64,000 bases of DNA from NCBI RefSeq assembly GCF_002749975.1, contig NZ_PEIG01000023.1, positions 1-64,000 of the forward strand. Direction: 5' to 3'. The position numbers and the translations under genes were made by a program. The notes under the pieces were generated by a model. That model saw only the letters and a program-made list of their open reading frames with translations. It was not told the DNA's origin and made no database searches. This stretch comes from Gloeocapsopsis sp. IPPAS B-1203. Its GTDB lineage: Bacteria > Cyanobacteriota > Cyanobacteriia > Cyanobacteriales > Chroococcidiopsidaceae. Shown one piece after another: positions 1 to 64,000 of the stretch. How positions within the stretch are numbered: the first letter of the stretch is position 1; each line of letters starts with the position of its first letter.

Positions 1-29
1 TCTGATAGAATTTAGGCAGCATTTTTTGT

Positions 30-68
30 GATAGGCAGGCGATGTCAATAGCCAGCCTATCTTTTTTT
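30..68 (+). terminator. Intrinsic terminator of a gene off the left edge
   Basis: GATAGGC (30-36) pairs with GCCTATC (55-61), continued inward by GGC/GCC across an A-A mismatch, and is followed by seven T (62-68). It would end a plus-strand transcript coming from outside the window. Confidence 0.75.
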
Positions 69-213
69 GACCCAAAGCTTAAAACTATTATCTAGCTTTA
101 CTTTTAGCCCTCCTGTCACCCCATCAGGGTTATCAGTGAGAAGCGATCGCTGTGACGGCACAAAGCATAGAGAGATTGTATTTCAATTCAATTTAAGAAA
201 ATACAACTTAGCC

Positions 214-957
214 TCAAACGTTCATAAAGCCACCATCAACAACTAGATCTGCTGCTGTCATGTAGGAAGACTCATCACTGGCAAGGAAAACGGCACTAAG
301 AGCAATCTCCTCCGCTGCACCAAACCGTTTTAGAGGGGCAGATTGCTTAATGTAGTTTTCAAAGCTGTTGAGTACCTCAGGTGCTAGTCCCATTTTGTTT
401 TGAAAATTAGTTGGTACAAAGCCAGGGCTAAGAGCATTCACGCGTATCTTGCGAGATGCCAATTCAGCCGCCAGGGTTCGAGCCAACGATCGCACTGCTG
501 CTTTTGTTGCAAAGTATACACTACCCATAGCCGCACCTTTCTCACTTACTGCTGATGCATTCAAGATGACGCTTGCCCCTTCATTCAGTAATTCTGCAAG
601 TTTTTGCACTGTGAAAAATACACCTTTGACGTTAATATCAAATTGATCGTCGTAGAACACTTCGTCTATGACATCTAGTGGCGCAAACAAGCCGATGCCT
701 GCATTGGCAAACAGAATATCAAGACCACCAAATTCTGCTTTTACCTGTGCTGCTAGCGCGTTGAGATCGTGCAGCGATCGCACATCTGCACGGATCGGAA
801 TAACTCCAAGTTCCTTTGCTGCGGATTGCAGACGTTCTTCATTCTGTCCAGTAATAATGACCCGTGCGCCTTCTACGACAAACTGTTTGGCAGTTTCAAA
901 CCCGATTCCTGTTGTTCCACCTGTAATAACCGCTGTTTTGTTGTTCAAGCGTGCCAT
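214..957 (-). CDS. SDR family NAD(P)-dependent oxidoreductase
   Basis: Classical short-chain dehydrogenase/reductase of 247 residues, the usual family size; a soluble Rossmann-fold enzyme that reduces or oxidises a carbonyl/alcohol, substrate unknown. Visible are the cofactor motif TGGTTGIG (residues 12-19), NAG (85-87), and the catalytic set Ser135, Tyr148 and Lys152 in YFATK. The start at 957 is preferred over one ten codons upstream because AAGAGGA lies just before it. It is downstream of a TetR-type gene on the same strand, and a palindrome resembling TetR-family operators sits in the 64-bp spacer, so it is probably the regulated target (inference). The arrangement resembles NemR-type electrophile or quinone-responsive units, but no inducer can be read from the sequence. 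Confidence 0.93.
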   Translation of the reverse strand: MARLNNKTAVITGGTTGIGFETAKQFVVEGARVIITGQNEERLQSAAKELGVIPIRADVRSLHDLNALAAQVKAEFGGLDILFANAGIGLFAPLDVIDEVFYDDQFDINVKGVFFTVQKLAELLNEGASVILNASAVSEKGAAMGSVYFATKAAVRSLARTLAAELASRKIRVNALSPGFVPTNFQNKMGLAPEVLNSFENYIKQSAPLKRFGAAEEIALSAVFLASDESSYMTAADLVVDGGFMNV

Positions 958-988
958 AGCGATTCCTCTTAATAGTTTGTAGATCAAC

Positions 989-1006
989 TTAGACCAATTA
1001 GTCTAA
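989..1006. promoter_or_regulatory. Candidate TetR-family operator before the SDR gene
   Basis: Imperfect 18-bp palindrome TTAGACCAATTAGTCTAA: TTAGAC and GTCTAA arms around CAATTA. The TAGAC...GTCTA architecture is that of operators of NemR/AcrR-like regulators (family knowledge). It lies 31 bp upstream of the SDR start and just beyond the regulator's stop codon. Confidence 0.55.
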
Positions 1007-1021
1007 ATTAAGGCAAAAAAA

Positions 1022-1612
1022 TTAGACCATTTTGAGCAGCATTACTGTTGCCTCTATAGTACTCTGCAAAAGCTTTTCGTCTTCCACGACTCGACCTAGC
1101 AAAGCCATCCCTTGAGTGGTGCAAAGCAGCATACGAGCAACGTTGCGGGAGTTAACGGCTAAACTGATTTCACCTGCTTTTTGAGCACGATCAATAACGG
1201 TACAATAGGCATCTTCCAACCTTTGGAGGTGGTAACACAAAACCGATGCAATCTCTATATCATCTGTGTCAAAATCAGCAATGTTTGTACCTAACATACA
1301 ACCTCGACTTCTGGGTAATGAATGTCGTTGCTGCAAATTTTGTAGGACTTGCTCAAGGTTTGCCAGGGGCGAACCCGCAACCAAAAGCTGATCTCGAATT
1401 GATTGCACCTCTGTTTGAGCATAGTAGTCTAATGCCTTGAGGAAAAGCGATTGCTTGTTGCCAAACGTGTCATAGAGGCTCTTTTTACCGATTCTCATGT
1501 GTTCAAGCAGTTCGGAAAGGCTAGCCGCCTCGTATCCTCGTGCCCAAAACACTTCCATTGCCCTTGCGAGGGCAACTTCAGGATCGAATTGTTTCTCGGG
1601 TCCTCGGCTCAT
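1022..1612 (-). CDS. TetR/AcrR family transcriptional regulator
   Basis: 196-residue one-component repressor. The N-terminal three-helix DNA-binding domain is clear, with the helix-turn-helix around residues 30-52 (SLSELLEHMRIGKKSLYDTF) followed by the typical F-G-N-K-x-x-L-F sequence. The C-terminal ligand-binding half (residues 75-196) is helical, ends LLKMV, and has Cys102 and Cys125 among others. It is transcribed toward the SDR gene and probably controls both itself and that gene. The ATG at 1612 follows a gene-free spacer containing an ACCG/CGGT palindrome. Inducer unknown. Confidence 0.93.
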   Translation of the reverse strand: MSRGPEKQFDPEVALARAMEVFWARGYEAASLSELLEHMRIGKKSLYDTFGNKQSLFLKALDYYAQTEVQSIRDQLLVAGSPLANLEQVLQNLQQRHSLPRSRGCMLGTNIADFDTDDIEIASVLCYHLQRLEDAYCTVIDRAQKAGEISLAVNSRNVARMLLCTTQGMALLGRVVEDEKLLQSTIEATVMLLKMV

Positions 1613-1635
1613 GGTGGTATGGTAGCATTACTTGT

Positions 1636-1645
1636 ACCGAACGGT
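1636..1645. promoter_or_regulatory. Candidate autoregulatory TetR operator
   Basis: ACCGAACGGT, a palindrome apart from its central AA, within TTGTACCGAACGGTCAA 24 bp before the regulator start. On the opposite strand it reads GACCGTTCGGTAC, close to the GACCGNNCGGTC pattern common among TetR-family sites (family knowledge). Confidence 0.45.
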
Positions 1646-1661
1646 CAATATTTTACAGCAC

Positions 1662-1745
1662 ATGACAAACCTTGAATTGTATCGAGCTTTCTATGAGGAA
1701 GATTACGATACCTTTCTACAGATCTGCACCTGCGATCTTGAATAG
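1662..1745 (+). pseudogene. Possible 5' remnant encoding 27 residues
   Basis: An ATG-started reading frame of 27 codons (begins MTNLELYRAF, ends TCDLE) lies on the plus strand, opposite to its neighbours. Its acidic/aromatic composition resembles a real protein start, but I cannot assign a family. It may be the start of a deleted gene or a chance frame. Confidence 0.2.
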
Positions 1746-1777
1746 ATTCAGAATGAAGGATTCCCGCGAGGAGCAAC

Positions 1778-2269
1778 CTATCGAGGAGCAGAAACTGCTA
1801 TGAGCTGAATTGGCTGTCCTAAAATTTGCTCAATCATCTCTGGTTGCATCGTCTGCAAATATTGGGTTTCAAATCCTGGTGGCAAAAACTCCAATAAGAT
1901 GCGATTCTCCACCCAAAACTCAACCAGCCTGAAGATACTGTCTTCCTGATCGCGAGTCAAAACACGCCACCCTTCCCGTTGCCCAATTTGCTCAATCTGC
2001 TGCTGAGTTGTGGGAACCGAAATTGCAGCATGGATAGCCACTAAATCAGTAGATGTGGAAGGTAACAACTGAGCTGGTTTGATATCAGCACCTGGAGTCC
2101 ACACAGTCCCTTGAGGAAACACCACGATACCGGTACCATAGCTGTCAAAAGGCATTACGTTGTAACTACCAGGATAAAAGAACTGGTAGGCTTTACCCTT
2201 CAAGATTTCTGCTAAAACGCTAGCAACACGCAATGGATCGTAAGCGTCGATTGAGATATGATGAATCAT
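1778..2269 (-). CDS. VOC-like hypothetical protein, paralogue of the gene at 6768
   Basis: 163-residue protein. It begins MIHHISI, the usual first strand of vicinal-oxygen-chelate proteins, and continues with a helix and FDSYGTGIVVFPQG. It ends in a strand with a Glu-rich motif (VEFWVENRILLEFLPPG). The gene at 6768 shares this plan (MIHHISI, DP/NP..VA.V.AE, FDSYGT.I.V.P, REGWR, WVEN..LLE.LPP), so the two are paralogues. The metal ligands expected of a glyoxalase-type enzyme are not clearly all present, and no reaction can be stated. The start at 2269 is chosen because GGAG lies about 10 bp upstream; a longer frame begins at 2287. Confidence 0.8.
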   Translation of the reverse strand: MIHHISIDAYDPLRVASVLAEILKGKAYQFFYPGSYNVMPFDSYGTGIVVFPQGTVWTPGADIKPAQLLPSTSTDLVAIHAAISVPTTQQQIEQIGQREGWRVLTRDQEDSIFRLVEFWVENRILLEFLPPGFETQYLQTMQPEMIEQILGQPIQLIAVSAPR

Positions 2270-2365
2270 AAGAGTAACTCCATTCAATTAAAAGGTTAGA
2301 AAACATCTGAGCTTGGATCGGCGATCGCTTCCCTAGTAAAAGCGCGATTGTTCGTTGCTCAAAAA

Positions 2366-3109
2366 TCAATCATTTGTTAATACTGAAGCTAGAAAATCAG
2401 GATGAGACAGATGCGGACAATGTCCAGAAGCTAACTCAACCGCATCAACTCCTAAGCGCTTGCGTGCAGCGTAGTGTGACCATGTAGGAGATATGATGCG
2501 ATCATTGGTACAAACAATATATTTACACTCAACCGCAGACAAAGCTTGGAGAGGATTTTTTTCAAAAATATATGCCAGAGATTGTTGCGAACGACTTTTC
2601 GCGATCGCCCACTGTACTACATCCGGTTGACAATCAGAATAGAAAAAGTCCCTTAATACTGCTGCGTCTGAAAAGTCTTTCCCTACAGAAGCAGGTTCAA
2701 AAATATCAGGCTCATCATGAAATTGTTCGAGCATAATTGGGTCTTTTGGCTGGTAATTGAGTGATTTGAGCGCATCAGAACCAAGATGATGCGAAAGTTG
2801 GTCGAGTGTACTGACTCCAGGATGTGGAATCAACGCGGCTACAAATACGAGTTGACGCACCTTTACTACTTCAGCAACCAGGGGAATAATCGTACCAGCC
2901 ATCGAGTGACCAACTAGCACAATATCATCGTCAGTTTTTGGCAGCACTTGCACGACTGTATCGGCAAATTGAGACAGAGTTGTAGATGCATTTTCAATTG
3001 GCAAATCCATTGCCACAGTTTTGTGACCTTGTGCTTCTAGGTAGGGAATTAGCAAATCCCAACACCAAGCGCCTTGGAAGGCTCCGTGAACGAGACAAAA
3101 AAGACTCAT
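2366..3109 (-). CDS. Alpha/beta-fold hydrolase (esterase/MenH-like)
   Basis: 247-residue alpha/beta hydrolase. The oxyanion-hole motif FCLVHGAFQGAWCW is at residues 4-16, the nucleophile Ser69 lies in VGHSMAG, and a catalytic His (about 230) lies in SGHCPHLSHP near the C terminus. The compact size and the H-G-A-F/W-x-G-A-W start resemble plant methyl-esterase and hydroxynitrile-lyase-type members (family knowledge), so it probably cleaves a small ester; substrate unknown. It has no signal peptide. It is co-oriented with the VOC-like gene 96 bp downstream. Confidence 0.9.
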   Translation of the reverse strand: MSLFCLVHGAFQGAWCWDLLIPYLEAQGHKTVAMDLPIENASTTLSQFADTVVQVLPKTDDDIVLVGHSMAGTIIPLVAEVVKVRQLVFVAALIPHPGVSTLDQLSHHLGSDALKSLNYQPKDPIMLEQFHDEPDIFEPASVGKDFSDAAVLRDFFYSDCQPDVVQWAIAKSRSQQSLAYIFEKNPLQALSAVECKYIVCTNDRIISPTWSHYAARKRLGVDAVELASGHCPHLSHPDFLASVLTND

Positions 3110-3132
3110 ATTGATAATTAAAACTTTTGGTA

Positions 3133-3240
3133 ACTAGTCATTGGTAATTGGCGAAGCCGCCGCACGCTGCTTGTGGTGTTCCAAGCAGAACGGCGGTCAT
3201 CGTAAAAATATATATTTACTCATTACCTATTACCTAATTT
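3133..3240. repeat. Short tandem repeats and palindromic spacer sequence
   Basis: TAACTAGTCATTGGTAATTG at 3131-3150 and ATTACCTATTACCTAATTT at 3222-3240 are copies of the ATTGGTAATTGGTAA-type short tandem repeats that recur in this window (4748, 11254, 11358, 18193). The second copy abuts the stop codon of the DUF3574 gene. Confidence 0.6.
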
Positions 3241-3689
3241 CAAAAACCAACTCGTACTGGTACGCTTGTCACACGCAAAACTGATTCTTGTTGAAACTGC
3301 GTCTTGTACAGGCTAATAATTTCCTCAATTGCGCGTCTTTTTGCAGGGCTATTCGGATAAATCAAAATTAAGACCTTTGTTGGTTCTCGAACGATGGTTC
3401 CATTACTTCCGCGAAATTGTCCGCTTGCATCGAAGACAGTCAATCCATCAGGAAAACGCGGCGTGACGACATTGCGCAGAAATCTTTGAAATTGTTCCTC
3501 AGAGACAATTCCGCCTGGTCGAGATCTGCCAAAATATAACTCATCTTGCAGCAAAAGATTGGTGCGGCTCAAGCTATCTGCTGGTGCTTCTGGAAGTTGG
3601 GCGCGGGCTTCCGGTAATGCAGCCACCGAGCCTGTAAACAGCAGGCTAGTGATAAAAAGAGCGCTAAAACTTTTTCGTAAAGCGAGCAT
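3240..3689 (-). CDS. DUF3574 family secreted protein
   Basis: 149 residues, with an N-terminal signal peptide (residues 1-30: KSF start, hydrophobic LFITSLLFTGSVAAL, cleavage near ARA-QL). The remainder matches the DUF3574 pattern: DELYFGRSRPGG, SEEQFQRFLRNVVTPRFPDGLTV, then GQFRGSNG and a Pro-rich strand ending in VPVRVGF. The family has no assigned function; the protein should be periplasmic or outer-membrane associated. It lies just downstream of an RTX gene on the same strand with a 22-bp gap, so the two may be cotranscribed. Confidence 0.85.
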   Translation of the reverse strand: MLALRKSFSALFITSLLFTGSVAALPEARAQLPEAPADSLSRTNLLLQDELYFGRSRPGGIVSEEQFQRFLRNVVTPRFPDGLTVFDASGQFRGSNGTIVREPTKVLILIYPNSPAKRRAIEEIISLYKTQFQQESVLRVTSVPVRVGF

Positions 3690-3711
3690 AGTGGTATTTC
3701 CTTAAGTATGG

Positions 3712-4731
3712 TTAAATAACAACAATATCTACAGCGCTAAGAGTTGGAATTCCAACAAGCGTTGCAATTTGGACTTGAAGCGCTGCACCTGTACCATCAG
3801 AGTCAAAAAACAGCGCTCCATTGTTGTTGTAAATGAATCGGTCATTAGCATCAGCCGCAGAGGAACCAAGGCGGAATTGACCAGATGCGATCGCACCTGC
3901 ATTTAGCCCACCGCCAAAACCAGCAGCAGAAACCTGAATAAAATCATCCACAGCGACGAAGTCTGTAATCAAATCAATTCCTTCATTCGAGGCATTGAAA
4001 CGAAAGCGGTCTGCACCTGCACCTCCGAGTAGGCGATCGCTCCCAGATCCTCCAATTAATAGATCGTTACCGTCTCCTCCAGAGAGGATGTCATTGCCCA
4101 AACCTCCATTAAGCGAGTCATTACCTCCTAACCCGCTGAGGATGACATTGATAATCGTGGATGTCATATTGTTGTTGAGTTCATTGCCCGTGCCAATGAG
4201 TCCACTTTCAAACTTGAGTACCAAGTTCTCTACATTGTCAGGCAGCGTAAAACTGTCATCCGACTCGACGGTATCAATACCACCATTGGCAGCCTCGACG
4301 ATTGTGTCAACATTATTACGCTCAAAGACATCATAGACGTCATTACCTGCGCCACCTATAAGGCTGTCAACACCAAAAACACCAGAGAGCGTGTCATTAC
4401 CCGCACCACCGAAGAGCGAGTCATCGCCATCTCCCCCACGGAGGGAGTCATTGCCATTACCTCCGTTGAGAATGTTACTGGGAACATTAATCCCAATATC
4501 TCCGCCAAAGAGGGAGTCGTTACCCGAACCTCCATCAAGGAAGTCAGTTCCCGCCCCTCCATTGAGGATGTCGTTACCCACTCCACCTGAAAGAAAGTCA
4601 TCGCCGAGATCGCCAATTAATTCATCATTGCCAGCAAAGCCAAAGATATCATCGTTTCCGGTCGTTCCTACGAGATCATTTCCGCCAAAAAGGTTGTTGT
4701 CATCCCCGTTAGTACCAAGAATTGTTGCCAT
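3712..4731 (-). CDS. RTX calcium-binding repeat protein with C-terminal bluetail-like domain
   Basis: 339 residues, largely built of GGxGNDxL nonapeptide repeats (residues about 10-130 and 195-240) that fold into calcium-binding beta-rolls. The middle segment ([35 protein letters not shown]) is a recognised spacer between rolls. The C terminus (about 245-339: [22 protein letters not shown] ... [17 protein letters not shown] ... LSAVDIVVI) is the bluetail-type region usually found in type I-secreted cyanobacterial proteins. No signal peptide is visible, as expected for type I export, but no HlyB/HlyD/TolC genes are nearby. A ribosome-binding AAGGAAA precedes the ATG. Probably an extracellular or surface-layer-associated protein; function unknown. 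Confidence 0.88.
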
Positions 4732-4747
4732 GTCGTTTTCCTTGCCT

Positions 4748-4767
4748 GGTAATTGGTAATGGGTAGG
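4748..4767. repeat. Short tandem repeat GGTAATTGGTAATGGGTAGG
   Basis: Tandem heptamer-like repeat directly upstream of the 339-residue RTX gene, of the same type as the copies at 11254 and 18193. Confidence 0.6.
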
Positions 4768-4832
4768 TGTGATTCTCTTTCAGAAACACTTCGCGCTCGC
4801 ACTCTTACCCACTACAAGTGCAAGCACCATTT

Positions 4833-6338
4833 TTAAGCAACAATTAGGATATCTGCGGCACTGATATTAGGAGAGCCGCCAAAAGTATTGCTAGGATTGA
4901 GGTCGGCAATGATATTCCCTTCCGCATCGCCGCCGACAACGACTGAGCCGTTGCGGTTAAAACATAAGTTGCCTCTGACCGAGTTATAGGTAATCTTGGC
5001 ATTACTGGAGAACTGTTCAGAGAAGCTATCGACAACCTCAAACTCAGACGGATTCAAAGTACCGCCTGCACCACTAAAGAGCGTGTCAAATGTGGTTTTG
5101 GATAAAACAATCTTGTCGCTACCCACACCAAAGTTTGTAATGGTATCTACACCAAGATCGTCAAATCTAAAAGCTTGACCTGTGCTGAAGAGGAATTGAT
5201 CGTTACCATTACCGCCAATCAAGACATCATCGCCTTGACTGCCTTTGAGAGTGTCATTGCCAACTCCTCCGTTGAGCGTATTATTAGCTCGGTTGCCATC
5301 AATAAAGTTATTAAGCTCATTACCTGTACCGTTAACAGCGTCAAAACCTTTGAGATCCAAGTTTTCTACGTTGGCTCCCAGCGTAAAGCTGCCGTCAGAC
5401 TCAACGATATCGATGCCAGCCCCAGGATTCTCAATGACGATATCATTAAAGCCAGTGATTTCGTAAGTATCATTGCCTAAACCACCTCTAAGCGTGTCGG
5501 AGCCTGATGAACCCGCATCAAGTTCGTCATTACCACTGCCACCAAAGAGGAGATCGTTGCCATTTCCACCGCCAATATCAACAGATCCCAAGGTGAATTG
5601 AGAAGCATCAACAACAGTGCCATTGTTACCACCACGTAGTAACGCGGTTTCAATACTATTTAATTGATCGACACCCTCACCCACTAAAGCAGTATTGGTT
5701 AAAGTGAGGTTGAAATCGCTGAACTCAGTAACTCGGTCAATACCCGCGCCACCATTTAATGTGTCATTGCCAGCCTCGCCCTCTAAGTTATCATTGCCAT
5801 CACCACCGTTGAGGACATCATCGCCAGCTTGACCATCAAGAAGATCGTTGCCAGTTCCACCATTGAGCGTGTCATCGCGAGTACCACCTCTGAGTTGATC
5901 GTTGCCAGCTAAGCCATTGAGAGTTACCGATCCAAGGGTGAATTCAAAGGCACTAATTGAGTTATTACCTGCACCTCCAGTGAGTGTTGCCGTTTCAACG
6001 TTGCTGAGTGTATCAGTTTCATTACCGACTCTTAAACTGGTGTTGTTCAGGCGGATAGTCGCATCACCGGACTCAGTAACGCGATCAATGCCCTCTCCAC
6101 CATCGAGAATGTCATTGCCTAATCCACCCCTGAGAACGTCGTTACCTGTATTTCCTAGAAGAGTATCGTTACCTGTGTTACCGAACAAACTATCATTACC
6201 TGTGTTGCCGAGCAGAGCATCATTACCACCGCCACCATCGACGCGATCGCTGCCTGCAAGTGCATCAATAATGTCGTTAGCTCCATCCGCAACGATGACA
6301 TCGTTTCCGTTGGTTGGGTTGCCTGAAATAATTGCCAT
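4833..6338 (-). CDS. RTX calcium-binding repeat protein with two NLTLTNTAL-type modules
   Basis: 501-residue RTX protein. It begins MAIISGNPTNGNDVIVADGANDIIDALAG, almost the same start as the 653-residue RTX protein at 7407, then four LLGNTGND repeats. Two modules of about 90 residues follow, each reading VTE..D..L.L.NT.L...(T/V)D.L...ETA.L.GG..N then GND.L.GG repeats. After an [20 protein letters not shown] spacer, the last 120 residues are a bluetail-like C-terminal domain containing FSSNAKITYNSVRGNLCFNRNG. AAAGGAAG precedes the start. Probably exported by a type I system encoded elsewhere; likely an extracellular calcium-dependent structural or adhesive protein (inference). Confidence 0.88.
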   Translation of the reverse strand: MAIISGNPTNGNDVIVADGANDIIDALAGSDRVDGGGGNDALLGNTGNDSLFGNTGNDTLLGNTGNDVLRGGLGNDILDGGEGIDRVTESGDATIRLNNTSLRVGNETDTLSNVETATLTGGAGNNSISAFEFTLGSVTLNGLAGNDQLRGGTRDDTLNGGTGNDLLDGQAGDDVLNGGDGNDNLEGEAGNDTLNGGAGIDRVTEFSDFNLTLTNTALVGEGVDQLNSIETALLRGGNNGTVVDASQFTLGSVDIGGGNGNDLLFGGSGNDELDAGSSGSDTLRGGLGNDTYEITGFNDIVIENPGAGIDIVESDGSFTLGANVENLDLKGFDAVNGTGNELNNFIDGNRANNTLNGGVGNDTLKGSQGDDVLIGGNGNDQFLFSTGQAFRFDDLGVDTITNFGVGSDKIVLSKTTFDTLFSGAGGTLNPSEFEVVDSFSEQFSSNAKITYNSVRGNLCFNRNGSVVVGGDAEGNIIADLNPSNTFGGSPNISAADILIVA

Positions 6339-6478
6339 AGTTTTATACTTCCTTTGTTGGGTCTTGTGCAGAGTGCTTGTTCAGCAGAAATTTAGCGAGG
6401 ACAAAATCACTCGCAGCCTGCTTTTTTGCAACTTTTGCAAGTTGGATTGGTAGAATTAACTGAATTCCTAGATTGTTA

Positions 6479-6518
6479 GCGATCGCTCTTTTCAAGCTTC
6501 AAAAGAGTTAGCGATCGC
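6479..6518. repeat. Inverted repeat flanked by HIP1 sites
   Basis: GCGATCGC (6479-6486) and GCGATCGC (6511-6518) bracket CTCTTTT (6486-6492) and AAAAGAG (6501-6507), with AAGCTT at the centre. It lies just 3' of the RTX remnant on the minus strand and could act as its terminator, although no T-run follows. Confidence 0.45.
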
Positions 6519-6520
6519 AC

Positions 6521-6754
6521 TCATTTCAGTGTTGCTAGCTGTACTTGGGTGGCTCCATCTACACCATCGCGGTCAAAGAATAAGTTACCGTTGGTGTCGT
6601 TGTAGATGAAGCGAACTGCGGTTGTAGATCCTGGAAGCCGATCCCCAAAATTGGAGGACTTTGAACCGGAAACCTTGTCTAAAAATCTTCCCAGAATGAG
6701 GGATTTAGAAGGCTGAACAACGAAGCAAGAAAAACTATCGAATTGACAACACAT
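6521..6754 (-). pseudogene. 3' remnant of a fourth RTX/bluetail protein
   Basis: The last ~35 codons of this 77-codon frame (GSTTAVRFIYNDTNGNLFFDRDGVDGATQVQLATLK) match the C-terminal bluetail sequence of the RTX protein at 3712 ([31 protein letters not shown]) almost position by position. The preceding 40 codons do not resemble an RTX protein, and no RTX repeats remain. The match ends before the terminal 14 residues of the intact protein. It is best read as a decayed end left by deletion of a fourth RTX gene. Confidence 0.8.
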
Positions 6755-6767
6755 AAATTCGACACCT

Positions 6768-7238
6768 TCAGGCAGACAGGTTTTTCAAAAGTGTTCTCAG
6801 GCTTTCTGGCTGCACAGCCGCAAGGTATGTTGGCATCAAGTCTGGAGGTAACAATTCCAGCATTACCTGGTTTTCAACCCACAACTCGATTAAGTCAATT
6901 ACCCCTGCCCGTCTGCATCGAACAGCCCGCCAACCTTCACGCTCAGCAATCTCCCAAATTTTTGCCTCACTCACGAGGACTTCAATGTTTGCATGAGTAG
7001 CTGTATAACTCGTTGCAGGCTTGAAGTCAGAAAACTGAACAGGTTCCGTTTCTAAACCTGGCTTCAAGATGAGGCTTTTCGGCATCACCTCAATGGCTGT
7101 GCCATAAGAATCAAAAGTCAATGCGACATAGCTTCCCTCATGACCAGGGAATGGAACAGCCTGCCCCTGCCACAATTCGGCAATCACATTAGCAACGTGT
7201 TGTGGATTGTTGACAGCAATCGAAATATGATGAATCAT
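6768..7238 (-). CDS. VOC-like hypothetical protein, paralogue of the gene at 1778
   Basis: 156 residues starting MIHHISIAVNNPQHVANVIAELWQG. It shares with the protein at 1778 the FDSYGTAIEVMPK strand, the helical EIAEREGWRAV segment and the terminal LIELWVENQVMLELLPPDL strand. The two differ in the loop around residues 35-45 (FPGHEGSYVAL versus FYPGSYNVM). The fold is probably that of a vicinal-oxygen-chelate protein; no activity can be given. It lies between the RTX remnant and a complete RTX gene, so the pair of paralogues brackets the RTX cluster. Confidence 0.8.
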   Translation of the reverse strand: MIHHISIAVNNPQHVANVIAELWQGQAVPFPGHEGSYVALTFDSYGTAIEVMPKSLILKPGLETEPVQFSDFKPATSYTATHANIEVLVSEAKIWEIAEREGWRAVRCRRAGVIDLIELWVENQVMLELLPPDLMPTYLAAVQPESLRTLLKNLSA

Positions 7239-7406
7239 GTGATTTCCTCAGTAGTGCCAAAAATTATTCTTAGCTGTCCGTTTGAAAGTTTAGTAGCGTG
7301 TCGAGTTATACGCGATCGCTCCCACAGGAAAAGTAGGTTTGTCTGCAAGTTGCGATCGCTGATAGCCCATCACTACTTGTAGCCCTGAATAGCTGCTCCA
7401 ACTTGG

Positions 7407-9368
7407 CTAGATGAAGACACTAGCTTCAATTAAATTGGCATCGGCAGCAATCGCAATTAGATCGCCATTGGACTTTAAGTGAATAAAGGTATCTATACCT
7501 GAGCCACCTTGAGTATTTCCTAGTATCAAGTTGTATTGGTCGCGAGAGCCTGCCAAGTCAATTAAATCCCCGTCCAAAAATCGGTAATCTTCAATTACTG
7601 CAAAGCCCGCTCCCTGGTAATGACTCACATTCCCGTCACTCAGGACAAAAGTATCAGCACCAACAAAGCCTGCAAGCCTATCGAAGTCAGATTGAGTGTC
7701 AATAGCGTCTCCACCAATGAGAGTATCGTTGCCACCCTGACCATCCAGGATATCATTACCATCTCCACCAAAAAGGCGGTCATTACCTCTTGCACCACCA
7801 GGATCGGTGGGACTACCAGCGATGTAGTCATTACCTTCTCCTCCTGCGAGGAAATCATTGCCACCTCCACCCGCTAGCCTGACAGATCCCAGGAAGCCAG
7901 AAGCATTGATGATGTTACTACTAAAACCACCTACCAGCTCTACTCTCTCAATCGAGTTAATGCTATCAGTGCCAATACCTATTAGGCTATTGCTAGTTAG
8001 GGTAAAGTTGACATCACCCGACTCAAAAAGTGTGTCAAAGTTAGCTCCACCGTTGAAGATGTCATTGCCTAATCCACCTCCGAAGTTGTCATTACCATCG
8101 CCGCCTTCTAAGAGATCGTTGCGTGTACCGCCAATAAGAACGTCATCACCTCCTAAACCCAAAAGTCTGACATCTCCACGTGTAAAATCCCTAGCATTGA
8201 GAGAGTTAGCACTAGAACCGCCTTCTAGTCGCACAAATTCAATTCCGCTCAGGGTATCTGTGCCATTACCTATTAAGCTGGTATCGGTCAAGGTAAAATT
8301 GACATTACCTGACTGATTCAGCACATCAAAGCCAGCACCACCATCAAGAGTATCGTTACTAGCTCCGTTGTCGTTCAAACCGTCATCGCCGTCTCCACCG
8401 TTAAGACTGTCGCCACCTGCTCCTCCAGCGAGGATGTCATTTCCTCCACCACCAAACAAGTTGACAGTTCCTGTAAAACTCGATGCATTAATGATGTCAT
8501 TACCAGTGGCAGTGGTTAGCGTGACGCGATCAATGCTACTTAAAGTATCTGTACCATTACCTATCAAGCTAGTATCGGTCAGAGTGAAGTTTCCGTTGCG
8601 CGACTCAATTAATGTGTCAATGCCAGCACCACCATCAAAGGTATCGTTACCGCCTCTACCAGAAAAGAAGTCGTTGCCATCTCCGCCATTCAGGATATCG
8701 TTACCCGTTCCTCCATCGAGGATGTCATTGCCACCTCTACCGGTGAGCGACACTGAACCAGTGAAACTAGAAGCATTCATGATATTACTACTAGCACCAC
8801 CTGTCAGCACTACTCTTTCAATCGAGGTGAGGCTATCAGTGCCTTGACCTGTTAGGCTATTGTTAGTCAAGAAGAAGTTAACATCACCCGACTCAAAATA
8901 CAGATCAAAACCACCGCCACCATCGATTGAGTCATCGCCACTTTGACCAGAAATTGCATCATTGCCTGCACCACCAAGAATTGTGTCGTTACCGTGTCCA
9001 GTAAAAGAGTAAATCGAGCCACTGAAAGCAGACGCATCGATGAAGTTATTGCCACCTAAAGTAAATAGCGTTGCGTTCTCAATTGAATTGAGTTGATCTG
9101 TGCCATTACCAGTCAGGCTAGTGTCGGTAATAGTGTAGTTAACATCGGCTTGCTCAGCAACAACTCGGTCAATACCACTACCACCATCGATGGAATCATT
9201 ACCTGCTCCACCAATGAGAACATCAGCACCAGTATTACCAAGGAGAGTATCATTACCTGCACCACCGGCAACGGTATCGTTACCTGCGAGGGCGTCTATG
9301 TTGTCGTTAGCTGCATCTGCAACAATATTGTCGCTACTATCAGTGGGGCTGCCTATAATAATTGCCAT
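7407..9368 (-). CDS. Large modular RTX calcium-binding protein
   Basis: 653-residue protein. After the start MAIIIGSPTDSSDNIVADAANDNIDALAGNDTV, shared with the RTX protein at 4833, come five tandem modules of about 90 residues (roughly residues 70-540). Each module has a strand-rich part (.VNFTLT..SL.G.GTD.L.SIE.V.L.GG..N.I.AS.F.GSV.L.G.) followed by GGNDIL/GGxGNDxL calcium-binding repeats and GGAGFDxL.ESG. The final 110 residues (DRLFGGDGNDILDGQGGNDTLIGG ... FVGADTFVLSDGN ... DGDLIDLAGSRDQYNLI) close with a domain of the type seen in cyanobacterial RTX proteins. GGAAGGA precedes the ATG. No signal peptide or catalytic domain is visible. Likely type I-exported and extracellular; function unknown. 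Confidence 0.88.
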   Translation of the reverse strand: MAIIIGSPTDSSDNIVADAANDNIDALAGNDTVAGGAGNDTLLGNTGADVLIGGAGNDSIDGGSGIDRVVAEQADVNYTITDTSLTGNGTDQLNSIENATLFTLGGNNFIDASAFSGSIYSFTGHGNDTILGGAGNDAISGQSGDDSIDGGGGFDLYFESGDVNFFLTNNSLTGQGTDSLTSIERVVLTGGASSNIMNASSFTGSVSLTGRGGNDILDGGTGNDILNGGDGNDFFSGRGGNDTFDGGAGIDTLIESRNGNFTLTDTSLIGNGTDTLSSIDRVTLTTATGNDIINASSFTGTVNLFGGGGNDILAGGAGGDSLNGGDGDDGLNDNGASNDTLDGGAGFDVLNQSGNVNFTLTDTSLIGNGTDTLSGIEFVRLEGGSSANSLNARDFTRGDVRLLGLGGDDVLIGGTRNDLLEGGDGNDNFGGGLGNDIFNGGANFDTLFESGDVNFTLTSNSLIGIGTDSINSIERVELVGGFSSNIINASGFLGSVRLAGGGGNDFLAGGEGNDYIAGSPTDPGGARGNDRLFGGDGNDILDGQGGNDTLIGGDAIDTQSDFDRLAGFVGADTFVLSDGNVSHYQGAGFAVIEDYRFLDGDLIDLAGSRDQYNLILGNTQGGSGIDTFIHLKSNGDLIAIAADANLIEASVFI

Positions 9369-9571
9369 ATATATCCTTCCTTTCTTTGAGTTGGTATGTA
9401 ATAGATCAGCTAGTGTTTTATGCAGTTAATTGCAGCCGACAACGTTATTTGCTCAGCACAAAACCACCTACAACCTGCTCGCGATCGAACTGCTGGTATA
9501 AAAGTGACTGAATAAATTCTTTGATTAGCGATCGCTACTTAGAAGATTTCAGAGCTTAGCTGCGTGTTGAT

Positions 9572-10330
9572 TTATACGCGCTCAGGAGTAGCAGAAAGCC
9601 AATTTTGAACGGGGTGGAGTTTCGCATAGATCAACATTTCATTTAACCAAGCTGTGAAGAGAGCGAAGACATCATTCACAACCTCTAATGCTTGTTGTCT
9701 CATCTCCAAACTTAAGGGAATAGATGCGAGTTGAAACTCGCTATTGTCATCTCTAATGGCATGTCCCGTTTCCACAGTAAGATGAAACTTGCCAAAGTAA
9801 ATATATTCCTGTTGCGTGATGCTTTGTAACTCCTGGGCAACTCGTGTAGTGTGGCTAAATAAAATATTGCCTGTGGCTTCAATAGCTTCAATAGCTGCCA
9901 TTTTGACAATTGGATCGGCATTTAGGGTATATGCAGAGAGTTGATAAGATAATTGCCGAGTCATGCAAGTGTCTTTGCCCCAGAGAAATCGTAAGGTATC
10001 CACAAAACTTTGAGGACGGTCAAATCCCAGCACCTGCAAATCTCTCAAGAACCAATGCCAATGATGGTCATCTTCATAGGTATGCTCGTTAATCGCGTTC
10101 TGAACTAGATCAAAGTTGCTAGTCTCGTCACGAAATACATATTTATTGAGATCCCCAAAACTCATGATGAAATGGGCGATACAAGGAGAAAATCCTAGTC
10201 GTTGTAATGGAGAGATACTGCTGTCTTGCATGAATTGAAATAAAGGAGCTTGAGCAAACTCTGCTTTTTTGGTTTCAATGCGATCCAAAACATCTTGAAA
10301 AGATGCGAATTCAATATTAGAGGGAACCAT
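9572..10330 (-). CDS. Haem-oxygenase-like (HDO-type) putative iron-containing protein
   Basis: 252-residue all-helical protein. Candidate metal ligands follow the spacing of haem-oxygenase-like diiron proteins: Glu82, acidic pair 86-88 and His89/90 in EHTYEDDHHWHWFL; Glu151 in EAIEATG; His183, Glu187 and His190 in KFHLTVETGHA. That ligand pattern and the length fit the TenA/PqqC-like superfamily (annotated as 'iron-containing redox enzyme'). The substrate cannot be inferred. It is a single gene upstream of the RTX block, on the same strand. Confidence 0.75.
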   Translation of the reverse strand: MVPSNIEFASFQDVLDRIETKKAEFAQAPLFQFMQDSSISPLQRLGFSPCIAHFIMSFGDLNKYVFRDETSNFDLVQNAINEHTYEDDHHWHWFLRDLQVLGFDRPQSFVDTLRFLWGKDTCMTRQLSYQLSAYTLNADPIVKMAAIEAIEATGNILFSHTTRVAQELQSITQQEYIYFGKFHLTVETGHAIRDDNSEFQLASIPLSLEMRQQALEVVNDVFALFTAWLNEMLIYAKLHPVQNWLSATPERV

Positions 10331-10449
10331 ACATTTTCAACTGATTTAGAAAATCTTCAATATTTTTGAATAGGGAATAAATGGATGTTATGCAACTTTC
10401 CTTTATGTCCCTATGTTTGTGCGTCAAAAGCAATTTGATATGAACACGC

Positions 10450-10950
10450 TCACTTGAAGAACGAGTAGTAACTGTAAATTCCGCTATGCGGCGCTAAGCT
10501 ACAGAAAAGTCCATAAATATTCCTTTTGGCAATTCTTGCAGTACTCATCGATGACATTCCTTGAGTACTTGTGCTTGCACTCTGACTACTTGCACCACTG
10601 CTATCTGACCAGTAACCTGAAAGAGTGCAAGTCACTGTCTGATTGTTGTAATTTTTAAGGACATAAACAGTTGTATAAGGTCCAGTCGTAGTACCTTCAT
10701 CGTCTCCAGGAACTCCCCGAACAATGGGACAAGCTACATATGCATACGAAGTACTAGAGTTATATATGTAATTTGATCCTCGAACCAGTTTTGGAAGATC
10801 AGTAGAAGTTGAGTGCTGACACATACTACCTGGGAATGCTTTGTATGAATCAGCCCATGCTGGGCTAGTAGTAATTGCTGTCGCAGACATCAAAGTTGCT
10901 AGTGCAACGATCGCTTTTGTCTGTTTAGAGATTTTTTCTGAAATAATCAT
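10450..10950 (-). CDS. Secreted hypothetical protein with four cysteines
   Basis: 166 residues with a clear signal peptide (residues 1-33, cleavage after AWA). The mature protein is rich in Ser, Thr and Tyr, with cysteines at about 44, 74, 108 and 150, suggesting two disulfides. It contains a run SSGASSQSASTSTQGMSSMSTA (about 117-138). I do not recognise a family. AAAGGAC precedes the ATG. It is expected to be periplasmic or extracellular, and is flanked by long spacers (119 bp and 436 bp). Confidence 0.75.
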   Translation of the reverse strand: MIISEKISKQTKAIVALATLMSATAITTSPAWADSYKAFPGSMCQHSTSTDLPKLVRGSNYIYNSSTSYAYVACPIVRGVPGDDEGTTTGPYTTVYVLKNYNNQTVTCTLSGYWSDSSGASSQSASTSTQGMSSMSTARIAKRNIYGLFCSLAPHSGIYSYYSFFK

Positions 10951-11386
10951 AGTTTTGTCCTTTTTTTAGTAGTGGGTTTAAATGTAATGTGCTAGCCAGT
11001 GTTGTTAGCACAAACCCATCCGCGACGTGCTTAATACAGCAGCCGGAATTAAGTTATCAAGCTGAAATAAATATCAAGTTGCAGTTCAGTAGAATTGAAT
11101 CATGCAATTCTGTGACTGTTGTTCTTGAGGCTAATTGCGATCGCTGAATGGATTGCTGATACCATCTAGCTTAGAGAAAACCATGATTATTGGCAGTAGG
11201 AAAAGATCGGATCAAATGTCGGAAATGATCGGATCGTTGCTTAAATAACGTTTGGGAATGGGTAATAGGTAATGGGTAATAGGGAACTTGAAAAGCACTT
11301 CTTCTGTTAGCATTTAGCCTAAAAAAGTTAATAGCCAATAGCTAATCGCTATTTAATCACCAATTACCAATTACCAGTTACCAATT
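10951..11386. other. 436-bp spacer with short tandem repeats
   Basis: No gene seen. It holds the promoter region of the secreted protein, one HIP1 site near 11139, and two runs of short tandem repeats (11254-11286 and 11358-11386). Confidence 0.6.
11254..11386. repeat. Short tandem repeats, GGTAAT type, in inverted orientation
   Basis: GGGAATGGGTAATAGGTAAT at 11255-11274, continuing to 11286, and CAATTACCAATTACCAGTTA at 11361-11380 are opposite-strand copies of the same repeat. Together they could pair across about 90 bp downstream of the DUF2993 gene. Confidence 0.65.
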
Positions 11387-12106
11387 TTAAGGAAGAACAT
11401 TGATGCGACCACAACACATTAGTTGACCTGAAGTTAAAGTCAATGTCTCAATTGCAACTTCTGAGCCGAGATCGATCTGAAAATGATCGATATCAAATAG
11501 TTCTGTGTCGGAATGAATTTGTAGTTCTTTTAACGCTAATGTTTGACCATCAATTAATTCTAATCGCGTGTTCAGCATGAGTGGCATTTGGCGATCGCTC
11601 TCCATTATGCCGTTGATTGTTAGGCGATCATTACTGAGAATGACTTGCTCCCAGTGAACTGCTTGATGTGTAATGCTATTTTCTGTAAGAAACGATTTAA
11701 GTATGGTAGTCAGCGCCTCTGCAAGTAAGGGAGACTTTAAGGAAGCATTCAAATCAGATTCATCCAAGCGTACTTCGCCGAAAACTGGTATAGGTTCGAG
11801 TAATCGTAATGGTTGACCGCGCAATACTCCGCCCAGATTTGTTTTAATATTGTTGCCTGCGATTTTTAGTTGGGTAAGATAAAGTCCTTGATAAACTGCG
11901 TTTTGCGCCGAAATAGATACTTGGGGAATATAACCTGAGAGAATTTGGCGATCGCCTCCTGAAATCTGAACATCGAGATGCGCGACCTGCTGAACTTGCG
12001 ATCTCAGCAATAGGCGTACAGCAGGTGACAACACTTTGGTGATGATCTGACTTTGTTTAGAATGGCTACTATGTTCCGCTTCAAATTCTGTCTTTTGACT
12101 CCCCAC
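11387..12106 (-). CDS. DUF2993 (LmeA-like) lipid-binding domain protein
   Basis: 239 residues with the DUF2993 layout: a repetitive beta-rich domain (residues 25-230) with SPAVRLLLRSQVQQVAHLDVQISGGDRQILSGYIPQVSISAQNAVYQGLYLTQLKIAGNNIKTN and a Gly-Val-Leu-Arg-Gly-Gln motif. The family includes mycobacterial LmeA, a phospholipid-binding periplasmic protein; cyanobacteria carry several paralogues of unknown role. No signal peptide is visible at the N terminus (MGSQKTEFEAEHSSHSKQ), so it may be cytoplasmic or membrane-peripheral. It is divergent from the pseudouridine synthase gene across a 116-bp spacer. Confidence 0.85.
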   Translation of the reverse strand: MGSQKTEFEAEHSSHSKQSQIITKVLSPAVRLLLRSQVQQVAHLDVQISGGDRQILSGYIPQVSISAQNAVYQGLYLTQLKIAGNNIKTNLGGVLRGQPLRLLEPIPVFGEVRLDESDLNASLKSPLLAEALTTILKSFLTENSITHQAVHWEQVILSNDRLTINGIMESDRQMPLMLNTRLELIDGQTLALKELQIHSDTELFDIDHFQIDLGSEVAIETLTLTSGQLMCCGRINVLP

Positions 12107-12222
12107 GTTCTCGCCTCTAGCTCTTATGATTGAACCCGTAGTTTTTCTTTAATATTTGTACACAATTTACTACATACAATGACAAAATTTTATATAGGCA
12201 GAACCGATTAATTTTTTTTATC

Positions 12223-12996
12223 ATGGAGGAAAGAATTCAAAAAATTCTCTCCCAGTGGGGTGTTGCGTCACGGCGACAAGCAGAAGAGATGATTCGGCTG
12301 GGACGGGTGCAGTGCAATGGAAAAGTCATTGAGTTAGGACAAAAAGCCGATCCTCAGGTTGATGCAATTACAGTTGATGGCAAGCTGATCCAACTGCGAT
12401 CGCGTCCGCAACCAGTTTATCTCTTACTCAACAAACCAGCTGGAGTTATTTCTACTCGTCACGATCCCCAAGGACGCCGCACTGTTATGGATCTCCTGTC
12501 ACCAGAATTACGTGTCGGTCAAGGTATTCATCCTGTTGGACGTTTGGATGCAGATTCTACAGGAGCATTACTCCTGACCAATGATGGAGACTTGACACTA
12601 GCACTCACTCATCCCAGACATAATATTACGAAAACTTATCATGTTTGGGTAGAAGGTCATCCACCACCAACAGTGTTACAACAATGGCGTCGCGGCATAA
12701 TTTTGGATGGTCGTAGAACTCGACCAGCTAAGGTCAGTGCGATCGCTCAAAACAAAACACATACTTGCTTAGAGGTTATTCTCCAAGAAGGAAGAAATCG
12801 TCAAATCCGACGTATTGCTCAAGCTTTAGGATATCCCGTACATCGGTTACAGCGAACGGCGATTGGCTTGATTCGATTACAACCGCCACCCTTATCTGAG
12901 GGTTGCTATCGTCCCTTAAAAGACTTTGAACTGCAATTTTTGCGGGATCAAATAGACCGTCTACGTGTTGAAGAATCAGGTGCAATCAAGGAGTGA
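12223..12996 (+). CDS. RsuA/RluB-family pseudouridine synthase
   Basis: 257-residue rRNA-modifying enzyme. An N-terminal S4 RNA-binding domain (residues 1-60, MEERIQKILSQWGVASRRQAEEMIRLGRVQ) is followed by the pseudouridine synthase catalytic domain (65-240) with LLNKPAGVIST and the catalytic-Asp motif GRLDADSTGALLLTNDG. The tail motif RNRQIRRIAQALGYPVHRLQR is typical of the RluB/RluE/RluF branch. It converts uridine to pseudouridine in rRNA; cyanobacterial members are assigned to RsuA/RluB collectively, so the exact site is not settled. It overlaps no neighbour and is followed by the RodZ-like gene after 6 bp, suggesting cotranscription. Confidence 0.92.
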   Translation: MEERIQKILSQWGVASRRQAEEMIRLGRVQCNGKVIELGQKADPQVDAITVDGKLIQLRSRPQPVYLLLNKPAGVISTRHDPQGRRTVMDLLSPELRVGQGIHPVGRLDADSTGALLLTNDGDLTLALTHPRHNITKTYHVWVEGHPPPTVLQQWRRGIILDGRRTRPAKVSAIAQNKTHTCLEVILQEGRNRQIRRIAQALGYPVHRLQRTAIGLIRLQPPPLSEGCYRPLKDFELQFLRDQIDRLRVEESGAIKE

Positions 12997-13002
12997 CAAA
13001 TT

Positions 13003-13779
13003 ATGAAGTGGTGTAGGAAAAAGATTGAGATTGAACCTTCGCTCGAACAAAGAAAAGTAGAAAAATTACTAGAAATTGGTGCGCAACTACATCAAGCTCG
13101 TCAAGCCCAAGCTTTATCCTTGGAAGCAGCAGAAGCAAAAACTATGATTCAACGGCATCTGCTGCGGGCGATTGAAGCAGGTTGTTTGGAAGAACTTCCA
13201 GAACCAATTTATATTCAGAGTTATATTAAACAATATGCTAATGCACTCGGTTTAGATGGAGCTGAGTTGTCTAGCAACTTTCCTAGAGAAGATCAGCAAT
13301 TGCAGTTTAAACCCTCAGTACGAATCTTACCAGCAGCGCAGTTAAGACCAGTTCATCTTTACTTGTTATATTTATTTGTTGTTTTCTGGGCGGTAAATGC
13401 TTTGTCTCACACATTAACTCGTGGAGAAATGCAAGCGAGTAATCTTCAAACTAAAAAGCAGTTATCATCTACACAAATACAGCAATCAGATATAAAGTCT
13501 ATCAGCACTGTCGAGAATACTGAGAACGGTAAACCAGTGAGAGTTAGTGTAACTTTGAAAGCACAATCGTGGTTGCGGATTACTGCTGATGGGAAAACTG
13601 AGTTTGAAGGGACTTTACCTCAAGGAACTCAACGTTCTTGGGAAGCCCAAGAAGAACTTACACTCAGAACAGAAAATGCAGGCGGCGTGTTAGTACAGTT
13701 TAACCAGGAAAAAGCCAAGCAAATAGGCAATCCTGGTCAAATGCAAGAAGTTACCTTCGCAGCAAATCGGCGACTTTGA
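13003..13779 (+). CDS. RodZ-like helix-turn-helix membrane protein (DUF4115)
   Basis: 258 residues in three parts: a Cro/C1-type helix-turn-helix (about 25-75, with EIGAQLHQARQAQALSLEAAEAKTMIQRHLLRAIE), a single transmembrane helix (117-135), and a C-terminal DUF4115 beta domain (about 180-255, VSVTLKAQSWLRITADGKTEFEGTLPQGTQRSWEA). This is the architecture of RodZ, which links MreB to the cell wall machinery, with the N terminus in the cytoplasm. Cyanobacterial homologues are annotated DUF4115/RodZ-like; a direct role in shape is inferred from the family only. Confidence 0.9.
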   Translation: MKWCRKKIEIEPSLEQRKVEKLLEIGAQLHQARQAQALSLEAAEAKTMIQRHLLRAIEAGCLEELPEPIYIQSYIKQYANALGLDGAELSSNFPREDQQLQFKPSVRILPAAQLRPVHLYLLYLFVVFWAVNALSHTLTRGEMQASNLQTKKQLSSTQIQQSDIKSISTVENTENGKPVRVSVTLKAQSWLRITADGKTEFEGTLPQGTQRSWEAQEELTLRTENAGGVLVQFNQEKAKQIGNPGQMQEVTFAANRRL

Positions 13780-13785
13780 ATATTG

Positions 13786-13909
13786 AGGGTTCAGAGAAGT
13801 TACTCGTTAAGAGTGTTGAGTTATGAAACAATTCTTTTCATAATTGCCTCCGGCACGAGGGGCGCTTTCCAAAACTCAAAAATATTCACTCGCCTCTCGC
13901 TCCTCGCTC
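13786..13909. repeat. GTTGAGTT-type repeats between convergent genes
   Basis: TTGAGGGTTCAGAGAAGTTA (13784 on) followed by GTTAAGAGTGTTGAGTTATG (13806-13825) belongs to the same short-repeat group as copies near 18340 and 47176. No clear terminator T-run is present for either flanking gene. Confidence 0.5.
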
Positions 13910-15415
13910 CTAGTCCCTCCTTACAGGAGCGCGACCAGATAATTCTGTCAGAGATTTTAGGCGATCGCTTAACTCTGGAGTCAAATCACTAGCAGAGTAG
14001 CGCCATTCCCAATTGCCTTCAGGTTTACTCGGATAGTTCATTCTGGCTTCTGTAGCCAATCCTAATAAATCTTGTAGTGGAATCAGAGCTTGGTTTGCTA
14101 CTGAACTCAAAGCTAAACGAATTAAATCCCAGTGAATACCGTCAGAACTTATACAACCCAAATAACGTAAGAGTCTTTCTTTTTCGTACTCGGAAGCACT
14201 ATTAAACCAACCAACCGTCGTATCATTATCATGCGTTCCTGTATAAACAACACAGTTACGTGGAAAATTGAATGGTAAGAAAGGATTAGCGGCATCTGAA
14301 CCAAAGGCAAACTGCAAAATTTTCATTCCAGGAAATTCAAACTTATCGCGCAGCGCCTCGACTTCGGGTGTAATCACGCCTAGATCTTCAGCTAAAACAG
14401 GCAGCTTACCCAACTGTTCGTTAATCGCATGAAATAACGCTTCTCCTGGTGCTTCAATCCACTCTCCATTCATCGCGGTCGTTTCTCCTTGTTGCACCGC
14501 CCAGTAAGCTTGAAATCCTCGAAAGTGGTCAATCCGAATTATATCTACGTAATCAAGGATTGCTTGAAAACGCTGCACCCACCACTTAAAATTCAGTTGC
14601 TGTAATTTTTCCCAGTTGTATACGGGATTGCCCCACAACTGACCAGTATCACTAAAGTAATCTGGTGGTACTCCGGCCATTAAAGCGACTTCGCCTGTTT
14701 CTTCATCCAAACAAAAAATCTCTGGATTTGCCCAGACATCAGCACTATCATGTGCTACATAAATAGGTATATCACCAATAATGACGATACCATGCTCGTT
14801 AGCATAATGTTTTAGCTCATTCCACTGACGAAAAAACTCAAACTGCACAAATTTGTGGTAAAAAACTTCTGCTTCGAGTTGTTGGCGCGATCGCACTAAA
14901 GCTTCTGGATGACGGCGCGCGATTTCTGGTTCCCATTGATACCAACTCATTCCCTTATTTGTATCTTTCAGCGCCATGAACAATGCATAATCATCCAACC
15001 AATAGGCTTTAGCAGTACAAAATTGGCTAAATTCTTCCTGTTGTGATGTTGCTTTTGTCCTGAAGTTTTCGCAGGCTTTCTTGAGTAAAGGAATCTTAGT
15101 TTGTACAACTTGGTCAAAATCGACCTTGTTGTGAGGATCTGGTAAATTAACAAAGTCATCCGGTGTCAGTAATCCCTGCGCTACTAATCTTTCAGGACTG
15201 ATCAACAGAGGATTACCTGCCATCGCCGAATAAGCAGCATAAGGAGAGTTACCATAACCTGTAGGTCCTAGTGGTAAAACCTGCCACAACTGTTGAGCGC
15301 TTTGCACTAAAAAATCAATAAAAGAATAGGCTGATTCGCCAAGATCGCCGACACCAAATTTGCTGGGGAAGGAGGTGGGATGTAACAACATACCACTAGC
15401 TCTGGGAAAAGGCAT
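13910..15415 (-). CDS. malQ: 4-alpha-glucanotransferase (GH77)
   Basis: 501 residues, the standard length. The enzyme transfers maltooligosaccharyl units between alpha-1,4-glucans in glycogen/maltodextrin metabolism, in the cytoplasm. Visible GH77 motifs are RASGMLLHPTSFPSKFGVGDLG at the start, LPLGPTGYGNSPYAAYSAMAGNPLLIS, the nucleophile Asp in VDIIRIDHFRGFQAYW, the acid/base Glu in VLAEDLGVITPEVEALRDKFEFPGMKILQFAF, and YTGTHDNDTTVGWF. It is convergent with the RodZ-like gene and divergent from a sulfotransferase gene. Confidence 0.97.
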   Translation of the reverse strand: MPFPRASGMLLHPTSFPSKFGVGDLGESAYSFIDFLVQSAQQLWQVLPLGPTGYGNSPYAAYSAMAGNPLLISPERLVAQGLLTPDDFVNLPDPHNKVDFDQVVQTKIPLLKKACENFRTKATSQQEEFSQFCTAKAYWLDDYALFMALKDTNKGMSWYQWEPEIARRHPEALVRSRQQLEAEVFYHKFVQFEFFRQWNELKHYANEHGIVIIGDIPIYVAHDSADVWANPEIFCLDEETGEVALMAGVPPDYFSDTGQLWGNPVYNWEKLQQLNFKWWVQRFQAILDYVDIIRIDHFRGFQAYWAVQQGETTAMNGEWIEAPGEALFHAINEQLGKLPVLAEDLGVITPEVEALRDKFEFPGMKILQFAFGSDAANPFLPFNFPRNCVVYTGTHDNDTTVGWFNSASEYEKERLLRYLGCISSDGIHWDLIRLALSSVANQALIPLQDLLGLATEARMNYPSKPEGNWEWRYSASDLTPELSDRLKSLTELSGRAPVRRD

Positions 15416-15636
15416 ATTTAGTCTAAATTATTAAGAGCAGTCGCAATGAATTTACCATGCTGCATCCTTGTTTAAAACCTACCTGTGGTTATGAAGCCCA
15501 AATGATCTTCTTTTGTCTATTTGTTATAGTTCCTTAGTAATTATTTGTGCTTAATATAGCAATGTTTTACTCAATTTCACTGAGAATAACTCTATAATAT
15601 TTTTCAAAACTTCAACTTATACTGAGGTCGTCATTT

Positions 15637-16503
15637 ATGTATTTACGGCAAGCAATCAAGACTATTGTTCCAGAGCCTATATTAAAGAAAATCAAAGCTA
15701 ACTACAACAAAAATAAAAAATATAGTAATGAGATTCAATTACTCAAAGGCAAAAAAGTTTCTCAAAGTAGTGAAAAAAGCGCGATCTTCTTTACAACGCG
15801 CAAATGTGCTTCTACTTATATGGATAAATGTATTGAGTATCTCAATGAAAAATATTTAAATTTAACTCCGGTTAACTTTGAGTCTTATATATGGCAGTAT
15901 TCTAATCAAGATATGTATCAAGTTTTAGAAGAAAATTTAACAGCTTTTCAACCTCAAGGTATTTTATATGCTCCGCTACGTAAATACGTTCCTATTAAAA
16001 ATATAGAAAATTATCGTATTTTATTAATGCTAAGAGACCCGCGTGATGTTATTGTATCAAACTACTATTCTTTAGGGTTTAGTCATTCATTACCTCTTGA
16101 CGAAGAACGCAAAAAGGAGTTTTTAGATTTTCGAGAAAGAATTCAAAAACAATCAGTAGATGAGTATGTTATTGAAAGGGCTGATCGCTTTTATCGTATG
16201 TACGATGAGTACTGCAACTTAATTAAAACTCAAAATCTTCAATGGCTGCGATATGAAGACTTCATGCAAAACTTTGATTTATGGGTAAAACAATTAGGAG
16301 AGTGCCTTCAAATTTCAATTAATGAGCAAGATAGAAATATATTATTTGAGATGAAAGGAGGCGGTAATCAAGTAGAAGAAAATAAACTTAAACACATTAG
16401 AAAAGCCACTCCAGGAGATCACAAAGAAAAATTAAGTCAGGAAACTCAAGATTTTCTTAATACGAAGTTTAAAGATCTACTCCTAATATTAAAATACGAA
16501 TAA
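15637..16503 (+). CDS. Sulfotransferase domain protein
   Basis: 288 residues. The PAPS 5'-phosphosulfate-binding region is SAIFFTTRKCASTYMDKCIEYL (about 50-71, a variant of PKSGTTW), and the 3'-phosphate-binding region is RILLMLRDPRDVIVSNYYSLGF (about 128-149). It should transfer sulfate from PAPS to an acceptor, probably a polysaccharide or small molecule. The gene is AT-rich compared with its neighbours, with many AAA/ATA codons. It is followed after 40 bp by a second sulfotransferase gene, so the two are probably cotranscribed. A 221-bp promoter region separates it from malQ. Confidence 0.85.
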   Translation: MYLRQAIKTIVPEPILKKIKANYNKNKKYSNEIQLLKGKKVSQSSEKSAIFFTTRKCASTYMDKCIEYLNEKYLNLTPVNFESYIWQYSNQDMYQVLEENLTAFQPQGILYAPLRKYVPIKNIENYRILLMLRDPRDVIVSNYYSLGFSHSLPLDEERKKEFLDFRERIQKQSVDEYVIERADRFYRMYDEYCNLIKTQNLQWLRYEDFMQNFDLWVKQLGECLQISINEQDRNILFEMKGGGNQVEENKLKHIRKATPGDHKEKLSQETQDFLNTKFKDLLLILKYE

Positions 16504-16543
16504 CTGTAGATAATTTGGTCTATAAACAACCAGAGGAAAGAGT

Positions 16544-17329
16544 ATGTACGCGCGTGGATTATTGCTTCCTGCCTATAATTCGCTTGATGATAAGATTAAA
16601 CGTTTAGTCCTTGGTACATACTACGATCACCCATACCTTTTTCCTAGAGTGGCTCGTAATGAAACTTACTTAATATCTTTCCCAAGATCTGGTAATACTT
16701 GGTTACGGCGCTTACTAACTGCATTAATTCATCAAAAAAGAGGTGGATGGCGGTTAACAGAGAGTACAGTACCTGATATTCATAAATATAAATTAGAGAA
16801 GAAAAAAAAACCTAGCATTAGACCACTCATTGTTAAAAGCCATACTCCTTTTGTCGATATACCTGCAAAAGTAATCTATGTTGTTAGAGATGGAAGAGAT
16901 GCACTATTATCTTATTATTATCTGCAAGTAAAAGAAGGCAAAATTAAATCAGATCTCTCTCCCTATGAGATTTACTTTGATAAGAGTGTATGGCCTTGTC
17001 AGTGGCACGTTCATGTAGCAGGTTGGCTAGATGGGCTATCAACAAGATCGCCTGAAAGTTATAAGATTATTTACTATGAAGATTTAAAAAAATCAACGGC
17101 AGAACAGCTATTCTCGCTCGCAGAGTTTATTGGTTTATCTGTCACACCAAGTGATGTGGAACGCGCTATATCATTACATCCTGTGGAACAGTATCCATTG
17201 GCAACAGATGGCAGTACGAGTAAGCGCAAATGGCAAGATATTCTTGTAGGCGAAAATTTAGTTAAATATGAGGCGATCGCTGGAGTAGAATTACAACGTC
17301 TTGGATACCCACTGATGAGTTCTCAATAG
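16544..17329 (+). CDS. Sulfotransferase (Sulfotransfer_1)
   Basis: 261-residue protein with well-formed PAPS sites: TYLISFPRSGNTWLRRLLTALI (about 41-62) and KVIYVVRDGRDALLSYYYLQV (about 109-129). A PVEQYPLATDG.TSKRKWQD segment near 225 matches the terminal PAPS-binding loop RKG-type region. It is a cytoplasmic enzyme using PAPS; acceptor unknown. It follows another sulfotransferase gene of clearly different sequence, so the two are not simple duplicates. The 3' neighbour is a NUDIX gene 26 bp on. Confidence 0.92.
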   Translation: MYARGLLLPAYNSLDDKIKRLVLGTYYDHPYLFPRVARNETYLISFPRSGNTWLRRLLTALIHQKRGGWRLTESTVPDIHKYKLEKKKKPSIRPLIVKSHTPFVDIPAKVIYVVRDGRDALLSYYYLQVKEGKIKSDLSPYEIYFDKSVWPCQWHVHVAGWLDGLSTRSPESYKIIYYEDLKKSTAEQLFSLAEFIGLSVTPSDVERAISLHPVEQYPLATDGSTSKRKWQDILVGENLVKYEAIAGVELQRLGYPLMSSQ

Positions 17330-17355
17330 GTGAAGAAAATAGAACTTATTAATTA

Positions 17356-17787
17356 ATGAACTACCGCAATCCCGTTCCCACAGTTGACATTATTATTGAG
17401 TTGGTTGATAAACCGCATCGACCAATTGTATTAATTGAGCGTCTCAATTCACCGCTAGGTTGGGCAATTCCTGGGGGTTTTGTTGACTATGGGGAATCTG
17501 TAGAGACTGCAGCGCTACGCGAAGCTGAAGAAGAAACAGGCTTGCAAGTAGAACTTATTGAACAATTTCAGGTATATTCAGATCCAAATCGCGATCCGCG
17601 CAAGCATACGCTGAGTGTCGTCTTTTTAGCAACAGCAACTGGCGAACCACAAGCTGGAGATGATGCAAAGAACTTGGGGATTTTTGAATCTTGGCGGATG
17701 CCAACGCATCTTTGCTTTGATCACGATCGCATCTTGCGAGATTATTGGCGTTATCGCCATTATGGTATCCGACCTCGTTTATCTTAA
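17356..17787 (+). CDS. NUDIX hydrolase
   Basis: 143 residues with a complete NUDIX box, [24 protein letters not shown] (G-x5-E-x7-REAEEETGL), placing the metal-binding glutamates. It hydrolyses a nucleoside diphosphate-linked compound in the cytoplasm; the [17 protein letters not shown] segment is common in ADP-ribose/NADH-type members. The substrate is not determined. A stop at 17787 and the following ridA start at 17805 leave 17 bp, suggesting cotranscription. Confidence 0.93.
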
Positions 17788-17804
17788 TTAGAATCAAATA
17801 CACA

Positions 17805-18188
17805 ATGACACGGAAAATTATTCGTACTGCTCAGGCTCCTGCACCTGTAGGACCATATAATCAAGCCATTGCTGCAAGTGGTCAAATGATTTTTGTTGCC
17901 GGTCAAATTCCCCTCGATCCATCAAGTGCGATCGTGGGTGATGATGTATCACAGCAAACGACACAAGTTATGGCAAACCTTAAAGCAATCTTAGCAGCTG
18001 CTGGTGCAACGTTTTCAGATATTGTGAAAACGACAGTGTTTCTCGCTAATATGAATGATTTTGCGGCAATGAATACTGTGTATAGCCAGTATTTTGATGA
18101 ATCTAGCGCCCCTGCCCGTGCGTGTGTCGAGGTGTCGCGTTTGCCCAAAGATGTATTGGTAGAGATTGAATGTATTGCAGTGATTTAG
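17805..18188 (+). CDS. ridA: RidA family enamine/imine deaminase
   Basis: 127-residue protein (start [22 protein letters not shown]) with the family signature [24 protein letters not shown]. RidA hydrolyses reactive 2-aminoacrylate and related enamines to ketoacids and ammonia, protecting PLP enzymes. The Arg and Glu of the C-terminal signature are present. The frame also opens 20 codons earlier inside the NUDIX gene, but the ATG at 17805 matches the standard start. Confidence 0.95.
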
Positions 18189-18192
18189 GGTT

Positions 18193-18385
18193 GATGGGTA
18201 ATGGGTAACCGGTAATTGGTAATTGAGATAACAAAGAGTGATTGCTTAGTGGAGTGTGGGAGAGTAGGAGAGTAGGTAATAGAGTTTTGAGTTTTGTTAG
18301 CGTAGCGGTGCTTTAGCACATTTTGAATTAAAAGAATTTTCTTAACTCATAACTCAACACTCAACATTCATAACTCTCTTAGTCT
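18193..18385. repeat. Short repeats between convergent ridA and symporter genes
   Basis: GGGTAATGGGTAACCGGTAA (18196 on) plus TTGGTAATTG is a GGTAAT-type repeat. AACTCATAACTCAACACTCA (18343 on) is the reverse of the GTTGAGT-type repeat also found at 47176. The 208-bp interval between the genes holds only these. Confidence 0.6.
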
Positions 18386-18396
18386 CCCCAACTACC

Positions 18397-20070
18397 CTAA
18401 TGTACAGCTTCGGGTGGTAATTCTCCGGCGGGCGATCGCAAGTCTTCAACCATTTCTTGTACTGCTAGTGGTGGTGGTGGTGTCAAACGCGAGACAACTA
18501 TGGTGACGATAAAGTTAATGATCATGCCCAAAGTACCAATTCCTTCAGCAGAAACGCCAAAGAACCACGGTGTCATTCCAGAGAATTTAACACCGACAAT
18601 ATAGAAGATTGTAAAGAGTAAACCTGTTACCATTCCGGCGATCGCACCTTCACGGTTTGTTCGTTTATCAAAAATGCCGAGAATAATCACAGGGAAAAAG
18701 CTAGCGGCGGCTAAACCAAACGCGAAAGCAACAACCTGCGCGACAAATCCTGGAGGATTAATGCCGAAGTAACCTGCTAGCGCCACTGCAAGCCCTACCA
18801 TAATTCGCCCAACAAATACTCGTTGTGTTTCTGTGGCGTCCGGCTTGAGGATACGATAGTAAATATCGTGCGCTACTGAACTCGAAATCACTAAGAGTAA
18901 TCCTGACGCAGTAGATAATGCTGCTGCGAGTCCTCCTGCTGCAACAATAGCAATCACCCACGGTGCCAGGTTGGCAACTTCTGGAGTAGAAAGCACAATA
19001 ATATCAGGATCAATCGTAATTTCGTTGGTTGCAGAATCGGGTGTTAATTCAAACCGCCCGTTGTTGTTTCGATCGTCAAAAGCCAGTAGTTTTGTTCGTT
19101 CCCATTTATTTGCCCAATCCAGCTGACGGACTTCCTCAATGGTTTGATTATGTAAAGAATTAATCAGGTTATATCGCGCAAACGTTGCTAATGCAGGAGC
19201 GCTGGTATACAACAAGGCGATAAACAGTAATGCCCAACCTGCTGAATAACGCGCAGCGCGAACATCAGGAACCGTGTAAAAACGCACAATAACGTGAGGT
19301 AATCCAGCAGTTCCTACCATCAAGGCAATCGTAATGAATAGAACATCTAACTGTGTTTTATTCGCAAACGGCTGCGTATATTCTTGAAAACCTAAGTCGA
19401 GTTGAACTTGGTTCAAATTCGCAACAATATCGCTAAAAGTAAAAGCTAGTTGTGGAATGGGGTTTCCTGTGAGTAGAAGTGCGATCGCGGATGCGGGAAT
19501 CAAAAAGGCAACGATTAATATACAGTATTGTGCTACTTGTGTCCAAGTAATTCCTTTCATTCCTCCCAATACAGAAAAGAATGCCACAATCACCATCCCG
19601 ATAATCACACCTGTAGCGATATCTACCTGTAAAAAGCGGCTGAATACAATTCCTACACCCCGCATTTGTCCTGCAACATACGTCAGAGACACAAACAAAG
19701 CTGCAACAACCGCAACTAAACGGGCAATGTTGGAATAGTAGCGATCGCCTACGAAATCTGGCACAGTATATTTACCAAACTTCCGCAGATATGGTGCTAA
19801 CAGTAACGCTAATAATACATAACCTCCAGTCCAACCCATTAAGTAAATTGAACCGTCGTAACCCAAAAAGGAAATTAGCCCCGCCATCGAAATAAACGAA
19901 GCTGCTGACATCCAATCTGCTGCTGTTGCTGCGCCGTTAGCAATTGGGGGAACACCTTGCCCAGCGACGTAAAAACCCGAACTATCTCGCACGCGCGATC
20001 GCCAACCAATATACAGATATAACGCAAAAGTCAGGGCAACAAATCCAATCGTCCAAAGTTCAACTGACAT
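18397..20070 (-). CDS. Sodium/solute symporter, VC_2705/ActP-type large subunit
   Basis: 557-residue integral membrane protein of the solute:sodium symporter family, with about 13 hydrophobic segments. Diagnostic sequences are FALYLYIGWRSRVRDSSGFYVAGQGVPPIANGAATAADWMSAASFISMAGL at the N terminus and YDGSIYLMGWTGGYVLLALLLAPYLRKFGKYTVPDF. A hydrophilic insert of about 70 residues (about 310-365) before TM9 is typical of the VC_2705 subfamily and contains FDDRNNNGRFEL, an acidic Asn/Asp-rich loop resembling an EF-hand-like site. Substrate probably acetate or another small carboxylate (family knowledge). It sits 9 bp downstream of its DUF4212 partner. Confidence 0.9.
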   Translation of the reverse strand: MSVELWTIGFVALTFALYLYIGWRSRVRDSSGFYVAGQGVPPIANGAATAADWMSAASFISMAGLISFLGYDGSIYLMGWTGGYVLLALLLAPYLRKFGKYTVPDFVGDRYYSNIARLVAVVAALFVSLTYVAGQMRGVGIVFSRFLQVDIATGVIIGMVIVAFFSVLGGMKGITWTQVAQYCILIVAFLIPASAIALLLTGNPIPQLAFTFSDIVANLNQVQLDLGFQEYTQPFANKTQLDVLFITIALMVGTAGLPHVIVRFYTVPDVRAARYSAGWALLFIALLYTSAPALATFARYNLINSLHNQTIEEVRQLDWANKWERTKLLAFDDRNNNGRFELTPDSATNEITIDPDIIVLSTPEVANLAPWVIAIVAAGGLAAALSTASGLLLVISSSVAHDIYYRILKPDATETQRVFVGRIMVGLAVALAGYFGINPPGFVAQVVAFAFGLAAASFFPVIILGIFDKRTNREGAIAGMVTGLLFTIFYIVGVKFSGMTPWFFGVSAEGIGTLGMIINFIVTIVVSRLTPPPPLAVQEMVEDLRSPAGELPPEAVH

Positions 20071-20079
20071 GATTTACCC

Positions 20080-20334
20080 TCACTTTCTAATTCCGTATTT
20101 GCGATCGAGCCGATCCATCTGCACCGCGTAAATAAAAATCAGCACAACAAACGTTAAAATTGAGCCTTGCTGTGCCATCCAGAAACCAAGAGGAACTCGA
20201 CCAAGTTGTATCGCATTTAATGGTTCAACAAGTAAAATGCTGAAAATAAGCGATACTAGCGCCCAGACAATTAAAAGATTTCGGATTAAAGCTGTGTTAG
20301 CCCGCCAGTAAGCTTGACTTTTGTTTTTATCCAT
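20080..20334 (-). CDS. DUF4212 small subunit of the sodium/solute symporter
   Basis: 84 residues. After the hydrophilic start (MDKNKSQAYWRANTALIRNL) come two transmembrane helices (about 22-44 and 56-75), separated by EPLNAIQLGRVPLGFWMAQQG. It is the small partner always found before VC_2705-type symporters, matching the gene immediately downstream. The ATG at 20334 is preferred over an upstream non-ATG start because of the ordinary protein length and a GAGAAAA before it. Confidence 0.88.
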   Translation of the reverse strand: MDKNKSQAYWRANTALIRNLLIVWALVSLIFSILLVEPLNAIQLGRVPLGFWMAQQGSILTFVVLIFIYAVQMDRLDRKYGIRK

Positions 20335-20755
20335 TTTTCTCAAAAGTAAATTCAATATTTACGTACAAACACACTCTTAATAAGTCATATCGATAACTTA
20401 GGTATCAATAGTCTTGTTGTTTGGAGTATGTTGCGAGCAAGACAAAATATTGTATCAGTTGGATTGAGAGAAAGGAATTTTATTAAGTTCATAAGTTTCC
20501 AGTGTTAATACACGCTTAACAGAAGAAGCAGAGGAGATACGAGATGAGATCGTTGAATATTGGATGCAATCATCTTTTTATTGGTATGAATAAACGAGTT
20601 TTACCTCGATCGTTTTATACGACTCTGATTTTATGAGTTTACGGAGGTGGATCAGGTTTGTTAAGCTGCGAATTTATTCGCCAAGCTTACGATCGCATTT
20701 ACTTCATTTTGGGGGAAACCTTAAAAGTAAATCCTGACAATCCACCTTATTACTG
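20335..20755. other. 421-bp spacer with an iterated palindromic element
   Basis: Between the divergent symporter pair and recQ. No gene is visible. Around 20632-20700 it carries a copy of the dispersed element described below. The recQ-proximal part (20712-20755) includes GGGGGAAAC before the start. Confidence 0.6.
20632..20700. repeat. Dispersed cyanobacterial element, copy 1 (partial)
   Basis: ACGGAGGTGGAtcaggTTTGTTAAGCTGCGAATTtaTTCGCC at about 20640-20682 closely matches the plus-strand sequence at 34730-34768 (ACGGAGGTGGActttgTTTGTTTAGCTGCGAATTctaTTTGC). In cyanobacteria this type of segment forms a long hairpin with a 5' arm, GGCTA...AAACGAAGT, which is only weakly preserved in this copy. 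Confidence 0.6.
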
Positions 20756-22177
20756 ATGAATCAGTCAAACGCGATCGCCACGCAAAAACTGCGAGACACT
20801 TTACAAAAAATTTGGGGATATCAAGAATTCCGCCAACCCCAGGAAGAAATTATCTGTAGCTTACTATCGCAGCAAGATACTCTCATCATCATGCCCACAG
20901 GTGGGGGTAAATCGATTTGCTTTCAACTTCCGGCATTACTGCAACCTGGTTTAACGCTGGTAGTGTCGCCGTTAGTCGCTTTGATGGAAAACCAAGTCAA
21001 AGAATTACGCGATCGCCGCCTAGCAGCTGCACTATTACACAGCGAATTATCAACATATCAACGCAAGCAAATTTTACAGCAATTAGAACGACAGCAGCTC
21101 AAGTTACTTTATCTTTCACCCGAAACACTGCTTAGTGCACCTGTGTGGGAACGCTTGTGTCAACCGCAAGTAAAGATCAACAGCCTGATTCTTGATGAAG
21201 CACATTGTTTAGTACAGTGGGGAGATACCTTTCGCCCAGCATACCGCCGTTTAGGTGCAGTACGACCTGCATTGTTACAATCAAAACCACAGGGAACAAA
21301 AATTGCGATCGCTGCTTTTACCGCTACTGCCGATCCGCAAGCTCAAAGTATAATTCAACAAGTTTTACAACTCCAGCAACCTCAATTCTTTCGCCAAAAT
21401 CCCTATCGTTCAAACCTCCACCTTAAAGTTCAAACCGTGTGGACACCACGCGGTCGAAAACAACAGTTATTAAAATTTATTCAAGCCAAACCAAAACAGG
21501 CTGGATTAATTTATGTGCGTACACGTCGAGATAGCGAAAGTTTAGCTCAATGGTTGAACCAACAAGGTTACACTACAGCTGCTTACCATGCAGGTTTAAG
21601 CCCAGAAGAACGTCGAGAAATTGAAAATCACTGGTTAAGTAGCAAAATACCTGTTGTGGTTTGTACCTCAGCATTTGGCATGGGGATTAATAAGCCCGAT
21701 GTCCGCTGGGTAATTCACTTTCATGCACCAATGTTACTTTCCGAATATGTGCAAGAAATTGGACGCGCAGGGCGTGATGGTAAACTCAGTATTGCTTTAA
21801 CACTTGTGAGTGAACCGACAGGATGGCTAGATTCTGAAGATAAGCAACGTCAAGAATTTTTTACGGCATCAGTGCGATCGCAATACATCAAAGCACAGCA
21901 GTTAGCCAAAAAGTTACCTACAAAAGGTGAAGTTCCGCGAGATGCTGAAAGTGCGATCGCCCTTGCACTACTTCACAGTAATGGTCAACTTGAATGGCAA
22001 GATCCTTTCAATTACATTATTCATCAGACACGCTTACAATCTCCAGGACAACTCAATGTCGCGGATCAAATTAATGAATATCTGAACACTCGTGCGTGTC
22101 GTTGGCGATTTCTCTTAAGTGCATTTGGGTTCGATCAAGCAGCATTTAATTGTGGACATTGCGATCGCTGTCGTTAG
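20756..22177 (+). CDS. recQ: RecQ-family ATP-dependent DNA helicase
   Basis: 473 residues. Helicase motifs: FRQPQEEIICSLLSQQDTLIIMPTGGGKSICFQLPAL (Q motif and Walker A, about 20-55), LILDEAHCLVQWGDTFRPAY (DEAH box), AAFTATADP (motif III), then AGLIYVRTRRDSE, TAAYHAGLSPEER, VVVCTSAFGMGINKPDVRWVIH and EYVQEIGRAGRDG. The C terminus carries cysteines ending FNCGHCDRCR, the RecQ zinc site, but there is no HRDC domain, typical of the shorter cyanobacterial form. It unwinds DNA 3' to 5' during recombination and repair. It is convergent with pheS across 8 bp. Confidence 0.92.
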   Translation: MNQSNAIATQKLRDTLQKIWGYQEFRQPQEEIICSLLSQQDTLIIMPTGGGKSICFQLPALLQPGLTLVVSPLVALMENQVKELRDRRLAAALLHSELSTYQRKQILQQLERQQLKLLYLSPETLLSAPVWERLCQPQVKINSLILDEAHCLVQWGDTFRPAYRRLGAVRPALLQSKPQGTKIAIAAFTATADPQAQSIIQQVLQLQQPQFFRQNPYRSNLHLKVQTVWTPRGRKQQLLKFIQAKPKQAGLIYVRTRRDSESLAQWLNQQGYTTAAYHAGLSPEERREIENHWLSSKIPVVVCTSAFGMGINKPDVRWVIHFHAPMLLSEYVQEIGRAGRDGKLSIALTLVSEPTGWLDSEDKQRQEFFTASVRSQYIKAQQLAKKLPTKGEVPRDAESAIALALLHSNGQLEWQDPFNYIIHQTRLQSPGQLNVADQINEYLNTRACRWRFLLSAFGFDQAAFNCGHCDRCR

Positions 22178-22185
22178 TTTGCATT

Positions 22186-23187
22186 CTAAAACTGTTGTAA
22201 AAAGCGCAAGTCGCTGTTATAGAAACGACGAATATCATCAATTTCGTGCAATACCATTGCTAATCTTTCCACACCCATTCCTGCAGCAAACCCTGTATAA
22301 ACTTCAGGGTCGTAACCTACGGCTTTAAGCACATTAGGATCAACCATACCGCAGCCCATTACTTCTAACCAACGACCTTTCCATTGCACGTCTACTTCGG
22401 CGGAAGGTTCAGTAAAGGGAAAATAACTTGCGCGGAAGCGAATTGGTGAATCACCGAATAATTCTTGTAGGAATATTTTAACTGTTCCTTTGAGGTCGGT
22501 AAAAGTCAAACCTTCATCGATTGCCAAAATTTCGATTTGGTGGAACACTGCGGCGTGGGTAGCATCTACAGTATCGCGACGATAGCAGCGTCCTGGAATT
22601 GCAACTCTTACTGGCGGATCGTTATCTTCCATGTAGTGAATTTGCACGTTGGAAGTATGCGTCCGTAGTAAGTTTCCATCAGGAAGAAACAAAGTGTCCT
22701 GCATATCGCGTGCAGGATGATCTGGTTGGAAATTAAGTGCTTCAAAATTATAGTAATCAGTTTCCATCTCTGGTCCTTGAGCCACAGTGTAGCCTAGACC
22801 AACAAAGATATCCAGCACCCTATCCATTGTACTGTGGAGCGGATGAACGCGACCAAGCGGGCGGTAAACACCAGGCATGGTGACATCAATCGTTTCTGCT
22901 TTTAATTGTGCTTGAATTGCAGCCGCTTGTAATTTTTGACGCTGGTTTTCTAGTTCGTCTTGTAAAGCTTCTTTAACAACATTGGCGATCGCCCCAATTT
23001 GCGGACGTTCTTCAGCACTCAATTGCCCCATGCTGCGCAATAATCCTGATAGTTGACCCTTCTTACCGAGGTAAACTACTCGAAGTTCCTCTAATCGATC
23101 CAAGGAATCAGCAGCAGCGATCGCGCTTATGCCTTCTTGTCGTAAAGTTTCTAGTTGAGCCTTTAAAGTGCTAGGCTGATTGCTCAT
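22186..23187 (-). CDS. pheS: Phenylalanyl-tRNA synthetase alpha subunit
   Basis: 333 residues, the usual length. It catalyses phenylalanine activation and charging of tRNA-Phe as an alpha2beta2 enzyme with PheT (encoded elsewhere). The N-terminal coiled coil is followed by the class II core: motif 2 ([39 protein letters not shown]) and motif 3 ([35 protein letters not shown]). The ATG at 23187 is chosen over a TTG five codons upstream. Confidence 0.97.
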
Positions 23188-23279
23188 GCTTGTTGTATTC
23201 AACAGTAATTCTCTGAAAGCCAGCTATTCAATTCAATATTAAGTGTATCGTATCAGTTTAAAAGGGAGTAGGGGCGAGG

Positions 23280-23364
23280 AGCGAGTGGCTAGTGATTAGT
23301 GGCTAGTGATTAGTGGCTAGTTACTAATTCTTCCCCTGATCTCCGACCTCTGATCTCCGACCTC
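23280..23364. repeat. Tandem repeats upstream of surE
   Basis: GTGGCTAGTGATTA recurs nearly three times at 23284-23320, and GATCTCCGACCTCT is repeated twice at about 23338-23363, ending at the surE ATG. These are locus-specific tandem repeats of the short-repeat type common here, and they separate pheS and surE, which diverge. Confidence 0.75.
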
Positions 23365-23365
23365 T

Positions 23366-24178
23366 ATGAAATTACTTATCTGCAACGACGACGGTATTTA
23401 CGCGCTGGGAATTCGTACTCTAGCCGATACTTTAGCAGCAGCCGGACACGAAGTTACTGTTGTTTGTCCAGATCGCGAGCGATCGGCAACTGGACATGGA
23501 TTAACGTTACATCAACCAATTCGTGCGGAACTTGTCGAGTCGGTATTTCACCCTAGTATCAAAGCTTGGGCTTGTTCAGGAACTCCTGCTGACTGCGTGA
23601 AACTAGCACTATGGGCATTGCTTGATAGTCCACCAGATTTTGTGCTTTCCGGTATCAATCAGGGTGCAAATTTAGGTACTGATATTCTCTACTCTGGTAC
23701 TGTTTCCGCCGCTATGGAGGGTATCATTGAGGGTATACCTAGTGTCGCACTGTCACTGACAAGTTTTACTTCTAAAGCATTTCAACCGGCTGCGACATTT
23801 GCAGTTGATTTACTCGACAAGATCGCAAGTCAGCCTTTACCCGAAGTCATGTTACTCAATGTTAATATTCCTGCGGTCGAATTAGCAGAAATTGCAGGGG
23901 TGCAAATCACACGTCAGGGAATTCGTCGCTATGTTGATGTCTTTGAAAAGCGTGTCGATCCGCGTGGTAAAACTTATTACTGGCTAGCTGGAGAGTTACT
24001 TGAAGACGTTACACCAGCCAAACAAGGTTTAGATCTACCGCAGGATATGCCAACTGATGTCGAGGCAATTCGTCACAATTTCATTACAATTACACCGTTG
24101 CACTACAACTTGACTTACCTAGATGCACTGCATCCCTTGTCCAAATGGAAATTTGACCAAAAGAAAGATTGGGGTTGA
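23366..24178 (+). CDS. surE: 5'/3'-nucleotidase SurE
   Basis: 270-residue metal-dependent nucleotidase. The N-terminal signature [23 protein letters not shown] includes the Asp-Asp-Gly metal site, followed by [33 protein letters not shown] and [28 protein letters not shown]. It dephosphorylates nucleoside monophosphates in the cytoplasm and is linked to stationary-phase survival in other bacteria. A tandem-repeat array lies immediately upstream. Confidence 0.97.
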
Positions 24179-24286
24179 GAAATCGCAGAATAAAATTAGC
24201 AGAAAAAACTTTCCCAATCTCTAACCCCCGACCCCTGACCTCTCCTAATCTGTTACCATTGACCTATTTATGTCAAAATGTAAAGC

Positions 24287-25294
24287 GTGTGGGTTACTTC
24301 TTCTCTAACTAATGCTTTGACACCAACTGCGGTTGCCCTAGGAAACTTTGATGGCATTCACCTTGGGCATCAAGAGGTTATTCGTCCAATTTTGCATCGC
24401 ATCAAGAGCCAGGAGGAAGTAAAATCCTTACTGTCTTACCCTTTATCAGTTAATGCTGAAACACAACAAGTATCTAGTAGCGATCGCCCCGAACATATTT
24501 ATAGTACTGTTGTAACTTTTAATCCACATCCACAAGAGTTTTTTACAGGGAAAAAGCGATCGCTGTTGACACCTTTAGATGAGAAGGTAAAGCAATTACA
24601 ATCCTTAGGCGTAGAACAACTAGTGCGAGTGCCATTTACAAAGGATTTAGCGGCTTTAAGCCCGCAAGACTTTGTTGAAAAAATCCTCATTCAGCAGTTG
24701 TGTTGTCAAGAAATTAGTGTTGGAGAAAACTTTTGTTTTGGTAAGCAGCGTTGTGGTACTGCTAAAGATTTAAAAGCGATCGCGGCGGGTTTTGGCATTC
24801 CGGTAACGATTGTTCCGATTCATGCGCGTGCAGGCGATCGCATCAGTAGTTCTGCAATCCGTCAAGCACTTGAACATGGTGATCTACCATGTGCTAAAGA
24901 ATTATTAGGACGCCCCTACACTCTTACAGGAACCGTAGTTAAAGGACAACAGTTAGGTAGAACAATTGGTTTTCCTACTGCTAATATCGCAGTACCGCCT
25001 GAGAAATTTCTTCCAAGTAAAGGAGTTTACGCAGTTCAGGTTTTTATTCAAGATGGAGATAATTGTCAAGGCGTCATGAATATTGGTAATCGTCCTACCA
25101 TCAATGGTACGCATCCATCCGTAGAAGTATATTTATTTGATTGGTCGGGAGATTTATACGGCAAAACATTAACTGTACAGCTAGAAAAATTTTTACGCCC
25201 AGAACAAAAGTTTGCTTCATTAGATGAATTAAAGGCACAAATTCAATTTGATTGCACTGCTGCAAAAGAGGTACTACAAGGGAACACTAAGTGA
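24287..25294 (+). CDS. ribF: Bifunctional riboflavin kinase/FAD synthetase
   Basis: 335 residues. An N-terminal FAD synthetase (adenylyltransferase) domain has AVALGNFDGIHLGHQEVIRPIL (about 15-36) and SSSAIRQALEHGD. A C-terminal riboflavin kinase domain (about 205-330) has GRTIGFPTANIAVP and YAVQVF...GVMNIGNRPTINGTHPSVEVYLFDWSGDLYGK. It makes FMN and FAD from riboflavin and ATP. The start is a GTG at 24287, with a stop codon two codons upstream in frame. The spacer contains CCCCGACCCCTGACCTCT, another short repeat. Confidence 0.96.
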   Translation: MWVTSSLTNALTPTAVALGNFDGIHLGHQEVIRPILHRIKSQEEVKSLLSYPLSVNAETQQVSSSDRPEHIYSTVVTFNPHPQEFFTGKKRSLLTPLDEKVKQLQSLGVEQLVRVPFTKDLAALSPQDFVEKILIQQLCCQEISVGENFCFGKQRCGTAKDLKAIAAGFGIPVTIVPIHARAGDRISSSAIRQALEHGDLPCAKELLGRPYTLTGTVVKGQQLGRTIGFPTANIAVPPEKFLPSKGVYAVQVFIQDGDNCQGVMNIGNRPTINGTHPSVEVYLFDWSGDLYGKTLTVQLEKFLRPEQKFASLDELKAQIQFDCTAAKEVLQGNTK

Positions 25295-25375
25295 TGAACT
25301 GCTGAGTGTAGTTGCCCCAAGGTTATTCTTGATCCTCAACACTCTAAATTGCTGATTGAAAAACTGTAGTAGTGC

Positions 25376-26281
25376 ATGAAAAAAATCGAGATTCTCACGC
25401 AGAACCTAGGTCGTACGATTGTTGGTAAAGCTGAACCAATTCGCTTAGTTTTAGTTTCCTTGCTTGCTGGAGGTCATGTACTGCTAGAAGATGTTCCTGG
25501 TGTCGGTAAAACTCTGCTAGCAAAATCATTAGCGCGTTCGGTTGCGGGTAAGTTTCAGCGCTTACAATGCACTCCTGATCTATTACCGACAGATATTACT
25601 GGAACTAACATTTGGAATCCTAAAACAGGGGAATTTGAATATCTTCCAGGTCCAGTATTTACAAATGTACTACTAGCAGATGAAATTAACCGTGCAACAC
25701 CGCGTACGCAATCGGCGCTATTAGAAGTGATGGAAGAGGAACAAGTCACTGTTGATGGAGTTTCGCGGCGAGTTCCGAGTCCTTTTTTTGTGATTGCAAC
25801 TCAAAACCCAATTGAATACCAAGGAACTTTTCCCTTACCAGAAGCACAAATGGATCGCTTTATTTTGTCTTTGAGTTTGGGTTATCCGAGTGAAGCAGAA
25901 GAGTTATCTATGTTGCAACGGTTACAAGAAGGCATTACAGTAGCTGATTTACAACCTTGCATCACATTAGCAGAAGTTGCAGAATTACGCCGCAGTTGTG
26001 CGGCTGTCAAAGTGGAAAAATCATTACAACGTTACATGATCGAGCTTGTACGCGCAACACGAGAAGATGAAGATATCATGCTAGGCGTAAGTCCCCGTGG
26101 TACAGTAGCATTACACAAAGCAACACAGGCGTTAGCTTATTTGTGCGATCGCACTTATGCGATTCCTGATGATGTAAAATATCTAGCACCTCATGTCTTG
26201 TGTCATCGTCTCATCCCAGCTGGCGGACGCAAAGCTAAATCTGTTATAGAAAGGCTATTGCGATCAATTCCCATTCCCTAA
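25376..26281 (+). CDS. MoxR-family AAA+ ATPase
   Basis: 301 residues. Walker A GVGKT (42-46), preceded by GGHVLLEDVP; Walker B VLLADEINRATPRTQSALLEVMEEEQVTVDGVSR; sensor ATQNPIEYQGTFPLPEAQMDRFIL; and a C-terminal LLRSIPIP tail. MoxR ATPases act as chaperones that insert metal or activate VWA-domain partners; no VWA-domain gene is adjacent here. It is followed after 8 bp by a methyltransferase gene. Confidence 0.93.
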   Translation: MKKIEILTQNLGRTIVGKAEPIRLVLVSLLAGGHVLLEDVPGVGKTLLAKSLARSVAGKFQRLQCTPDLLPTDITGTNIWNPKTGEFEYLPGPVFTNVLLADEINRATPRTQSALLEVMEEEQVTVDGVSRRVPSPFFVIATQNPIEYQGTFPLPEAQMDRFILSLSLGYPSEAEELSMLQRLQEGITVADLQPCITLAEVAELRRSCAAVKVEKSLQRYMIELVRATREDEDIMLGVSPRGTVALHKATQALAYLCDRTYAIPDDVKYLAPHVLCHRLIPAGGRKAKSVIERLLRSIPIP

Positions 26282-26289
26282 ACTGAGTG

Positions 26290-27021
26290 ATGTCTGAATT
26301 TGACTTTGCCGCTTTGTTCAATGAAGACTATTTGTACTTCTATGAACCGTATTTAACACCAGAACGCAACGAGCGTGAAGTCAATTTAATTTGGAATTTG
26401 TTGCAACTACAAGCCAGAATGACCGTACTCGATTTAGCCTGTGGACATGGGCGAATTGCTAATCTACTCGCACAGCGCGGCTGTAGTGTCATAGGATTGG
26501 ATGCTACAGCTTTGTTTCTGGAGAAAGCGCGTAAAGATGCTCAAGTAGGTATTGATGTTGAATACATTCAGGGTGATATGCAATCGCTACCTTGGACAGA
26601 ACACTTTGATTGTATTATTAACTGGTTCACTGCTTTTGGCTACTTTGACGATGAAGACAATCGTAAAGTGCTAGCACAAGCTTACCGCGCTCTCAAACCA
26701 GGTGGTAAGTTGCTATTAGAATTGCAAAGCTTGTACCGAATTTTGAAAGAATTTCGGGCTAATGCTGTGACAGAGCGTGATTGCAATTATTTAATTGATC
26801 GTACTCGCTTTGATGTATTTACCAATAGAACTTATACCAAGCGTACTGTTATTCGTGATGGGCAAGTACGGCAAATGAATTACTTTGTACGTCACTTCAC
26901 TTTTACTGAATTACGCGATTGGTTGTTACAAACTGGTTTTCAAGAAGTACAAGGTTATGGAAATAACGGTGAACCACTAACACTGGATAGCCGCAGAATG
27001 ATTGTATTAGCAATTAAATGA
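26290..27021 (+). CDS. Class I SAM-dependent methyltransferase
   Basis: 243 residues. A seven-strand methyltransferase: motif I VLDLACGHGRIANLLAQRGCSVIGLD, motif II DCIINWFTAFGYFDD (YFDDED region), and motif III HALKPGGKLLLELQS. It transfers methyl groups from SAM to an unknown acceptor. The ATG at 26290 is chosen; an overlapping GTG lies one codon earlier. Its stop TGA overlaps the next start by 4 bp (ATGA), so it is translationally coupled to the glycosyltransferase, suggesting a shared glycan or surface role. Confidence 0.88.
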   Translation: MSEFDFAALFNEDYLYFYEPYLTPERNEREVNLIWNLLQLQARMTVLDLACGHGRIANLLAQRGCSVIGLDATALFLEKARKDAQVGIDVEYIQGDMQSLPWTEHFDCIINWFTAFGYFDDEDNRKVLAQAYRALKPGGKLLLELQSLYRILKEFRANAVTERDCNYLIDRTRFDVFTNRTYTKRTVIRDGQVRQMNYFVRHFTFTELRDWLLQTGFQEVQGYGNNGEPLTLDSRRMIVLAIK

Positions 27022-28142
27022 CAACTCAGATGAACTTAGATCGTCCACTGCGTGTAGTGACCTACACTGATTCTGAGGGAATTGGTGGTGCAGAAATTAG
27101 TCTTGGTCATCTTGTTGCCCAGGTATCAGATAGCATCGCCGCTACTGTTATGGGAACTTCAAAGCAAGTTGTAGATGCGATCGCCTCGCGTCGTCCCCAA
27201 GCAACGCGTGTTATTGTTACGCCTAATCATCCTTGGTCATTTGCCGCCCATTATAGGGCACTGTACCGCTTACGTCCTGATATTATCCATTTGAACCTTT
27301 GTACGCCGTGGCAAGGTGCAACAGGCTTATTTGCTGCGCTTTTACTTCCTAACACGCGAGTTGTACGTGTCGATCAATTACCCCTAAGAACTACCGATCC
27401 TACGACTTTATTACGAACGCGAATGCTATCTTTGCGTGTTGATGCTCATGTTGCAGTTGGTAAAGCAAGCGCCCGACAAATGGAAGATTTTTATGCCTTA
27501 GGACGCAATACAGTTATTTCCATACCCAACGGCGTACCAGATATTGTACCTCCCCAACCACCACAGCCCAAGCGTGAAATTGTTGTGGGTAGCGTCGGAC
27601 GATTAGATGCAATGAAAGCTCATGATGTATTACTACGAGCAATAGCTAAAGTTGAAAAAGTGCAAGTCGTTATTCTCGGTGAAGGTGGGCAACGTCAAGA
27701 ACTCGAACAACTTGCACAAAAATTAGGTATCAGCGATCGCTTAAAAATGCCAGGTTGGGTTGACAATCCGCGTAGCTACTTAGCTAATTTTGATATTTTT
27801 GTTTTACCATCACGGTCTGAGGGGTTTCCGCTGGCGATCGTTGAAGCAATGCTAGCGGCGTGTCCTGTGATTGCGACTCGTGTAGGAAGTGTGTCAGAAG
27901 CCGTTATCGATGGCGAGACTGGCATTTTGGTCGCTCAAGATGATGTTGATGGGCTGGCAAGCGCAATCTGTCACTTACGAGACAATCCAGAACTGCGCTG
28001 GCGCTTTGGGCAAAAAGGGCAAGAAATAGCAGCTAAAAGCTTTACTGCAGAAGTTATGGCGACTCAATATGAACGACTGTGGTATGAAGTGAGAACAACT
28101 GCTTCCCGATCTCGATTGATTGTACCGCGTCCTTGTGACTGA
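27018..28142 (+). CDS. Glycosyltransferase family 4
   Basis: 374-residue GT-B-fold glycosyltransferase. The N-terminal Rossmann domain has the sugar-acceptor Gly-Gly-Ala loop (SEGIGGAEISLGHL). The C-terminal domain contains VVGSVGRLDAMKAHDVLLRAI and the donor-binding motif FVLPSRSEGFPLAIVEAMLAACPVIATRVGSVSEAVIDGETG (E-x7-E). It uses a nucleotide sugar to extend a glycan; donor and acceptor unknown. It overlaps the methyltransferase by 4 bp. Confidence 0.92.
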   Translation: MTTQMNLDRPLRVVTYTDSEGIGGAEISLGHLVAQVSDSIAATVMGTSKQVVDAIASRRPQATRVIVTPNHPWSFAAHYRALYRLRPDIIHLNLCTPWQGATGLFAALLLPNTRVVRVDQLPLRTTDPTTLLRTRMLSLRVDAHVAVGKASARQMEDFYALGRNTVISIPNGVPDIVPPQPPQPKREIVVGSVGRLDAMKAHDVLLRAIAKVEKVQVVILGEGGQRQELEQLAQKLGISDRLKMPGWVDNPRSYLANFDIFVLPSRSEGFPLAIVEAMLAACPVIATRVGSVSEAVIDGETGILVAQDDVDGLASAICHLRDNPELRWRFGQKGQEIAAKSFTAEVMATQYERLWYEVRTTASRSRLIVPRPCD

Positions 28143-28240
28143 GTAAAAAGTGTGAATTATCAGCAACTCAGCGAATACTATTGAATTGTTCTATTGCTAT
28201 ATTCAGCAAAGCTCGAATGTGATGAGGGGGCGATCGGATG

Positions 28241-28804
28241 ATGCAAAAACCATACTGGACTAGGAAGCGATCGCGCGCAGCGCAGCATCGGAGGCGATCG
28301 CAATTTTTTCTACTAGTCATTTTGCTGTGGAGTATCCTGATGGGTTGGGGGCTAGCGATCGCCACAGCCCAGCCTTCTCCTCAACAAGAGGCAGCTACAG
28401 AAGAAATTGGTACTGTAGATATCGTGCCGTCACGCTATCAATTAGGACAAGAACTTTATCTAGAAAATTGTGCGAGTTGCCATATTGCTTTACCTCCCGC
28501 AGTTATGCCAACTCAAACTTGGCAAAGGCTATTGCAAGATCAGCAGCACTACGGTGTCACACTTCCGCAACTAGTCGATCCACCACGTTTACTGATTTGG
28601 AACTATCTACGTAATTTCTCACGTCCTTTGCTTAAGGAAGAACCCACACCTTACCGTGTTGGAGAATCGCGTTATTTCAAAGCCTTGCATCCTAACATTA
28701 AACTACCCCGCCCCGTCGATGTCAGTAGCTGTGTGAGCTGCCATTCTGGTGCAACAGAATACAATTTTCGGCGTCTATCACCTGAGTGGGAAGCATCACA
28801 GTAA
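28241..28804 (+). CDS. Dihaem c-type cytochrome, membrane-anchored
   Basis: 187-188 residues. A basic N-terminal stretch and a transmembrane/signal helix (about 22-41) place it on the lumenal or periplasmic side. Two CxxCH haem-binding motifs are visible, CASCH (about 78-82) and CVSCH (about 165-169), with no extra CxxCH; Met ligands are possible at 90. The C-terminal DVSSCVSCHSGATEYNFRRLSPEWE is conserved in cyanobacterial dihaem cytochromes. It probably carries electrons, but no partner genes lie adjacent. Confidence 0.88.
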   Translation: MQKPYWTRKRSRAAQHRRRSQFFLLVILLWSILMGWGLAIATAQPSPQQEAATEEIGTVDIVPSRYQLGQELYLENCASCHIALPPAVMPTQTWQRLLQDQQHYGVTLPQLVDPPRLLIWNYLRNFSRPLLKEEPTPYRVGESRYFKALHPNIKLPRPVDVSSCVSCHSGATEYNFRRLSPEWEASQ

Positions 28805-28895
28805 GTCTCAGGCAGAGGACAAGCAAGATGTCTACCCCACAATATAAATTGTTATTTTTTTACTTTGTGAAAATAAAAAATGAGGAGTGTGAGAG

Positions 28896-29273
28896 ATGAG
28901 AATTAAAGAAATTTTAGCGACTTCAGCTTTGGTTGTGTTAGCCGCACCTACTCCAGTCAACGCGCAACTGATTCCTCAACCGTGGGTTTCTGTAGGTGGC
29001 AGGGAAGGTGATGTAACATTTTCTGTAGGGGCAAGAGTCTTTGATTTGGGTGTTGAATTAGGTAGAGGACCAGATAGTTCTTCTGGCGTAGATGTGCTCA
29101 AATTTTTTGGTTTACCTGTGATTTCTCCTTACGTTGGTATTGGTTTATATTCTGACGATCAAGGTATAGCTTTGTCGGGTGGTTTACAGGTAGACACAGC
29201 TAGTAACTTAGTTGTCGGTGTTGGCTATAACTCAGTTCGGGGAGTCAACGGTCAAGTAGGAATTCGATTTTAG
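28896..29273 (+). CDS. Secreted hypothetical protein, beta-rich
   Basis: 125 residues. A signal peptide (1-23, cleavage after VNA) precedes a Gly/Val-rich mature region with repeated strands (VSVGGREGDVTFSVGARVFDLGVELGRGPD, FFGLPVISPYVGIGLYSDDQGIALSGGLQV) ending VGIRF, a typical outer-membrane or surface-type C terminus. I do not recognise the family. The gene begins after a GAGGAG-like GAGGAGTGTGAGAG leader. Confidence 0.75.
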   Translation: MRIKEILATSALVVLAAPTPVNAQLIPQPWVSVGGREGDVTFSVGARVFDLGVELGRGPDSSSGVDVLKFFGLPVISPYVGIGLYSDDQGIALSGGLQVDTASNLVVGVGYNSVRGVNGQVGIRF

Positions 29274-29503
29274 TTGCAGGGCGATCCGCACCTTAATTGC
29301 CACCCTTCCTGAGAGCAAGATGATACGATGGATATAGTCTAAACTTAGAGCATCTAGCCAAGACAGACTAATAAGATGTTTGAGTTTTTAGCTGTAATTC
29401 ACTTGTAGACGTGTATTCAATCAAAAATCAAGTGCTTGCAGTTTGCTAACTCCATCTTTATGCTCAAAAATCAGAATAATTTCTAAAGTTTCCTTTACCT
29501 GCC
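29274..29503. promoter_or_regulatory. secA promoter region
   Basis: 230-bp spacer upstream of secA without a gene; AT-rich. TAGTCTAAACTTAGAGCATCTAG around 29336-29358 is a possible promoter region, but no box can be assigned. Confidence 0.35.
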
Positions 29504-32299
29504 ATGCTGAAAAACTTGCTGGGCGACCCTAACGCTCGTAAGCTCAAAAAATTCCAGCCTTACGTTACAGAAGTCAACCTCCTTGAGGAAGACATTCAAG
29601 CACTTTCCGATCAGCAACTTAGTAGCAAAACAGCAGAGTTTAAGCAGCGGTTGGATAAAGGCGAAACCTTGGACGATCTGCTGCCAGAAGCTTTTGCAGT
29701 AGTGCGAGAAGCGGGAAGACGAGTGCTAGGAATGCGTCACTTTGATGTACAAATTCTCGGTGGAACAATCCTACATCAAGGTCAGATCGCCGAAATGAAA
29801 ACTGGAGAAGGCAAAACGTTGGTATCAACGCTTCCTGCTTACCTCAATGCCATTTCAGGAAAAGGCGTACATATTGTTACAGTTAACGACTACTTGGCAC
29901 GCCGTGACGCTGAGTGGATGGGTCAAATTCATCGTTTCTTGGGGCTGAGTGTCGGCTTGATTCAAGCAGGAATGGGACCATCAGAACGCAAGAAAAACTA
30001 TGATTGCGATATTACCTATGTCACAAACAGCGAGGTAGGCTTTGACTACTTGCGCGATAATATGGCTTCTTCCATTCAGGAAGTTGTACAACGTCCTTTT
30101 AACTACTGTGTGATTGACGAAGTTGATTCAATTCTCGTAGACGAAGCACGGACGCCTCTGATTATTTCTGGACAAGTTGAACGTCCAACAGAAAAATATT
30201 TGCAAGCCGCCCAAGTCGCTGCTGCGCTACAAAAAGAGGAACACTACGAAGTTGATGAAAAAGCTCACAACGTCATTTTAACGGATGAAGGTTTCGCAGC
30301 AGCAGAAGAAATGCTGCAAGTTAAAGATTTATACGATCCTAACGACCCTTGGGCACACTACATCTTTAACGCACTTAAGGCAAAAGAACTGTTCGTCAAA
30401 GACGTTAAATATATTGTCCGTAATGATGAAGTCATAATTGTGGATGAGTTCACAGGACGAGTTCTTCCAGGAAGGCGCTGGAGTGATGGACTACACCAAG
30501 CAATCGAAGCAAAAGAAAGAGTTGAAATTCAACCAGAAACACAAACTTTAGCAACAATTACTTATCAAAACTTGTTTTTGCTGTATCCCAAATTAGCAGG
30601 GATGACCGGAACAGCAAAAACAGAGGAAGCAGAGTTTGAAAGAATTTATAAGTTAGAAGTGACGATTATTCCGACAAATCGTCCTACCAGACGTCAAGAC
30701 GTATCTGACGTGGTATATAAAACAGAACGAGGTAAGTGGCAGGCGATCGCCGAAGAATGTACCGAAATGCACGAACAAGGTCGCCCTGTTTTAGTAGGAA
30801 CCACAAGTGTCGAAAAATCGGAATATCTCAGTGCCTTATTAAGTCAACGTAACGTACCGCACAACTTACTCAATGCCCGACCGGAGAACGTCGAACGCGA
30901 GTCGGAAATTGTAGCCCAAGCTGGTCGTAAAGGCGCTGTCACAATTGCAACAAACATGGCGGGTCGCGGAACCGATATTATTCTCGGTGGTAATGCGGAT
31001 TACATGGCACGACTTAAGCTGCGCGAATACTTTATGCCTCGGATTGTGCAACCCGAAGATGAAGATATTTTTGCAGTAGAAAGAGCATCAGGTTTACCCG
31101 CATCAAGTAGTGGTAGCGGTCAAGGTTTTGTTCCTGGCAAGAAAGTCAAAACATGGAAAGCCTCACCGCAGATTTTCCCAACTCAGCTATCGCGGGAATT
31201 GGAGCAACAACTGAAAACAGCAGTAGAATTTGCTGTAAGAGAGTATGGCGAGCGCAGTTTACCTGAACTCGCGGCTGAAGATAAAGTCGCAGTTGCAGCA
31301 GAAAAAGCGCCGACTGACGATCCTGTGATTCAAAAGCTGCGAGAAGTTTATAATGCTCTGTTACGCGAATACGAGCAATTTACATCCCGCGAACATGATG
31401 AGGTTGTGCAACTTGGTGGCTTGCATGTCATTGGAACGGAACGTCACGAGTCACGCCGTATTGATAACCAATTGCGGGGACGCGCCGGAAGACAAGGCGA
31501 CCCTGGTTCGACGCGCTTTTTCTTGAGTTTGGAAGATAACTTACTGCGGATTTTTGGCGGCGATCGCGTTGCGGGCTTGATGAGTGCCTTTAAGGTTGAA
31601 GAAGATATGCCCATTGAGTCTAAGATGCTGACTCGCAGTTTAGAAGGCGCGCAAAAGAAAGTCGAAACGTACTACTACGACATCCGTAAGCAGGTGTTTG
31701 AGTACGACGAGGTGATGAATAACCAGCGTCGAGCAATTTATGCTGAACGTCGCCGCGTTCTTGAAGGTTTGGACTTGAAAGAGTTGGTGATTAAGTACGC
31801 CGAAAAAACGATGGATGAAATTGTGGATTATTATATTAATCCCGATTTGCCATCAGAAGAGTGGGATCTGACAAATTTGGTGAGCAAGGTCAAAGAATTT
31901 GTTTATCTTCTGGCTGATTTAGAACCGAATCAGATGGAAGATCTTTCGGTAAGTGAAATTAAAACTTTCCTTCACGAGCAAGTACGAATTGCGTATGATG
32001 TTAAGGAAGCACAGGTCGATCAAATTCAACCAGGATTAATGCGTCAAGCTGAGCGATTCTTTATTTTGCAGCAGATTGATACTTTGTGGCGCGAACATTT
32101 ACAACAAATGGATGCGTTGCGCGAATCGGTAGGATTGCGCGGTTATGGACAAAAAGATCCATTAATTGAGTACAAGAGCGAAGGATATGAGTTGTTTTTG
32201 GATATGATGACTAATATTCGCCGAAATGTGGTATACTCCTTGTTCCAATTCCAGCCGCAAGTTCAACCAGCGATGCAAGCGCCATCAGGAATGGTTTGA
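29504..32299 (+). CDS. secA: Preprotein translocase ATPase SecA
   Basis: 931 residues, the cyanobacterial length. The Walker A motif [12 protein letters not shown] (about 98-109) and [19 protein letters not shown] mark nucleotide-binding domain 1; [16 protein letters not shown] and [32 protein letters not shown] mark domain 2; the helical scaffold is at the C-terminal third. SecA powers SecYEG export and thylakoid targeting. The C-terminal zinc tail of proteobacterial SecA is absent, as in cyanobacteria. Confidence 0.98.
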
Positions 32300-32369
32300 T
32301 TGTATCAATGTGTTAGGTGTTCTCAAACCTTTAAATATTGTGAGTCCTTAACAGGCATATTTTTTAGCA

Positions 32370-32392
32370 GCCCACTAACGTGGGTTTTCTTG
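32370..32392 (+). terminator. Intrinsic terminator of secA
   Basis: CCCAC (32371-32375) and GTGGG (32380-32384) form a stem with a TAAC loop, followed by TTTTCTTGTT. Confidence 0.75.
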
Positions 32393-32400
32393 TTACGGCA

Positions 32401-32424
32401 TAGGCAGGCTAGAAGCCTACCCTA
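32401..32424. repeat. Dispersed GCAGGC-type hairpin repeat
   Basis: TAGG-CAGGCT-AGA-AGCCT-ACC-CCTA: AGGCT (32406-32410) pairs with AGCCT (32414-32418), with flanking TAGG/CCTA also complementary. The same design recurs at 43271 as GCAGGCAAGATGCCTGC. Confidence 0.55.
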
Positions 32425-32482
32425 CAAAAAAAACATCAAATCACTGTGGGATGGGCATCTTGTGTTCACTTTTATCTGAGAA

Positions 32483-33814
32483 ATGCCTAAATTGCGTCTT
32501 AAATTGTGGATAAAACGTCAGCCTGACTTGCTGATAACGCTAGTACGCGGTGCGGGAGTAGCACTCAGTGTGCAAATTATTAGTATTGGCACAATCTATG
32601 CATCCCAAATTTTGCTGGCTCGTTGGATGGGAGTTACTGAGTATGGCATTTATGATTTTGCGATCGCACTGAGTCTTTCTCTGGCGTTTATCGCAGGGTT
32701 AGGCTTACCAACTGCTGTTTTACGATTTATTCCTGAATACCGTGTTAAGCAAGATTGGGCACATTTGCGGGGAATTATTCGCGGGAGTTGGCAACAAACT
32801 TTGATTGCTAGCTTAATTACAGTAGCATTTAGCACAGCTGTTTTATTGTGGTTAGCGCTGTATCAAAGATTAGATTATTCGCAAACACTCCTGATCGGTA
32901 TTTGGATTGTGCCTTTGATCGCATTGGCAAATCTTCTGCAACAAATTATTAGAGCCTTCCAGCAAATGACGCTTGCTTATGCTCCATATCTAATTATTTA
33001 TCCCTTAGTTTTAATTGGCATTGCGTTCGTTTGGCAATTACACCAAAGTTTGAACAGCACAGTCGTCATTAGCTTGTCAATACTGTCAATGTTGATAGTT
33101 TTAACTCTTCAGGCGTTGCTTTTTCAGCAAAAGTTAAATACCGAAGTTGAGCAAGCTAAGCCAGTTTATGCGATGAGTCAGTGGTGGAGAGTTGCACTAC
33201 CATTGATGTTATTTGATGGCTCATCTGTTATTCTGAGTCAAACTGATACATTGATGCTCGGAGTGATGCTTGGAGCCAAAGCGGTTGGTGTTTATGGTGC
33301 TGCGCTGAAAACATCGCTTTGGGTTAACTTTATCCTCAAAGCCGTAAATGCAATTTCTGCTCCGATGATCGCTGCACTATATGCTCAAGGCGATCGCCAA
33401 GGATTGCAACAATTAATTTCTACAATTGCTCGATGGATGTTTTATCCGGCGTTAGTTATTGGTATAGGTCTAATTATTTTTGCTACGCCTATGCTGCAAT
33501 TATTTGGATCAGAATTCACGGTCGCTAAAGAATCTTTGATCATTCTCATTTTAGGGCAACTTATTAACGTTGGGACAGGCTCAGTAGGATATTTATTGAT
33601 GATGACAGGACATCAAACTCAGGCAGCATTGGTAATGGGAGCAACTGCTATTGTCAACGTCGTTTTAAATTTAATTGGCATCCACTGGTTAGGAATTGTC
33701 GGTGCTGCACTAGCCACTGCATTTTCAATGATGTTGTGGAATTTTTGGCTTCATACTCTAGTCGTGAAACATCTGAACGTTCGCCCCTCAATTCTGGCAG
33801 CTTTTCAAACGTAA
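32483..33814 (+). CDS. Flippase/oligosaccharide flippase-like membrane protein
   Basis: 443 residues with about 12-14 hydrophobic segments. The MATE/Wzx-like layout includes ILLARWMGVTEYGIYDFAIALSLSLAFIAGLGLPTAVLRFIPEYR near the N terminus and a second half repeating the pattern (VGVYGAALKTSLWVNFILKAVNAISAPMIAALYAQGD). Such proteins move lipid-linked oligosaccharides across the inner membrane. It is not adjacent to the main exopolysaccharide cluster, so which glycan it serves is unknown. Confidence 0.85.
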   Translation: MPKLRLKLWIKRQPDLLITLVRGAGVALSVQIISIGTIYASQILLARWMGVTEYGIYDFAIALSLSLAFIAGLGLPTAVLRFIPEYRVKQDWAHLRGIIRGSWQQTLIASLITVAFSTAVLLWLALYQRLDYSQTLLIGIWIVPLIALANLLQQIIRAFQQMTLAYAPYLIIYPLVLIGIAFVWQLHQSLNSTVVISLSILSMLIVLTLQALLFQQKLNTEVEQAKPVYAMSQWWRVALPLMLFDGSSVILSQTDTLMLGVMLGAKAVGVYGAALKTSLWVNFILKAVNAISAPMIAALYAQGDRQGLQQLISTIARWMFYPALVIGIGLIIFATPMLQLFGSEFTVAKESLIILILGQLINVGTGSVGYLLMMTGHQTQAALVMGATAIVNVVLNLIGIHWLGIVGAALATAFSMMLWNFWLHTLVVKHLNVRPSILAAFQT

Positions 33815-33910
33815 CGGTTAGAGTCCTGAATATCAGATTTCTTGCATTAATCACTCGTATTTAGAACTTGTCATTTTTAGTTCTCAAGGCATTCAGGCAA
33901 AAAAACATCA

Positions 33911-34663
33911 ATGAAAATTAAAGTCATCAACCCTAATACCACTGCAAGCATGACACAAAAGATTGCTGAGAGTGCGATCGCCTCAGCAAGTTCTGAAACT
34001 GAGATTATTGCGTGTAACCCGCAGATGGGACCTGTATCAATTGAAGGACACTATGATGAAGCACTGAGTGTTATTGGCATTCTTGAAGAAATCAAAAAAG
34101 GAGAAGCTGCAGGTATTGATGGTTATGTGATTGCTTGCTTTGGCGATCCTGGGTTACTCGCTGCGCGGGAATTAGCAAAAGGTCCGGTGGTGGGAATTGC
34201 AGAAGCTGCCATGCACGCTGCCAGTTTGATTTCTACTGGATTTTCGATTGTGACAACGTTAAGTCGAACGCGGATCATTGCTCAACATTTAGTTGCAAAC
34301 TATGGTATGACGCACTTTTGCCGTCGAATTCGGGCGATAGATTTGCCTGTACTCGAACTTGAAGATGAAAATTCTCATGCAAGAAAAACGATTTTTGATG
34401 AATGTCGTCAAGCTTTAGTAGAAGATGGTGCAGGAGCGATCGTTTTAGGCTGTGGCGGTATGGCTGACTTATCAGCGCAACTCAGTCAAGAATTAGGAGT
34501 TCCTGTCATTGATGGAGTCAGTGTTGCAGTTAAATTTGTGGAAGCTTTGGTAAGTTTGGGCTTAAATACGAGTAAGAAAGGCGATTTAGCTTATCCCATT
34601 GCTAAGCCATATACGGGAATGCTTCAGGGTTTTGCTTTTATGAACCAAATGCCCTCCGACTGA
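33911..34663 (+). CDS. Aspartate/glutamate/hydantoin racemase-family protein
   Basis: 250 residues. It begins MKIKVINPNTTASMTQKIAESAI and shows the two catalytic cysteines of this superfamily in context: VIACFGDPGLLAAR (first Cys) and GAGAIVLGCGGMADLSAQL (second Cys). The best fit is the hydantoin racemase branch, which interconverts hydantoin stereoisomers for downstream hydantoinase/carbamoylase steps (family knowledge). The last codons, PSD, are encoded inside a dispersed repeat (34651 onward), so the tail has been rewritten by it. Confidence 0.88.
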   Translation: MKIKVINPNTTASMTQKIAESAIASASSETEIIACNPQMGPVSIEGHYDEALSVIGILEEIKKGEAAGIDGYVIACFGDPGLLAARELAKGPVVGIAEAAMHAASLISTGFSIVTTLSRTRIIAQHLVANYGMTHFCRRIRAIDLPVLELEDENSHARKTIFDECRQALVEDGAGAIVLGCGGMADLSAQLSQELGVPVIDGVSVAVKFVEALVSLGLNTSKKGDLAYPIAKPYTGMLQGFAFMNQMPSD

Positions 34664-34782
34664 AGTCGGGGCTATCAAAACGAAGTGTGCGGAGGCATAC
34701 TAAGATATAGAACTTGTATGAGTTAGTCCACGGAGGTGGACTTTGTTTGTTTAGCTGCGAATTCTATTTGCACTCGCATTTA
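34651..34782. repeat. Dispersed hairpin element, copy 2 (complete)
   Basis: It starts at GCCCTCCGACTGAAGTCGGGG (hairpin GACTGAAGTC) inside the racemase gene, continues GCTATCAAAACGAAGTGTGCGG, and has a complementary arm CCACGGAGGTGGACTTTGTTTGTTTAGCTGCGAATTC around 34727-34764. This is a familiar cyanobacterial palindromic element type; a partial copy lies at 20632. Confidence 0.65.
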
Positions 34783-34791
34783 TGCAGGCAG

Positions 34792-35280
34792 TTAATGTAA
34801 ATTATGATTCTCTAAATCAAAGCACATTTCATTACTTTGAGTAAAGCCTAAGCTAGAGTACACAGGTTTACCTAATGGAGAAGCATGAAGAACTGCTCTT
34901 GTACAGTCGAGAGATTTGAGATATTCGAGTGATTTTAGTGTGAGTTGTTTTGCAATACCTTGTCTGCGGTAAGCTGACTCAACATAAACACCCCAGATGT
35001 AGCCACTTTTACGATACTGCTCAGTGAGAACATGCGGGTAAAGTCCAGCAAATAACTGACAACCTACAGAACCAACAACTTTAGAATCAACTTCGGCGAC
35101 AAAAGCTTGGTAAAAAAAATCTTGGCGTGCGTGTTCGATAAACTCTAGCGTGATTTCTTGCCAGTTGGATTTAACAGAGTCAGCAGAAATAATATCTTGC
35201 CACATCAAACAGAAATGCTCCGCAATGATGGCATCTTCTTGCGGAGTTGCTACGCGAATTTTGCAGGGAAGCGATCGCAT
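34792..35280 (-). CDS. GNAT family N-acetyltransferase
   Basis: 162 residues of the GCN5-related fold. The acetyl-CoA-binding strand and loop are at WGVYVESAYRRQGIAKQLTLKSLEYLKS (Q/R-x-x-G-x-A), and VVGSVGCQLF and AVLHASPLGKPVYSSLGFTQSNEM follow. Substrate unknown. The ATG at 35280 is preferred over a frame opening at 35325 because it avoids overlapping the upstream gene and has AGGGAT before it. It is 10 bp downstream of the allophanate-hydrolase-like gene. Confidence 0.88.
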   Translation of the reverse strand: MRSLPCKIRVATPQEDAIIAEHFCLMWQDIISADSVKSNWQEITLEFIEHARQDFFYQAFVAEVDSKVVGSVGCQLFAGLYPHVLTEQYRKSGYIWGVYVESAYRRQGIAKQLTLKSLEYLKSLDCTRAVLHASPLGKPVYSSLGFTQSNEMCFDLENHNLH

Positions 35281-35290
35281 TCGTACATCC

Positions 35291-35695
35291 CTAGCCCGCA
35301 GCTTTATAAGCCGCCCAACCACCATGATGCGAAATATCAGGCCAATTATATTTTTCTACTAACTCTTGTGGATAAAGAAAAGCAGTGAGAACTTCGCCAT
35401 TGTCTAGAACGATATCACTCGGATACATATTTGGTGGTTCAGTTGAGGCTAAATAATCAAACTGTTCTTGAGTGAGTTCATAAACTTCCCCAGGAATCGA
35501 AATGCCTCCTTGTTCTACTTCGTAAATTGCGGGATGCCAACCGTCACCTGCGGCATGAAGTCGATAACGAGATTGTGTTTTTGCTTCTTTGATAAATTTG
35601 GCAGATTGTAGGTTTTGATGGTCGGGTTGTCCGCGTAGCGCTGAACCACAAATAAAAATCCGTTTTGTGCCTGAATTTGAAGTAGTCTCGGTCAT
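35291..35695 (-). CDS. Stand-alone allophanate-hydrolase C-terminal-like (AtzF/GGCT-fold) protein
   Basis: 134 residues from the preferred ATG (MTETTSNSGTKRIFICGSALRGQPDHQNLQSAKFIKEAKTQSRYRLHAAGDGWHPAI...). The sequence IFICGSALRGQ..H..L..A.F, the YRL motif and the G-I-x-G-E-V-Y-E-L segment are those of the C-terminal domain of allophanate hydrolase, a gamma-glutamylcyclotransferase-like fold. In full allophanate hydrolases this domain follows an amidase domain; here it is alone. Its catalytic relevance alone is unproven. It sits between the GNAT gene and a GntR regulator; the frame extends upstream to 35791, overlapping the regulator by 23 bp. Confidence 0.8.
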   Translation of the reverse strand: MTETTSNSGTKRIFICGSALRGQPDHQNLQSAKFIKEAKTQSRYRLHAAGDGWHPAIYEVEQGGISIPGEVYELTQEQFDYLASTEPPNMYPSDIVLDNGEVLTAFLYPQELVEKYNWPDISHHGGWAAYKAAG

Positions 35696-35768
35696 ATCTG
35701 TTGTTAATAATTGCCCGTCAAATGAGTTTAAAAATAAATGCGATATTAATCCAAAGCCTAAAATTTTA

Positions 35769-36479
35769 TCAACCTTCTTGAACAATGCCACGAGTTTGTT
35801 GCAAATTCTTCATTTCTCGCACAACTCGCTCTTTACTCGCAACAAGATGAGCTTTAATCGCTTGAGTTGCTGCATCAGCATTCCTTGCTTGCACTGCTTC
35901 ATAAATCCGGCGATGCTCAGTCCGAATTTCTAACACGTCGCGATTATTTTGAATCGTATGAATCCTCAGAAGCATCATCTTATCAAAAACTTGATCTAAA
36001 AGCGATCGCAGCCACAAGTTTCCTGAACTCTCGGCGAGTAAACGATGAAAACGGTAGTCTAAATCGAGAAGTTGAAAGTTAGTTAGTTGAGACGGTTTAC
36101 TATTGATCAGCTTTTCAGCTTGCATCACCATCAGATTTAAGTTTTGGATTTGAGCTTCGGTCGCATTTTCACAGGCTTCTGCTACGGATAATTGCTCAAG
36201 TGCTAGTCGGCAATCGTACAACTGTACGGCATCGATCATAGAAATGGTAGCAACACGTAAAATATTGTTTGGCTCAACGACCACTAATTCCTCGCGTTGC
36301 AGTTGCCGCAGTGCTTCCCGAATCGGAGTTCTACTCACCTGTAATTTTTTGGCAAGATGAGTTTCGATTAACCGCTGTCCTGGAGTTAGTTCACCCGATA
36401 GGATAGCTGTACGTAGTGCTTGATAAGTTTGCTCCTGTAGTGATTGATTACGCTGGAGCGATCGCGGTGACAGGGGCAA
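35769..36479 (-). CDS. GntR family (FCD) transcriptional regulator
   Basis: 236 residues. A winged helix-turn-helix (about 15-80, LQEQTYQALRTAILSGELTPGQRLIETHLAKKLQVSRTPIREALRQLQREELVVVEPN) is followed by an FCD ligand-binding domain (about 85-225) with the metal/ligand residues in DAVQLYDCRLALEQLSVAEAC and DYRFHRLLAESSGN...RTEHRRIYEAVQARNADAATQAIKAHL. FCD regulators sense organic acids or amino acid derivatives. The start is a TTG at 36479, well supported by AAGGAG eight bp upstream; an in-frame stop lies seven codons upstream. It probably controls the surrounding locus through the shared 17-bp site. Confidence 0.92.
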   Translation of the reverse strand: MPLSPRSLQRNQSLQEQTYQALRTAILSGELTPGQRLIETHLAKKLQVSRTPIREALRQLQREELVVVEPNNILRVATISMIDAVQLYDCRLALEQLSVAEACENATEAQIQNLNLMVMQAEKLINSKPSQLTNFQLLDLDYRFHRLLAESSGNLWLRSLLDQVFDKMMLLRIHTIQNNRDVLEIRTEHRRIYEAVQARNADAATQAIKAHLVASKERVVREMKNLQQTRGIVQEG

Positions 36480-36576
36480 AGTATGACTCCTTATTATTTA
36501 CACGACAAGCTACAACCGCCAATTATCTTAAGTGGAGAAGGTTTCGTCAAAAAAATTGAATTGATGATTTGGTAAC

Positions 36577-36593
36577 TGTATACAGAGTACAGT
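36577..36593. promoter_or_regulatory. Candidate GntR operator, site 1
   Basis: TGTATACAGAGTACAGT, containing the palindrome CTGTATACAG (36576-36585), about 98 bp before the regulator and 208 bp before the divergent EamA gene. A 16/17 match lies upstream of the ABC transporter genes. Confidence 0.65.
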
Positions 36594-36800
36594 AAATATC
36601 TTCTTTCATAAATACTACATAAGAAAAGACCTAAAACCTAGTCATAGCAGATATGACATTTCATTTCTTCGTTCTTTTGTGGCTAATTTAAGAGAGCACT
36701 GCGGGGATCATCTTTTGACCACAGAGTCTATTTATATACATTTTTGAGGCTACCGAGCAGTGTATATTAAGCCGATAATTCCGATGATGGCGATCGCATT

Positions 36801-37739
36801 ATGGAGCAGTTCCGACTTGGTGGCAATACAAATCAAGAACTTATCACAAATGGACTTGCAGCGATCGCACTGGGCATTGCTTTACTCGGAATTGCGTTTG
36901 CTTCGATTTTAACTGTCGTTGCTCAGCAAGAAATTGGCTCGAATGCGACAACTTTGAATCGCTTGGGTATGGCAGCGATCGCATTTGCGGGCTGGAACGG
37001 AGTTAGGTTTGCCAGTCAAATACGCAGGCAAAGTTCTGTCTCGTTGCTAATTTACACCTGGCGCGATCGCAGTCTACTAACAATTGCCGGAACGAGTTTT
37101 GCCGCTTCTCTAACACTGTGGGCATGGTCGTTAACACAAACAAGTGTTGCTAATTCCACATTACTTAACAATATGATGCCAATCTTTACAACATTGGGAG
37201 CTTGGGTAGTACTTGGTCAAAGATTCTCAGGTAGATTTGTGCTAGGGATGGCTATTGCAGTTTGTGGTGCGATCGCAATTGGCATTGAAGACTTTCAGAG
37301 TACGAATAGTAATGTTGTCGGAGATAGTGCGGCGTTAGGCGCGGCGATGTTAGCCGCAGTGTGTCTTTTGAGTTTAGAGCAACTCCGCCTTAAATTTGCT
37401 ACGCCAGTGATTATGCAATGGACGTGTTTAATTGGTAGTTTGGGTGTATTGCCCGTTGTTTTGCTGACTCAAGAACCATTGTTTCCGACATCTAGAGTTG
37501 GTTGGTTGAGTATTATTTCTTTAGCAATTGTTTGCCAAGTCATCGGTCAAGGGTTACTCACGTATAGCTTGGCAAGATTTTCTTCTGGGTTTGTTGCTGT
37601 TTCGATGTTAGCAATTCCAGCGATCGCGGCAGTGCTGGCGATCGTGATTTTTGCTGAAAATTTGAGTATAGCTAATTGGTGCGCGTTTGCCATAGTTTTG
37701 GCAGGAGTATACTTAGCCATATCAGCACGTAGCGATTAA
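36801..37739 (+). CDS. EamA/DMT family transporter
   Basis: 312 residues with ten predicted transmembrane helices in two five-helix EamA repeats (residues about 15-150 and 175-305). SIIS, FTTLGAWVVLGQRFSGRFVLGMAIAVCGAIAIG and the pairing of small residues at repeat ends fit metabolite exporters of the DMT superfamily. It is divergent from the GntR gene across 321 bp that contain the candidate operator, so it may be its target; substrate unknown. Confidence 0.9.
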   Translation: MEQFRLGGNTNQELITNGLAAIALGIALLGIAFASILTVVAQQEIGSNATTLNRLGMAAIAFAGWNGVRFASQIRRQSSVSLLIYTWRDRSLLTIAGTSFAASLTLWAWSLTQTSVANSTLLNNMMPIFTTLGAWVVLGQRFSGRFVLGMAIAVCGAIAIGIEDFQSTNSNVVGDSAALGAAMLAAVCLLSLEQLRLKFATPVIMQWTCLIGSLGVLPVVLLTQEPLFPTSRVGWLSIISLAIVCQVIGQGLLTYSLARFSSGFVAVSMLAIPAIAAVLAIVIFAENLSIANWCAFAIVLAGVYLAISARSD

Positions 37740-37986
37740 TGTTGTTTTGCTTTAGGGTTGCTATATATAGAAAAGCAGGGAAGAATTATAAATTGTGCTG
37801 CTGTCAGCGGATTCACTACTTATAAAATTGTGCCAGAATTAAAAATAGAGGGTAAAGCGATCGCCTCCGTGACTCATTGATAGTGTATAGTCGTTGCACT
37901 GATTGCGTTTTAGGCTATGGCAGTCTTTTTTGTTGGTACCTAAAATCCTTGAGGTATTCTGATGTATTAAGCAAGGCATTTGGATC

Positions 37987-38235
37987 ATGAGTATTGTCAT
38001 ATCAGATGAGATCCTTCAAGCATCTCAGCTTTCACCAAGTGAGTTTCGTCAAGAAATTGCATTACACCTGTTTCAGACAGGTCGTTTAACGCTTGGGTAT
38101 GCTAGCCAATTAGCAGATTTGCAACCTAATGCTTTTCGTCAACTTCTGAAGCAGCACAATATCCCCCTCTACTGTTACGATGTTGAGGACTTTGAACTTG
38201 ATCTAAAAAATCTGCGAGAATTAGGACGGTTGTGA
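37987..38235 (+). CDS. UPF0175 family antitoxin-like protein
   Basis: 82 residues, helical, with FRQEIALHLFQTGRLTLGYASQLADLQPNAFRQLLKQHNIPLYCYDVEDFELDLKNL, the standard UPF0175 pattern. These proteins are the antitoxin or DNA-binding partner of PIN/DUF3368 toxins. Its stop overlaps the GTG start of the next gene (GTGA), so the pair is translationally coupled. The pair lies within the ureide-type locus with no obvious functional link. Confidence 0.88.
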   Translation: MSIVISDEILQASQLSPSEFRQEIALHLFQTGRLTLGYASQLADLQPNAFRQLLKQHNIPLYCYDVEDFELDLKNLRELGRL

Positions 38236-38726
38236 TTGTTATTAGCGATACATCGGCAATCACGAATTTAGTAGCAATTCGACACTTGCACCTCCTATTT
38301 CAACTCTACAATCAAGTTATTATTCCTGAAGCAGTGTATCGTGAACTTACAGATGCCGAGCCTTCAGCACCAGCAACACTCAAACTTCAAGCTGTCTCCT
38401 GGCTTGAAGTTAAACAAATTGCAAACCGTAAGATCGTTAAACTCCTTCAAGAAAAGGTACGGCTAGATCCAGGGGAGTCTGAGGCAATTGCTCTTACCTT
38501 AGAACTGAATGCTGATTTGCTGTTGATTGATGAGCGACGTGGTAGAGCAGAAGCGAATCGTTTAGGATTAAGAATTACTGGGCTACTTGGTATATTAGTT
38601 GAGGCAAAACGCCAAAATTTAGTTGCTGCGGTTAAGCTACTAATGGATAACCTAATTGTTACTTCGCAGTTCAGGGTGTCTTCAGCTTTGTATTATCAAA
38701 TTTTAGAAATGGTGGATGAAGCTTGA
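38232..38726 (+). CDS. DUF3368 PIN-like nuclease toxin
   Basis: 164 residues with the PIN acidic residues: Asp6 in IVISDTSAITNLVAI, Glu in VIIPEAVYREL, and Asp/Glu in LDPGESEAIALTLELNADLLLIDERRGRAEA. PIN-domain toxins cleave RNA. It starts at a GTG overlapping the UPF0175 antitoxin stop. This is a compact two-gene toxin-antitoxin-like module; expression and toxicity not shown. Confidence 0.88.
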   Translation: MIVISDTSAITNLVAIRHLHLLFQLYNQVIIPEAVYRELTDAEPSAPATLKLQAVSWLEVKQIANRKIVKLLQEKVRLDPGESEAIALTLELNADLLLIDERRGRAEANRLGLRITGLLGILVEAKRQNLVAAVKLLMDNLIVTSQFRVSSALYYQILEMVDEA

Positions 38727-38903
38727 GTGAGCTGAGTGAAATGCCGCTATCACAACTATTTTCTTTAAGATAACTTAGCTATTTTTTATTTAGCATATGC
38801 AAAGTATTAAAGAATTAAGTAGCTGCTAATACAATAAACTCCACACTCATCAGGATGAAAAAAATGTATTGTTAATAACAACTTTTTTCAAGTTTGCCTT
38901 TAA

Positions 38904-38920
38904 TGTATACAGAATACAGT
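38904..38920. promoter_or_regulatory. Candidate GntR operator, site 2
   Basis: TGTATACAGAATACAGT, differing from site 1 (36577-36593) at one of 17 positions; 87 bp upstream of the ABC ATPase start at 39007. Confidence 0.65.
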
Positions 38921-39006
38921 AATAATTAATCAACTGTCAGTAACTAACAATTTATCAACAACAAAACGTGTAAAATTCTCTATCCGCATTTTGCAGGAAA
39001 TGTGCT

Positions 39007-40179
39007 ATGAACATTGGAACTAAAATCAACAGCGTAGGAAAAACTCATGCAGTTCGCGACTTGGGTGTGACAGCACAGGGAGTCAGTTTACGCTCAGTCA
39101 GCAAAAAGTATGGTTCGTTTGTTGCGGTAGAGAATTTGAACTTAGATATTCCTGCGGGAGATTATTGCTGCTTGTTAGGACCAAGTGGTTGTGGGAAAAC
39201 AACAACACTACGGATGATTGCAGGACACGAAGATGTGACAAGTGGCGATGTCCTCATAGGCGATCGCCGCGTCAATAACTTACCGCCAGCCAAGCGCGAC
39301 ACTGCAATGATGTTTCAAAATTATGCACTGTTTCCGCATAAAACCGTTTGGCAAAATGTGGACTTTGGCTTAAAGATGCGTAAGATTCCGCAAAGCGATC
39401 GCCGTACCCGTGTAGGAGAAATGTTAGAACTTATTGGTTTAAGTCATCTTGCTGAACGCAAACCTGCACAATTGAGTGGCGGACAACAGCAGCGAGTTGC
39501 ACTAGCAAGGGCATTAGTAACGCGTCCCAAAGTCTTACTTCTCGATGAACCCTTAAGCGCGTTGGATGAAACTCTACGGTTGAGGATGCGCGGAGAATTG
39601 CGCAAAATTCAAAAACAGTTTGGTATGACATTCATTCAGGTAACGCACGGAGTAGACGAAGCGTTTGCACTATCCGATCAAATTGTTGTCATGAACCACG
39701 GTCATATCGAACAAGTTGCCACTCCTGCTGAAGTTTTTCGGACTCCGGCTTCGCAGTTTGTCGCTAAATTTATGGGCGATCAAAATATTTTTACAGGTAA
39801 GATAATCAATTGTATTGCTGATACAAATAGCGACTTAATTGAGTTAGATGTAAAAGGAATTGGTTCACTTTTTTGTCGCGGATACGGGGCTGTAATCGGA
39901 AATGAAGCGGCGTGTTCCATTCGGGCTGACTTGGTTGAATTAGAACCCTACTCAGCAGCAACTTTGATACCATCTACCAAGCAAAATCATATTTTAGTAC
40001 GAATTACTGCGGTTGAACTAACTGGATATGTCACGCGAGTTTCCTTGATGGTAGAAAAGACAGGGCAAGAACTGCTTTATAAAGTTCGCAGTGGTGATTG
40101 GCAGAATAGTTCTTTACAAGAAGGTCAACTTATAACACTGCGTTGGTCAACAGATGACTGTGTTTTTTTAGCTCATTAA
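39007..40179 (+). CDS. ABC transporter ATP-binding protein, PotA-like
   Basis: 390 residues. Walker A LLGPSGCGKTTTLRMIAG (about 56-72), Q-loop FQNYALFPHKTVWQNV, signature LSGGQQQRVALARAL, Walker B VLLLDEPLSALDE, and H-loop THGVDEAF. A C-terminal TOBE domain (about 290-385) completes the spermidine/putrescine (PotA) type. It energises the importer formed with the next two genes. The binding protein is encoded 3 kb downstream on the other strand. Substrate not established; context favours a ureide-, hydantoin- or amine-type compound. Confidence 0.92.
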   Translation: MNIGTKINSVGKTHAVRDLGVTAQGVSLRSVSKKYGSFVAVENLNLDIPAGDYCCLLGPSGCGKTTTLRMIAGHEDVTSGDVLIGDRRVNNLPPAKRDTAMMFQNYALFPHKTVWQNVDFGLKMRKIPQSDRRTRVGEMLELIGLSHLAERKPAQLSGGQQQRVALARALVTRPKVLLLDEPLSALDETLRLRMRGELRKIQKQFGMTFIQVTHGVDEAFALSDQIVVMNHGHIEQVATPAEVFRTPASQFVAKFMGDQNIFTGKIINCIADTNSDLIELDVKGIGSLFCRGYGAVIGNEAACSIRADLVELEPYSAATLIPSTKQNHILVRITAVELTGYVTRVSLMVEKTGQELLYKVRSGDWQNSSLQEGQLITLRWSTDDCVFLAH

Positions 40180-40306
40180 TAAATATAATCAAAAATCTGC
40201 TCTGGGATTACAAAGGGCATAATTAATGATTTTCTCTTGTTTACATATGCTGAATTTTAGAGGATTGGTGTAACGGTTTTTCTACCACTTTAATATTAAA
40301 CTTTAT

Positions 40307-41161
40307 ATGAAAAAATGGAAAAATATACAGCCTTATTTATTAGTCGCACCTCAAACTTTAGTTTTTCTCTTATTTTTAGTCATTCCAATTGCTGCAATTT
40401 TAATGGTGAGTTTCTGGGAGTTCACTGGTTACTCGATGACCCCAGCATTCACCTGGGACAATTATGCTGCTATTTTTTCTTCTCCAGTTTATTTAGCAAC
40501 TTACATCAATACATTTAAATTTGTGGCAATTGTCTGGTTGATAACATTAGCGATCGCTTATCCTATTGCCTACTTTTTAGCCTTTCATGTTACGAGTTTG
40601 CGCTGGCAAATTGTTTTATTTTTAATCTGCACAATTCCTTTTTTAACATCTAATATCATTCGGATGATTTCTTGGATTCCATTTTTAGGTCGTGAAGGAG
40701 TGCTGAATCAAACACTCATGGCACTTGGTGTTACTAATCAGCCGATAGAAATGTTTTTGTTCTCTGACTTTGCTGTTGTCTTAGTAATGGTGCATCTCTA
40801 TAGTTTATTTATGATTGCTCCTATCTTTAACAGTATGATGCGCATTGATCGCGCTTTAGTGGCAGCGGCTGAAGATGCAGGTGCTTCAGGATGGCAAATT
40901 CAAAAAGAAATTATCTTACCTTTAGCAGCACCAGGAATTGCGATCGGTTCAATTTTTATTGTGACGCTTGTTATGGGTGAATTTGCCACTGTTAGGCTCA
41001 TGAGTGGCGGACAATCATCTTCTGTTGGATATTTAATTCGGACTCAGATTGGAAGTTTGCAATATCCTATGGCTGCAGCAAACGCAGTCATTTTACTTTT
41101 AGTGACTCTACTACTTGTCTTTGGAATTTTACGCGCAGTTGATATTCGTAAAGAACTTTAG
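40307..41161 (+). CDS. ABC transporter permease, PotB-like
   Basis: 284 residues, six transmembrane helices with the EAA loop motif AAAEDAGASGWQIQKEIILPLAAPGIAIGSIF (about 185-215), which contacts the ATPase. The N-terminal sequence (YLLVAPQTLVFLLFLVIPIAAILMVSFWEFTGYSM) is typical of polyamine-type permeases. It is 127 bp after the ATPase gene and 5 bp before the second permease gene. Confidence 0.92.
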   Translation: MKKWKNIQPYLLVAPQTLVFLLFLVIPIAAILMVSFWEFTGYSMTPAFTWDNYAAIFSSPVYLATYINTFKFVAIVWLITLAIAYPIAYFLAFHVTSLRWQIVLFLICTIPFLTSNIIRMISWIPFLGREGVLNQTLMALGVTNQPIEMFLFSDFAVVLVMVHLYSLFMIAPIFNSMMRIDRALVAAAEDAGASGWQIQKEIILPLAAPGIAIGSIFIVTLVMGEFATVRLMSGGQSSSVGYLIRTQIGSLQYPMAAANAVILLLVTLLLVFGILRAVDIRKEL

Positions 41162-41166
41162 ATTAA

Positions 41167-41979
41167 ATGAGTAAAAAACGACCTCTTTCTTTTTATTTAT
41201 TAGCTGCTTTTTTCGGTCTATTTGTTTTGTTCTTGTATGGGCCTTTTTCAGCAATTTTTCTTTTATCACTACAAGGATCAGAAGGACAGTTAACTTTTCC
41301 CATGCGGGGATTTAGTTTTTACTGGTTGGGAGAAGTTTTTCAACAGCAACGGGTTGGTGATTTTGTCAGTGCATTTCAGCGTTCTTTTTTGTTAGGTTTA
41401 TTAGTAATGGCGATTACCGTTGCTTTGAGTGTTTTAGCAGGCATGGCATTTCGGAGTAAATTTTGGGGATCGAATTTAATATTTTATTTAACAATTTCTA
41501 GTTTGATTGTCCCAAGTATTCTTGTGTCTTTGGGAATTGGAATTGTATTTAGTTTACTTGGCATAGAAAATCAGTGGTATTCTTCGGCATTAGCAGGGCA
41601 TTTGACATGGACGCTACCTTTTGCTTTTTTAATTATGGTGGGCGTATTTAATCGATTTAATCCTTCTTATGAAGAAGCATCGCGCGACTTAGGTGCAAAT
41701 GATGCTCAGACATTTTGGCAAATTTTGTTACCTTTAATTGCTCCTAGTTTGATTGGTGTAGGTCTATTTGGTTTCACGCTTTCTTACGATGAATTTACCC
41801 GCACATCTTTGATTTCTGGGGAAAACAATACGTTACCGCTAGAAATTTTTGGCATGACAACTAATGTGACAACACCAGCGTTGTATGCATTGGGAACACT
41901 GACAACAGCGTTTTCTTTTTTGCTTATTGGAGTTGCGATCGCAGCATTCCAACTTCTTTCCCGTCGTCAAGAGGGTTAG
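41167..41979 (+). CDS. ABC transporter permease, PotC-like
   Basis: 270 residues, six transmembrane helices, with the EAA motif EASRDLGANDAQTFWQILLPLIAPSLIGVGLFGFTLSYDEFTRTSLISG (about 175-222), where the conserved YDE sequence is characteristic of the PotC branch. It forms a heterodimeric channel with the preceding permease. The gene starts 5 bp after the PotB-like stop. Confidence 0.92.
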   Translation: MSKKRPLSFYLLAAFFGLFVLFLYGPFSAIFLLSLQGSEGQLTFPMRGFSFYWLGEVFQQQRVGDFVSAFQRSFLLGLLVMAITVALSVLAGMAFRSKFWGSNLIFYLTISSLIVPSILVSLGIGIVFSLLGIENQWYSSALAGHLTWTLPFAFLIMVGVFNRFNPSYEEASRDLGANDAQTFWQILLPLIAPSLIGVGLFGFTLSYDEFTRTSLISGENNTLPLEIFGMTTNVTTPALYALGTLTTAFSFLLIGVAIAAFQLLSRRQEG

Positions 41980-42024
41980 TAATACAACTCGTTCAACAAA
42001 GTACAACGTAATCAAGAGGATATT

Positions 42025-43263
42025 ATGACTGTTGCATTGATACCTGTGGTAAATGGCGATCGCTTGAATCGAAATATTTCGCAGTTAGCAGAAATTGGCA
42101 AATTACCAGGAGGCGGTGTGAGTCGCGTTGCGTTCACTCCAGAAGATTTATTAGCACGCCAACTTGTACAATCATGGATGATTGAAGCAGGAATGACAGT
42201 GCGAGTTGATGCAGCAGGAAATATTATTGGTACTTATGCAGGAAGAAAAGAAGGTGCAGGGGCGCTAGCTACAGGTTCGCACATTGATACTGTTCCGGTA
42301 GCAGGTAAATTTGATGGTGTTCTCGGAGTTTTGGCAGGAATCGAAGTTGTCCACGTCTTGCAAGAAAATAATATTCGCCTGCAACATCCAATTGAAGTGA
42401 TGGTTTTTACCGATGAAGAAAATAGCGTTCTTGGCTGTAAAGCAATGGCGGGTACTGCGGTTCTCGATCCCAAGTGCTACCGTCGCAACGATGGTACGCC
42501 AATTGAAACGTGTTTAGCACAAATTGGTGGTGATTGGTCGCAACTGGCAACCGCAAAGCGCCAGCCTGGTGATATTGCTGCTTTTGTAGAATTACACGTC
42601 GAACAAGGTGGTGTTTTAGAAAGTACAGCAGATGAAGTCGGAGTTGTGATTGGCATTGTGGGACAGTACCGCCACCATGTCACTGTTACGGGGCGTCCTA
42701 ATCATGCAGGAACTACCCCAATGAATATGCGTAAAGATGCTTTGGTAGCTGCATCACAAATTGTCTTAGCTGTCAACAAGTTAGCTACAGAAACACCAGG
42801 AGAACAGGTAGCGACAGTAGGTTACTTTAGTGTTTCTCCCAATGCGGCAAATATTGTCCCAGCAAAAGTAGATTTGAAAATTGACTTGCGTGATATGTCT
42901 CAGACTCATCTAGAAGATATGGTGGCGCAGATCAAAAATCAGCTGGGAGACATTGCTGCTGCAACTCAGACTGAAATAGAAATGACGCAAATGCTGCATG
43001 TATTACCGACATTAGCTGCACCGAATATTCAAGAAGCGATCGCCCAAGTTTGTCAGCAATCAGGCTTAAGTTATACTTATTTACCGAGTCGCGCTGGACA
43101 TGATGCTCAAGAAATTGGTCGATTTGCGGATATGGGAATGATTTTTGTGCCAAGTCTTGCTGGTATTAGTCATGCCGAAGATGAGTATACTTCGCCAGAA
43201 CAGTGTACTCAAGGTGCAAATGTGCTACTACAGACTTTCTTAAAACTAGATGAAATTTATTAA
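42025..43263 (+). CDS. M20-family Zn-dependent amidohydrolase (hydantoinase/carbamoylase type)
   Basis: 412 residues. Zinc and catalytic motifs: ATGSHIDTVPVAGKFDGVLGVLAGIEV (His, Asp), VFTDEENSVLGC (Glu-Glu), VELHVEQGGVLE (His), VTGRPNHAGTTPMNMRKDAL and AGHDAQEIGRFADMGMIFVPSLAGISHAEDEYT (distal His). This pattern is that of N-carbamoyl-L-amino acid hydrolase, allantoate amidohydrolase and beta-ureidopropionase, which cleave a ureido group to give ammonia and CO2. With the racemase and ABC importer it suggests ureide or hydantoin catabolism; the exact substrate cannot be read. Confidence 0.92.
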   Translation: MTVALIPVVNGDRLNRNISQLAEIGKLPGGGVSRVAFTPEDLLARQLVQSWMIEAGMTVRVDAAGNIIGTYAGRKEGAGALATGSHIDTVPVAGKFDGVLGVLAGIEVVHVLQENNIRLQHPIEVMVFTDEENSVLGCKAMAGTAVLDPKCYRRNDGTPIETCLAQIGGDWSQLATAKRQPGDIAAFVELHVEQGGVLESTADEVGVVIGIVGQYRHHVTVTGRPNHAGTTPMNMRKDALVAASQIVLAVNKLATETPGEQVATVGYFSVSPNAANIVPAKVDLKIDLRDMSQTHLEDMVAQIKNQLGDIAAATQTEIEMTQMLHVLPTLAAPNIQEAIAQVCQQSGLSYTYLPSRAGHDAQEIGRFADMGMIFVPSLAGISHAEDEYTSPEQCTQGANVLLQTFLKLDEIY

Positions 43264-43270
43264 GATGTTA

Positions 43271-43287
43271 GCAGGCAAGATGCCTGC
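43271..43287. terminator. GCAGGC hairpin between convergent genes
   Basis: GCAGGC (43271-43276), loop AAGAT, GCCTGC (43282-43287), followed by GCCACTTTATT. It lies between convergent genes and may serve both; it also belongs to the dispersed repeat at 32401. Confidence 0.55.
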
Positions 43288-43296
43288 GCCACTTTA

Positions 43297-44601
43297 TTAT
43301 GCTGCAACAAACTCATTCCATTTCTGTACTAAGTAAGTTTGTTCGTCCATGACCGAGTTCCAACAGACAACATTACCCATGCGATCGTTAAAGGAACCGC
43401 CATCACGTACTGCGCCTTGCGACTCAATTTTCTTGCCAAAAGGATCAATGATATCTTCAGAAGCTGGCTGACCTTCATACCAGAAATTCCACTCTGCTGC
43501 TGACATGTGCTTGCGGGCATTTTCAGGGATCGCGCTGTAATAACCTTGTCTTCCCAAAAAACCACCTACCCAGCCGTCTAGCATCCAGTTAATGTATTCG
43601 TAAGCAGCATCAAGTTCAATCCCTGAAAGATTACGCGATAGTCCAATACCACCACCCCAACCACGATATCCTTCTTTGAGTGGAGCATAAACACACTCTA
43701 AACCTCTAGCTTTAACAGCAGTCACAGCTGGCGACCACATCGATTGTAAAACAACTTCTCCAGCAGACATTAAATTGACTGATTCGTCAAAAGTCTTCCA
43801 AAAAGCACGAAATTGTCCGGCTCGTTTTTGCTCAATTAAAATTGCTGCAATGCGATCGAGTTCTTCGCGAGTCATATTGCCTTTATCACCAAACTGCATG
43901 ATCCCTTGGGCTTCCACGACCATAGCAGCATCCATAATGCCAATTGAGGGAATATCTAAAAGTGCTGTTCTTCCTTTATATTTGGGGTCAAAAAGTTGCC
44001 CCCAAGACACAATTTCGTCATCTACAAGATCGGGGCGATAACCTAATGTATCAGCGTTGTACTGGAAAGGAATAAGTGTGGCAAATTCTGTGGGTTGGTT
44101 GGCAAATTCTGTTGAATCTTGACCTGTTACAAACATCACGTTACGCGGTGCAGTTCCTTGTGAAGTATTTACAGGCGCGCTTGGATATAAATCTCCAGTC
44201 GTAAAGATGGGTACTATCTTGTCAAATTCTGGAACTCTCTTAACGTCAATTGGCTGTAAGTTCCCTGAAGGAATAACTAAGGGTAAACTGAAATATTCTC
44301 CATCAAAAATGTCATATTGCTTTGGCTGAGTAATTGCAATTTGATTGTTTTCCTCAGTACTTAGAGCACGCATACTAAGCTTAAACCCTAAATCTTTCTC
44401 AGCTTGCGCTCGAATTTCATTAATTTGAGAAACACCTGTTCCAATCAAGCGTAGAGTTACATCTTTGATTTGATTTGTAATAATTGTTGGTCCTGTTGTA
44501 GGCTGCTGACTAGTATTATTACCACCACACTGGGTTGCAGTTAACATTGCACCAGCAGCTAACCCAGTTCTAAGCACTTGACGCCGAGATATCTTACTCA
44601 T
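43297..44601 (-). CDS. Extracellular substrate-binding protein, PotD-like
   Basis: 434 residues. The N terminus MSKISRRQVLRTGLAAGAMLTATQCGG has a twin-arginine-like motif (SRRQVLR), a hydrophobic stretch, and a Cys near residue 25 that is not a clean lipobox (Gln at -1). The mature part is a type II periplasmic binding protein resembling PotD (PKQYDIFDGEYFSLPLVI, NADTLGYRPDLVDDEIVSWGQLFDPKYKGR, GGGIGLSRNLSGIELDAAYEYINWMLDGW). It probably feeds the PotABC-type transporter encoded from 39007, but is in reverse orientation with its own promoter. Confidence 0.9.
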   Translation of the reverse strand: MSKISRRQVLRTGLAAGAMLTATQCGGNNTSQQPTTGPTIITNQIKDVTLRLIGTGVSQINEIRAQAEKDLGFKLSMRALSTEENNQIAITQPKQYDIFDGEYFSLPLVIPSGNLQPIDVKRVPEFDKIVPIFTTGDLYPSAPVNTSQGTAPRNVMFVTGQDSTEFANQPTEFATLIPFQYNADTLGYRPDLVDDEIVSWGQLFDPKYKGRTALLDIPSIGIMDAAMVVEAQGIMQFGDKGNMTREELDRIAAILIEQKRAGQFRAFWKTFDESVNLMSAGEVVLQSMWSPAVTAVKARGLECVYAPLKEGYRGWGGGIGLSRNLSGIELDAAYEYINWMLDGWVGGFLGRQGYYSAIPENARKHMSAAEWNFWYEGQPASEDIIDPFGKKIESQGAVRDGGSFNDRMGNVVCWNSVMDEQTYLVQKWNEFVAA

Positions 44602-44902
44602 TGTTGTTGATATTGCAAGCTATCTGAAAAATTTTATTAATGACAATAATTTATATAAACTAATGACAAGCTAGTTCTAAGAAGCTTTGCCAAACTAATT
44701 AATATTGTTTGTTCTAAAGATTTTCTTAATTTTAAAAAAATAACCAAGGCGTAGCTGGGCAGAATTATATATTACATTTAGGTTGGTGCATGGTTAATAG
44801 CAATTCACCATTAATCATCAACGCATTAACTTACGTTTATTTTCACCCTTGATAATTTGACTTCAGGTAAATATTATCTAAAATTATTCTCTTTCAAATA
44901 AC

Positions 44903-44918
44903 TGTATATATATATACA
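44903..44918. promoter_or_regulatory. Perfect 16-bp palindrome TGTATATATATATACA
   Basis: Self-complementary along its full length, upstream of the SBP gene. It shares the CTGTA start and TACA end with the candidate GntR sites, but the centre differs, so operator function is uncertain. Confidence 0.35.
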
Positions 44919-45289
44919 TTTGGATGCAATACTCTAGAAATAACCACCAATTAACAATTTGCAGGCAAATGACTAAATTGTTTGCCCAATTCTTGTATAA
45001 TGCTTGTGTTCAAACTATACCTAAGTACTACGGATAAAGTGCTTTAATGATTTGTAACTGAAGTTGCAATACTTGTGAGCTGGATGTCATTACGTAATAT
45101 TTAATCTTGTGTAGGTTTGGCTCTCAAGTTCGTTAAATAATTTCTAAGCTTATTACACTGCACATTTCGATTGTCAGAACTTAAAAACGCGTCCTCAAGC
45201 AGATAGTACGAAGTTTCATTCCAATATTGCTTTCTATAACTACTCTTAATGACATTGTTACCTCTGAAAAACAGCTTTTTAATAACACA

Positions 45290-45312
45290 CCTGAAAAAAG
45301 CATAATTTTTCA
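45290..45312. repeat. Hairpin CTGAAAAA/TTTTTCAG, similar to a copy at 49590
   Basis: An 8-bp stem (45290-45297 with 45305-45312) and 7-nt loop. The flanks AATAACA..CCTGAAAA..GCA.AAT.TTTCAGTA match the sequence around 49581-49613, where the stem is 6 bp. Confidence 0.45.
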
Positions 45313-45685
45313 GTACCAACGATCCAGAATACAGAGAACCCTTCCTCTAGTGACTAATTTTGCAACAAAACGTTATGCACTGTCATAGCAGATAACAAAC
45401 TGAATGCCTCAATGTCTAATTTTCCTCATTTGGCAATTACTGCACTGCTGCTAGTTAAAGAATGCGATAGCGATTCGTGCACTCAATTTTGCCTTGTGCA
45501 GTGAACCAAAACTGAAGTCTGGTAAACGGTTTTAATCAAATAGCCACAGGCAATTACCAACATGACTTATCGAGATCAACTACTAGCTCTTCACTCCTAA
45601 GCAAAGAAGTCCTGTAAATTATTAAGAGTATCGGCAACAGCTAGCTGTCTAGAGCTGATCGCAGGTTGAAGCGAAGGTGGAGAAA

Positions 45686-47164
45686 ATGTCCATAACATCC
45701 GAAACTTCTATAGTCGGGCTGATTGTATTAGCAGCTTTCACCATATTAGGCTGGGGCTTTTATCGCGCTAGACCTTACGGCAAACTAGGAGTCATAGCTT
45801 GGTTACAGTCAGTAGTGTTAATGGCTCCTTGGCTGTTATTTTTTGGTTTATTTGCTACTGGAATTTATATCAATATTGTCGGGATCTTGTTTTTGTTAGT
45901 TGCTTCAGCCGTAGTATATATTTTTTTGGGAAGGCAATTGAGAGCAGCCGGTCAAGATGCTATCTTGCGATCGCGGGCAACTGAACGCCTTGCTAATGCA
46001 ACTCAAGACGATCAAGCATCAGATGTTCCACCACAACTACAACCTGAGGCAGTTTCAATTGCTGAAGAAGACTTGGGAGCAATACGTGGTATTTTTGGGA
46101 TCGATACTTTTTTTGCGACAGAAACCATTCCTTACCAAGAAGGAATTATCTTTAAAGGTAATCTGCGGGGAGAACCAGAAGCTGTTTTTCAGAAATTAAG
46201 CAGTAATCTACACCAGCAATTAGGCGATCGCTATCGTTTATTTTTAGTTGAGAACCTTGATGGTAGACCTGTTGTCATTGTTCTTCCTAGCCGTAACGAT
46301 CCCCAGCCTACTAACGTAGCGCAAACAATTCTAGCAGTTGTCTTACTCATCGCTACGATCGCAACCTGTCTGGAAGCCGGAGGCATTTTACTAGGCTTTG
46401 ATTTCTTGACAAATATCCAGCGATATCAAGAACCATTACCGATTGCAGCAGGTATCTTAGCAGTTTTACTAACACACGAACTCGGACATCGGTTACTCGC
46501 ACAGCGTTATCAAGTGCGGCTAAGTCCACCATTTTTTCTCCCAACTCTGCAAATTGGTGCTTTCGGTGCAATTACTCGATTTCAGTCAATCTTACCTAAC
46601 CGGACAGTATTGTTTGATGTTGCTTTTGCTGGACCTGCCTTTGGCGGCATTTTATCGTTTACTTTATTAGTTCTCGGTTTGATACTGTCTCGTCCTGAAA
46701 GTTTGTTTCAAGTGCCGACTGAGTTTTTTCAAGGGTCGATTTTAGTAGGCACAATTGCTCGTGTCATTTTAGGTTCTGCACTCCAACAGAATGTCGTCGC
46801 GGTTCACCCACTAACCGTTATTGGTTGGTTGGGTTTAGTTATTACAGCGATAAACTTGATGCCAGCAGGACAACTCGATGGTGGTCGAATTGTGCAAGCA
46901 ATTTATGGACGTAAAACTGCTGGACGCACGACGATCGCAACTTTAATTGTGTTGGCGATCGCCTCTTTTGCTAATCCTTTAGCTTTATATTGGGCAGTTG
47001 TCATTGTTTTCTTACAACGCGACTTAGAACGCCCCAGCCAAAATGAACTGAGCGAACCCGACGACGCCCGCGCCGCTTTAGGGCTATTGGCTTTATTTTT
47101 AATGGTTGCGACACTTTTACCTCTTACTCCCGCTTTAGCAGGACGCCTGGGGATCGGTGGATGA
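45686..47164 (+). CDS. Site-2 protease family (M50) membrane metalloprotease
   Basis: 492 residues with about eight hydrophobic segments. The metal-binding HELGH (274-278, in LLTHELGHRLLAQRYQVRLSPPFFLP) and a distal MPAGQLDGGRIVQAIYG motif are those of intramembrane M50 proteases, here of the cyanobacterial/chloroplast EGY-like branch. A cytoplasmic or lumenal domain of about 130 residues lies between the first two helices and the protease core. It would cleave membrane-anchored regulators; substrate unknown. The ATG at 45686 follows GGTGGAG. Confidence 0.9.
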   Translation: MSITSETSIVGLIVLAAFTILGWGFYRARPYGKLGVIAWLQSVVLMAPWLLFFGLFATGIYINIVGILFLLVASAVVYIFLGRQLRAAGQDAILRSRATERLANATQDDQASDVPPQLQPEAVSIAEEDLGAIRGIFGIDTFFATETIPYQEGIIFKGNLRGEPEAVFQKLSSNLHQQLGDRYRLFLVENLDGRPVVIVLPSRNDPQPTNVAQTILAVVLLIATIATCLEAGGILLGFDFLTNIQRYQEPLPIAAGILAVLLTHELGHRLLAQRYQVRLSPPFFLPTLQIGAFGAITRFQSILPNRTVLFDVAFAGPAFGGILSFTLLVLGLILSRPESLFQVPTEFFQGSILVGTIARVILGSALQQNVVAVHPLTVIGWLGLVITAINLMPAGQLDGGRIVQAIYGRKTAGRTTIATLIVLAIASFANPLALYWAVVIVFLQRDLERPSQNELSEPDDARAALGLLALFLMVATLLPLTPALAGRLGIGG

Positions 47165-47175
47165 GGGAAGAAAAA

Positions 47176-47290
47176 GTGTTGAGTTTTGAATGTTGAGTGT
47201 TGAGTTTAAGAGAGTTATGAGTGTTAAGTGTTGAGTTAAATCCGGCACCTTTGGAAAGCGAACAATTCAAAATTCAAAACTCAAAATTCA
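47176..47290. repeat. GTTGAGT-type short repeats
   Basis: GTGTTGAGTTTTGAATGTTG (47175 on), GTGTTGAGTTTAAGAGAGTT (47201 on) and GTGTTAAGTGTTGAGTTAAA form a tandem array, then AATTCAAAATTCAAAACTC. It overlaps the 3' end of the convergent DUF187-type gene. Confidence 0.7.
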
Positions 47291-47293
47291 AAA

Positions 47294-48514
47294 CTAGTTA
47301 CTCTTCCACCCCTTGTAAATATTTGGTCGCGGTGTTGCGGCTGAGAAAAGTCTTTGGAAGACAGATTGGCGATCGCTTGATTTTTCCTGAGAAAGATTCC
47401 ACAAAGTTTCATAAAAGAAGAAGGAAACTCCGGCAAATTTGTGTCGGCGCACTTCTGTAACTTGCTCTTGAACCTGCTTGATGGGAACATGACGATTTTT
47501 CAGCCCACTTAAAATTCCCACACCAACTGGGATGTGTCGTTGCGCAGCAACGACTTCTGGATACTGTAGTTCACTAATAAAAACATTAATATCGTTACGA
47601 TATACCTGCAAGATCAGTTCTTCAATGAATCCTTTGCGTTCCCATTTTTCCCAGTCTGCTAGAAATAAGTCATAAGAAACTCGTTGTGGATTTGGGGATA
47701 CAGAAATTAAGCAATTCTGCTTCCTAGCCTTGATGGTATGAAACACTCGTTGCATGTAGTTTGTAATTTTGTCAGCGCGCCAACGAACCCACTCTGCATC
47801 TTGGGGATCGCTGGGAGGACTTTGTCCTTGGTGTTCTTTTTGGTAGAGAGCTACAGTGTAAGCATCGTAGCCAAACTCTGAGGGTAAACCAAAGTGATCG
47901 TCAAATTGAATGCCATCTACATCGTAATTACCAACAATTTCGACAATTAAGTCCAAAATAAACTGCTGTACATCTGGGCGAAAAGGATTTAACCAGACGC
48001 GCTCGTGCGTTCCCTCTTGCCAAATTTTACTGCCATCGCGGCGACTCGTAAGCCACTGGGGATGACGTTGAGCAAGTAATGAGTCAGCCGGTGCCATAAA
48101 GCCAAATTCAAACCAAGGAATCGCTGCCATCCCTTTTCGATGCGCTTGCTGTACGATTTCATTCAAAACATCGCGTCTTTGTAGCCCTGGTGTGGGATCG
48201 AGCGATCGCCCAATGACACGTTGCGCAACTCGACTAGGATAAAGTGTGTAGCCCCAATTCCACACAGTAGGATAGAGCGTATTGAAATTAAGTTGATGCA
48301 GACGCCCAATTGCGTTTTTGAGGCGATCGCTCTCAAATAAAACATCACTATCTATATTTGTTAACCAAACACCTCGCAACTCAGCCGCAGAATGAGTGCG
48401 AGTGCTAGCAACAGTCTTTTGATGGAATGTAGGAGTAAGTATTAAAGTAACGGTCAAGCTCACAATACACAGTAAGACACATAAATATTGCGAGCGATGG
48501 TACAACTTAAACAT
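47294..48514 (-). CDS. GH10-like family (DUF187/GHL10) secreted glycosidase
   Basis: 406 residues. An N-terminal hydrophobic segment (about 8-27) serves as a signal or anchor. The domain begins at AAELRGVWLTNIDSDVLFESDRLKNAIGRLHQLNFNTLYPTVWNWGYTLYPS and contains the catalytic-like YDVDGIQFDDHFGLPSEFGYD and FLADWEKWERKGFIEELILQVYRND. This family (glycosyl hydrolase-like 10) acts on unknown polysaccharides, often envelope glycans. It would act outside the cell. It ends close to a short-repeat array. Confidence 0.88.
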   Translation of the reverse strand: MFKLYHRSQYLCVLLCIVSLTVTLILTPTFHQKTVASTRTHSAAELRGVWLTNIDSDVLFESDRLKNAIGRLHQLNFNTLYPTVWNWGYTLYPSRVAQRVIGRSLDPTPGLQRRDVLNEIVQQAHRKGMAAIPWFEFGFMAPADSLLAQRHPQWLTSRRDGSKIWQEGTHERVWLNPFRPDVQQFILDLIVEIVGNYDVDGIQFDDHFGLPSEFGYDAYTVALYQKEHQGQSPPSDPQDAEWVRWRADKITNYMQRVFHTIKARKQNCLISVSPNPQRVSYDLFLADWEKWERKGFIEELILQVYRNDINVFISELQYPEVVAAQRHIPVGVGILSGLKNRHVPIKQVQEQVTEVRRHKFAGVSFFFYETLWNLSQEKSSDRQSVFQRLFSAATPRPNIYKGWKSN

Positions 48515-50348
48515 TTTTCAATTGATATCAGTAGATAAGCATAATGAGTCACACTTGATTCATTGCTGCCACGCGCTTTCAAGTTAGGGTTTGTGACGAC
48601 ACATGAAAATGACAAGCCTATTGTCTTTAATGCCTGAAGTATACAAGGGTTGAGTTCTTAAAAATACACAGCCAAGCGCAGTTAAAGATAACTGCGTGTG
48701 CTGAGTTGGAGAATCTCTGGCATAGTACTGAGTACCTTATTTACCTAGCTTTACTTAAGTTAATTTATCTACAGTTCTTTACAATCTTTATCTTTCTTAA
48801 TAAAATGCGAGTTTTTAGCAAGCTTTTCATTGTAGCTGTCACAGCTATAGAGCAAAAACCAAATGAATTAACAGCGATAAATAGACTGTAATTAGCTACA
48901 AGCCCTGCACCTGCTACTTTTATTCTGTTACTCAAAATTAAATGAGTGAAAACTACTACTCAATTTGAAGCTAACTGGTGTGTTGAGCACAACTTATTGC
49001 TGCTTGCTTACTACTGCCTTGATAATAGTACTACTTAAAAGTAACTCTCTATACACTAATCCAGAGCAAATCTTTTAAAATTTGTTTTTTTTTAACTTAT
49101 TTTTAACAAAATTAGGTAAGATAGTTTTGTAATCGCAATCAGGTTTTTCCGTTACAAGATATTAATCAGAGACTTTTCTTTGAGAAAAGTATTATCTTGC
49201 CTTCATAAAATCTTTAAACGCAACTTCATCAAAACTTTAAATAGTGCTTTGAAACTGGCTGCATAAATATCTACACTGGTGCTGAGAAGTTCATATAGTT
49301 TTTAAAATTAAGTTTTTTCTCATCAAACTTAATTTTGAAGCTAAGTCAATCAAAAAAGTACTATGAGAATTACAGATGTTAGATATACAAGGGAATTTAT
49401 TTCTCACGATCAAGAAACAACTTTTAAAAAAGAAAAATATAGCAGGCTTTTCTGGGCAAATGCCGCTATTTGTACAGAACGGAAGCGAGTTTTGTACTTA
49501 AATAAAAAAGAGTTATTGAATACAAGAAGATTTTTGTATAGTAGAATACAGATTTTTTAGTGTTGGTATGTACATACTGTAAATAACACCTGAAAAAAAC
49601 AGAATATTTCAGTATATTTCCTGCCTACAAAAAAACTAAGTCCTAACTGCTAGACAGTTTACCCAGCGTTTTTACGCTGTGGGTTGTTGAAGAAGACACC
49701 ATTAGAGTGCACTTAAACAACCCTAGTTAAGAGGGATAGATCTGCGTAAATTTAACTTAGGATGCAAAAATTTTGATTTCTTTTAGTGCGTTGCAAGTTA
49801 TTAAAAACAATAAATTAAGGGGTAGTTTTTAACAACTAGTTGCGGCAGAAAGTAAGTTCTAAGTAATATCTGGGTATACCGAGTTCTTATTTTAAGATTG
49901 CGATCGCAAACAGAATTCATAGGTAACGTATTCGGAAGATGGTAAGAATACGTATTGACAGCAGCTTCCTTATAAGGATTTGTTGTAATTATAGTGAGCA
50001 GCAAAAGTAAGGGTCTAAGTTCTAGTTCTTTACTTGAGGTTTTTATGTAAATTTTGTATAAAAAATTAAGCTATCTATCTTAGTTAAATGACGACCGCAA
50101 AATTTATTTTTATGTGATTTTGCATAACCTGATTACTTCCAGTTAAATTGATATTTTTTGCTAAATTAATGCTGTAATTTTCCATATTTCCTGGAAATTC
50201 TTTCTTGGTATTGAAGTAGTATAAAGAGCGAAGAATAAAAAACATTCATTGTTGCTTATTTAATTGTGAGGTGGTGTGAAGTTTGGTGTTGAGCTTGCAG
50301 TATAAAAATCAGTTTTTCTAGAGCAGTAGTTGTTATAAGAGGTTTCTA
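48515..50348. other. 1.83-kb gene-poor region carrying structured RNA element A
   Basis: No convincing gene. The region is very AT-rich, with T-runs (49080-49093). Short frames at 48706, 49363 and 49801 lack ribosome-binding sites or recognisable sequence. The notable content is the hairpin element at 49661-49761 and a partial copy of the 45290 hairpin at 49581-49613. Confidence 0.6.
49661..49761 (+). ncRNA. Candidate structured RNA element, copy A
   Basis: Hairpin 1: CAGCGT (49664-49669), TTTT, ACGCTG (49674-49679). Hairpin 2: GGGTTGTT (49681-49688) pairs with AACAACCC (49716-49723), enclosing GAAGAAGACACC...GAGTGCACTT. Hairpin 3: CCTAGTTAA (49722-49730) with TTAACTTAGG (49752-49761). A second copy with compensatory substitutions lies at 52471. 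Function unknown; strand chosen from copy B, which precedes a plus-strand operon. Confidence 0.5.
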
Positions 50349-50765
50349 ATGCCTGGCAAACGTAGTAGTCGTAAAAATGTACCACGCTTTTATTGCCCGT
50401 ACTGCGAGCGGCGATTGTGGCGTTTAGGCAGCCCAAAATATTTTTTATTTTATACAGGAGCATTAGAGATCCAACAAAATGTAGCAAATATGCCACGTCA
50501 AAGTGCAATTGAGTTAGCCGCGAAAGGTGTATACGTTGATAATAATGTCTGGATTGAAGAGTTTTTGTGTGGCGAACACGGCAAGTTATGGATGAAACTC
50601 TGTAGAAAGCCTGATGGTAAATTAAATGTCTCACTAGCAACTAACCAAGATTGGCGAAAAACAACTCGAACAATTAATCCAGAAACACCTAATCCTTCTG
50701 TTGGTGAGTTTACTTACCGTATGAGTCGTCAGGCTTCAGCAAAACTGATTTACACCAGAGATTAA
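50349..50765 (+). CDS. Conserved zinc-ribbon-like hypothetical protein
   Basis: 138 residues. Near the N terminus PRFYCPYCERRLWRLG has a Cys-x-x-Cys pair (about 16-19), and FLCGEHGKLWMKLCRKPDG provides further Cys/His candidates (about 77-90), suggesting a zinc-ribbon. The rest (LATNQDWRKTTRTINPETPNPSVGEFTYRMSRQAS) is basic, consistent with nucleic-acid binding. Family not named. It is preceded by the AT-rich region holding element A and followed by a gene on the other strand. Confidence 0.8.
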   Translation: MPGKRSSRKNVPRFYCPYCERRLWRLGSPKYFLFYTGALEIQQNVANMPRQSAIELAAKGVYVDNNVWIEEFLCGEHGKLWMKLCRKPDGKLNVSLATNQDWRKTTRTINPETPNPSVGEFTYRMSRQASAKLIYTRD

Positions 50766-50823
50766 ACTTTCTATTCATTTGGTAAAAACGCAAATTTCAA
50801 ATCAATGAATAACACAATTTATT

Positions 50824-51726
50824 TTAGCGATTTCGTGAATGATGCAATTGATACAGTCGGTGAGCATTGTGAAACCATTCATAAAGTGAAGTCAGGCGAT
50901 TTTGCTGTGATGCTAAGCTTGAACTACTAAAGTTATTGCGGTGCACTATTTCTTCTAAAAAACTTTGGGTAGTATGTAGGCAAAGATGGGAAGTATCTCG
51001 CAGGCGTGTAAAGTTAATACATAGGTTGTCTGGGTTACTAGCATGAGTAAGAGAAGGTTGAGCATAATTGAGGTAGAGATCTAACCAACTTGCTGGTGTA
51101 ACTTTCGAGCTAAACTGCCGAGCTGGATTGCAAATAAAACTGAATCCTAGAAGTTCTGCACGCTTGTTTGTCGTATCTGCTGTGGAAAAACCCCATTTTT
51201 TTTGTTTTGCACCTGATGAGTATCGAGTAGGATATTCTTGGTGTGTCGAGACAAAAATCTCTAGTTTTTCTTTTAGCTTTAGCAACTCTATGTGTTTAGG
51301 AGACTCTTTTAGCTCCTCTTTAACGTCAACCAAGAGGGAGCAAGCTTGCTCAATTGAAGTAGAAATGTATTCATAAAACAGAGCTTGATCTGCTTCCTCC
51401 AGCAAATACATCAGCGTAATAGTAGCTTCACATAACTGTTCTACCAAAAAATTAATTCCGATTTGATCTTGTTGGTATATTTCCAGTAGAACGTAGGAAT
51501 AGTAGTGGCTACATACTTTGGAGTACAGCCCTAAGATAGCCGAGCTAAAAGGCTCGTCTGTAAAACCTTGAATTGCTCTGACGGCTGACTGAAGTTGTGC
51601 CAAGTACTGGTGTAGCGTTTGGGCAGTTCTCAGAAAGGCATCAGCAAAAGCTTGCTCAGAACTCTCAAGCGAGTCTAAGTTCGGCAAATAAAATTGAACT
51701 TGATTAGATGGCAGTTTTGTATTCAT
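50824..51726 (-). CDS. Helical hypothetical protein, DUF5677-like
   Basis: 300 residues from the ATG at 51726. Strongly helical, with sequence (YSKVCSHYYSYVLLEIYQQDQIGINFLVEQLCEATITLMYLLEEAD, later RAELLGFSFICNPARQFSSKVTPASWLDLYLNYAQPSLTHA) resembling DUF5677-type proteins. No catalytic motif, signal peptide or membrane helix is evident. Function unknown. It is convergent with the zinc-ribbon gene across 58 bp. Confidence 0.75.
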   Translation of the reverse strand: MNTKLPSNQVQFYLPNLDSLESSEQAFADAFLRTAQTLHQYLAQLQSAVRAIQGFTDEPFSSAILGLYSKVCSHYYSYVLLEIYQQDQIGINFLVEQLCEATITLMYLLEEADQALFYEYISTSIEQACSLLVDVKEELKESPKHIELLKLKEKLEIFVSTHQEYPTRYSSGAKQKKWGFSTADTTNKRAELLGFSFICNPARQFSSKVTPASWLDLYLNYAQPSLTHASNPDNLCINFTRLRDTSHLCLHTTQSFLEEIVHRNNFSSSSLASQQNRLTSLYEWFHNAHRLYQLHHSRNR

Positions 51727-52470
51727 CAAAGCCACAACTCAGCTACTTTACATTCTGTGCAGCACACGCCAAAGATGATATGAGGGGGAGACGATCCCGC
51801 CTTTGATCAGGATCACATCTTGTCGTTAACAAAGATCACATGAGGACAAATCTACAGACTTAATTGGTCAAAGCTTAGTTCACAAATGTGAAGTTTGAAA
51901 TGTACAACATTTAGACAACGGATAGGGCTATCCCTCTTAAATACATTAGCTCTATTAGTATCTTACCTAAGATAGGCGACAAGCAGAAAACTTAAAGTAA
52001 TTTACTGCTACTTAGTTAGGTCTCTCTTTTACGATCAACCAGTTTTATGTTCTTTAACTTCTATCAAAAGATAGGTATAGCGTTCAGCCAAAACCTCTCT
52101 GGATAAAAAGGCCTTAGCTACCAATTCTATTACGCTACGCCAACGATATTTGAGTTCATTTTCAAGTATTCTTCTGATAAGTATTGTGACCTAAGTACAA
52201 ATTCAAGGTGACATCTTGCATTTTGTCTTTGGGCTTGTTTCCTTTTCCTCTATGACTATGGTAGGCAACTTAAATGCTCAAGAGCTTATCACTAGACCGA
52301 AACTTCGTCAAATAAATAATGAACAATTAATGATTGAGTTCTGGAATTTTAAGTAAAGTTTGGTTTTTTGTAGCATGACATACAGCATACTAAGTATTAA
52401 ACGTATATAATTTCGACTTAGAATTTAAAGTTGGAAAGGGTAGTAAATACCCTAATATGTATAAGAACTG

Positions 52471-52559
52471 CCAGCGGAGCATCTACGTTGTGGCCTGTTG
52501 AAGAAGACACCAAGAGTGCACTTAAGCAGACCAAGTCAACGGAAAAAGTGTGACTTTTT
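52471..52559 (+). ncRNA. Candidate structured RNA element, copy B
   Basis: Hairpin 1: CAGCG (52472-52476) with CGTTG (52486-52490), a G-U replacing the G-C of copy A. Hairpin 2: GGCCTGTT (52492-52499) with the segment AAGCAGACC (52524-52532), enclosing GAAGAAGACACCAAGAGTGCACTT. Hairpin 3: AAAAAGT (52543-52549), GTG, ACTTTTT (52553-52559), which could end a short transcript. It lies 240 bp upstream of the exopolysaccharide operon. Confidence 0.55.
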
Positions 52560-52634
52560 GAGTCAACGTTTGTTTCAAACAAATAAACTAGGACTGTCTC
52601 ACCTGACTGGAGAGCTTTCCGGTGACAAATAGAT

Positions 52635-52648
52635 AATTGAATTCAATT
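52635..52648. promoter_or_regulatory. Perfect palindrome AATTGAATTCAATT
   Basis: 14-bp self-complementary sequence between RNA element B and the leader terminator. A possible protein-binding site. Confidence 0.35.
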
Positions 52649-52668
52649 GTCATAGCACTTATCAATAG

Positions 52669-52701
52669 CCCATGACCTATAAAATGTGAGGTCATGGGTT
52701 T
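52669..52701 (+). terminator. Leader terminator (possible attenuator) before the exopolysaccharide operon
   Basis: CCCATGACCT (52669-52678) and AGGTCATGGG (52689-52698) form a perfect 10-bp stem with a 10-nt loop, followed by TTTCTTGCTTG. No plus-strand gene ends upstream, so a transcript ending here must start in the leader; read-through would enter the operon at 52800. Confidence 0.72.
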
Positions 52702-52799
52702 CTTGCTTGTTCAGAACAGTTGCCGCGTTGATTGCTAGCGGCTTCCTGCTGGCGCATTAACACAGACAACGAAACGATAGGAACTCGGAACCCTTTTTC

Positions 52800-52982
52800 A
52801 TGTATATAGATGTGTCAAACAAACAGAAGCAGTGGATTACTTTTAAAGTTTCAGAAATGGAAATGAGCGCACTAGAAGCTTATTGCCAACGAACAGAAAG
52901 AACAAAAACAGATGTTTTACGAGAACTCATCCGTAAGTTGCCAACTTACACAAATTCATCAAACCGAAACATCTTGCAGTAA
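52800..52982 (+). CDS. Ribbon-helix-helix (CopG-like) small protein
   Basis: 60 residues. WITFKVSEMEMSALEAYCQRTERTKTDVLRELIRKLP has the ribbon-helix-helix layout: a short strand, helix A, and helix B starting TKTDVLRELIR. Such proteins bind DNA as dimers through the beta strands. It lies directly after the terminator leader and 175 bp before the first glycosyltransferase, so it may regulate the operon (inference). Confidence 0.8.
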   Translation: MYIDVSNKQKQWITFKVSEMEMSALEAYCQRTERTKTDVLRELIRKLPTYTNSSNRNILQ

Positions 52983-53157
52983 GTCGTGAGCAAGTGGATC
53001 GCATTACCGTATGAATACGGCAAAATGTTGTCACTTTTTCTTAATGGGTCACATCAAAGCATGAAGTTATCTTCAGCATTGCTGTGTGAGAACTTTGTAT
53101 TCGCTAAACGCTTACACAAAAATACTGCCTGCCTCTATTCATATTGCGGGTAAGACA

Positions 53158-54177
53158 ATGACTCAAACACTTCAACAACAATCAACACCTTCTAGCATTG
53201 ACAAGACACCGCTGGTAAGTGTCATTATAAACAACTACAACTACGGTCGATTCTTAAATCAAGCCATTGAAAGTGTTTTACACCAGACGTATCAAAACTG
53301 GGAATTGATCGTTGTTGATGATGAGTCAACAGACAATTCTCGTGAAATTATAGAAGCTTACACAGAAAACCTCACAGCTATCTTTCAAAAGAACGCTGGA
53401 CAAGGGGAGGCATTAAACACTGGCATTGCTCATGCGCACGGAGAAATAATTTGTTTTCTCGATGCTGATGACTACTTTCATCAAGACAAACTGATGAAGG
53501 TTGTTGCAGGCTTTTACGAACATCCAGAATGGGTTCAAATTTCCCACTGTTGGACGTCTGTAGACACAGATGGGCTACCTATTGGTCAAGGTTCTACCTT
53601 GCTTAACCAAGGAGATGTGCGCCCTTTGTTATTGCGATGGGGAAGATATGCAATGGGAATTACCTCTGGACTTGCATATCGCCGTGCTGCATTGCAAAAA
53701 GCACTACCTATTCCTACTCGAAAAGCTGCAGCAGCGGATACATATTTAACTGTGGTTGTTCCTTTTTATGGTGAGGTGGGCTGTATCAACGAACCGTTGA
53801 TGTTTTATCGAATACACGGTAACAACAAACAAGCTCGCAATGACAATTTGTCGTATTTAATTCAGGAAAGAGAAGATACAGCCAATTTTATTAATCAGGC
53901 ATCTGCAAACGTAGGGTTAGCTGACCGGTTGAATATGCGACAGGATGTAGACTACCGCACGCTCACAGCACTACAGCAGGGTAATGTTCCTTGGGCAGAA
54001 AAAATGGAGATTATTTGGCTTTCATGGCGAGAAAGCATGGAGATTGGGCGGAGCGCTAAGGATACCCTAGAACGATTGTTACGGCGTGGCATTTGTACTC
54101 TATTTCCTTCTGAAGGTAGAGCAGTTCTGCGTTTAGGACTGCGTGGCTACTTGCGTTTCAAGTTATTCGGTCAATAG
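53158..54177 (+). CDS. Glycosyltransferase family 2
   Basis: 339 residues. GT-A fold: PLVSVIINNYNYGRFLNQAIESVLHQTYQNWELIVVDDESTDNS (about 20-65), then FQKNAGQGEALNTGIAHAHGEIICFLDADDYFHQDKL with the DxD (DADD) metal site, and a Trp-rich helical C-terminal region. It transfers a sugar from a nucleotide donor. An upstream GTG at 53086 opens the frame but the ATG at 53158 fits the family start. It is 12 bp upstream of the Wzc-like gene. Confidence 0.92.
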   Translation: MTQTLQQQSTPSSIDKTPLVSVIINNYNYGRFLNQAIESVLHQTYQNWELIVVDDESTDNSREIIEAYTENLTAIFQKNAGQGEALNTGIAHAHGEIICFLDADDYFHQDKLMKVVAGFYEHPEWVQISHCWTSVDTDGLPIGQGSTLLNQGDVRPLLLRWGRYAMGITSGLAYRRAALQKALPIPTRKAAAADTYLTVVVPFYGEVGCINEPLMFYRIHGNNKQARNDNLSYLIQEREDTANFINQASANVGLADRLNMRQDVDYRTLTALQQGNVPWAEKMEIIWLSWRESMEIGRSAKDTLERLLRRGICTLFPSEGRAVLRLGLRGYLRFKLFGQ

Positions 54178-54189
54178 CTGAGAAAGAAT

Positions 54190-56256
54190 ATGAACCACAT
54201 AGTCAATATCATCCGTAGGCACTGGATGCCATTATTACTGTTGAATGGTGTCATCCTTGCTGGCACATTGTATGCTGTCATCTATACAAAGACGAATGTT
54301 GCTCCTGTATGGAAGGCAAGTGCCAAATTAAATCTTCCCCAACCAACAACACGGTTAGATACTAATTTAGGAACCTTAGGTCAACTGCAAAATTCGGCAT
54401 TAGGATTCACGAGAGAGCTTAATCCTTTACAGATTCAAATGACAATTTTAACCAGCGATACTGTAATGGAACGGGCACTTGCTGTTGATCCAGAAAAAAG
54501 CTTGTATCCACGACTCAGTGATTACAAGTTGGCATTTAGTGCGACACCGCAAGAGCAATCAACGATTATCAATTTACAAGTTAAAGCTTCTAGCCCAGAA
54601 ATTGCGCAAAAGAGGTTAAGTAACCTGATCAATGTTTATCAGCTTCGTCTTAACGAACTGCGCCATCAAGATACAAATGTACGTAAGCAATTTTCTCAAA
54701 CTGATTTAGAAGACGCCCAAGCACAGTTGGCAAAAGCACAGGCGGAGTTAGCCAATTTTCAACAATCAACAGGGCTAACTGAAGTCACAGAGCAAACAAG
54801 ATCGCTGATCAATCAACAGCGTGAGTTAAGAACAACGTATACCAATGTGTTATCACAAGCTCAAGCGAATCAAGCTCAGGCACAAGCAGCTTCTCAACGT
54901 TTGGGAATCAACGCGCAACAGGCAATGAATTCACTTCGTCTAGGAGAAAACAGAGAATACCAAGCGATTCGCCAAAAACTTTCGGATGCTGAAACTGCTT
55001 TGGCAGAAGCAAGAAGTCGGTATACAGATGAAAGTCCGCAAGTCCAATCGTTGTTGTCTCAGCGCGATGAGTTGATGCAGATTATGAACCAACAGATTGC
55101 GATCGCAGCTCCTGGTGCAAGTGCCAATCAAATAGATCCGACGCTGGGTGGTAACGGAACTCGCGACAGCCGCATCGAAATGATTGCTGAACTGATTCGA
55201 TCGCAAAATAATGCTGCTGGCTTGCAGCAACAAGCCAATCAAATTGCTAGCGAGATTAATCGTGTCAACGCAGAACTCAACAGCATTACTCAAAATAGAT
55301 CGCAGCTGATCAACTTGCAGCGGCAATACGAGATTGCAGAGGGAGTGTACAAGAGCATTCTTGGTCAAGTTGAACAAACAAAAACAAATCCCTTCAGCGT
55401 GTATCCTAACGTTCAAACTTTGGATGCTCCTGTCATCGATCCTAAACCGGAAGAACCGAGCAAACGCGCGATCGCTCTTGGTGGCATCTTAGCAGGATTG
55501 TTTGGCAGCATCAGCTTAATTTTCTTCTTAGAAAAGCGCAATCCGATGCTGCGTCCGAAGGATCTCGAACAAGTGGAATTCCCAGTACTGGGGCGGATTT
55601 CTCGCCTCAAACGTACCGATATGGAGCGCAACTTGTCGGGTGAGGTGGCAATCGAGTTACAACGGCTTGCTTCTGCTGTTTTGATGTTAGAGCATCAACG
55701 TTTATTAGTGACAAGTCCTACCTCAGGCGAAGGCAAGACTACTGTCACTTTGGGACTGGCTCTAGCCTTGGTTAACTTTGGTTTTCGCGTGTTGATTGTC
55801 GATGGCGATCTGCGACAAGCTGAACTTAGTCGGCGCTTAGGACAGCTACAAAAGCAACCGAAGAATGGTCAACAAACACCTGTCTCGGTATGTCTGGGAT
55901 TAGACTTGTTGCCAGCACCTAATCTATCAAAAACCAAAATTCCCGAATACTTTGCTCGTGGTAGATTTCAACAAAATTTAGACCAGATTCAAGCAGAAGG
56001 CGGTTATGACTATGTTCTTGTGGATAGCCCACCGATTGGTTTAGCTAGTGAAACAAACTTGATGAGTTCAGTTGTGCGCAATGTCCTGTTTGTGGTGCGT
56101 TCAGGTAAGAGCGATCGCTATGCAGTCATGGATGGCTTTGAACAGCTCGTGCAGCATCACGCCCAAGTTATGGGGCTAGTGGTCAACTATGTTGAACCAA
56201 AAGATGTTGGCTATCGCTATGGACGTCAACGTGAATTACTAGAAACTGAAGCATAA
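54190..56256 (+). CDS. Wzc/GumC-like polysaccharide copolymerase with BY-kinase-type ATPase
   Basis: 688 residues. N-terminal membrane helix (about 13-32), Wzz-type periplasmic domain with a long Gln/Ala-rich coiled coil (about 170-395), a second helix (about 425-445), and a cytoplasmic ATPase domain with Walker A TSPTSGEGKTTVTLG (about 508-522), Walker A' VLIVDGDLRQ (about 537-546) and YVLVDSPP. Such proteins control chain length and export of capsule or exopolysaccharide. The Tyr-rich tail of autokinases is nearly absent: the end is YRYGRQRELLETEA, with only two tyrosines. Confidence 0.92.
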   Translation: MNHIVNIIRRHWMPLLLLNGVILAGTLYAVIYTKTNVAPVWKASAKLNLPQPTTRLDTNLGTLGQLQNSALGFTRELNPLQIQMTILTSDTVMERALAVDPEKSLYPRLSDYKLAFSATPQEQSTIINLQVKASSPEIAQKRLSNLINVYQLRLNELRHQDTNVRKQFSQTDLEDAQAQLAKAQAELANFQQSTGLTEVTEQTRSLINQQRELRTTYTNVLSQAQANQAQAQAASQRLGINAQQAMNSLRLGENREYQAIRQKLSDAETALAEARSRYTDESPQVQSLLSQRDELMQIMNQQIAIAAPGASANQIDPTLGGNGTRDSRIEMIAELIRSQNNAAGLQQQANQIASEINRVNAELNSITQNRSQLINLQRQYEIAEGVYKSILGQVEQTKTNPFSVYPNVQTLDAPVIDPKPEEPSKRAIALGGILAGLFGSISLIFFLEKRNPMLRPKDLEQVEFPVLGRISRLKRTDMERNLSGEVAIELQRLASAVLMLEHQRLLVTSPTSGEGKTTVTLGLALALVNFGFRVLIVDGDLRQAELSRRLGQLQKQPKNGQQTPVSVCLGLDLLPAPNLSKTKIPEYFARGRFQQNLDQIQAEGGYDYVLVDSPPIGLASETNLMSSVVRNVLFVVRSGKSDRYAVMDGFEQLVQHHAQVMGLVVNYVEPKDVGYRYGRQRELLETEA

Positions 56257-56260
56257 AACC

Positions 56261-57640
56261 ATGTCTCATCTCTACCCATCTAAATCTGTCGCCATGCCAG
56301 CCAAAACAAATAATTTGTTTTCAGGTGTCTGGATTCGTTGGCAAGCGCTAAGTTTGGGAGAACGTTTTGTTTGCGCTAATATTCTCCTAATACCAATTTG
56401 GTGGGTTGCCGGTCTTTATCGCTATATGTCCTCACTGTTGCTGTTGGTTGTTGCCATTTATGAATGGCATAAACATGGTGAAATTCGCCTCAAACGCCCA
56501 ACGGTTCCTGTGATGGCTTTCATTGCCTTCGGTGTCTACCAGATTGCAACAATCTTACTCGCTTATTCGGTACCTGGAAGAGATAAGCTTTCTACCGCAC
56601 TGCTACTAACATTTTGTCCAGCATTATGGCTCTGGTATATTCAGAGCAACAACATTAAAATTCGCGTTGAAGTCGTTGCCTGGGCATTTACCATAAGTGT
56701 CGTTCAGATGCTCGTGCTTTGGCTACTTGCCCATTTTGTGATTCCAGAATCTTTCTTCCTACCTCTGCAAATTCGCAATCTATACTCAATGTTAAGTGGG
56801 GAGGAGATCCGTGGCTTTAATGTTATCAACAACCCATATTACCTGCTGCCTTATACAAACTATGGAAATATTAATGGTTGGTGGCGTTATAGTCTCTTTT
56901 TTATCTATCCAGAGTTTTTAGCTATTTACTTGGGATTTGTTAGTTTGATTTCCCGAGAAATCAAAAATCACTTGTGGTCAATTGGTCTACTTTCTGGCTG
57001 TCTGTTTCTACTTTTTTGGAGTGGAACGCGGGCAGTTTGGGTTGCTTTACCCGTTATGCTCATCTTGCATTACATATTGAATAATCTTACGAAACTCTGG
57101 GGACCTACGATTATTTTCGCACTGATGGCAGTTATGAGTTTTACAGCACTAGCCATTCCTCCAGCAACGAACCTGATCGCAACTCAGTTTACACAATCAA
57201 CACAAGCCATTAATGAAGTGCGTGACAATTCGAGTGAGGTGCGATATGAAATCTATCGGCAAACGTGGCAAAGTATCAAAGACAATGAACATAAAATGAT
57301 TTGGGGTCATCCAGCAACAGGTGAAGTTGTCGCTGCTGCCGGCAATAACGACAATGCTGTTGTCGGTTCTCACAGTTTTATCTTAGGAACGCTGCTGTAC
57401 AAAAACGGAATGATTGGCACCGCAATCTTTGCCTTTTTCTGGGTATCGTTATTTGTGTGGTTATATGAAACACGCAGCGGAAGACCAATCAGTTGCTTTT
57501 GCGTGTTAATTCTCTATACGATGATTTCGCCAACATCACCTATCCTCTACGATATGCACATTTCCTCGCTCATCATCTTACTGTGCGTTGCGATTCGTCA
57601 TTCTAAAGTAATTCCTCGCAGGCTCGTGTCACATGCGTAA
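56261..57640 (+). CDS. O-antigen ligase/polymerase-like membrane protein (Wzy/WaaL type)
   Basis: 459 residues with about 11 hydrophobic segments and a large periplasmic loop (about 135-240) before LFWSGTRAVWVALPVML, the O-antigen ligase-type signature region (Wzy_C). It polymerises or ligates lipid-linked repeat units outside the inner membrane. It starts 4 bp after the Wzc-like gene and overlaps the next gene by 8 bp, showing coupled expression. Confidence 0.88.
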   Translation: MSHLYPSKSVAMPAKTNNLFSGVWIRWQALSLGERFVCANILLIPIWWVAGLYRYMSSLLLLVVAIYEWHKHGEIRLKRPTVPVMAFIAFGVYQIATILLAYSVPGRDKLSTALLLTFCPALWLWYIQSNNIKIRVEVVAWAFTISVVQMLVLWLLAHFVIPESFFLPLQIRNLYSMLSGEEIRGFNVINNPYYLLPYTNYGNINGWWRYSLFFIYPEFLAIYLGFVSLISREIKNHLWSIGLLSGCLFLLFWSGTRAVWVALPVMLILHYILNNLTKLWGPTIIFALMAVMSFTALAIPPATNLIATQFTQSTQAINEVRDNSSEVRYEIYRQTWQSIKDNEHKMIWGHPATGEVVAAAGNNDNAVVGSHSFILGTLLYKNGMIGTAIFAFFWVSLFVWLYETRSGRPISCFCVLILYTMISPTSPILYDMHISSLIILLCVAIRHSKVIPRRLVSHA

Positions 57641-58805
57641 GCTTCTAGTTATCCCAGGGTGGTGCAAAAGCTTGGGAGGTAACACCGTTTCACTGTTAGC
57701 GATGGTCAAAGGTTTTCAGCGCAGTGAGTCACAACAAGTTTGTGTTTTGACTCAGGCTGGTTCTTTAGTTGAAGAATATCTGCAGCAACAAGGTTTAGAG
57801 TCTTGCCTCAAGACCATTGTTGCTCAGGATCAGCGCCAGTTTGTGCAGCGTGCACTTCAGTGGGTCAACCAACAGCCGCGTGATTATCCACTCTTGTTAG
57901 AAAACTGTGCAACAAGTAAAACCTTACCTGCGATCGCCTTACACACTGTTTCCTTGCGTCTAAGTCGTCGTCCTGTTTACTATATGTTTCGTGACTTAGC
58001 AATTTCATACAATCCAGTAGGAAACCTTAGTCGCACTGTAGTATTTACTTGTCTTGCACCTCGCATCTTATGTAACTCAAAATTTACGGCTGAAAATGTT
58101 CGCGGTAGATTGGGTGAGATTCAGGGAATTCTACATCCGCCAATAGATCTTGACTTATTTAACACTCGCCCTCCAGTTGGTTCTCCTCCCCAAAAGTTAC
58201 AACCAATCCTAGCTTTAGGTGCACGGATTATTTTAACACCTTCACGAATTAGCAAAGACCCTATCAATGATAAAAATTTGCGATCGCTCCCCATAGTTTT
58301 AGCAGAGTTAAAAGCTGCTGGTCATCACTACCACGGAGTCGTTATTGGACAAGATACATCTTCTGAGCAAACTCGCAGCCGTGCTTTGCTGGCACAAGCT
58401 GAAGATTTAGGAGTTGCAGACAGATTCACAATTCTACCGCCTGCATTGGATATTGAGAACTACTATAAATATGCTGATGTTGTCGTTACCCTCGCACCTA
58501 GAGAACCTTTTGGACGGACTGTTGTTGAAGCGATCGCTTGTGGTGTTCCAGTAGTCGGCAGTAACACTGGTGGTATTGGAGAAATCTTACATAATTTTGC
58601 TCCTCATTGGACAGTAGACCCACACAACCCAGGAGCTGCAGCACAAACAATAGTCCATGTTGTCCATGCTCCTGATACTCCTACTGTCCTTGCTCAAGGT
58701 CAACAATGGGTTGAAGCTAATTGCAGTCTTGTCCCCTACGCTCAGAAAATTATGGAAATTACAGGACTACAATCTCCTCATTTGCAAGAAATACTTGCTT
58801 ACTAA
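57633..58805 (+). CDS. Glycosyltransferase family 4
   Basis: 390 residues, GT-B fold. N-terminal domain begins LLVIPGWCKSLGGNTVSLLAMVKGF; the C-terminal donor domain has ADVVVTLAPREPFGRTVVEAIACGVPVVGSNTGGIGEILHNF (E-x7-E). It overlaps the O-antigen ligase-like gene by 8 bp. Its role is addition of one sugar in the repeat unit or primer; donor unknown. Confidence 0.92.
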   Translation: MRKLLVIPGWCKSLGGNTVSLLAMVKGFQRSESQQVCVLTQAGSLVEEYLQQQGLESCLKTIVAQDQRQFVQRALQWVNQQPRDYPLLLENCATSKTLPAIALHTVSLRLSRRPVYYMFRDLAISYNPVGNLSRTVVFTCLAPRILCNSKFTAENVRGRLGEIQGILHPPIDLDLFNTRPPVGSPPQKLQPILALGARIILTPSRISKDPINDKNLRSLPIVLAELKAAGHHYHGVVIGQDTSSEQTRSRALLAQAEDLGVADRFTILPPALDIENYYKYADVVVTLAPREPFGRTVVEAIACGVPVVGSNTGGIGEILHNFAPHWTVDPHNPGAAAQTIVHVVHAPDTPTVLAQGQQWVEANCSLVPYAQKIMEITGLQSPHLQEILAY

Positions 58806-58897
58806 TTTGAGAAGTACTCAGAAATTTATTGCAGGCAATAAGTATATCCACTGTTGGCTTAACAAAGTCAAGTTAACTTTCAATAATAATGATCGCC

Positions 58898-60016
58898 ATG
58901 AAAAACATTGGCATCTACCGTAGAGTTTTTCCTCTAAAATCAGAAGCCTTTATTAAAGAGCAAACACGTAATTTGTTACGTTATCAACCTACTTTCATCA
59001 CTAACACTCTCATCAATGAAATTCCCTTCCAAAACATTTCTCTAAGTCAAAGTGACTTTTTAGGAATTAAACAAAGTCTTTTTTTGTTAACACGTTCTCC
59101 TCGATTATTTCAACAATCTTCACATTTAAAAAAAGTTGATTTAATTCATGCTCATTTTGGTCCAGATGGTGTTTATGCAATGGCTATAGCTGAAAAACTA
59201 AAAATACCATTTTTAGTAACATTTCATGGCTACGATATCACTATTTCACGCCAAAATTTATGGCGTAAAGGAAAATTTTTATACTATCAGTTGATTCTTC
59301 ATGAAGAAGAATTAAAAAGGAAATCTGCTGCATTTATTGCTGTTTCACGTTTTATTCATAGTAAACTTTTAGAAAAAGAATATCCATCTGAAAAAATTAT
59401 TCAGCACTATATTGGAGTAGATACAGTTAAGTTTTCTCCAGGAGAAAAAGCAGCAGAACGATACATTCTCTGTGTAGCTAGACATACCCAAAAAAAAGGA
59501 ATTGACACCTTATTACGTGCATTTGCGCAGATTGCAAATAAACATTCTGATGTTTCGCTTGTTCAAGTAGGAACGGGTGCTTTAACTAGTGAACTACACA
59601 CTTTAACAAAAGCACTTGGTCTTGAGCATCGCGTACGCTTTCTTGGTGCTCAACCTCATGAAACAGTTTTAGACTTAATGCGTGGTGCAGAAGTTTTTGC
59701 TCTTGCTAGCCAAACTGCTGAGAATGGAGATTGTGAAGGTTTACCCATTGTTATTAATGAAGCCTCTGCCTGTGGCATTCCTGTTATTTCAACTCAACAT
59801 AGTGGAATTCCTGAAGCAATTTTAGATGGTGCAACTGGATTTCTAGTTGCAGAAAGAGACTACACGGCACTAGCAGAAAAACTTGACATTATCCTATCAG
59901 ATCCTAGTTTAGGAAAAAAAATGGGACAGCAAGGTCGCGAGTTGGTTTGTGAGAACTTTGATCTACGTAAACAAACCCTCAAATTAGAAGCTATCTACGA
60001 CTCACTTGCAAGATAG
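58898..60016 (+). CDS. Glycosyltransferase family 4
   Basis: 372 residues. KIPFLVTFHGYDITI in the N-terminal domain; the donor-binding domain has YILCVARHTQKKGIDTLLRAFAQI and VFALASQTAENGDCEGLPIVINEASACGIPVISTQHSGIPEAILDGATGFLV (E-x7-E). It differs enough from the preceding family 4 enzyme to have a distinct acceptor. The ATG at 58898 is preferred to the one three codons upstream because of family starts; both are possible. Confidence 0.92.
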   Translation: MKNIGIYRRVFPLKSEAFIKEQTRNLLRYQPTFITNTLINEIPFQNISLSQSDFLGIKQSLFLLTRSPRLFQQSSHLKKVDLIHAHFGPDGVYAMAIAEKLKIPFLVTFHGYDITISRQNLWRKGKFLYYQLILHEEELKRKSAAFIAVSRFIHSKLLEKEYPSEKIIQHYIGVDTVKFSPGEKAAERYILCVARHTQKKGIDTLLRAFAQIANKHSDVSLVQVGTGALTSELHTLTKALGLEHRVRFLGAQPHETVLDLMRGAEVFALASQTAENGDCEGLPIVINEASACGIPVISTQHSGIPEAILDGATGFLVAERDYTALAEKLDIILSDPSLGKKMGQQGRELVCENFDLRKQTLKLEAIYDSLAR

Positions 60017-60180
60017 TTATAAGCTAGCCCATACCTCAGTAATATCTCATCTTGTTTATTAAAAGTATCAATTGTTATACTCAACAACGCATATGGCAAG
60101 TAACTTAGTAATCACACCTTCTTCTGAGCAAGCTATTAAAATACTAGATGCGATCGCTGCAATCGGTAGTAATGTATTAG

Positions 60181-60948
60181 ATGGTTCGCTTAAGGAAAAA
60201 TTTTTATTTGCACCTTCATAAATGTGGCGGTACTTCAATTACTCAGGCTATTAAAGCCTGCTACCAGAATATTTCTAGTATTACTGAAAACAACACATTT
60301 CATTTAAATGGTGCTGCAGCTTCTAGTGCGGCACACAAAACCTTTGAGGATAATTTAGACTCAGAAAATAATGACTATTTAGTTGGAAAATTTAGAGAGA
60401 ATTTACTACTGTACTACATGTGCCAGCCAAAGATTAATTACATAGCTGGTCACTTCAGTTTCAGTGAGGTTGCTTACCAAAACTTTTCTAATAAGTATGC
60501 ATTTATTACTGTTCTTAGAAATCCAGTTAAAAGATGGATTTCTGCCTATTTCTACAATCGATACACAATCTCTAAACTAGATGAAGACTTTTACGAATTT
60601 TTAAGTTCAGAAAGAGCTTTAAAAGGAGGGTGTATGTATGTCAAAAGTATAGGTGGTCCAAATAAGTCAGGAGATTACACCTCTGAAGATGCTGTGAAAC
60701 GTGCCAAAGAGAATTTACATAAATTTAGTATAGTAGGCTTGCTAGAGCATAAAGAAGAATTTGTTAATCAGTTTGAACAACGATTTGGACGAAAGCTAAA
60801 AATTAGAAGCTACAATCGAAGTATTCAATCAGAAGGTTTCAAAAAGTCTTTTATAACAGAGGAAATAGAAACCAAAATAAAAGAACTTTGCCGCCCCGAT
60901 ATTGAGGTATATGAATATGCTCTCAACCACTTTCTGAAAACTAAATAA
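60181..60948 (+). CDS. Sulfotransferase family 2-like protein
   Basis: 255 residues. The PAPS 5' site is FYLHLHKCGGTSITQAIKACY (about 8-28) and the 3' site is YAFITVLRNPVKRWISAYFYNRYT (about 99-121). Such enzymes sulfate polysaccharide chains. The H-K-C-G-G-T-S form resembles heparan/chondroitin-type carbohydrate sulfotransferases. It is inside the exopolysaccharide operon, after a 165-bp spacer. The gene is AT-rich. Confidence 0.85.
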   Translation: MVRLRKNFYLHLHKCGGTSITQAIKACYQNISSITENNTFHLNGAAASSAAHKTFEDNLDSENNDYLVGKFRENLLLYYMCQPKINYIAGHFSFSEVAYQNFSNKYAFITVLRNPVKRWISAYFYNRYTISKLDEDFYEFLSSERALKGGCMYVKSIGGPNKSGDYTSEDAVKRAKENLHKFSIVGLLEHKEEFVNQFEQRFGRKLKIRSYNRSIQSEGFKKSFITEEIETKIKELCRPDIEVYEYALNHFLKTK

Positions 60949-61051
60949 CTTATTTATTAAAACTACAGTATGTCAGAATTAATCTGATATGCTGTAGTTT
61001 TCATTCACTGTTTGAAAACCACAGATAGTATACCTATAAAATTTTAAAGCC

Positions 61052-61810
61052 ATGTTAAATACTTTGGTTAACAACAACAAACAATCCATTACAAAAGAAA
61101 CAAAGCAACCAATAGTAATTTACGTACATATTCCGAAAACTGCAGGTACTACTTTAAGACATATAGTGCAATCTCAGTTTTATCCTCATAATATCTTTGA
61201 GTTTTATAATTTAAGACAGCAAGAACGCAAAGGCTTAAGTAAGTTCGAGCAACTTTCTGAATTTCAAAAGAATAATATAAGTTTTGTGAGTGGACATATA
61301 GGTTTTGGATTACACAGTTTATTAACTCGTCCTTGTACTTACATCACAATTTTACGAGAGCCAGTAGAACGTGTGGTTTCACACTACTTCTACCTACAAA
61401 ATAGAAATGCTGTTTCAAAGGAAACAACTTTGGAAGAATTTGTTCAAACATATAAAAGAGCGCAAAATAGCATGACCAGCTTTCTGTCTGGATTAGAATT
61501 TAAAATTCAAGCAGAACAAAATATAGAGAGTAATTTAGAAGATTTTTCAGAGAAAAGTTTAAACCTAGCAAAGGATAATATAGAAAAGCATTTCAAAGTT
61601 GTTGGGCTTGTAGAGAGATTTGATGAGACGTGCCTGCTTCTTAAAAAAGATTTAGGTTGGAATATTCCTATTGCTTGTTTAAAGAAAAATGTTTCTAATA
61701 ATAGACCAAAGGCAAAAGATCTACCAAGAGAAACAGTTAAATTAATAGAAGAATTTAATCAGTTTGACATCCTCTTGTATCAATATGCAAAGATAGATTT
61801 GAAAAAATAG
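61052..61810 (+). CDS. Carbohydrate sulfotransferase, likely C-terminally frameshifted
   Basis: 252 residues. PAPS sites IVIYVHIPKTAGTTLRHIVQSQF (about 22-44) and TYITILREPVERVVSHYFYLQN (about 92-113), with SFVSGHIGFGLH between. The stop after LKK at 61810 comes early: one base earlier in frame the sequence continues as DRFEKIVTQQNNYFENELNQLRS..., matching the expected tail of this family, to a stop at 61965. A single deleted base near 61791 would restore it. Probably truncated but the catalytic part is intact. Confidence 0.85.
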   Translation: MLNTLVNNNKQSITKETKQPIVIYVHIPKTAGTTLRHIVQSQFYPHNIFEFYNLRQQERKGLSKFEQLSEFQKNNISFVSGHIGFGLHSLLTRPCTYITILREPVERVVSHYFYLQNRNAVSKETTLEEFVQTYKRAQNSMTSFLSGLEFKIQAEQNIESNLEDFSEKSLNLAKDNIEKHFKVVGLVERFDETCLLLKKDLGWNIPIACLKKNVSNNRPKAKDLPRETVKLIEEFNQFDILLYQYAKIDLKK

Positions 61811-61965
61811 TTACTCAGCAAAACAATTATTTTGAAAATGAATTAAATCAATTGCGTTCAAATAGCTATTCAAATCAAGCACGGCATTATTTTGTGGAAG
61901 CTAACTCATTGTATAAACGATTACTGTTTAAAGGTTACGAAGCAATAAGTCATATTCACATCTAA
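61791..61965 (+). pseudogene. Out-of-frame C-terminal tail of the sulfotransferase
   Basis: 57 codons, DRFEKIVTQQNNYFENELNQLRS to SHIHI, uninterrupted in the +1-shifted frame after QYAK. The content resembles the amphipathic end of Sulfotransfer_2-type proteins (Y..A...F......Q...F...L). Best read as the displaced 3' end of the preceding gene. Confidence 0.65.
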
Positions 61966-62068
61966 CTGACAAAACTTTGTATTTTGTACTGGTGATTTAA
62001 CCAAACCAATAGGTATTTTAACAGAGCATTAAGTAAAAGCAATTTTCTTGAAGGACATAGAGTAAAAT

Positions 62069-62857
62069 ATGAAAAATTGGTTCAACTTAATACTTGGTAT
62101 AGGTATTTTAATAGTTTTATCAGGTAATAGGTCACAAGCAGAGATAATTGATTCAGTTACAGAAAGGATTGAGCAAGCTAGAAAAATAGAATCAGGGAGT
62201 TCTCAGGGAGGAGATACTTGCAATCAATTAACAAAGGTTAACTCTTTAGAAGGCATGCAAAATACATTTAAACATTGGATAAACCTTTGTGGAGAACGCT
62301 CTGAATTAGTGATGAAAAAAACAGAGATTGGCAAGTCATATTGGTATGGCTGGTCAATGTTTGTTCCTGTTGATTGGCAAGATACTTCAGTTGGGTACGA
62401 TATTGTCAATCAATGGGCAACATACCCCACAGACAAAAAGTTTAGCCAAGGTTGTGGAGGTAACGGCTCTTATATTGCTCGTACCAATGAAACATTTACC
62501 TTCAATTTACAGCATCAAGGTGATAGTGCCCAGATTGATTGTAATAAGTTTCCTATTGCCAATGTTTCTGAGATGAAAGGCAAATGGGTTGATTTTGTCA
62601 TGCACGTCAAATGGACTGGAAACAAAGATGGCTTTCTGCGGCTTTGGACAAAAATAGGTAGCCAACCTTACAACTTCACAATCAACTATGTAGGTGCTAC
62701 ATATTGGAATGATGAAGATACGGGCCCATATTTTAAAATGGGTTTATACAAGGGCGATCCACATTTTGAAGGTCCCTCTCCTCGGTACTTGTACACTGCT
62801 CAATACCGTTTAGGTGATGCTAAATCGACTTTTAGAGACGTTGCTCCTAAGAGATAA
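62069..62857 (+). CDS. Heparin-lyase-like polysaccharide lyase (secreted)
   Basis: 262 residues with a signal peptide (about 1-24). The fold is the beta-jelly-roll type of family heparin lyase I/polysaccharide lyases: KSYWYGWSMFVPVDWQD, DIVNQWATYP, TFNLQHQGD, WVDFVMHVKWTGNKDGFLRLWTKIG, and YFKMGLYKGDP. It would cleave an acidic polysaccharide by beta-elimination, outside the cell or in the periplasm. Placed with two sulfotransferases and Wzy/Wzc genes, it may trim or turn over the sulfated polymer made here. Confidence 0.85.
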   Translation: MKNWFNLILGIGILIVLSGNRSQAEIIDSVTERIEQARKIESGSSQGGDTCNQLTKVNSLEGMQNTFKHWINLCGERSELVMKKTEIGKSYWYGWSMFVPVDWQDTSVGYDIVNQWATYPTDKKFSQGCGGNGSYIARTNETFTFNLQHQGDSAQIDCNKFPIANVSEMKGKWVDFVMHVKWTGNKDGFLRLWTKIGSQPYNFTINYVGATYWNDEDTGPYFKMGLYKGDPHFEGPSPRYLYTAQYRLGDAKSTFRDVAPKR

Positions 62858-63037
62858 TTAATCTCTGTTTTTTAGAATTGCCATTTGCTAGCTGAATGGC
62901 ATTTATAATTCACTTTAAATTTATTCCATAAGTTTAAATTGTGAGGGTAGACCAAATGTTTACCCTCATCTCATATTGAGTTCAATTAATGCACGCAATG
63001 AGAGTTTTTGATACTTTTCACATGGAGTAAAGACAAG

Positions 63038-63487
63038 ATGAAGCTACTACTAGTATGTAATCCAGGTGGTCACTTCTCTACTATGTTAGGACTAAAAAGT
63101 TTTTGGTCTGACTATCAAAGAGAGTGGGTTACTTATGCTCATTACGATACTCGTAAACTTGGTGAAAAAGAGACTGTACACTGGGTAACAATGCAAGAAG
63201 CTCGTATGTTAGGTAGAGCCAGTATCAACTTTGTTAAAGCCTTAAGAATTTTGTCTCAAAGCAAGCCTGACTTATTAATTTCGACAGGAGCAAGTTTAGC
63301 TGTACCATTCATTCTGGCAAGTAAGTTTTTTGGCATTAAAACGGTCTTTATTGAGAGCATATCGCGGACAAGTAGTTTAAGTTTGACAGGAAGGATTGTC
63401 TATAATCTTGTTGATGAGTTTTACGTTCAGTGGCCTGAGTGTGTTGAGATTTACCCAAGAGCACAATACAAAGGAATAGTGAGCTAG
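63038..63487 (+). CDS. Alg14-like glycosyltransferase subunit (PssD type)
   Basis: 149 residues. MKLLLVCNPGGHFSTMLGLKSFW and LISTGASLAVPFILASKFFGIKTVFIESISRTSSLSLTGRIVYNLVDEFYVQWPE are those of the N-terminal, membrane-associated half of the two-piece Alg13/Alg14 enzyme. It must pair with an Alg13-like subunit, and one starts at 63703. The start at 63038 is chosen over an earlier frame start at 63008. Confidence 0.9.
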   Translation: MKLLLVCNPGGHFSTMLGLKSFWSDYQREWVTYAHYDTRKLGEKETVHWVTMQEARMLGRASINFVKALRILSQSKPDLLISTGASLAVPFILASKFFGIKTVFIESISRTSSLSLTGRIVYNLVDEFYVQWPECVEIYPRAQYKGIVS

Positions 63488-63560
63488 CTACCACATAGTT
63501 TACTTAGAGAAATTGTTTAGCTAAATCTCAGTTAATTAAAGGGAAATATTTAATTAATAT

Positions 63561-63665
63561 AAATGCCCATTAAACATCAAAAATGTTAATGGAATAAGCT
63601 CGTATAAGCATGTAGTTTTTATCTAGGTTTTCTTGGCATTTACAAAACAAAAGCTATACGAGCTT
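63561..63665. repeat. Interleaved inverted repeats in the Alg14/Alg13 spacer
   Basis: AAATGCC (63561-63567) pairs with GGCATTT (63635-63641), and AAGCTCGTATA (63596-63606) pairs with TATACGAGCTT (63655-63665), so the two pairings interleave. A third hairpin, CCATTA/TAATGG, lies around 63567-63592. Function unknown. Confidence 0.5.
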
Positions 63666-63702
63666 GTTGATAGCCTTGAAACCTAAATTGAGGTTTGTTT
63701 CA

Positions 63703-64000
63703 ATGATTGTTTACACACTTGGAACGATTTTCTTTCCCTTTGATCGAGCTGTTTTTTGGTTGCAGGAATTACTAGACAGAGAAATTATAGTTGAGCCAGT
63801 CTTATTTCAACATGGGGCAACTAATGCTGATAAATTGAGTCATCCGCTGCTAACTAGCGTAGCTTCGTTGACTATACATGAAATGCATGATGCTGTGCAG
63901 CAATCGTCATTAGTGATTTCACATGCTGGTCAAGGTTCAACGCGAATGCTAGCAGAAATGGGAGCTTGCTTTGTATTAATACCTAGGTTAAGGCGCTATG
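63703..64000 (+). CDS. Alg13-like glycosyltransferase subunit (PssE type), partial
   Basis: The reading frame is open to the window end, so only about 99 codons are seen. It begins MIVYTLGTIFFPFDRAVFWLQELLD, then EPVLFQHGATNADKLSHPLLTSVASLTIHEMHDAVQQSSLVISHAGQGSTRMLAEMGACFVLIPRL. The SHAGQGS and P-R segments match the nucleotide-sugar-binding half of the Alg13/EpsE-type enzyme, with the expected position of the Gly-rich loop. GAGGTTT precedes the ATG. Together with the Alg14-like gene it should add a sugar to a lipid carrier. Confidence 0.88.
   Translation, partial: MIVYTLGTIFFPFDRAVFWLQELLDREIIVEPVLFQHGATNADKLSHPLLTSVASLTIHEMHDAVQQSSLVISHAGQGSTRMLAEMGACFVLIPRLRRY

Follow-up and report, generated by a model that had tools for sequence, protein, structure and literature searches.

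Two similar hairpin-bearing segments lie in long gene-poor spacers within 64,000 nucleotides of Gloeocapsopsis sp. IPPAS B-1203 DNA (the window), and they raise the question of whether both are copies of one functional RNA and, if so, which genes and which protein partner that RNA serves. The sequence-only reading of the window had proposed a duplicated structured RNA of a family that it did not recognize, citing a shared TGTTGAAGAAGACACCA-(TT)-AGAGTGCACTTAA segment and the same hairpins in both copies. We located this segment in copy A (positions 49685–49716) and, without the TT, in copy B (52496–52525), and a repeat comparison of the two copies gave 29 nt at 90% identity and 27 nt at 81%. 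Copy A occupies 49664–49749 of the + strand (an 84-position model plus insertions) and scores 81.6 bits with covariance model R1 (E 5.3e-19) and 76.5 bits with model R2; copy B, at 52472–52557 of the same strand, scores 86.1 bits (E 3.1e-20) and 79.3 bits. The hairpins agree with those described. In copy A, covariation in homologues and a single-sequence fold place P1 (CAGCG/CGCTG) at 49664–49679 and P2 (GGGTTGTT/AACAACCC), which encloses the conserved inner loop GAAGAAGACACCATTAGAGTGCACTT, at 49681–49723; in copy B, covariation and a folding run place P1 (CAGCG/CGTTG) at 52472–52490 and P2 (GGCCTGTT/AGCAGACC), with the conserved inner loop and one C-A mismatch, at 52492–52532, all on the + strand. 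The copies sit in spacers of about 1.8 kb and 1.1 kb. A search of the 5.9 Mb genome finds the exact core at two places and the reversed control pattern nowhere; a third element copy lies elsewhere in it, on the − strand (C4:381881–381969).

When folded singly, the core of copy A is clearly more stable than expected (z −4.3; 0 of 200 shuffles as good), and that of copy B is not (z +0.3; 118 of 200 shuffles as good). Given that the copy B core folds weakly alone, copies A and B are by themselves insufficient proof of a structure, and this proof comes from homologues. The search of cyanobacterial genomes with a covariance model that the sequence-only reading had suggested returned 109 matches, distributed over 41 of the 388 genomes searched from the order, so that the RNA family extends well past the original pair. 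Members of the family combine two hairpins, the short P1 and the longer P2, the latter carrying the nearly invariant inner loop AGA-AGACACC-n-GAGUG-CA-CU; elements can be arranged in tandem, as in genome G295, where matches lie back to back. In an alignment of 88 distinct copies, which leans towards the model structure because it was built to fit it, 17 of the 19 pairs, including all five of P1, show two-sided changes that keep the pairing; cells with two-sided changes number 288 versus 78.9 in shuffles, and 94.1% of cells are paired versus 22–45% when the partners are slid. An earlier MAFFT alignment of 20 sequences showed two-sided changes in 8 of the 19 pairs (22 cells versus 6.8), and every one of the 11 strongest covarying column pairs is a designed pair, with the caveat that related genomes do not supply independent copies. 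Homologues without pairing-preserving changes, which had been named beforehand as the observation that would speak against a functional RNA, were looked for, and the homologues instead retain the pairing. Two further interactions were considered and set aside. A third helix, P3, which would compete with the base of P2, is not among the top covarying pairs and is not claimed here (65.4% of its cells are paired versus 62.7% in shuffles, with 8 of 500 shuffles as high, and its covariation score is reached by 4 of 500); a pseudoknot between the core GACAC and a tail GTGTC was rejected, as inspection by eye found changed cores (GGTACC, GGAACC) that retain the same tail.

At gathering thresholds, Rfam 15, which includes epsC/EAR, JUMPstart, wcaG, manA and the c-di-GMP riboswitches, has no match in the window or in nine related loci, and with E values up to 10 the interval 49600–52700 yields two weak unrelated matches, neither of them at the elements. 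Among the open-licence papers that our literature searches listed, none describes this RNA motif or the zinc-ribbon-type protein discussed below in its title or the opening of its abstract. Elements A and B apparently belong to a new, so far undescribed family of structured leader RNAs.

The genes that follow the elements bear on how the RNA acts. For 78 of 86 copies, the element and the gene that follows it share a strand (binomial p 8e-16 versus an expected 50%, relatedness ignored), 44 of 90 copies sit between co-directional genes, and the median distance from element to gene is 306 nt; because gene calls came from a longest-ORF script, some neighbor assignments are wrong, and several of the eight opposite-strand cases resemble spurious ORFs. 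Many downstream genes encode glycosyltransferases or other polysaccharide proteins. A Pfam scan of 69 of the 72 distinct downstream proteins (three short or doubtful ORFs were omitted, and families can overlap) found Glycos_transf_2 in 13, Glycos_transf_1 in nine, Bac_transf in four, and WecG/TagA and Epimerase in three each; the zinc-ribbon-type protein is the downstream gene in 11 cases, and NRPS, DAHP synthase, aromatic lyase and WD40 protein genes also occur. Copy B had been placed directly upstream of an exopolysaccharide operon. It does precede that operon (53086–60948, + strand; identified with Pfam), which encodes a GT2 protein, a Wzc/GumC-like protein, a Wzy-like ligase, two GT4 proteins and a sulfotransferase; a small gene that the sequence-only reading did not list stands between them. 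This gene (52800–52982, + strand) starts 242 nt after copy B and encodes a 60-residue ribbon-helix-helix protein of the CopG type (PF01402, E 4.4e-4; its 20.6 bits just exceed the cut-off of 20.5), and the gene after it is the first glycosyltransferase gene of the operon. A relative of the ribbon-helix-helix gene follows an element at one other locus, and copy B precedes the same genes in two genera.

These neighborhoods give the element the look of a leader tied to its downstream genes, not that of a free small RNA, which goes beyond the sequence-only reading. A family of free-standing small RNAs that act in trans from promoters of their own would account for the T-run that follows the conserved tail in some copies and for the hundreds of bases that separate many copies from the next gene, but we consider it very unlikely given the same-strand bias and the frequent position between co-directional genes; moreover, base composition upstream of the elements shows no promoter motif evident by eye, and the elements lack a general 3′-end terminator. 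The candidate for such an end, the conserved 3′ tail after P2, was rejected as a general intrinsic terminator (mean z 0.4 over 88 tails).

Copy A is followed by a gene (50349–50765, + strand) that probably encodes the partner of the RNA. Its product is a basic protein of 138 residues with a putative zinc ribbon (CPxC..CxxH), which we propose as the trans-acting component. A close homolog is present in all 41 RNA-bearing genomes: among the 388 genomes, 41 have both RNA and close protein, none has the RNA only, seven have the close protein only and 340 have neither (Fisher p 1.6e-48, relatedness ignored), with close and distant homologs divided at E < 1e-30, a value chosen after a gap was seen in the list. 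Searches that span more than 40 genomes, as those of the 388 and of the phylum sample below do, apply stricter filters, which lose weak matches; model R2 finds matches, some of them weak, in six of the seven protein-only genomes (E 4e-8 to 0.05), the remaining protein-bearing genome, G097, has no match with R2 either, and none of 13 genomes lacking the close protein is matched at E ≤ 1. In a sample of the phylum (386 genomes, partly the same), the RNA occurs in eight genomes, all of them among the 10 with the close protein. According to a hand-made list of matches, 32 of 48 genomes have an element no more than 1 kb from the protein gene; in 31 of these the two share a strand, and in 22 of the 31 the element is upstream of the gene.

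A riboswitch is a rival explanation of the element. If the loop bound a small molecule, such as a nucleotide second messenger, the protein would be merely a member of the regulon or of the coat pathway; the nearly invariant loop within variable stems does resemble an aptamer, and tandem copies, an EAL domain in one downstream gene (locus L106) and targets that are varied yet often functionally related would all fit. We nevertheless judge a riboswitch unlikely, given that the protein accompanies the RNA in every RNA-bearing genome, including some in which no element was found near the protein gene, and that a free-standing riboswitch should appear in some protein-less genomes; this last contrast is incomplete, as the co-occurrence covers this one family.

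The protein itself matches no Pfam or NCBIfam family above cut-off, and NusG and KOW are absent from the 25 families listed of the 28 Pfam families that 37 members match at E ≤ 10. No PDB profile matches it at E ≤ 0.1, and a Foldseek search with its structure model (pLDDT 80, pTM 0.65) matched no solved fold (best E 0.3); the RNA-binding reading therefore draws on the charge of the protein, its putative metal site and its co-occurrence with the RNA. That the element is instead a DNA repeat, mobile or selfish, that this protein moves, as REP elements are linked with transposases, is suggested by its multiple copies, its patchy distribution and its single accompanying protein. We regard this as highly improbable in view of the compensatory stem changes, the strand and functional bias of the neighbors and the conserved position of copy B in two genera; in addition, no transposase or nuclease family matches the protein above cut-off, and a recombinase zinc-ribbon model is among the weak matches (three of 37 family members, E 0.02).

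We consider it probable, with some reserve, that the elements are cis-acting structured leader RNAs with the zinc-ribbon-type protein as their partner. They would be carried, in the leader or between genes, by transcripts of exopolysaccharide and surface genes and of some others, and the protein and its close homologs would bind them in nascent transcripts, most likely at the P2 inner loop. The most likely output would be co-transcriptional, with the bound element enabling RNA polymerase, by antitermination or attenuation, to pass terminators that lie in the leader or within the operon; such read-through would turn on coat synthesis, and the protein would often control its own gene as well. 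Downstream genes unrelated to polysaccharides and the lack of an RNA match in G097 speak against this model. The termination step taken alone we put at somewhat below an even chance.

Evidence for this step comes from the copy B leader, in which a candidate intrinsic terminator (52667–52700, + strand) consists of a hairpin of 12 bp and, after it, a short T-rich run (−19.0 kcal/mol, z −5.3). The hairpin is found at the same place in six genomes with a stem sequence that differs between two genera, and in the three genomes of the other genus the changed stem ends near a run of nine T. A terminator scan with a loop limit of 8 found none in either window spacer and did not report this hairpin, and promoter-like sites in the spacers are no commoner than in shuffles. 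Against the step, terminators are overall not clearly enriched in leaders. By a threshold set after examples had been seen, strong terminators number 11 in 13.6 kb of leaders versus 22 in 24.4 kb of controls where the upstream gene points away, and 19 in 12.5 kb versus 24 in 38.9 kb where it is co-directional; under a looser criterion, leaders have 1.98 and 2.55 per kb and controls 1.93 and 1.82, with at least one terminator in 18 of 32 and 20 of 39 leaders versus 26 of 80 and 52 of 177 control regions, which are shorter. A pattern scan over 68 leaders yielded 26 sense-strand hits, 18 antisense hits and nine in shuffles. Weak or absent enrichment would suit a protein that binds the leader and acts on translation or mRNA stability, a rather unlikely reading that differs from the one we favor in the output step only, such that the likelihoods of the two overlap; the conserved terminator-like hairpin of the copy B leader speaks against it, and the median of 306 nt to the start codon argues against simple masking of a ribosome site.

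Exopolysaccharide coats underlie desiccation tolerance and biofilms, and to our knowledge their on/off control in cyanobacteria is poorly understood. With a single recognizable RNA and a single co-occurring protein as its markers, the regulon offers direct targets for testing: it predicts, genome by genome, the operons under shared control, names a candidate regulator and may add a family of RNA-binding proteins outside the NusG type. Because the covariance model is portable, the candidate regulon can be marked in any cyanobacterium by a genome search. A bolder reading, which we put below an even chance, is a new RNA–protein pair in which a basic putative zinc-ribbon protein, unmatched by known families or solved folds, would be an RNA-guided antiterminator that switches on exopolysaccharide and other surface clusters across cyanobacteria and controls its own gene by way of this RNA.

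LoaP, a NusG paralog, is one near comparison. LoaP of Bacillus velezensis, which the article's abstract introduces beside NusG, binds a small, UNCG-type RNA hairpin in the 417-nt dfn leader region and promotes terminator read-through, and its gene is often next to polysaccharide or metabolite operons (PMC12691694). In contrast, the element described here has two hairpins and a large conserved inner loop, its proposed partner matches neither NusG nor another Pfam family above cut-off, and its role in antitermination is putative. Among leader RNAs of polysaccharide genes, the epsC motif is known as the EAR element, and JUMPstart, with RfaH/ops, recruits an elongation factor to polysaccharide operons by means of a short conserved element in their leaders. 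JUMPstart is gammaproteobacterial, whereas the element here has no Rfam match and a proposed partner without a NusG-family match. PMC2864571 lists JUMPstart (RF01707) and describes epsC (RF01735) as a structured RNA located where exopolysaccharide genes may have their 5′ UTRs, a link to such leaders that our element shares; epsC, however, belongs to B. subtilis and its relatives, whereas our element, unmatched by Rfam 15 in the window at gathering threshold, occurs at several separate loci in a genome. The same article describes wcaG (RF01761) and manA (RF01745), structured RNAs that are associated with exopolysaccharide or sugar genes and occur in cyanophages, as almost exclusively marine metagenome and cyanophage RNAs (PMC2864571), unlike the element here, which has no Rfam match and whose zinc-ribbon-type protein has no match at E ≤ 1e-3 in 50,697 phage records. 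A viral or phage origin was rejected, the exact core pattern having no match in viral contigs and the protein none in phage records. A plasmid record of Gloeothece verrucosa PCC 7822 carries the protein gene with two elements, and a weak third, around an exopolysaccharide cluster.

A repeat and pattern search of the window finds the shared block and both hairpins (P1 and P2) where the sequence-only reading had placed them, in copy A (49664-49749) and copy B (52472-52557), both on the plus strand. The core has two exact occurrences in the 5.9-Mb genome, and a third copy in the same genome is flanked by an ABC exporter gene and a GT4 gene. Single-sequence folding strongly supports the core of copy A (z = −4.3) and gives no support to that of copy B (z = +0.3), so proof of structure has to come from relatives. 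A DNA search of 19 genomes of the same family recovered diverged copies, and a first covariance model with P1 and P2 was built from 20 aligned copies. Two-sided changes occur at eight of the 19 pairs in this 20-copy alignment (22 such cells vs. 6.8 when shuffled) and at 17 of 19 in an alignment of 88 distinct copies (288 cells vs. 78.9). In the latter, which was fitted to the structure and so leans towards it, 94.1% of cells are paired, compared with 22–45% when partners are slid. When all column pairs are ranked by corrected mutual information, the top 11 are designed pairs. P2 has a nearly invariant inner loop, with two positions that are G in 88 of 88 copies and surroundings of AGA-AGACACC and GAGUG-(C/A)A-CU. 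Neither a third helix, which does not rank among the top covarying pairs, nor a pseudoknot gains support.

The first model matches 12 of the 19 family genomes at E ≤ 0.1, with 2–14 matches per genome, and 41 of 388 genomes across the order at E ≤ 0.01, with 109 matches in total. A second model, which draws on 90 copies, matches eight of 386 genomes in a phylum sample, all eight from the same order as the window. Some elements are clustered: tandem elements lie back to back in G295 (L115 and L116; C27:39640-39803 and C19:52401-52572), two are 46 nt apart in G012 (L088), and three fall inside 1 kb in G006 (L087).

The element is very probably a leader RNA. Four of the 90 copies have no downstream gene; in 78 of the remaining 86 the next downstream gene is on the same strand. 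The median distance from element to gene is 306 nt (10–90% range 55–667), and 44 of the 90 copies lie between two co-directional genes. A Pfam scan covering 69 of 72 different downstream ORFs on the element's strand gives 13 matches to Glycos_transf_2, nine to Glycos_transf_1, four to Bac_transf, and three each to WecG and Epimerase; the 5.9-Mb window genome has 57 Glycos_transf_2 matches, a genome-wide count and not a matched control gene set. Further coat-type downstream genes encode a flippase, a sugar nucleotidyltransferase, and lectin and cadherin-like surface proteins, and one downstream gene (L106:5589-8459) fuses a Polysacc_synt_2 domain to an EAL (c-di-GMP phosphodiesterase) domain. 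Non-coat genes are also found (NRPS, GMC oxidoreductase, esterase, DAHP synthase, and a WD40 protein). In the window, copy A is followed by the gene of a 138-aa protein (50349-50765). The first gene after copy B is of the ribbon-helix-helix type, and the exopolysaccharide operon comes next; L108, a genome of the genus that includes Hydrococcus rivularis, has a relative of this ribbon-helix-helix gene downstream of an element. Gloeothece verrucosa PCC 7822 has a long annotated polysaccharide cluster whose first gene, a GT4 gene, is preceded at 757 nt by an element, and the gene for the close homologue of the window protein, annotated as "hypothetical protein", lies 1.8 kb upstream of that element. 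One plasmid record of this strain carries the protein gene and two elements around an exopolysaccharide cluster, plus a weak third match (L271:3785-3876, 18.7 bits, E = 0.044) upstream of a CheR-type methyltransferase gene.

If the element is a leader RNA, the 138-aa protein is likely its partner. The same protein is encoded by 11 downstream ORFs, whose products have a KRSxRKK-like stretch at the N terminus, pairs of the CPxC type (CPLC, CPHC and the like) and of the CxxH or CxxD type, and NPSVSEFTYRMSR; the window protein has 23 K/R and 12 D/E residues (pI 9.8). No Pfam or NCBIfam family matches it above cut-off, the weak matches including several zinc-ribbon models, and solved structures give no significant match. 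A second, shorter zinc-ribbon-type copy is encoded in the window's genome (G000:C1:171298-171648, E = 8e-44, profile positions 1-118), on a contig where no element was found.

Of the 388 order genomes, 48 have close homologues (E < 1e-30) and 41 have the RNA, all 41 being among the 48; in the 340 genomes without a close homologue, the RNA is found in none at E ≤ 0.01. According to a hand-made match list, 32 of these 48 have an element no more than 1 kb from the protein gene, and 39 have one no more than 10 kb away. The second model matches six of the seven protein-only genomes (E = 4e-8, 5e-5, 2e-4, 0.007, 0.02, and 0.05, the last ones weak), and three of the matches precede the protein gene by 199, 276, and 411 nt, the last of these being the weakest match and partial; G097, with the protein, gives no match, nor do 13 genomes without the close protein at E ≤ 1. 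In the phylum sample, which overlaps the order sample, the RNA is found in eight genomes and the close protein in ten, including all eight. In this comparison, uncorrected for phylogeny, shared ancestry alone is a poor explanation because RNA and protein are jointly absent from relatives within carrier genera: in genus g6, both are present in G012 and missing from five others (three of these 65–88% complete), and in g19, both occur in G030, G113, and G156, neither occurs in G057 or G168, and G097 has the protein only. In a scan of named genomes at E ≤ 1, elements are found at 18 of 27 loci with close homologues (L172-L198), three of them with only matches of E 0.002–0.004, and at none of 30 loci with distant homologues (L199-L228), which may have a different RNA or another role. 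Nostocaceae and Cyanobium/Synechococcus commonly encode distant homologues.

Leader RNAs and RNA-guided antiterminators of polysaccharide operons are already known from JUMPstart/RfaH and the epsC motif, also called EAR. LoaP is a known example of such an antiterminator (PMC12691694) and epsC of such a leader (PMC2864571). As a probable leader RNA of polysaccharide operons, our element is of the same kind as epsC/EAR, JUMPstart/RfaH, and LoaP; its putative partner fits no family of these systems. No Rfam family matches the element in the window and related loci at gathering thresholds, and we found no description of motif or protein in open-licence papers.

With respect to the output step, most elements lie too far from their gene to act simply by masking the ribosome site. 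The leader of copy B contains a hairpin of 12 bp, followed by a T-rich tail (52667-52700, −19.0 kcal/mol, z = −5.3), that is unlikely to terminate the gene upstream of copy B because that gene points away. A terminator scan with loops limited to 8 reports none in either window spacer, and promoter-like sites there are at chance level only. Strong terminators, defined by a threshold chosen after examples were seen, number 1.52 per kb in leaders vs. 0.62 in the control where the upstream gene is co-directional, and are not enriched where it points away (0.81 vs. 0.90); by a looser count, leader rates per kb resemble the control. A pattern scan of leaders finds 26 terminators in sense, 18 in antisense, and nine in shuffles. 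Given these mixed counts, antitermination, which builds on the stronger claims of a leader RNA and of this protein as its partner, stays our leading guess, a tentative one that we place somewhat short of probable. The position of the copy B hairpin is constant in six genomes of two genera, with a stem sequence that differs between the genera and a run of 9 T after it in three of the six. Its loop (52679-52688) is the reverse complement of the same hairpin's loop in Gloeocapsopsis crepidinum (G001), a member of the window's genus, as though an inversion of the hairpin interior separated the two species.
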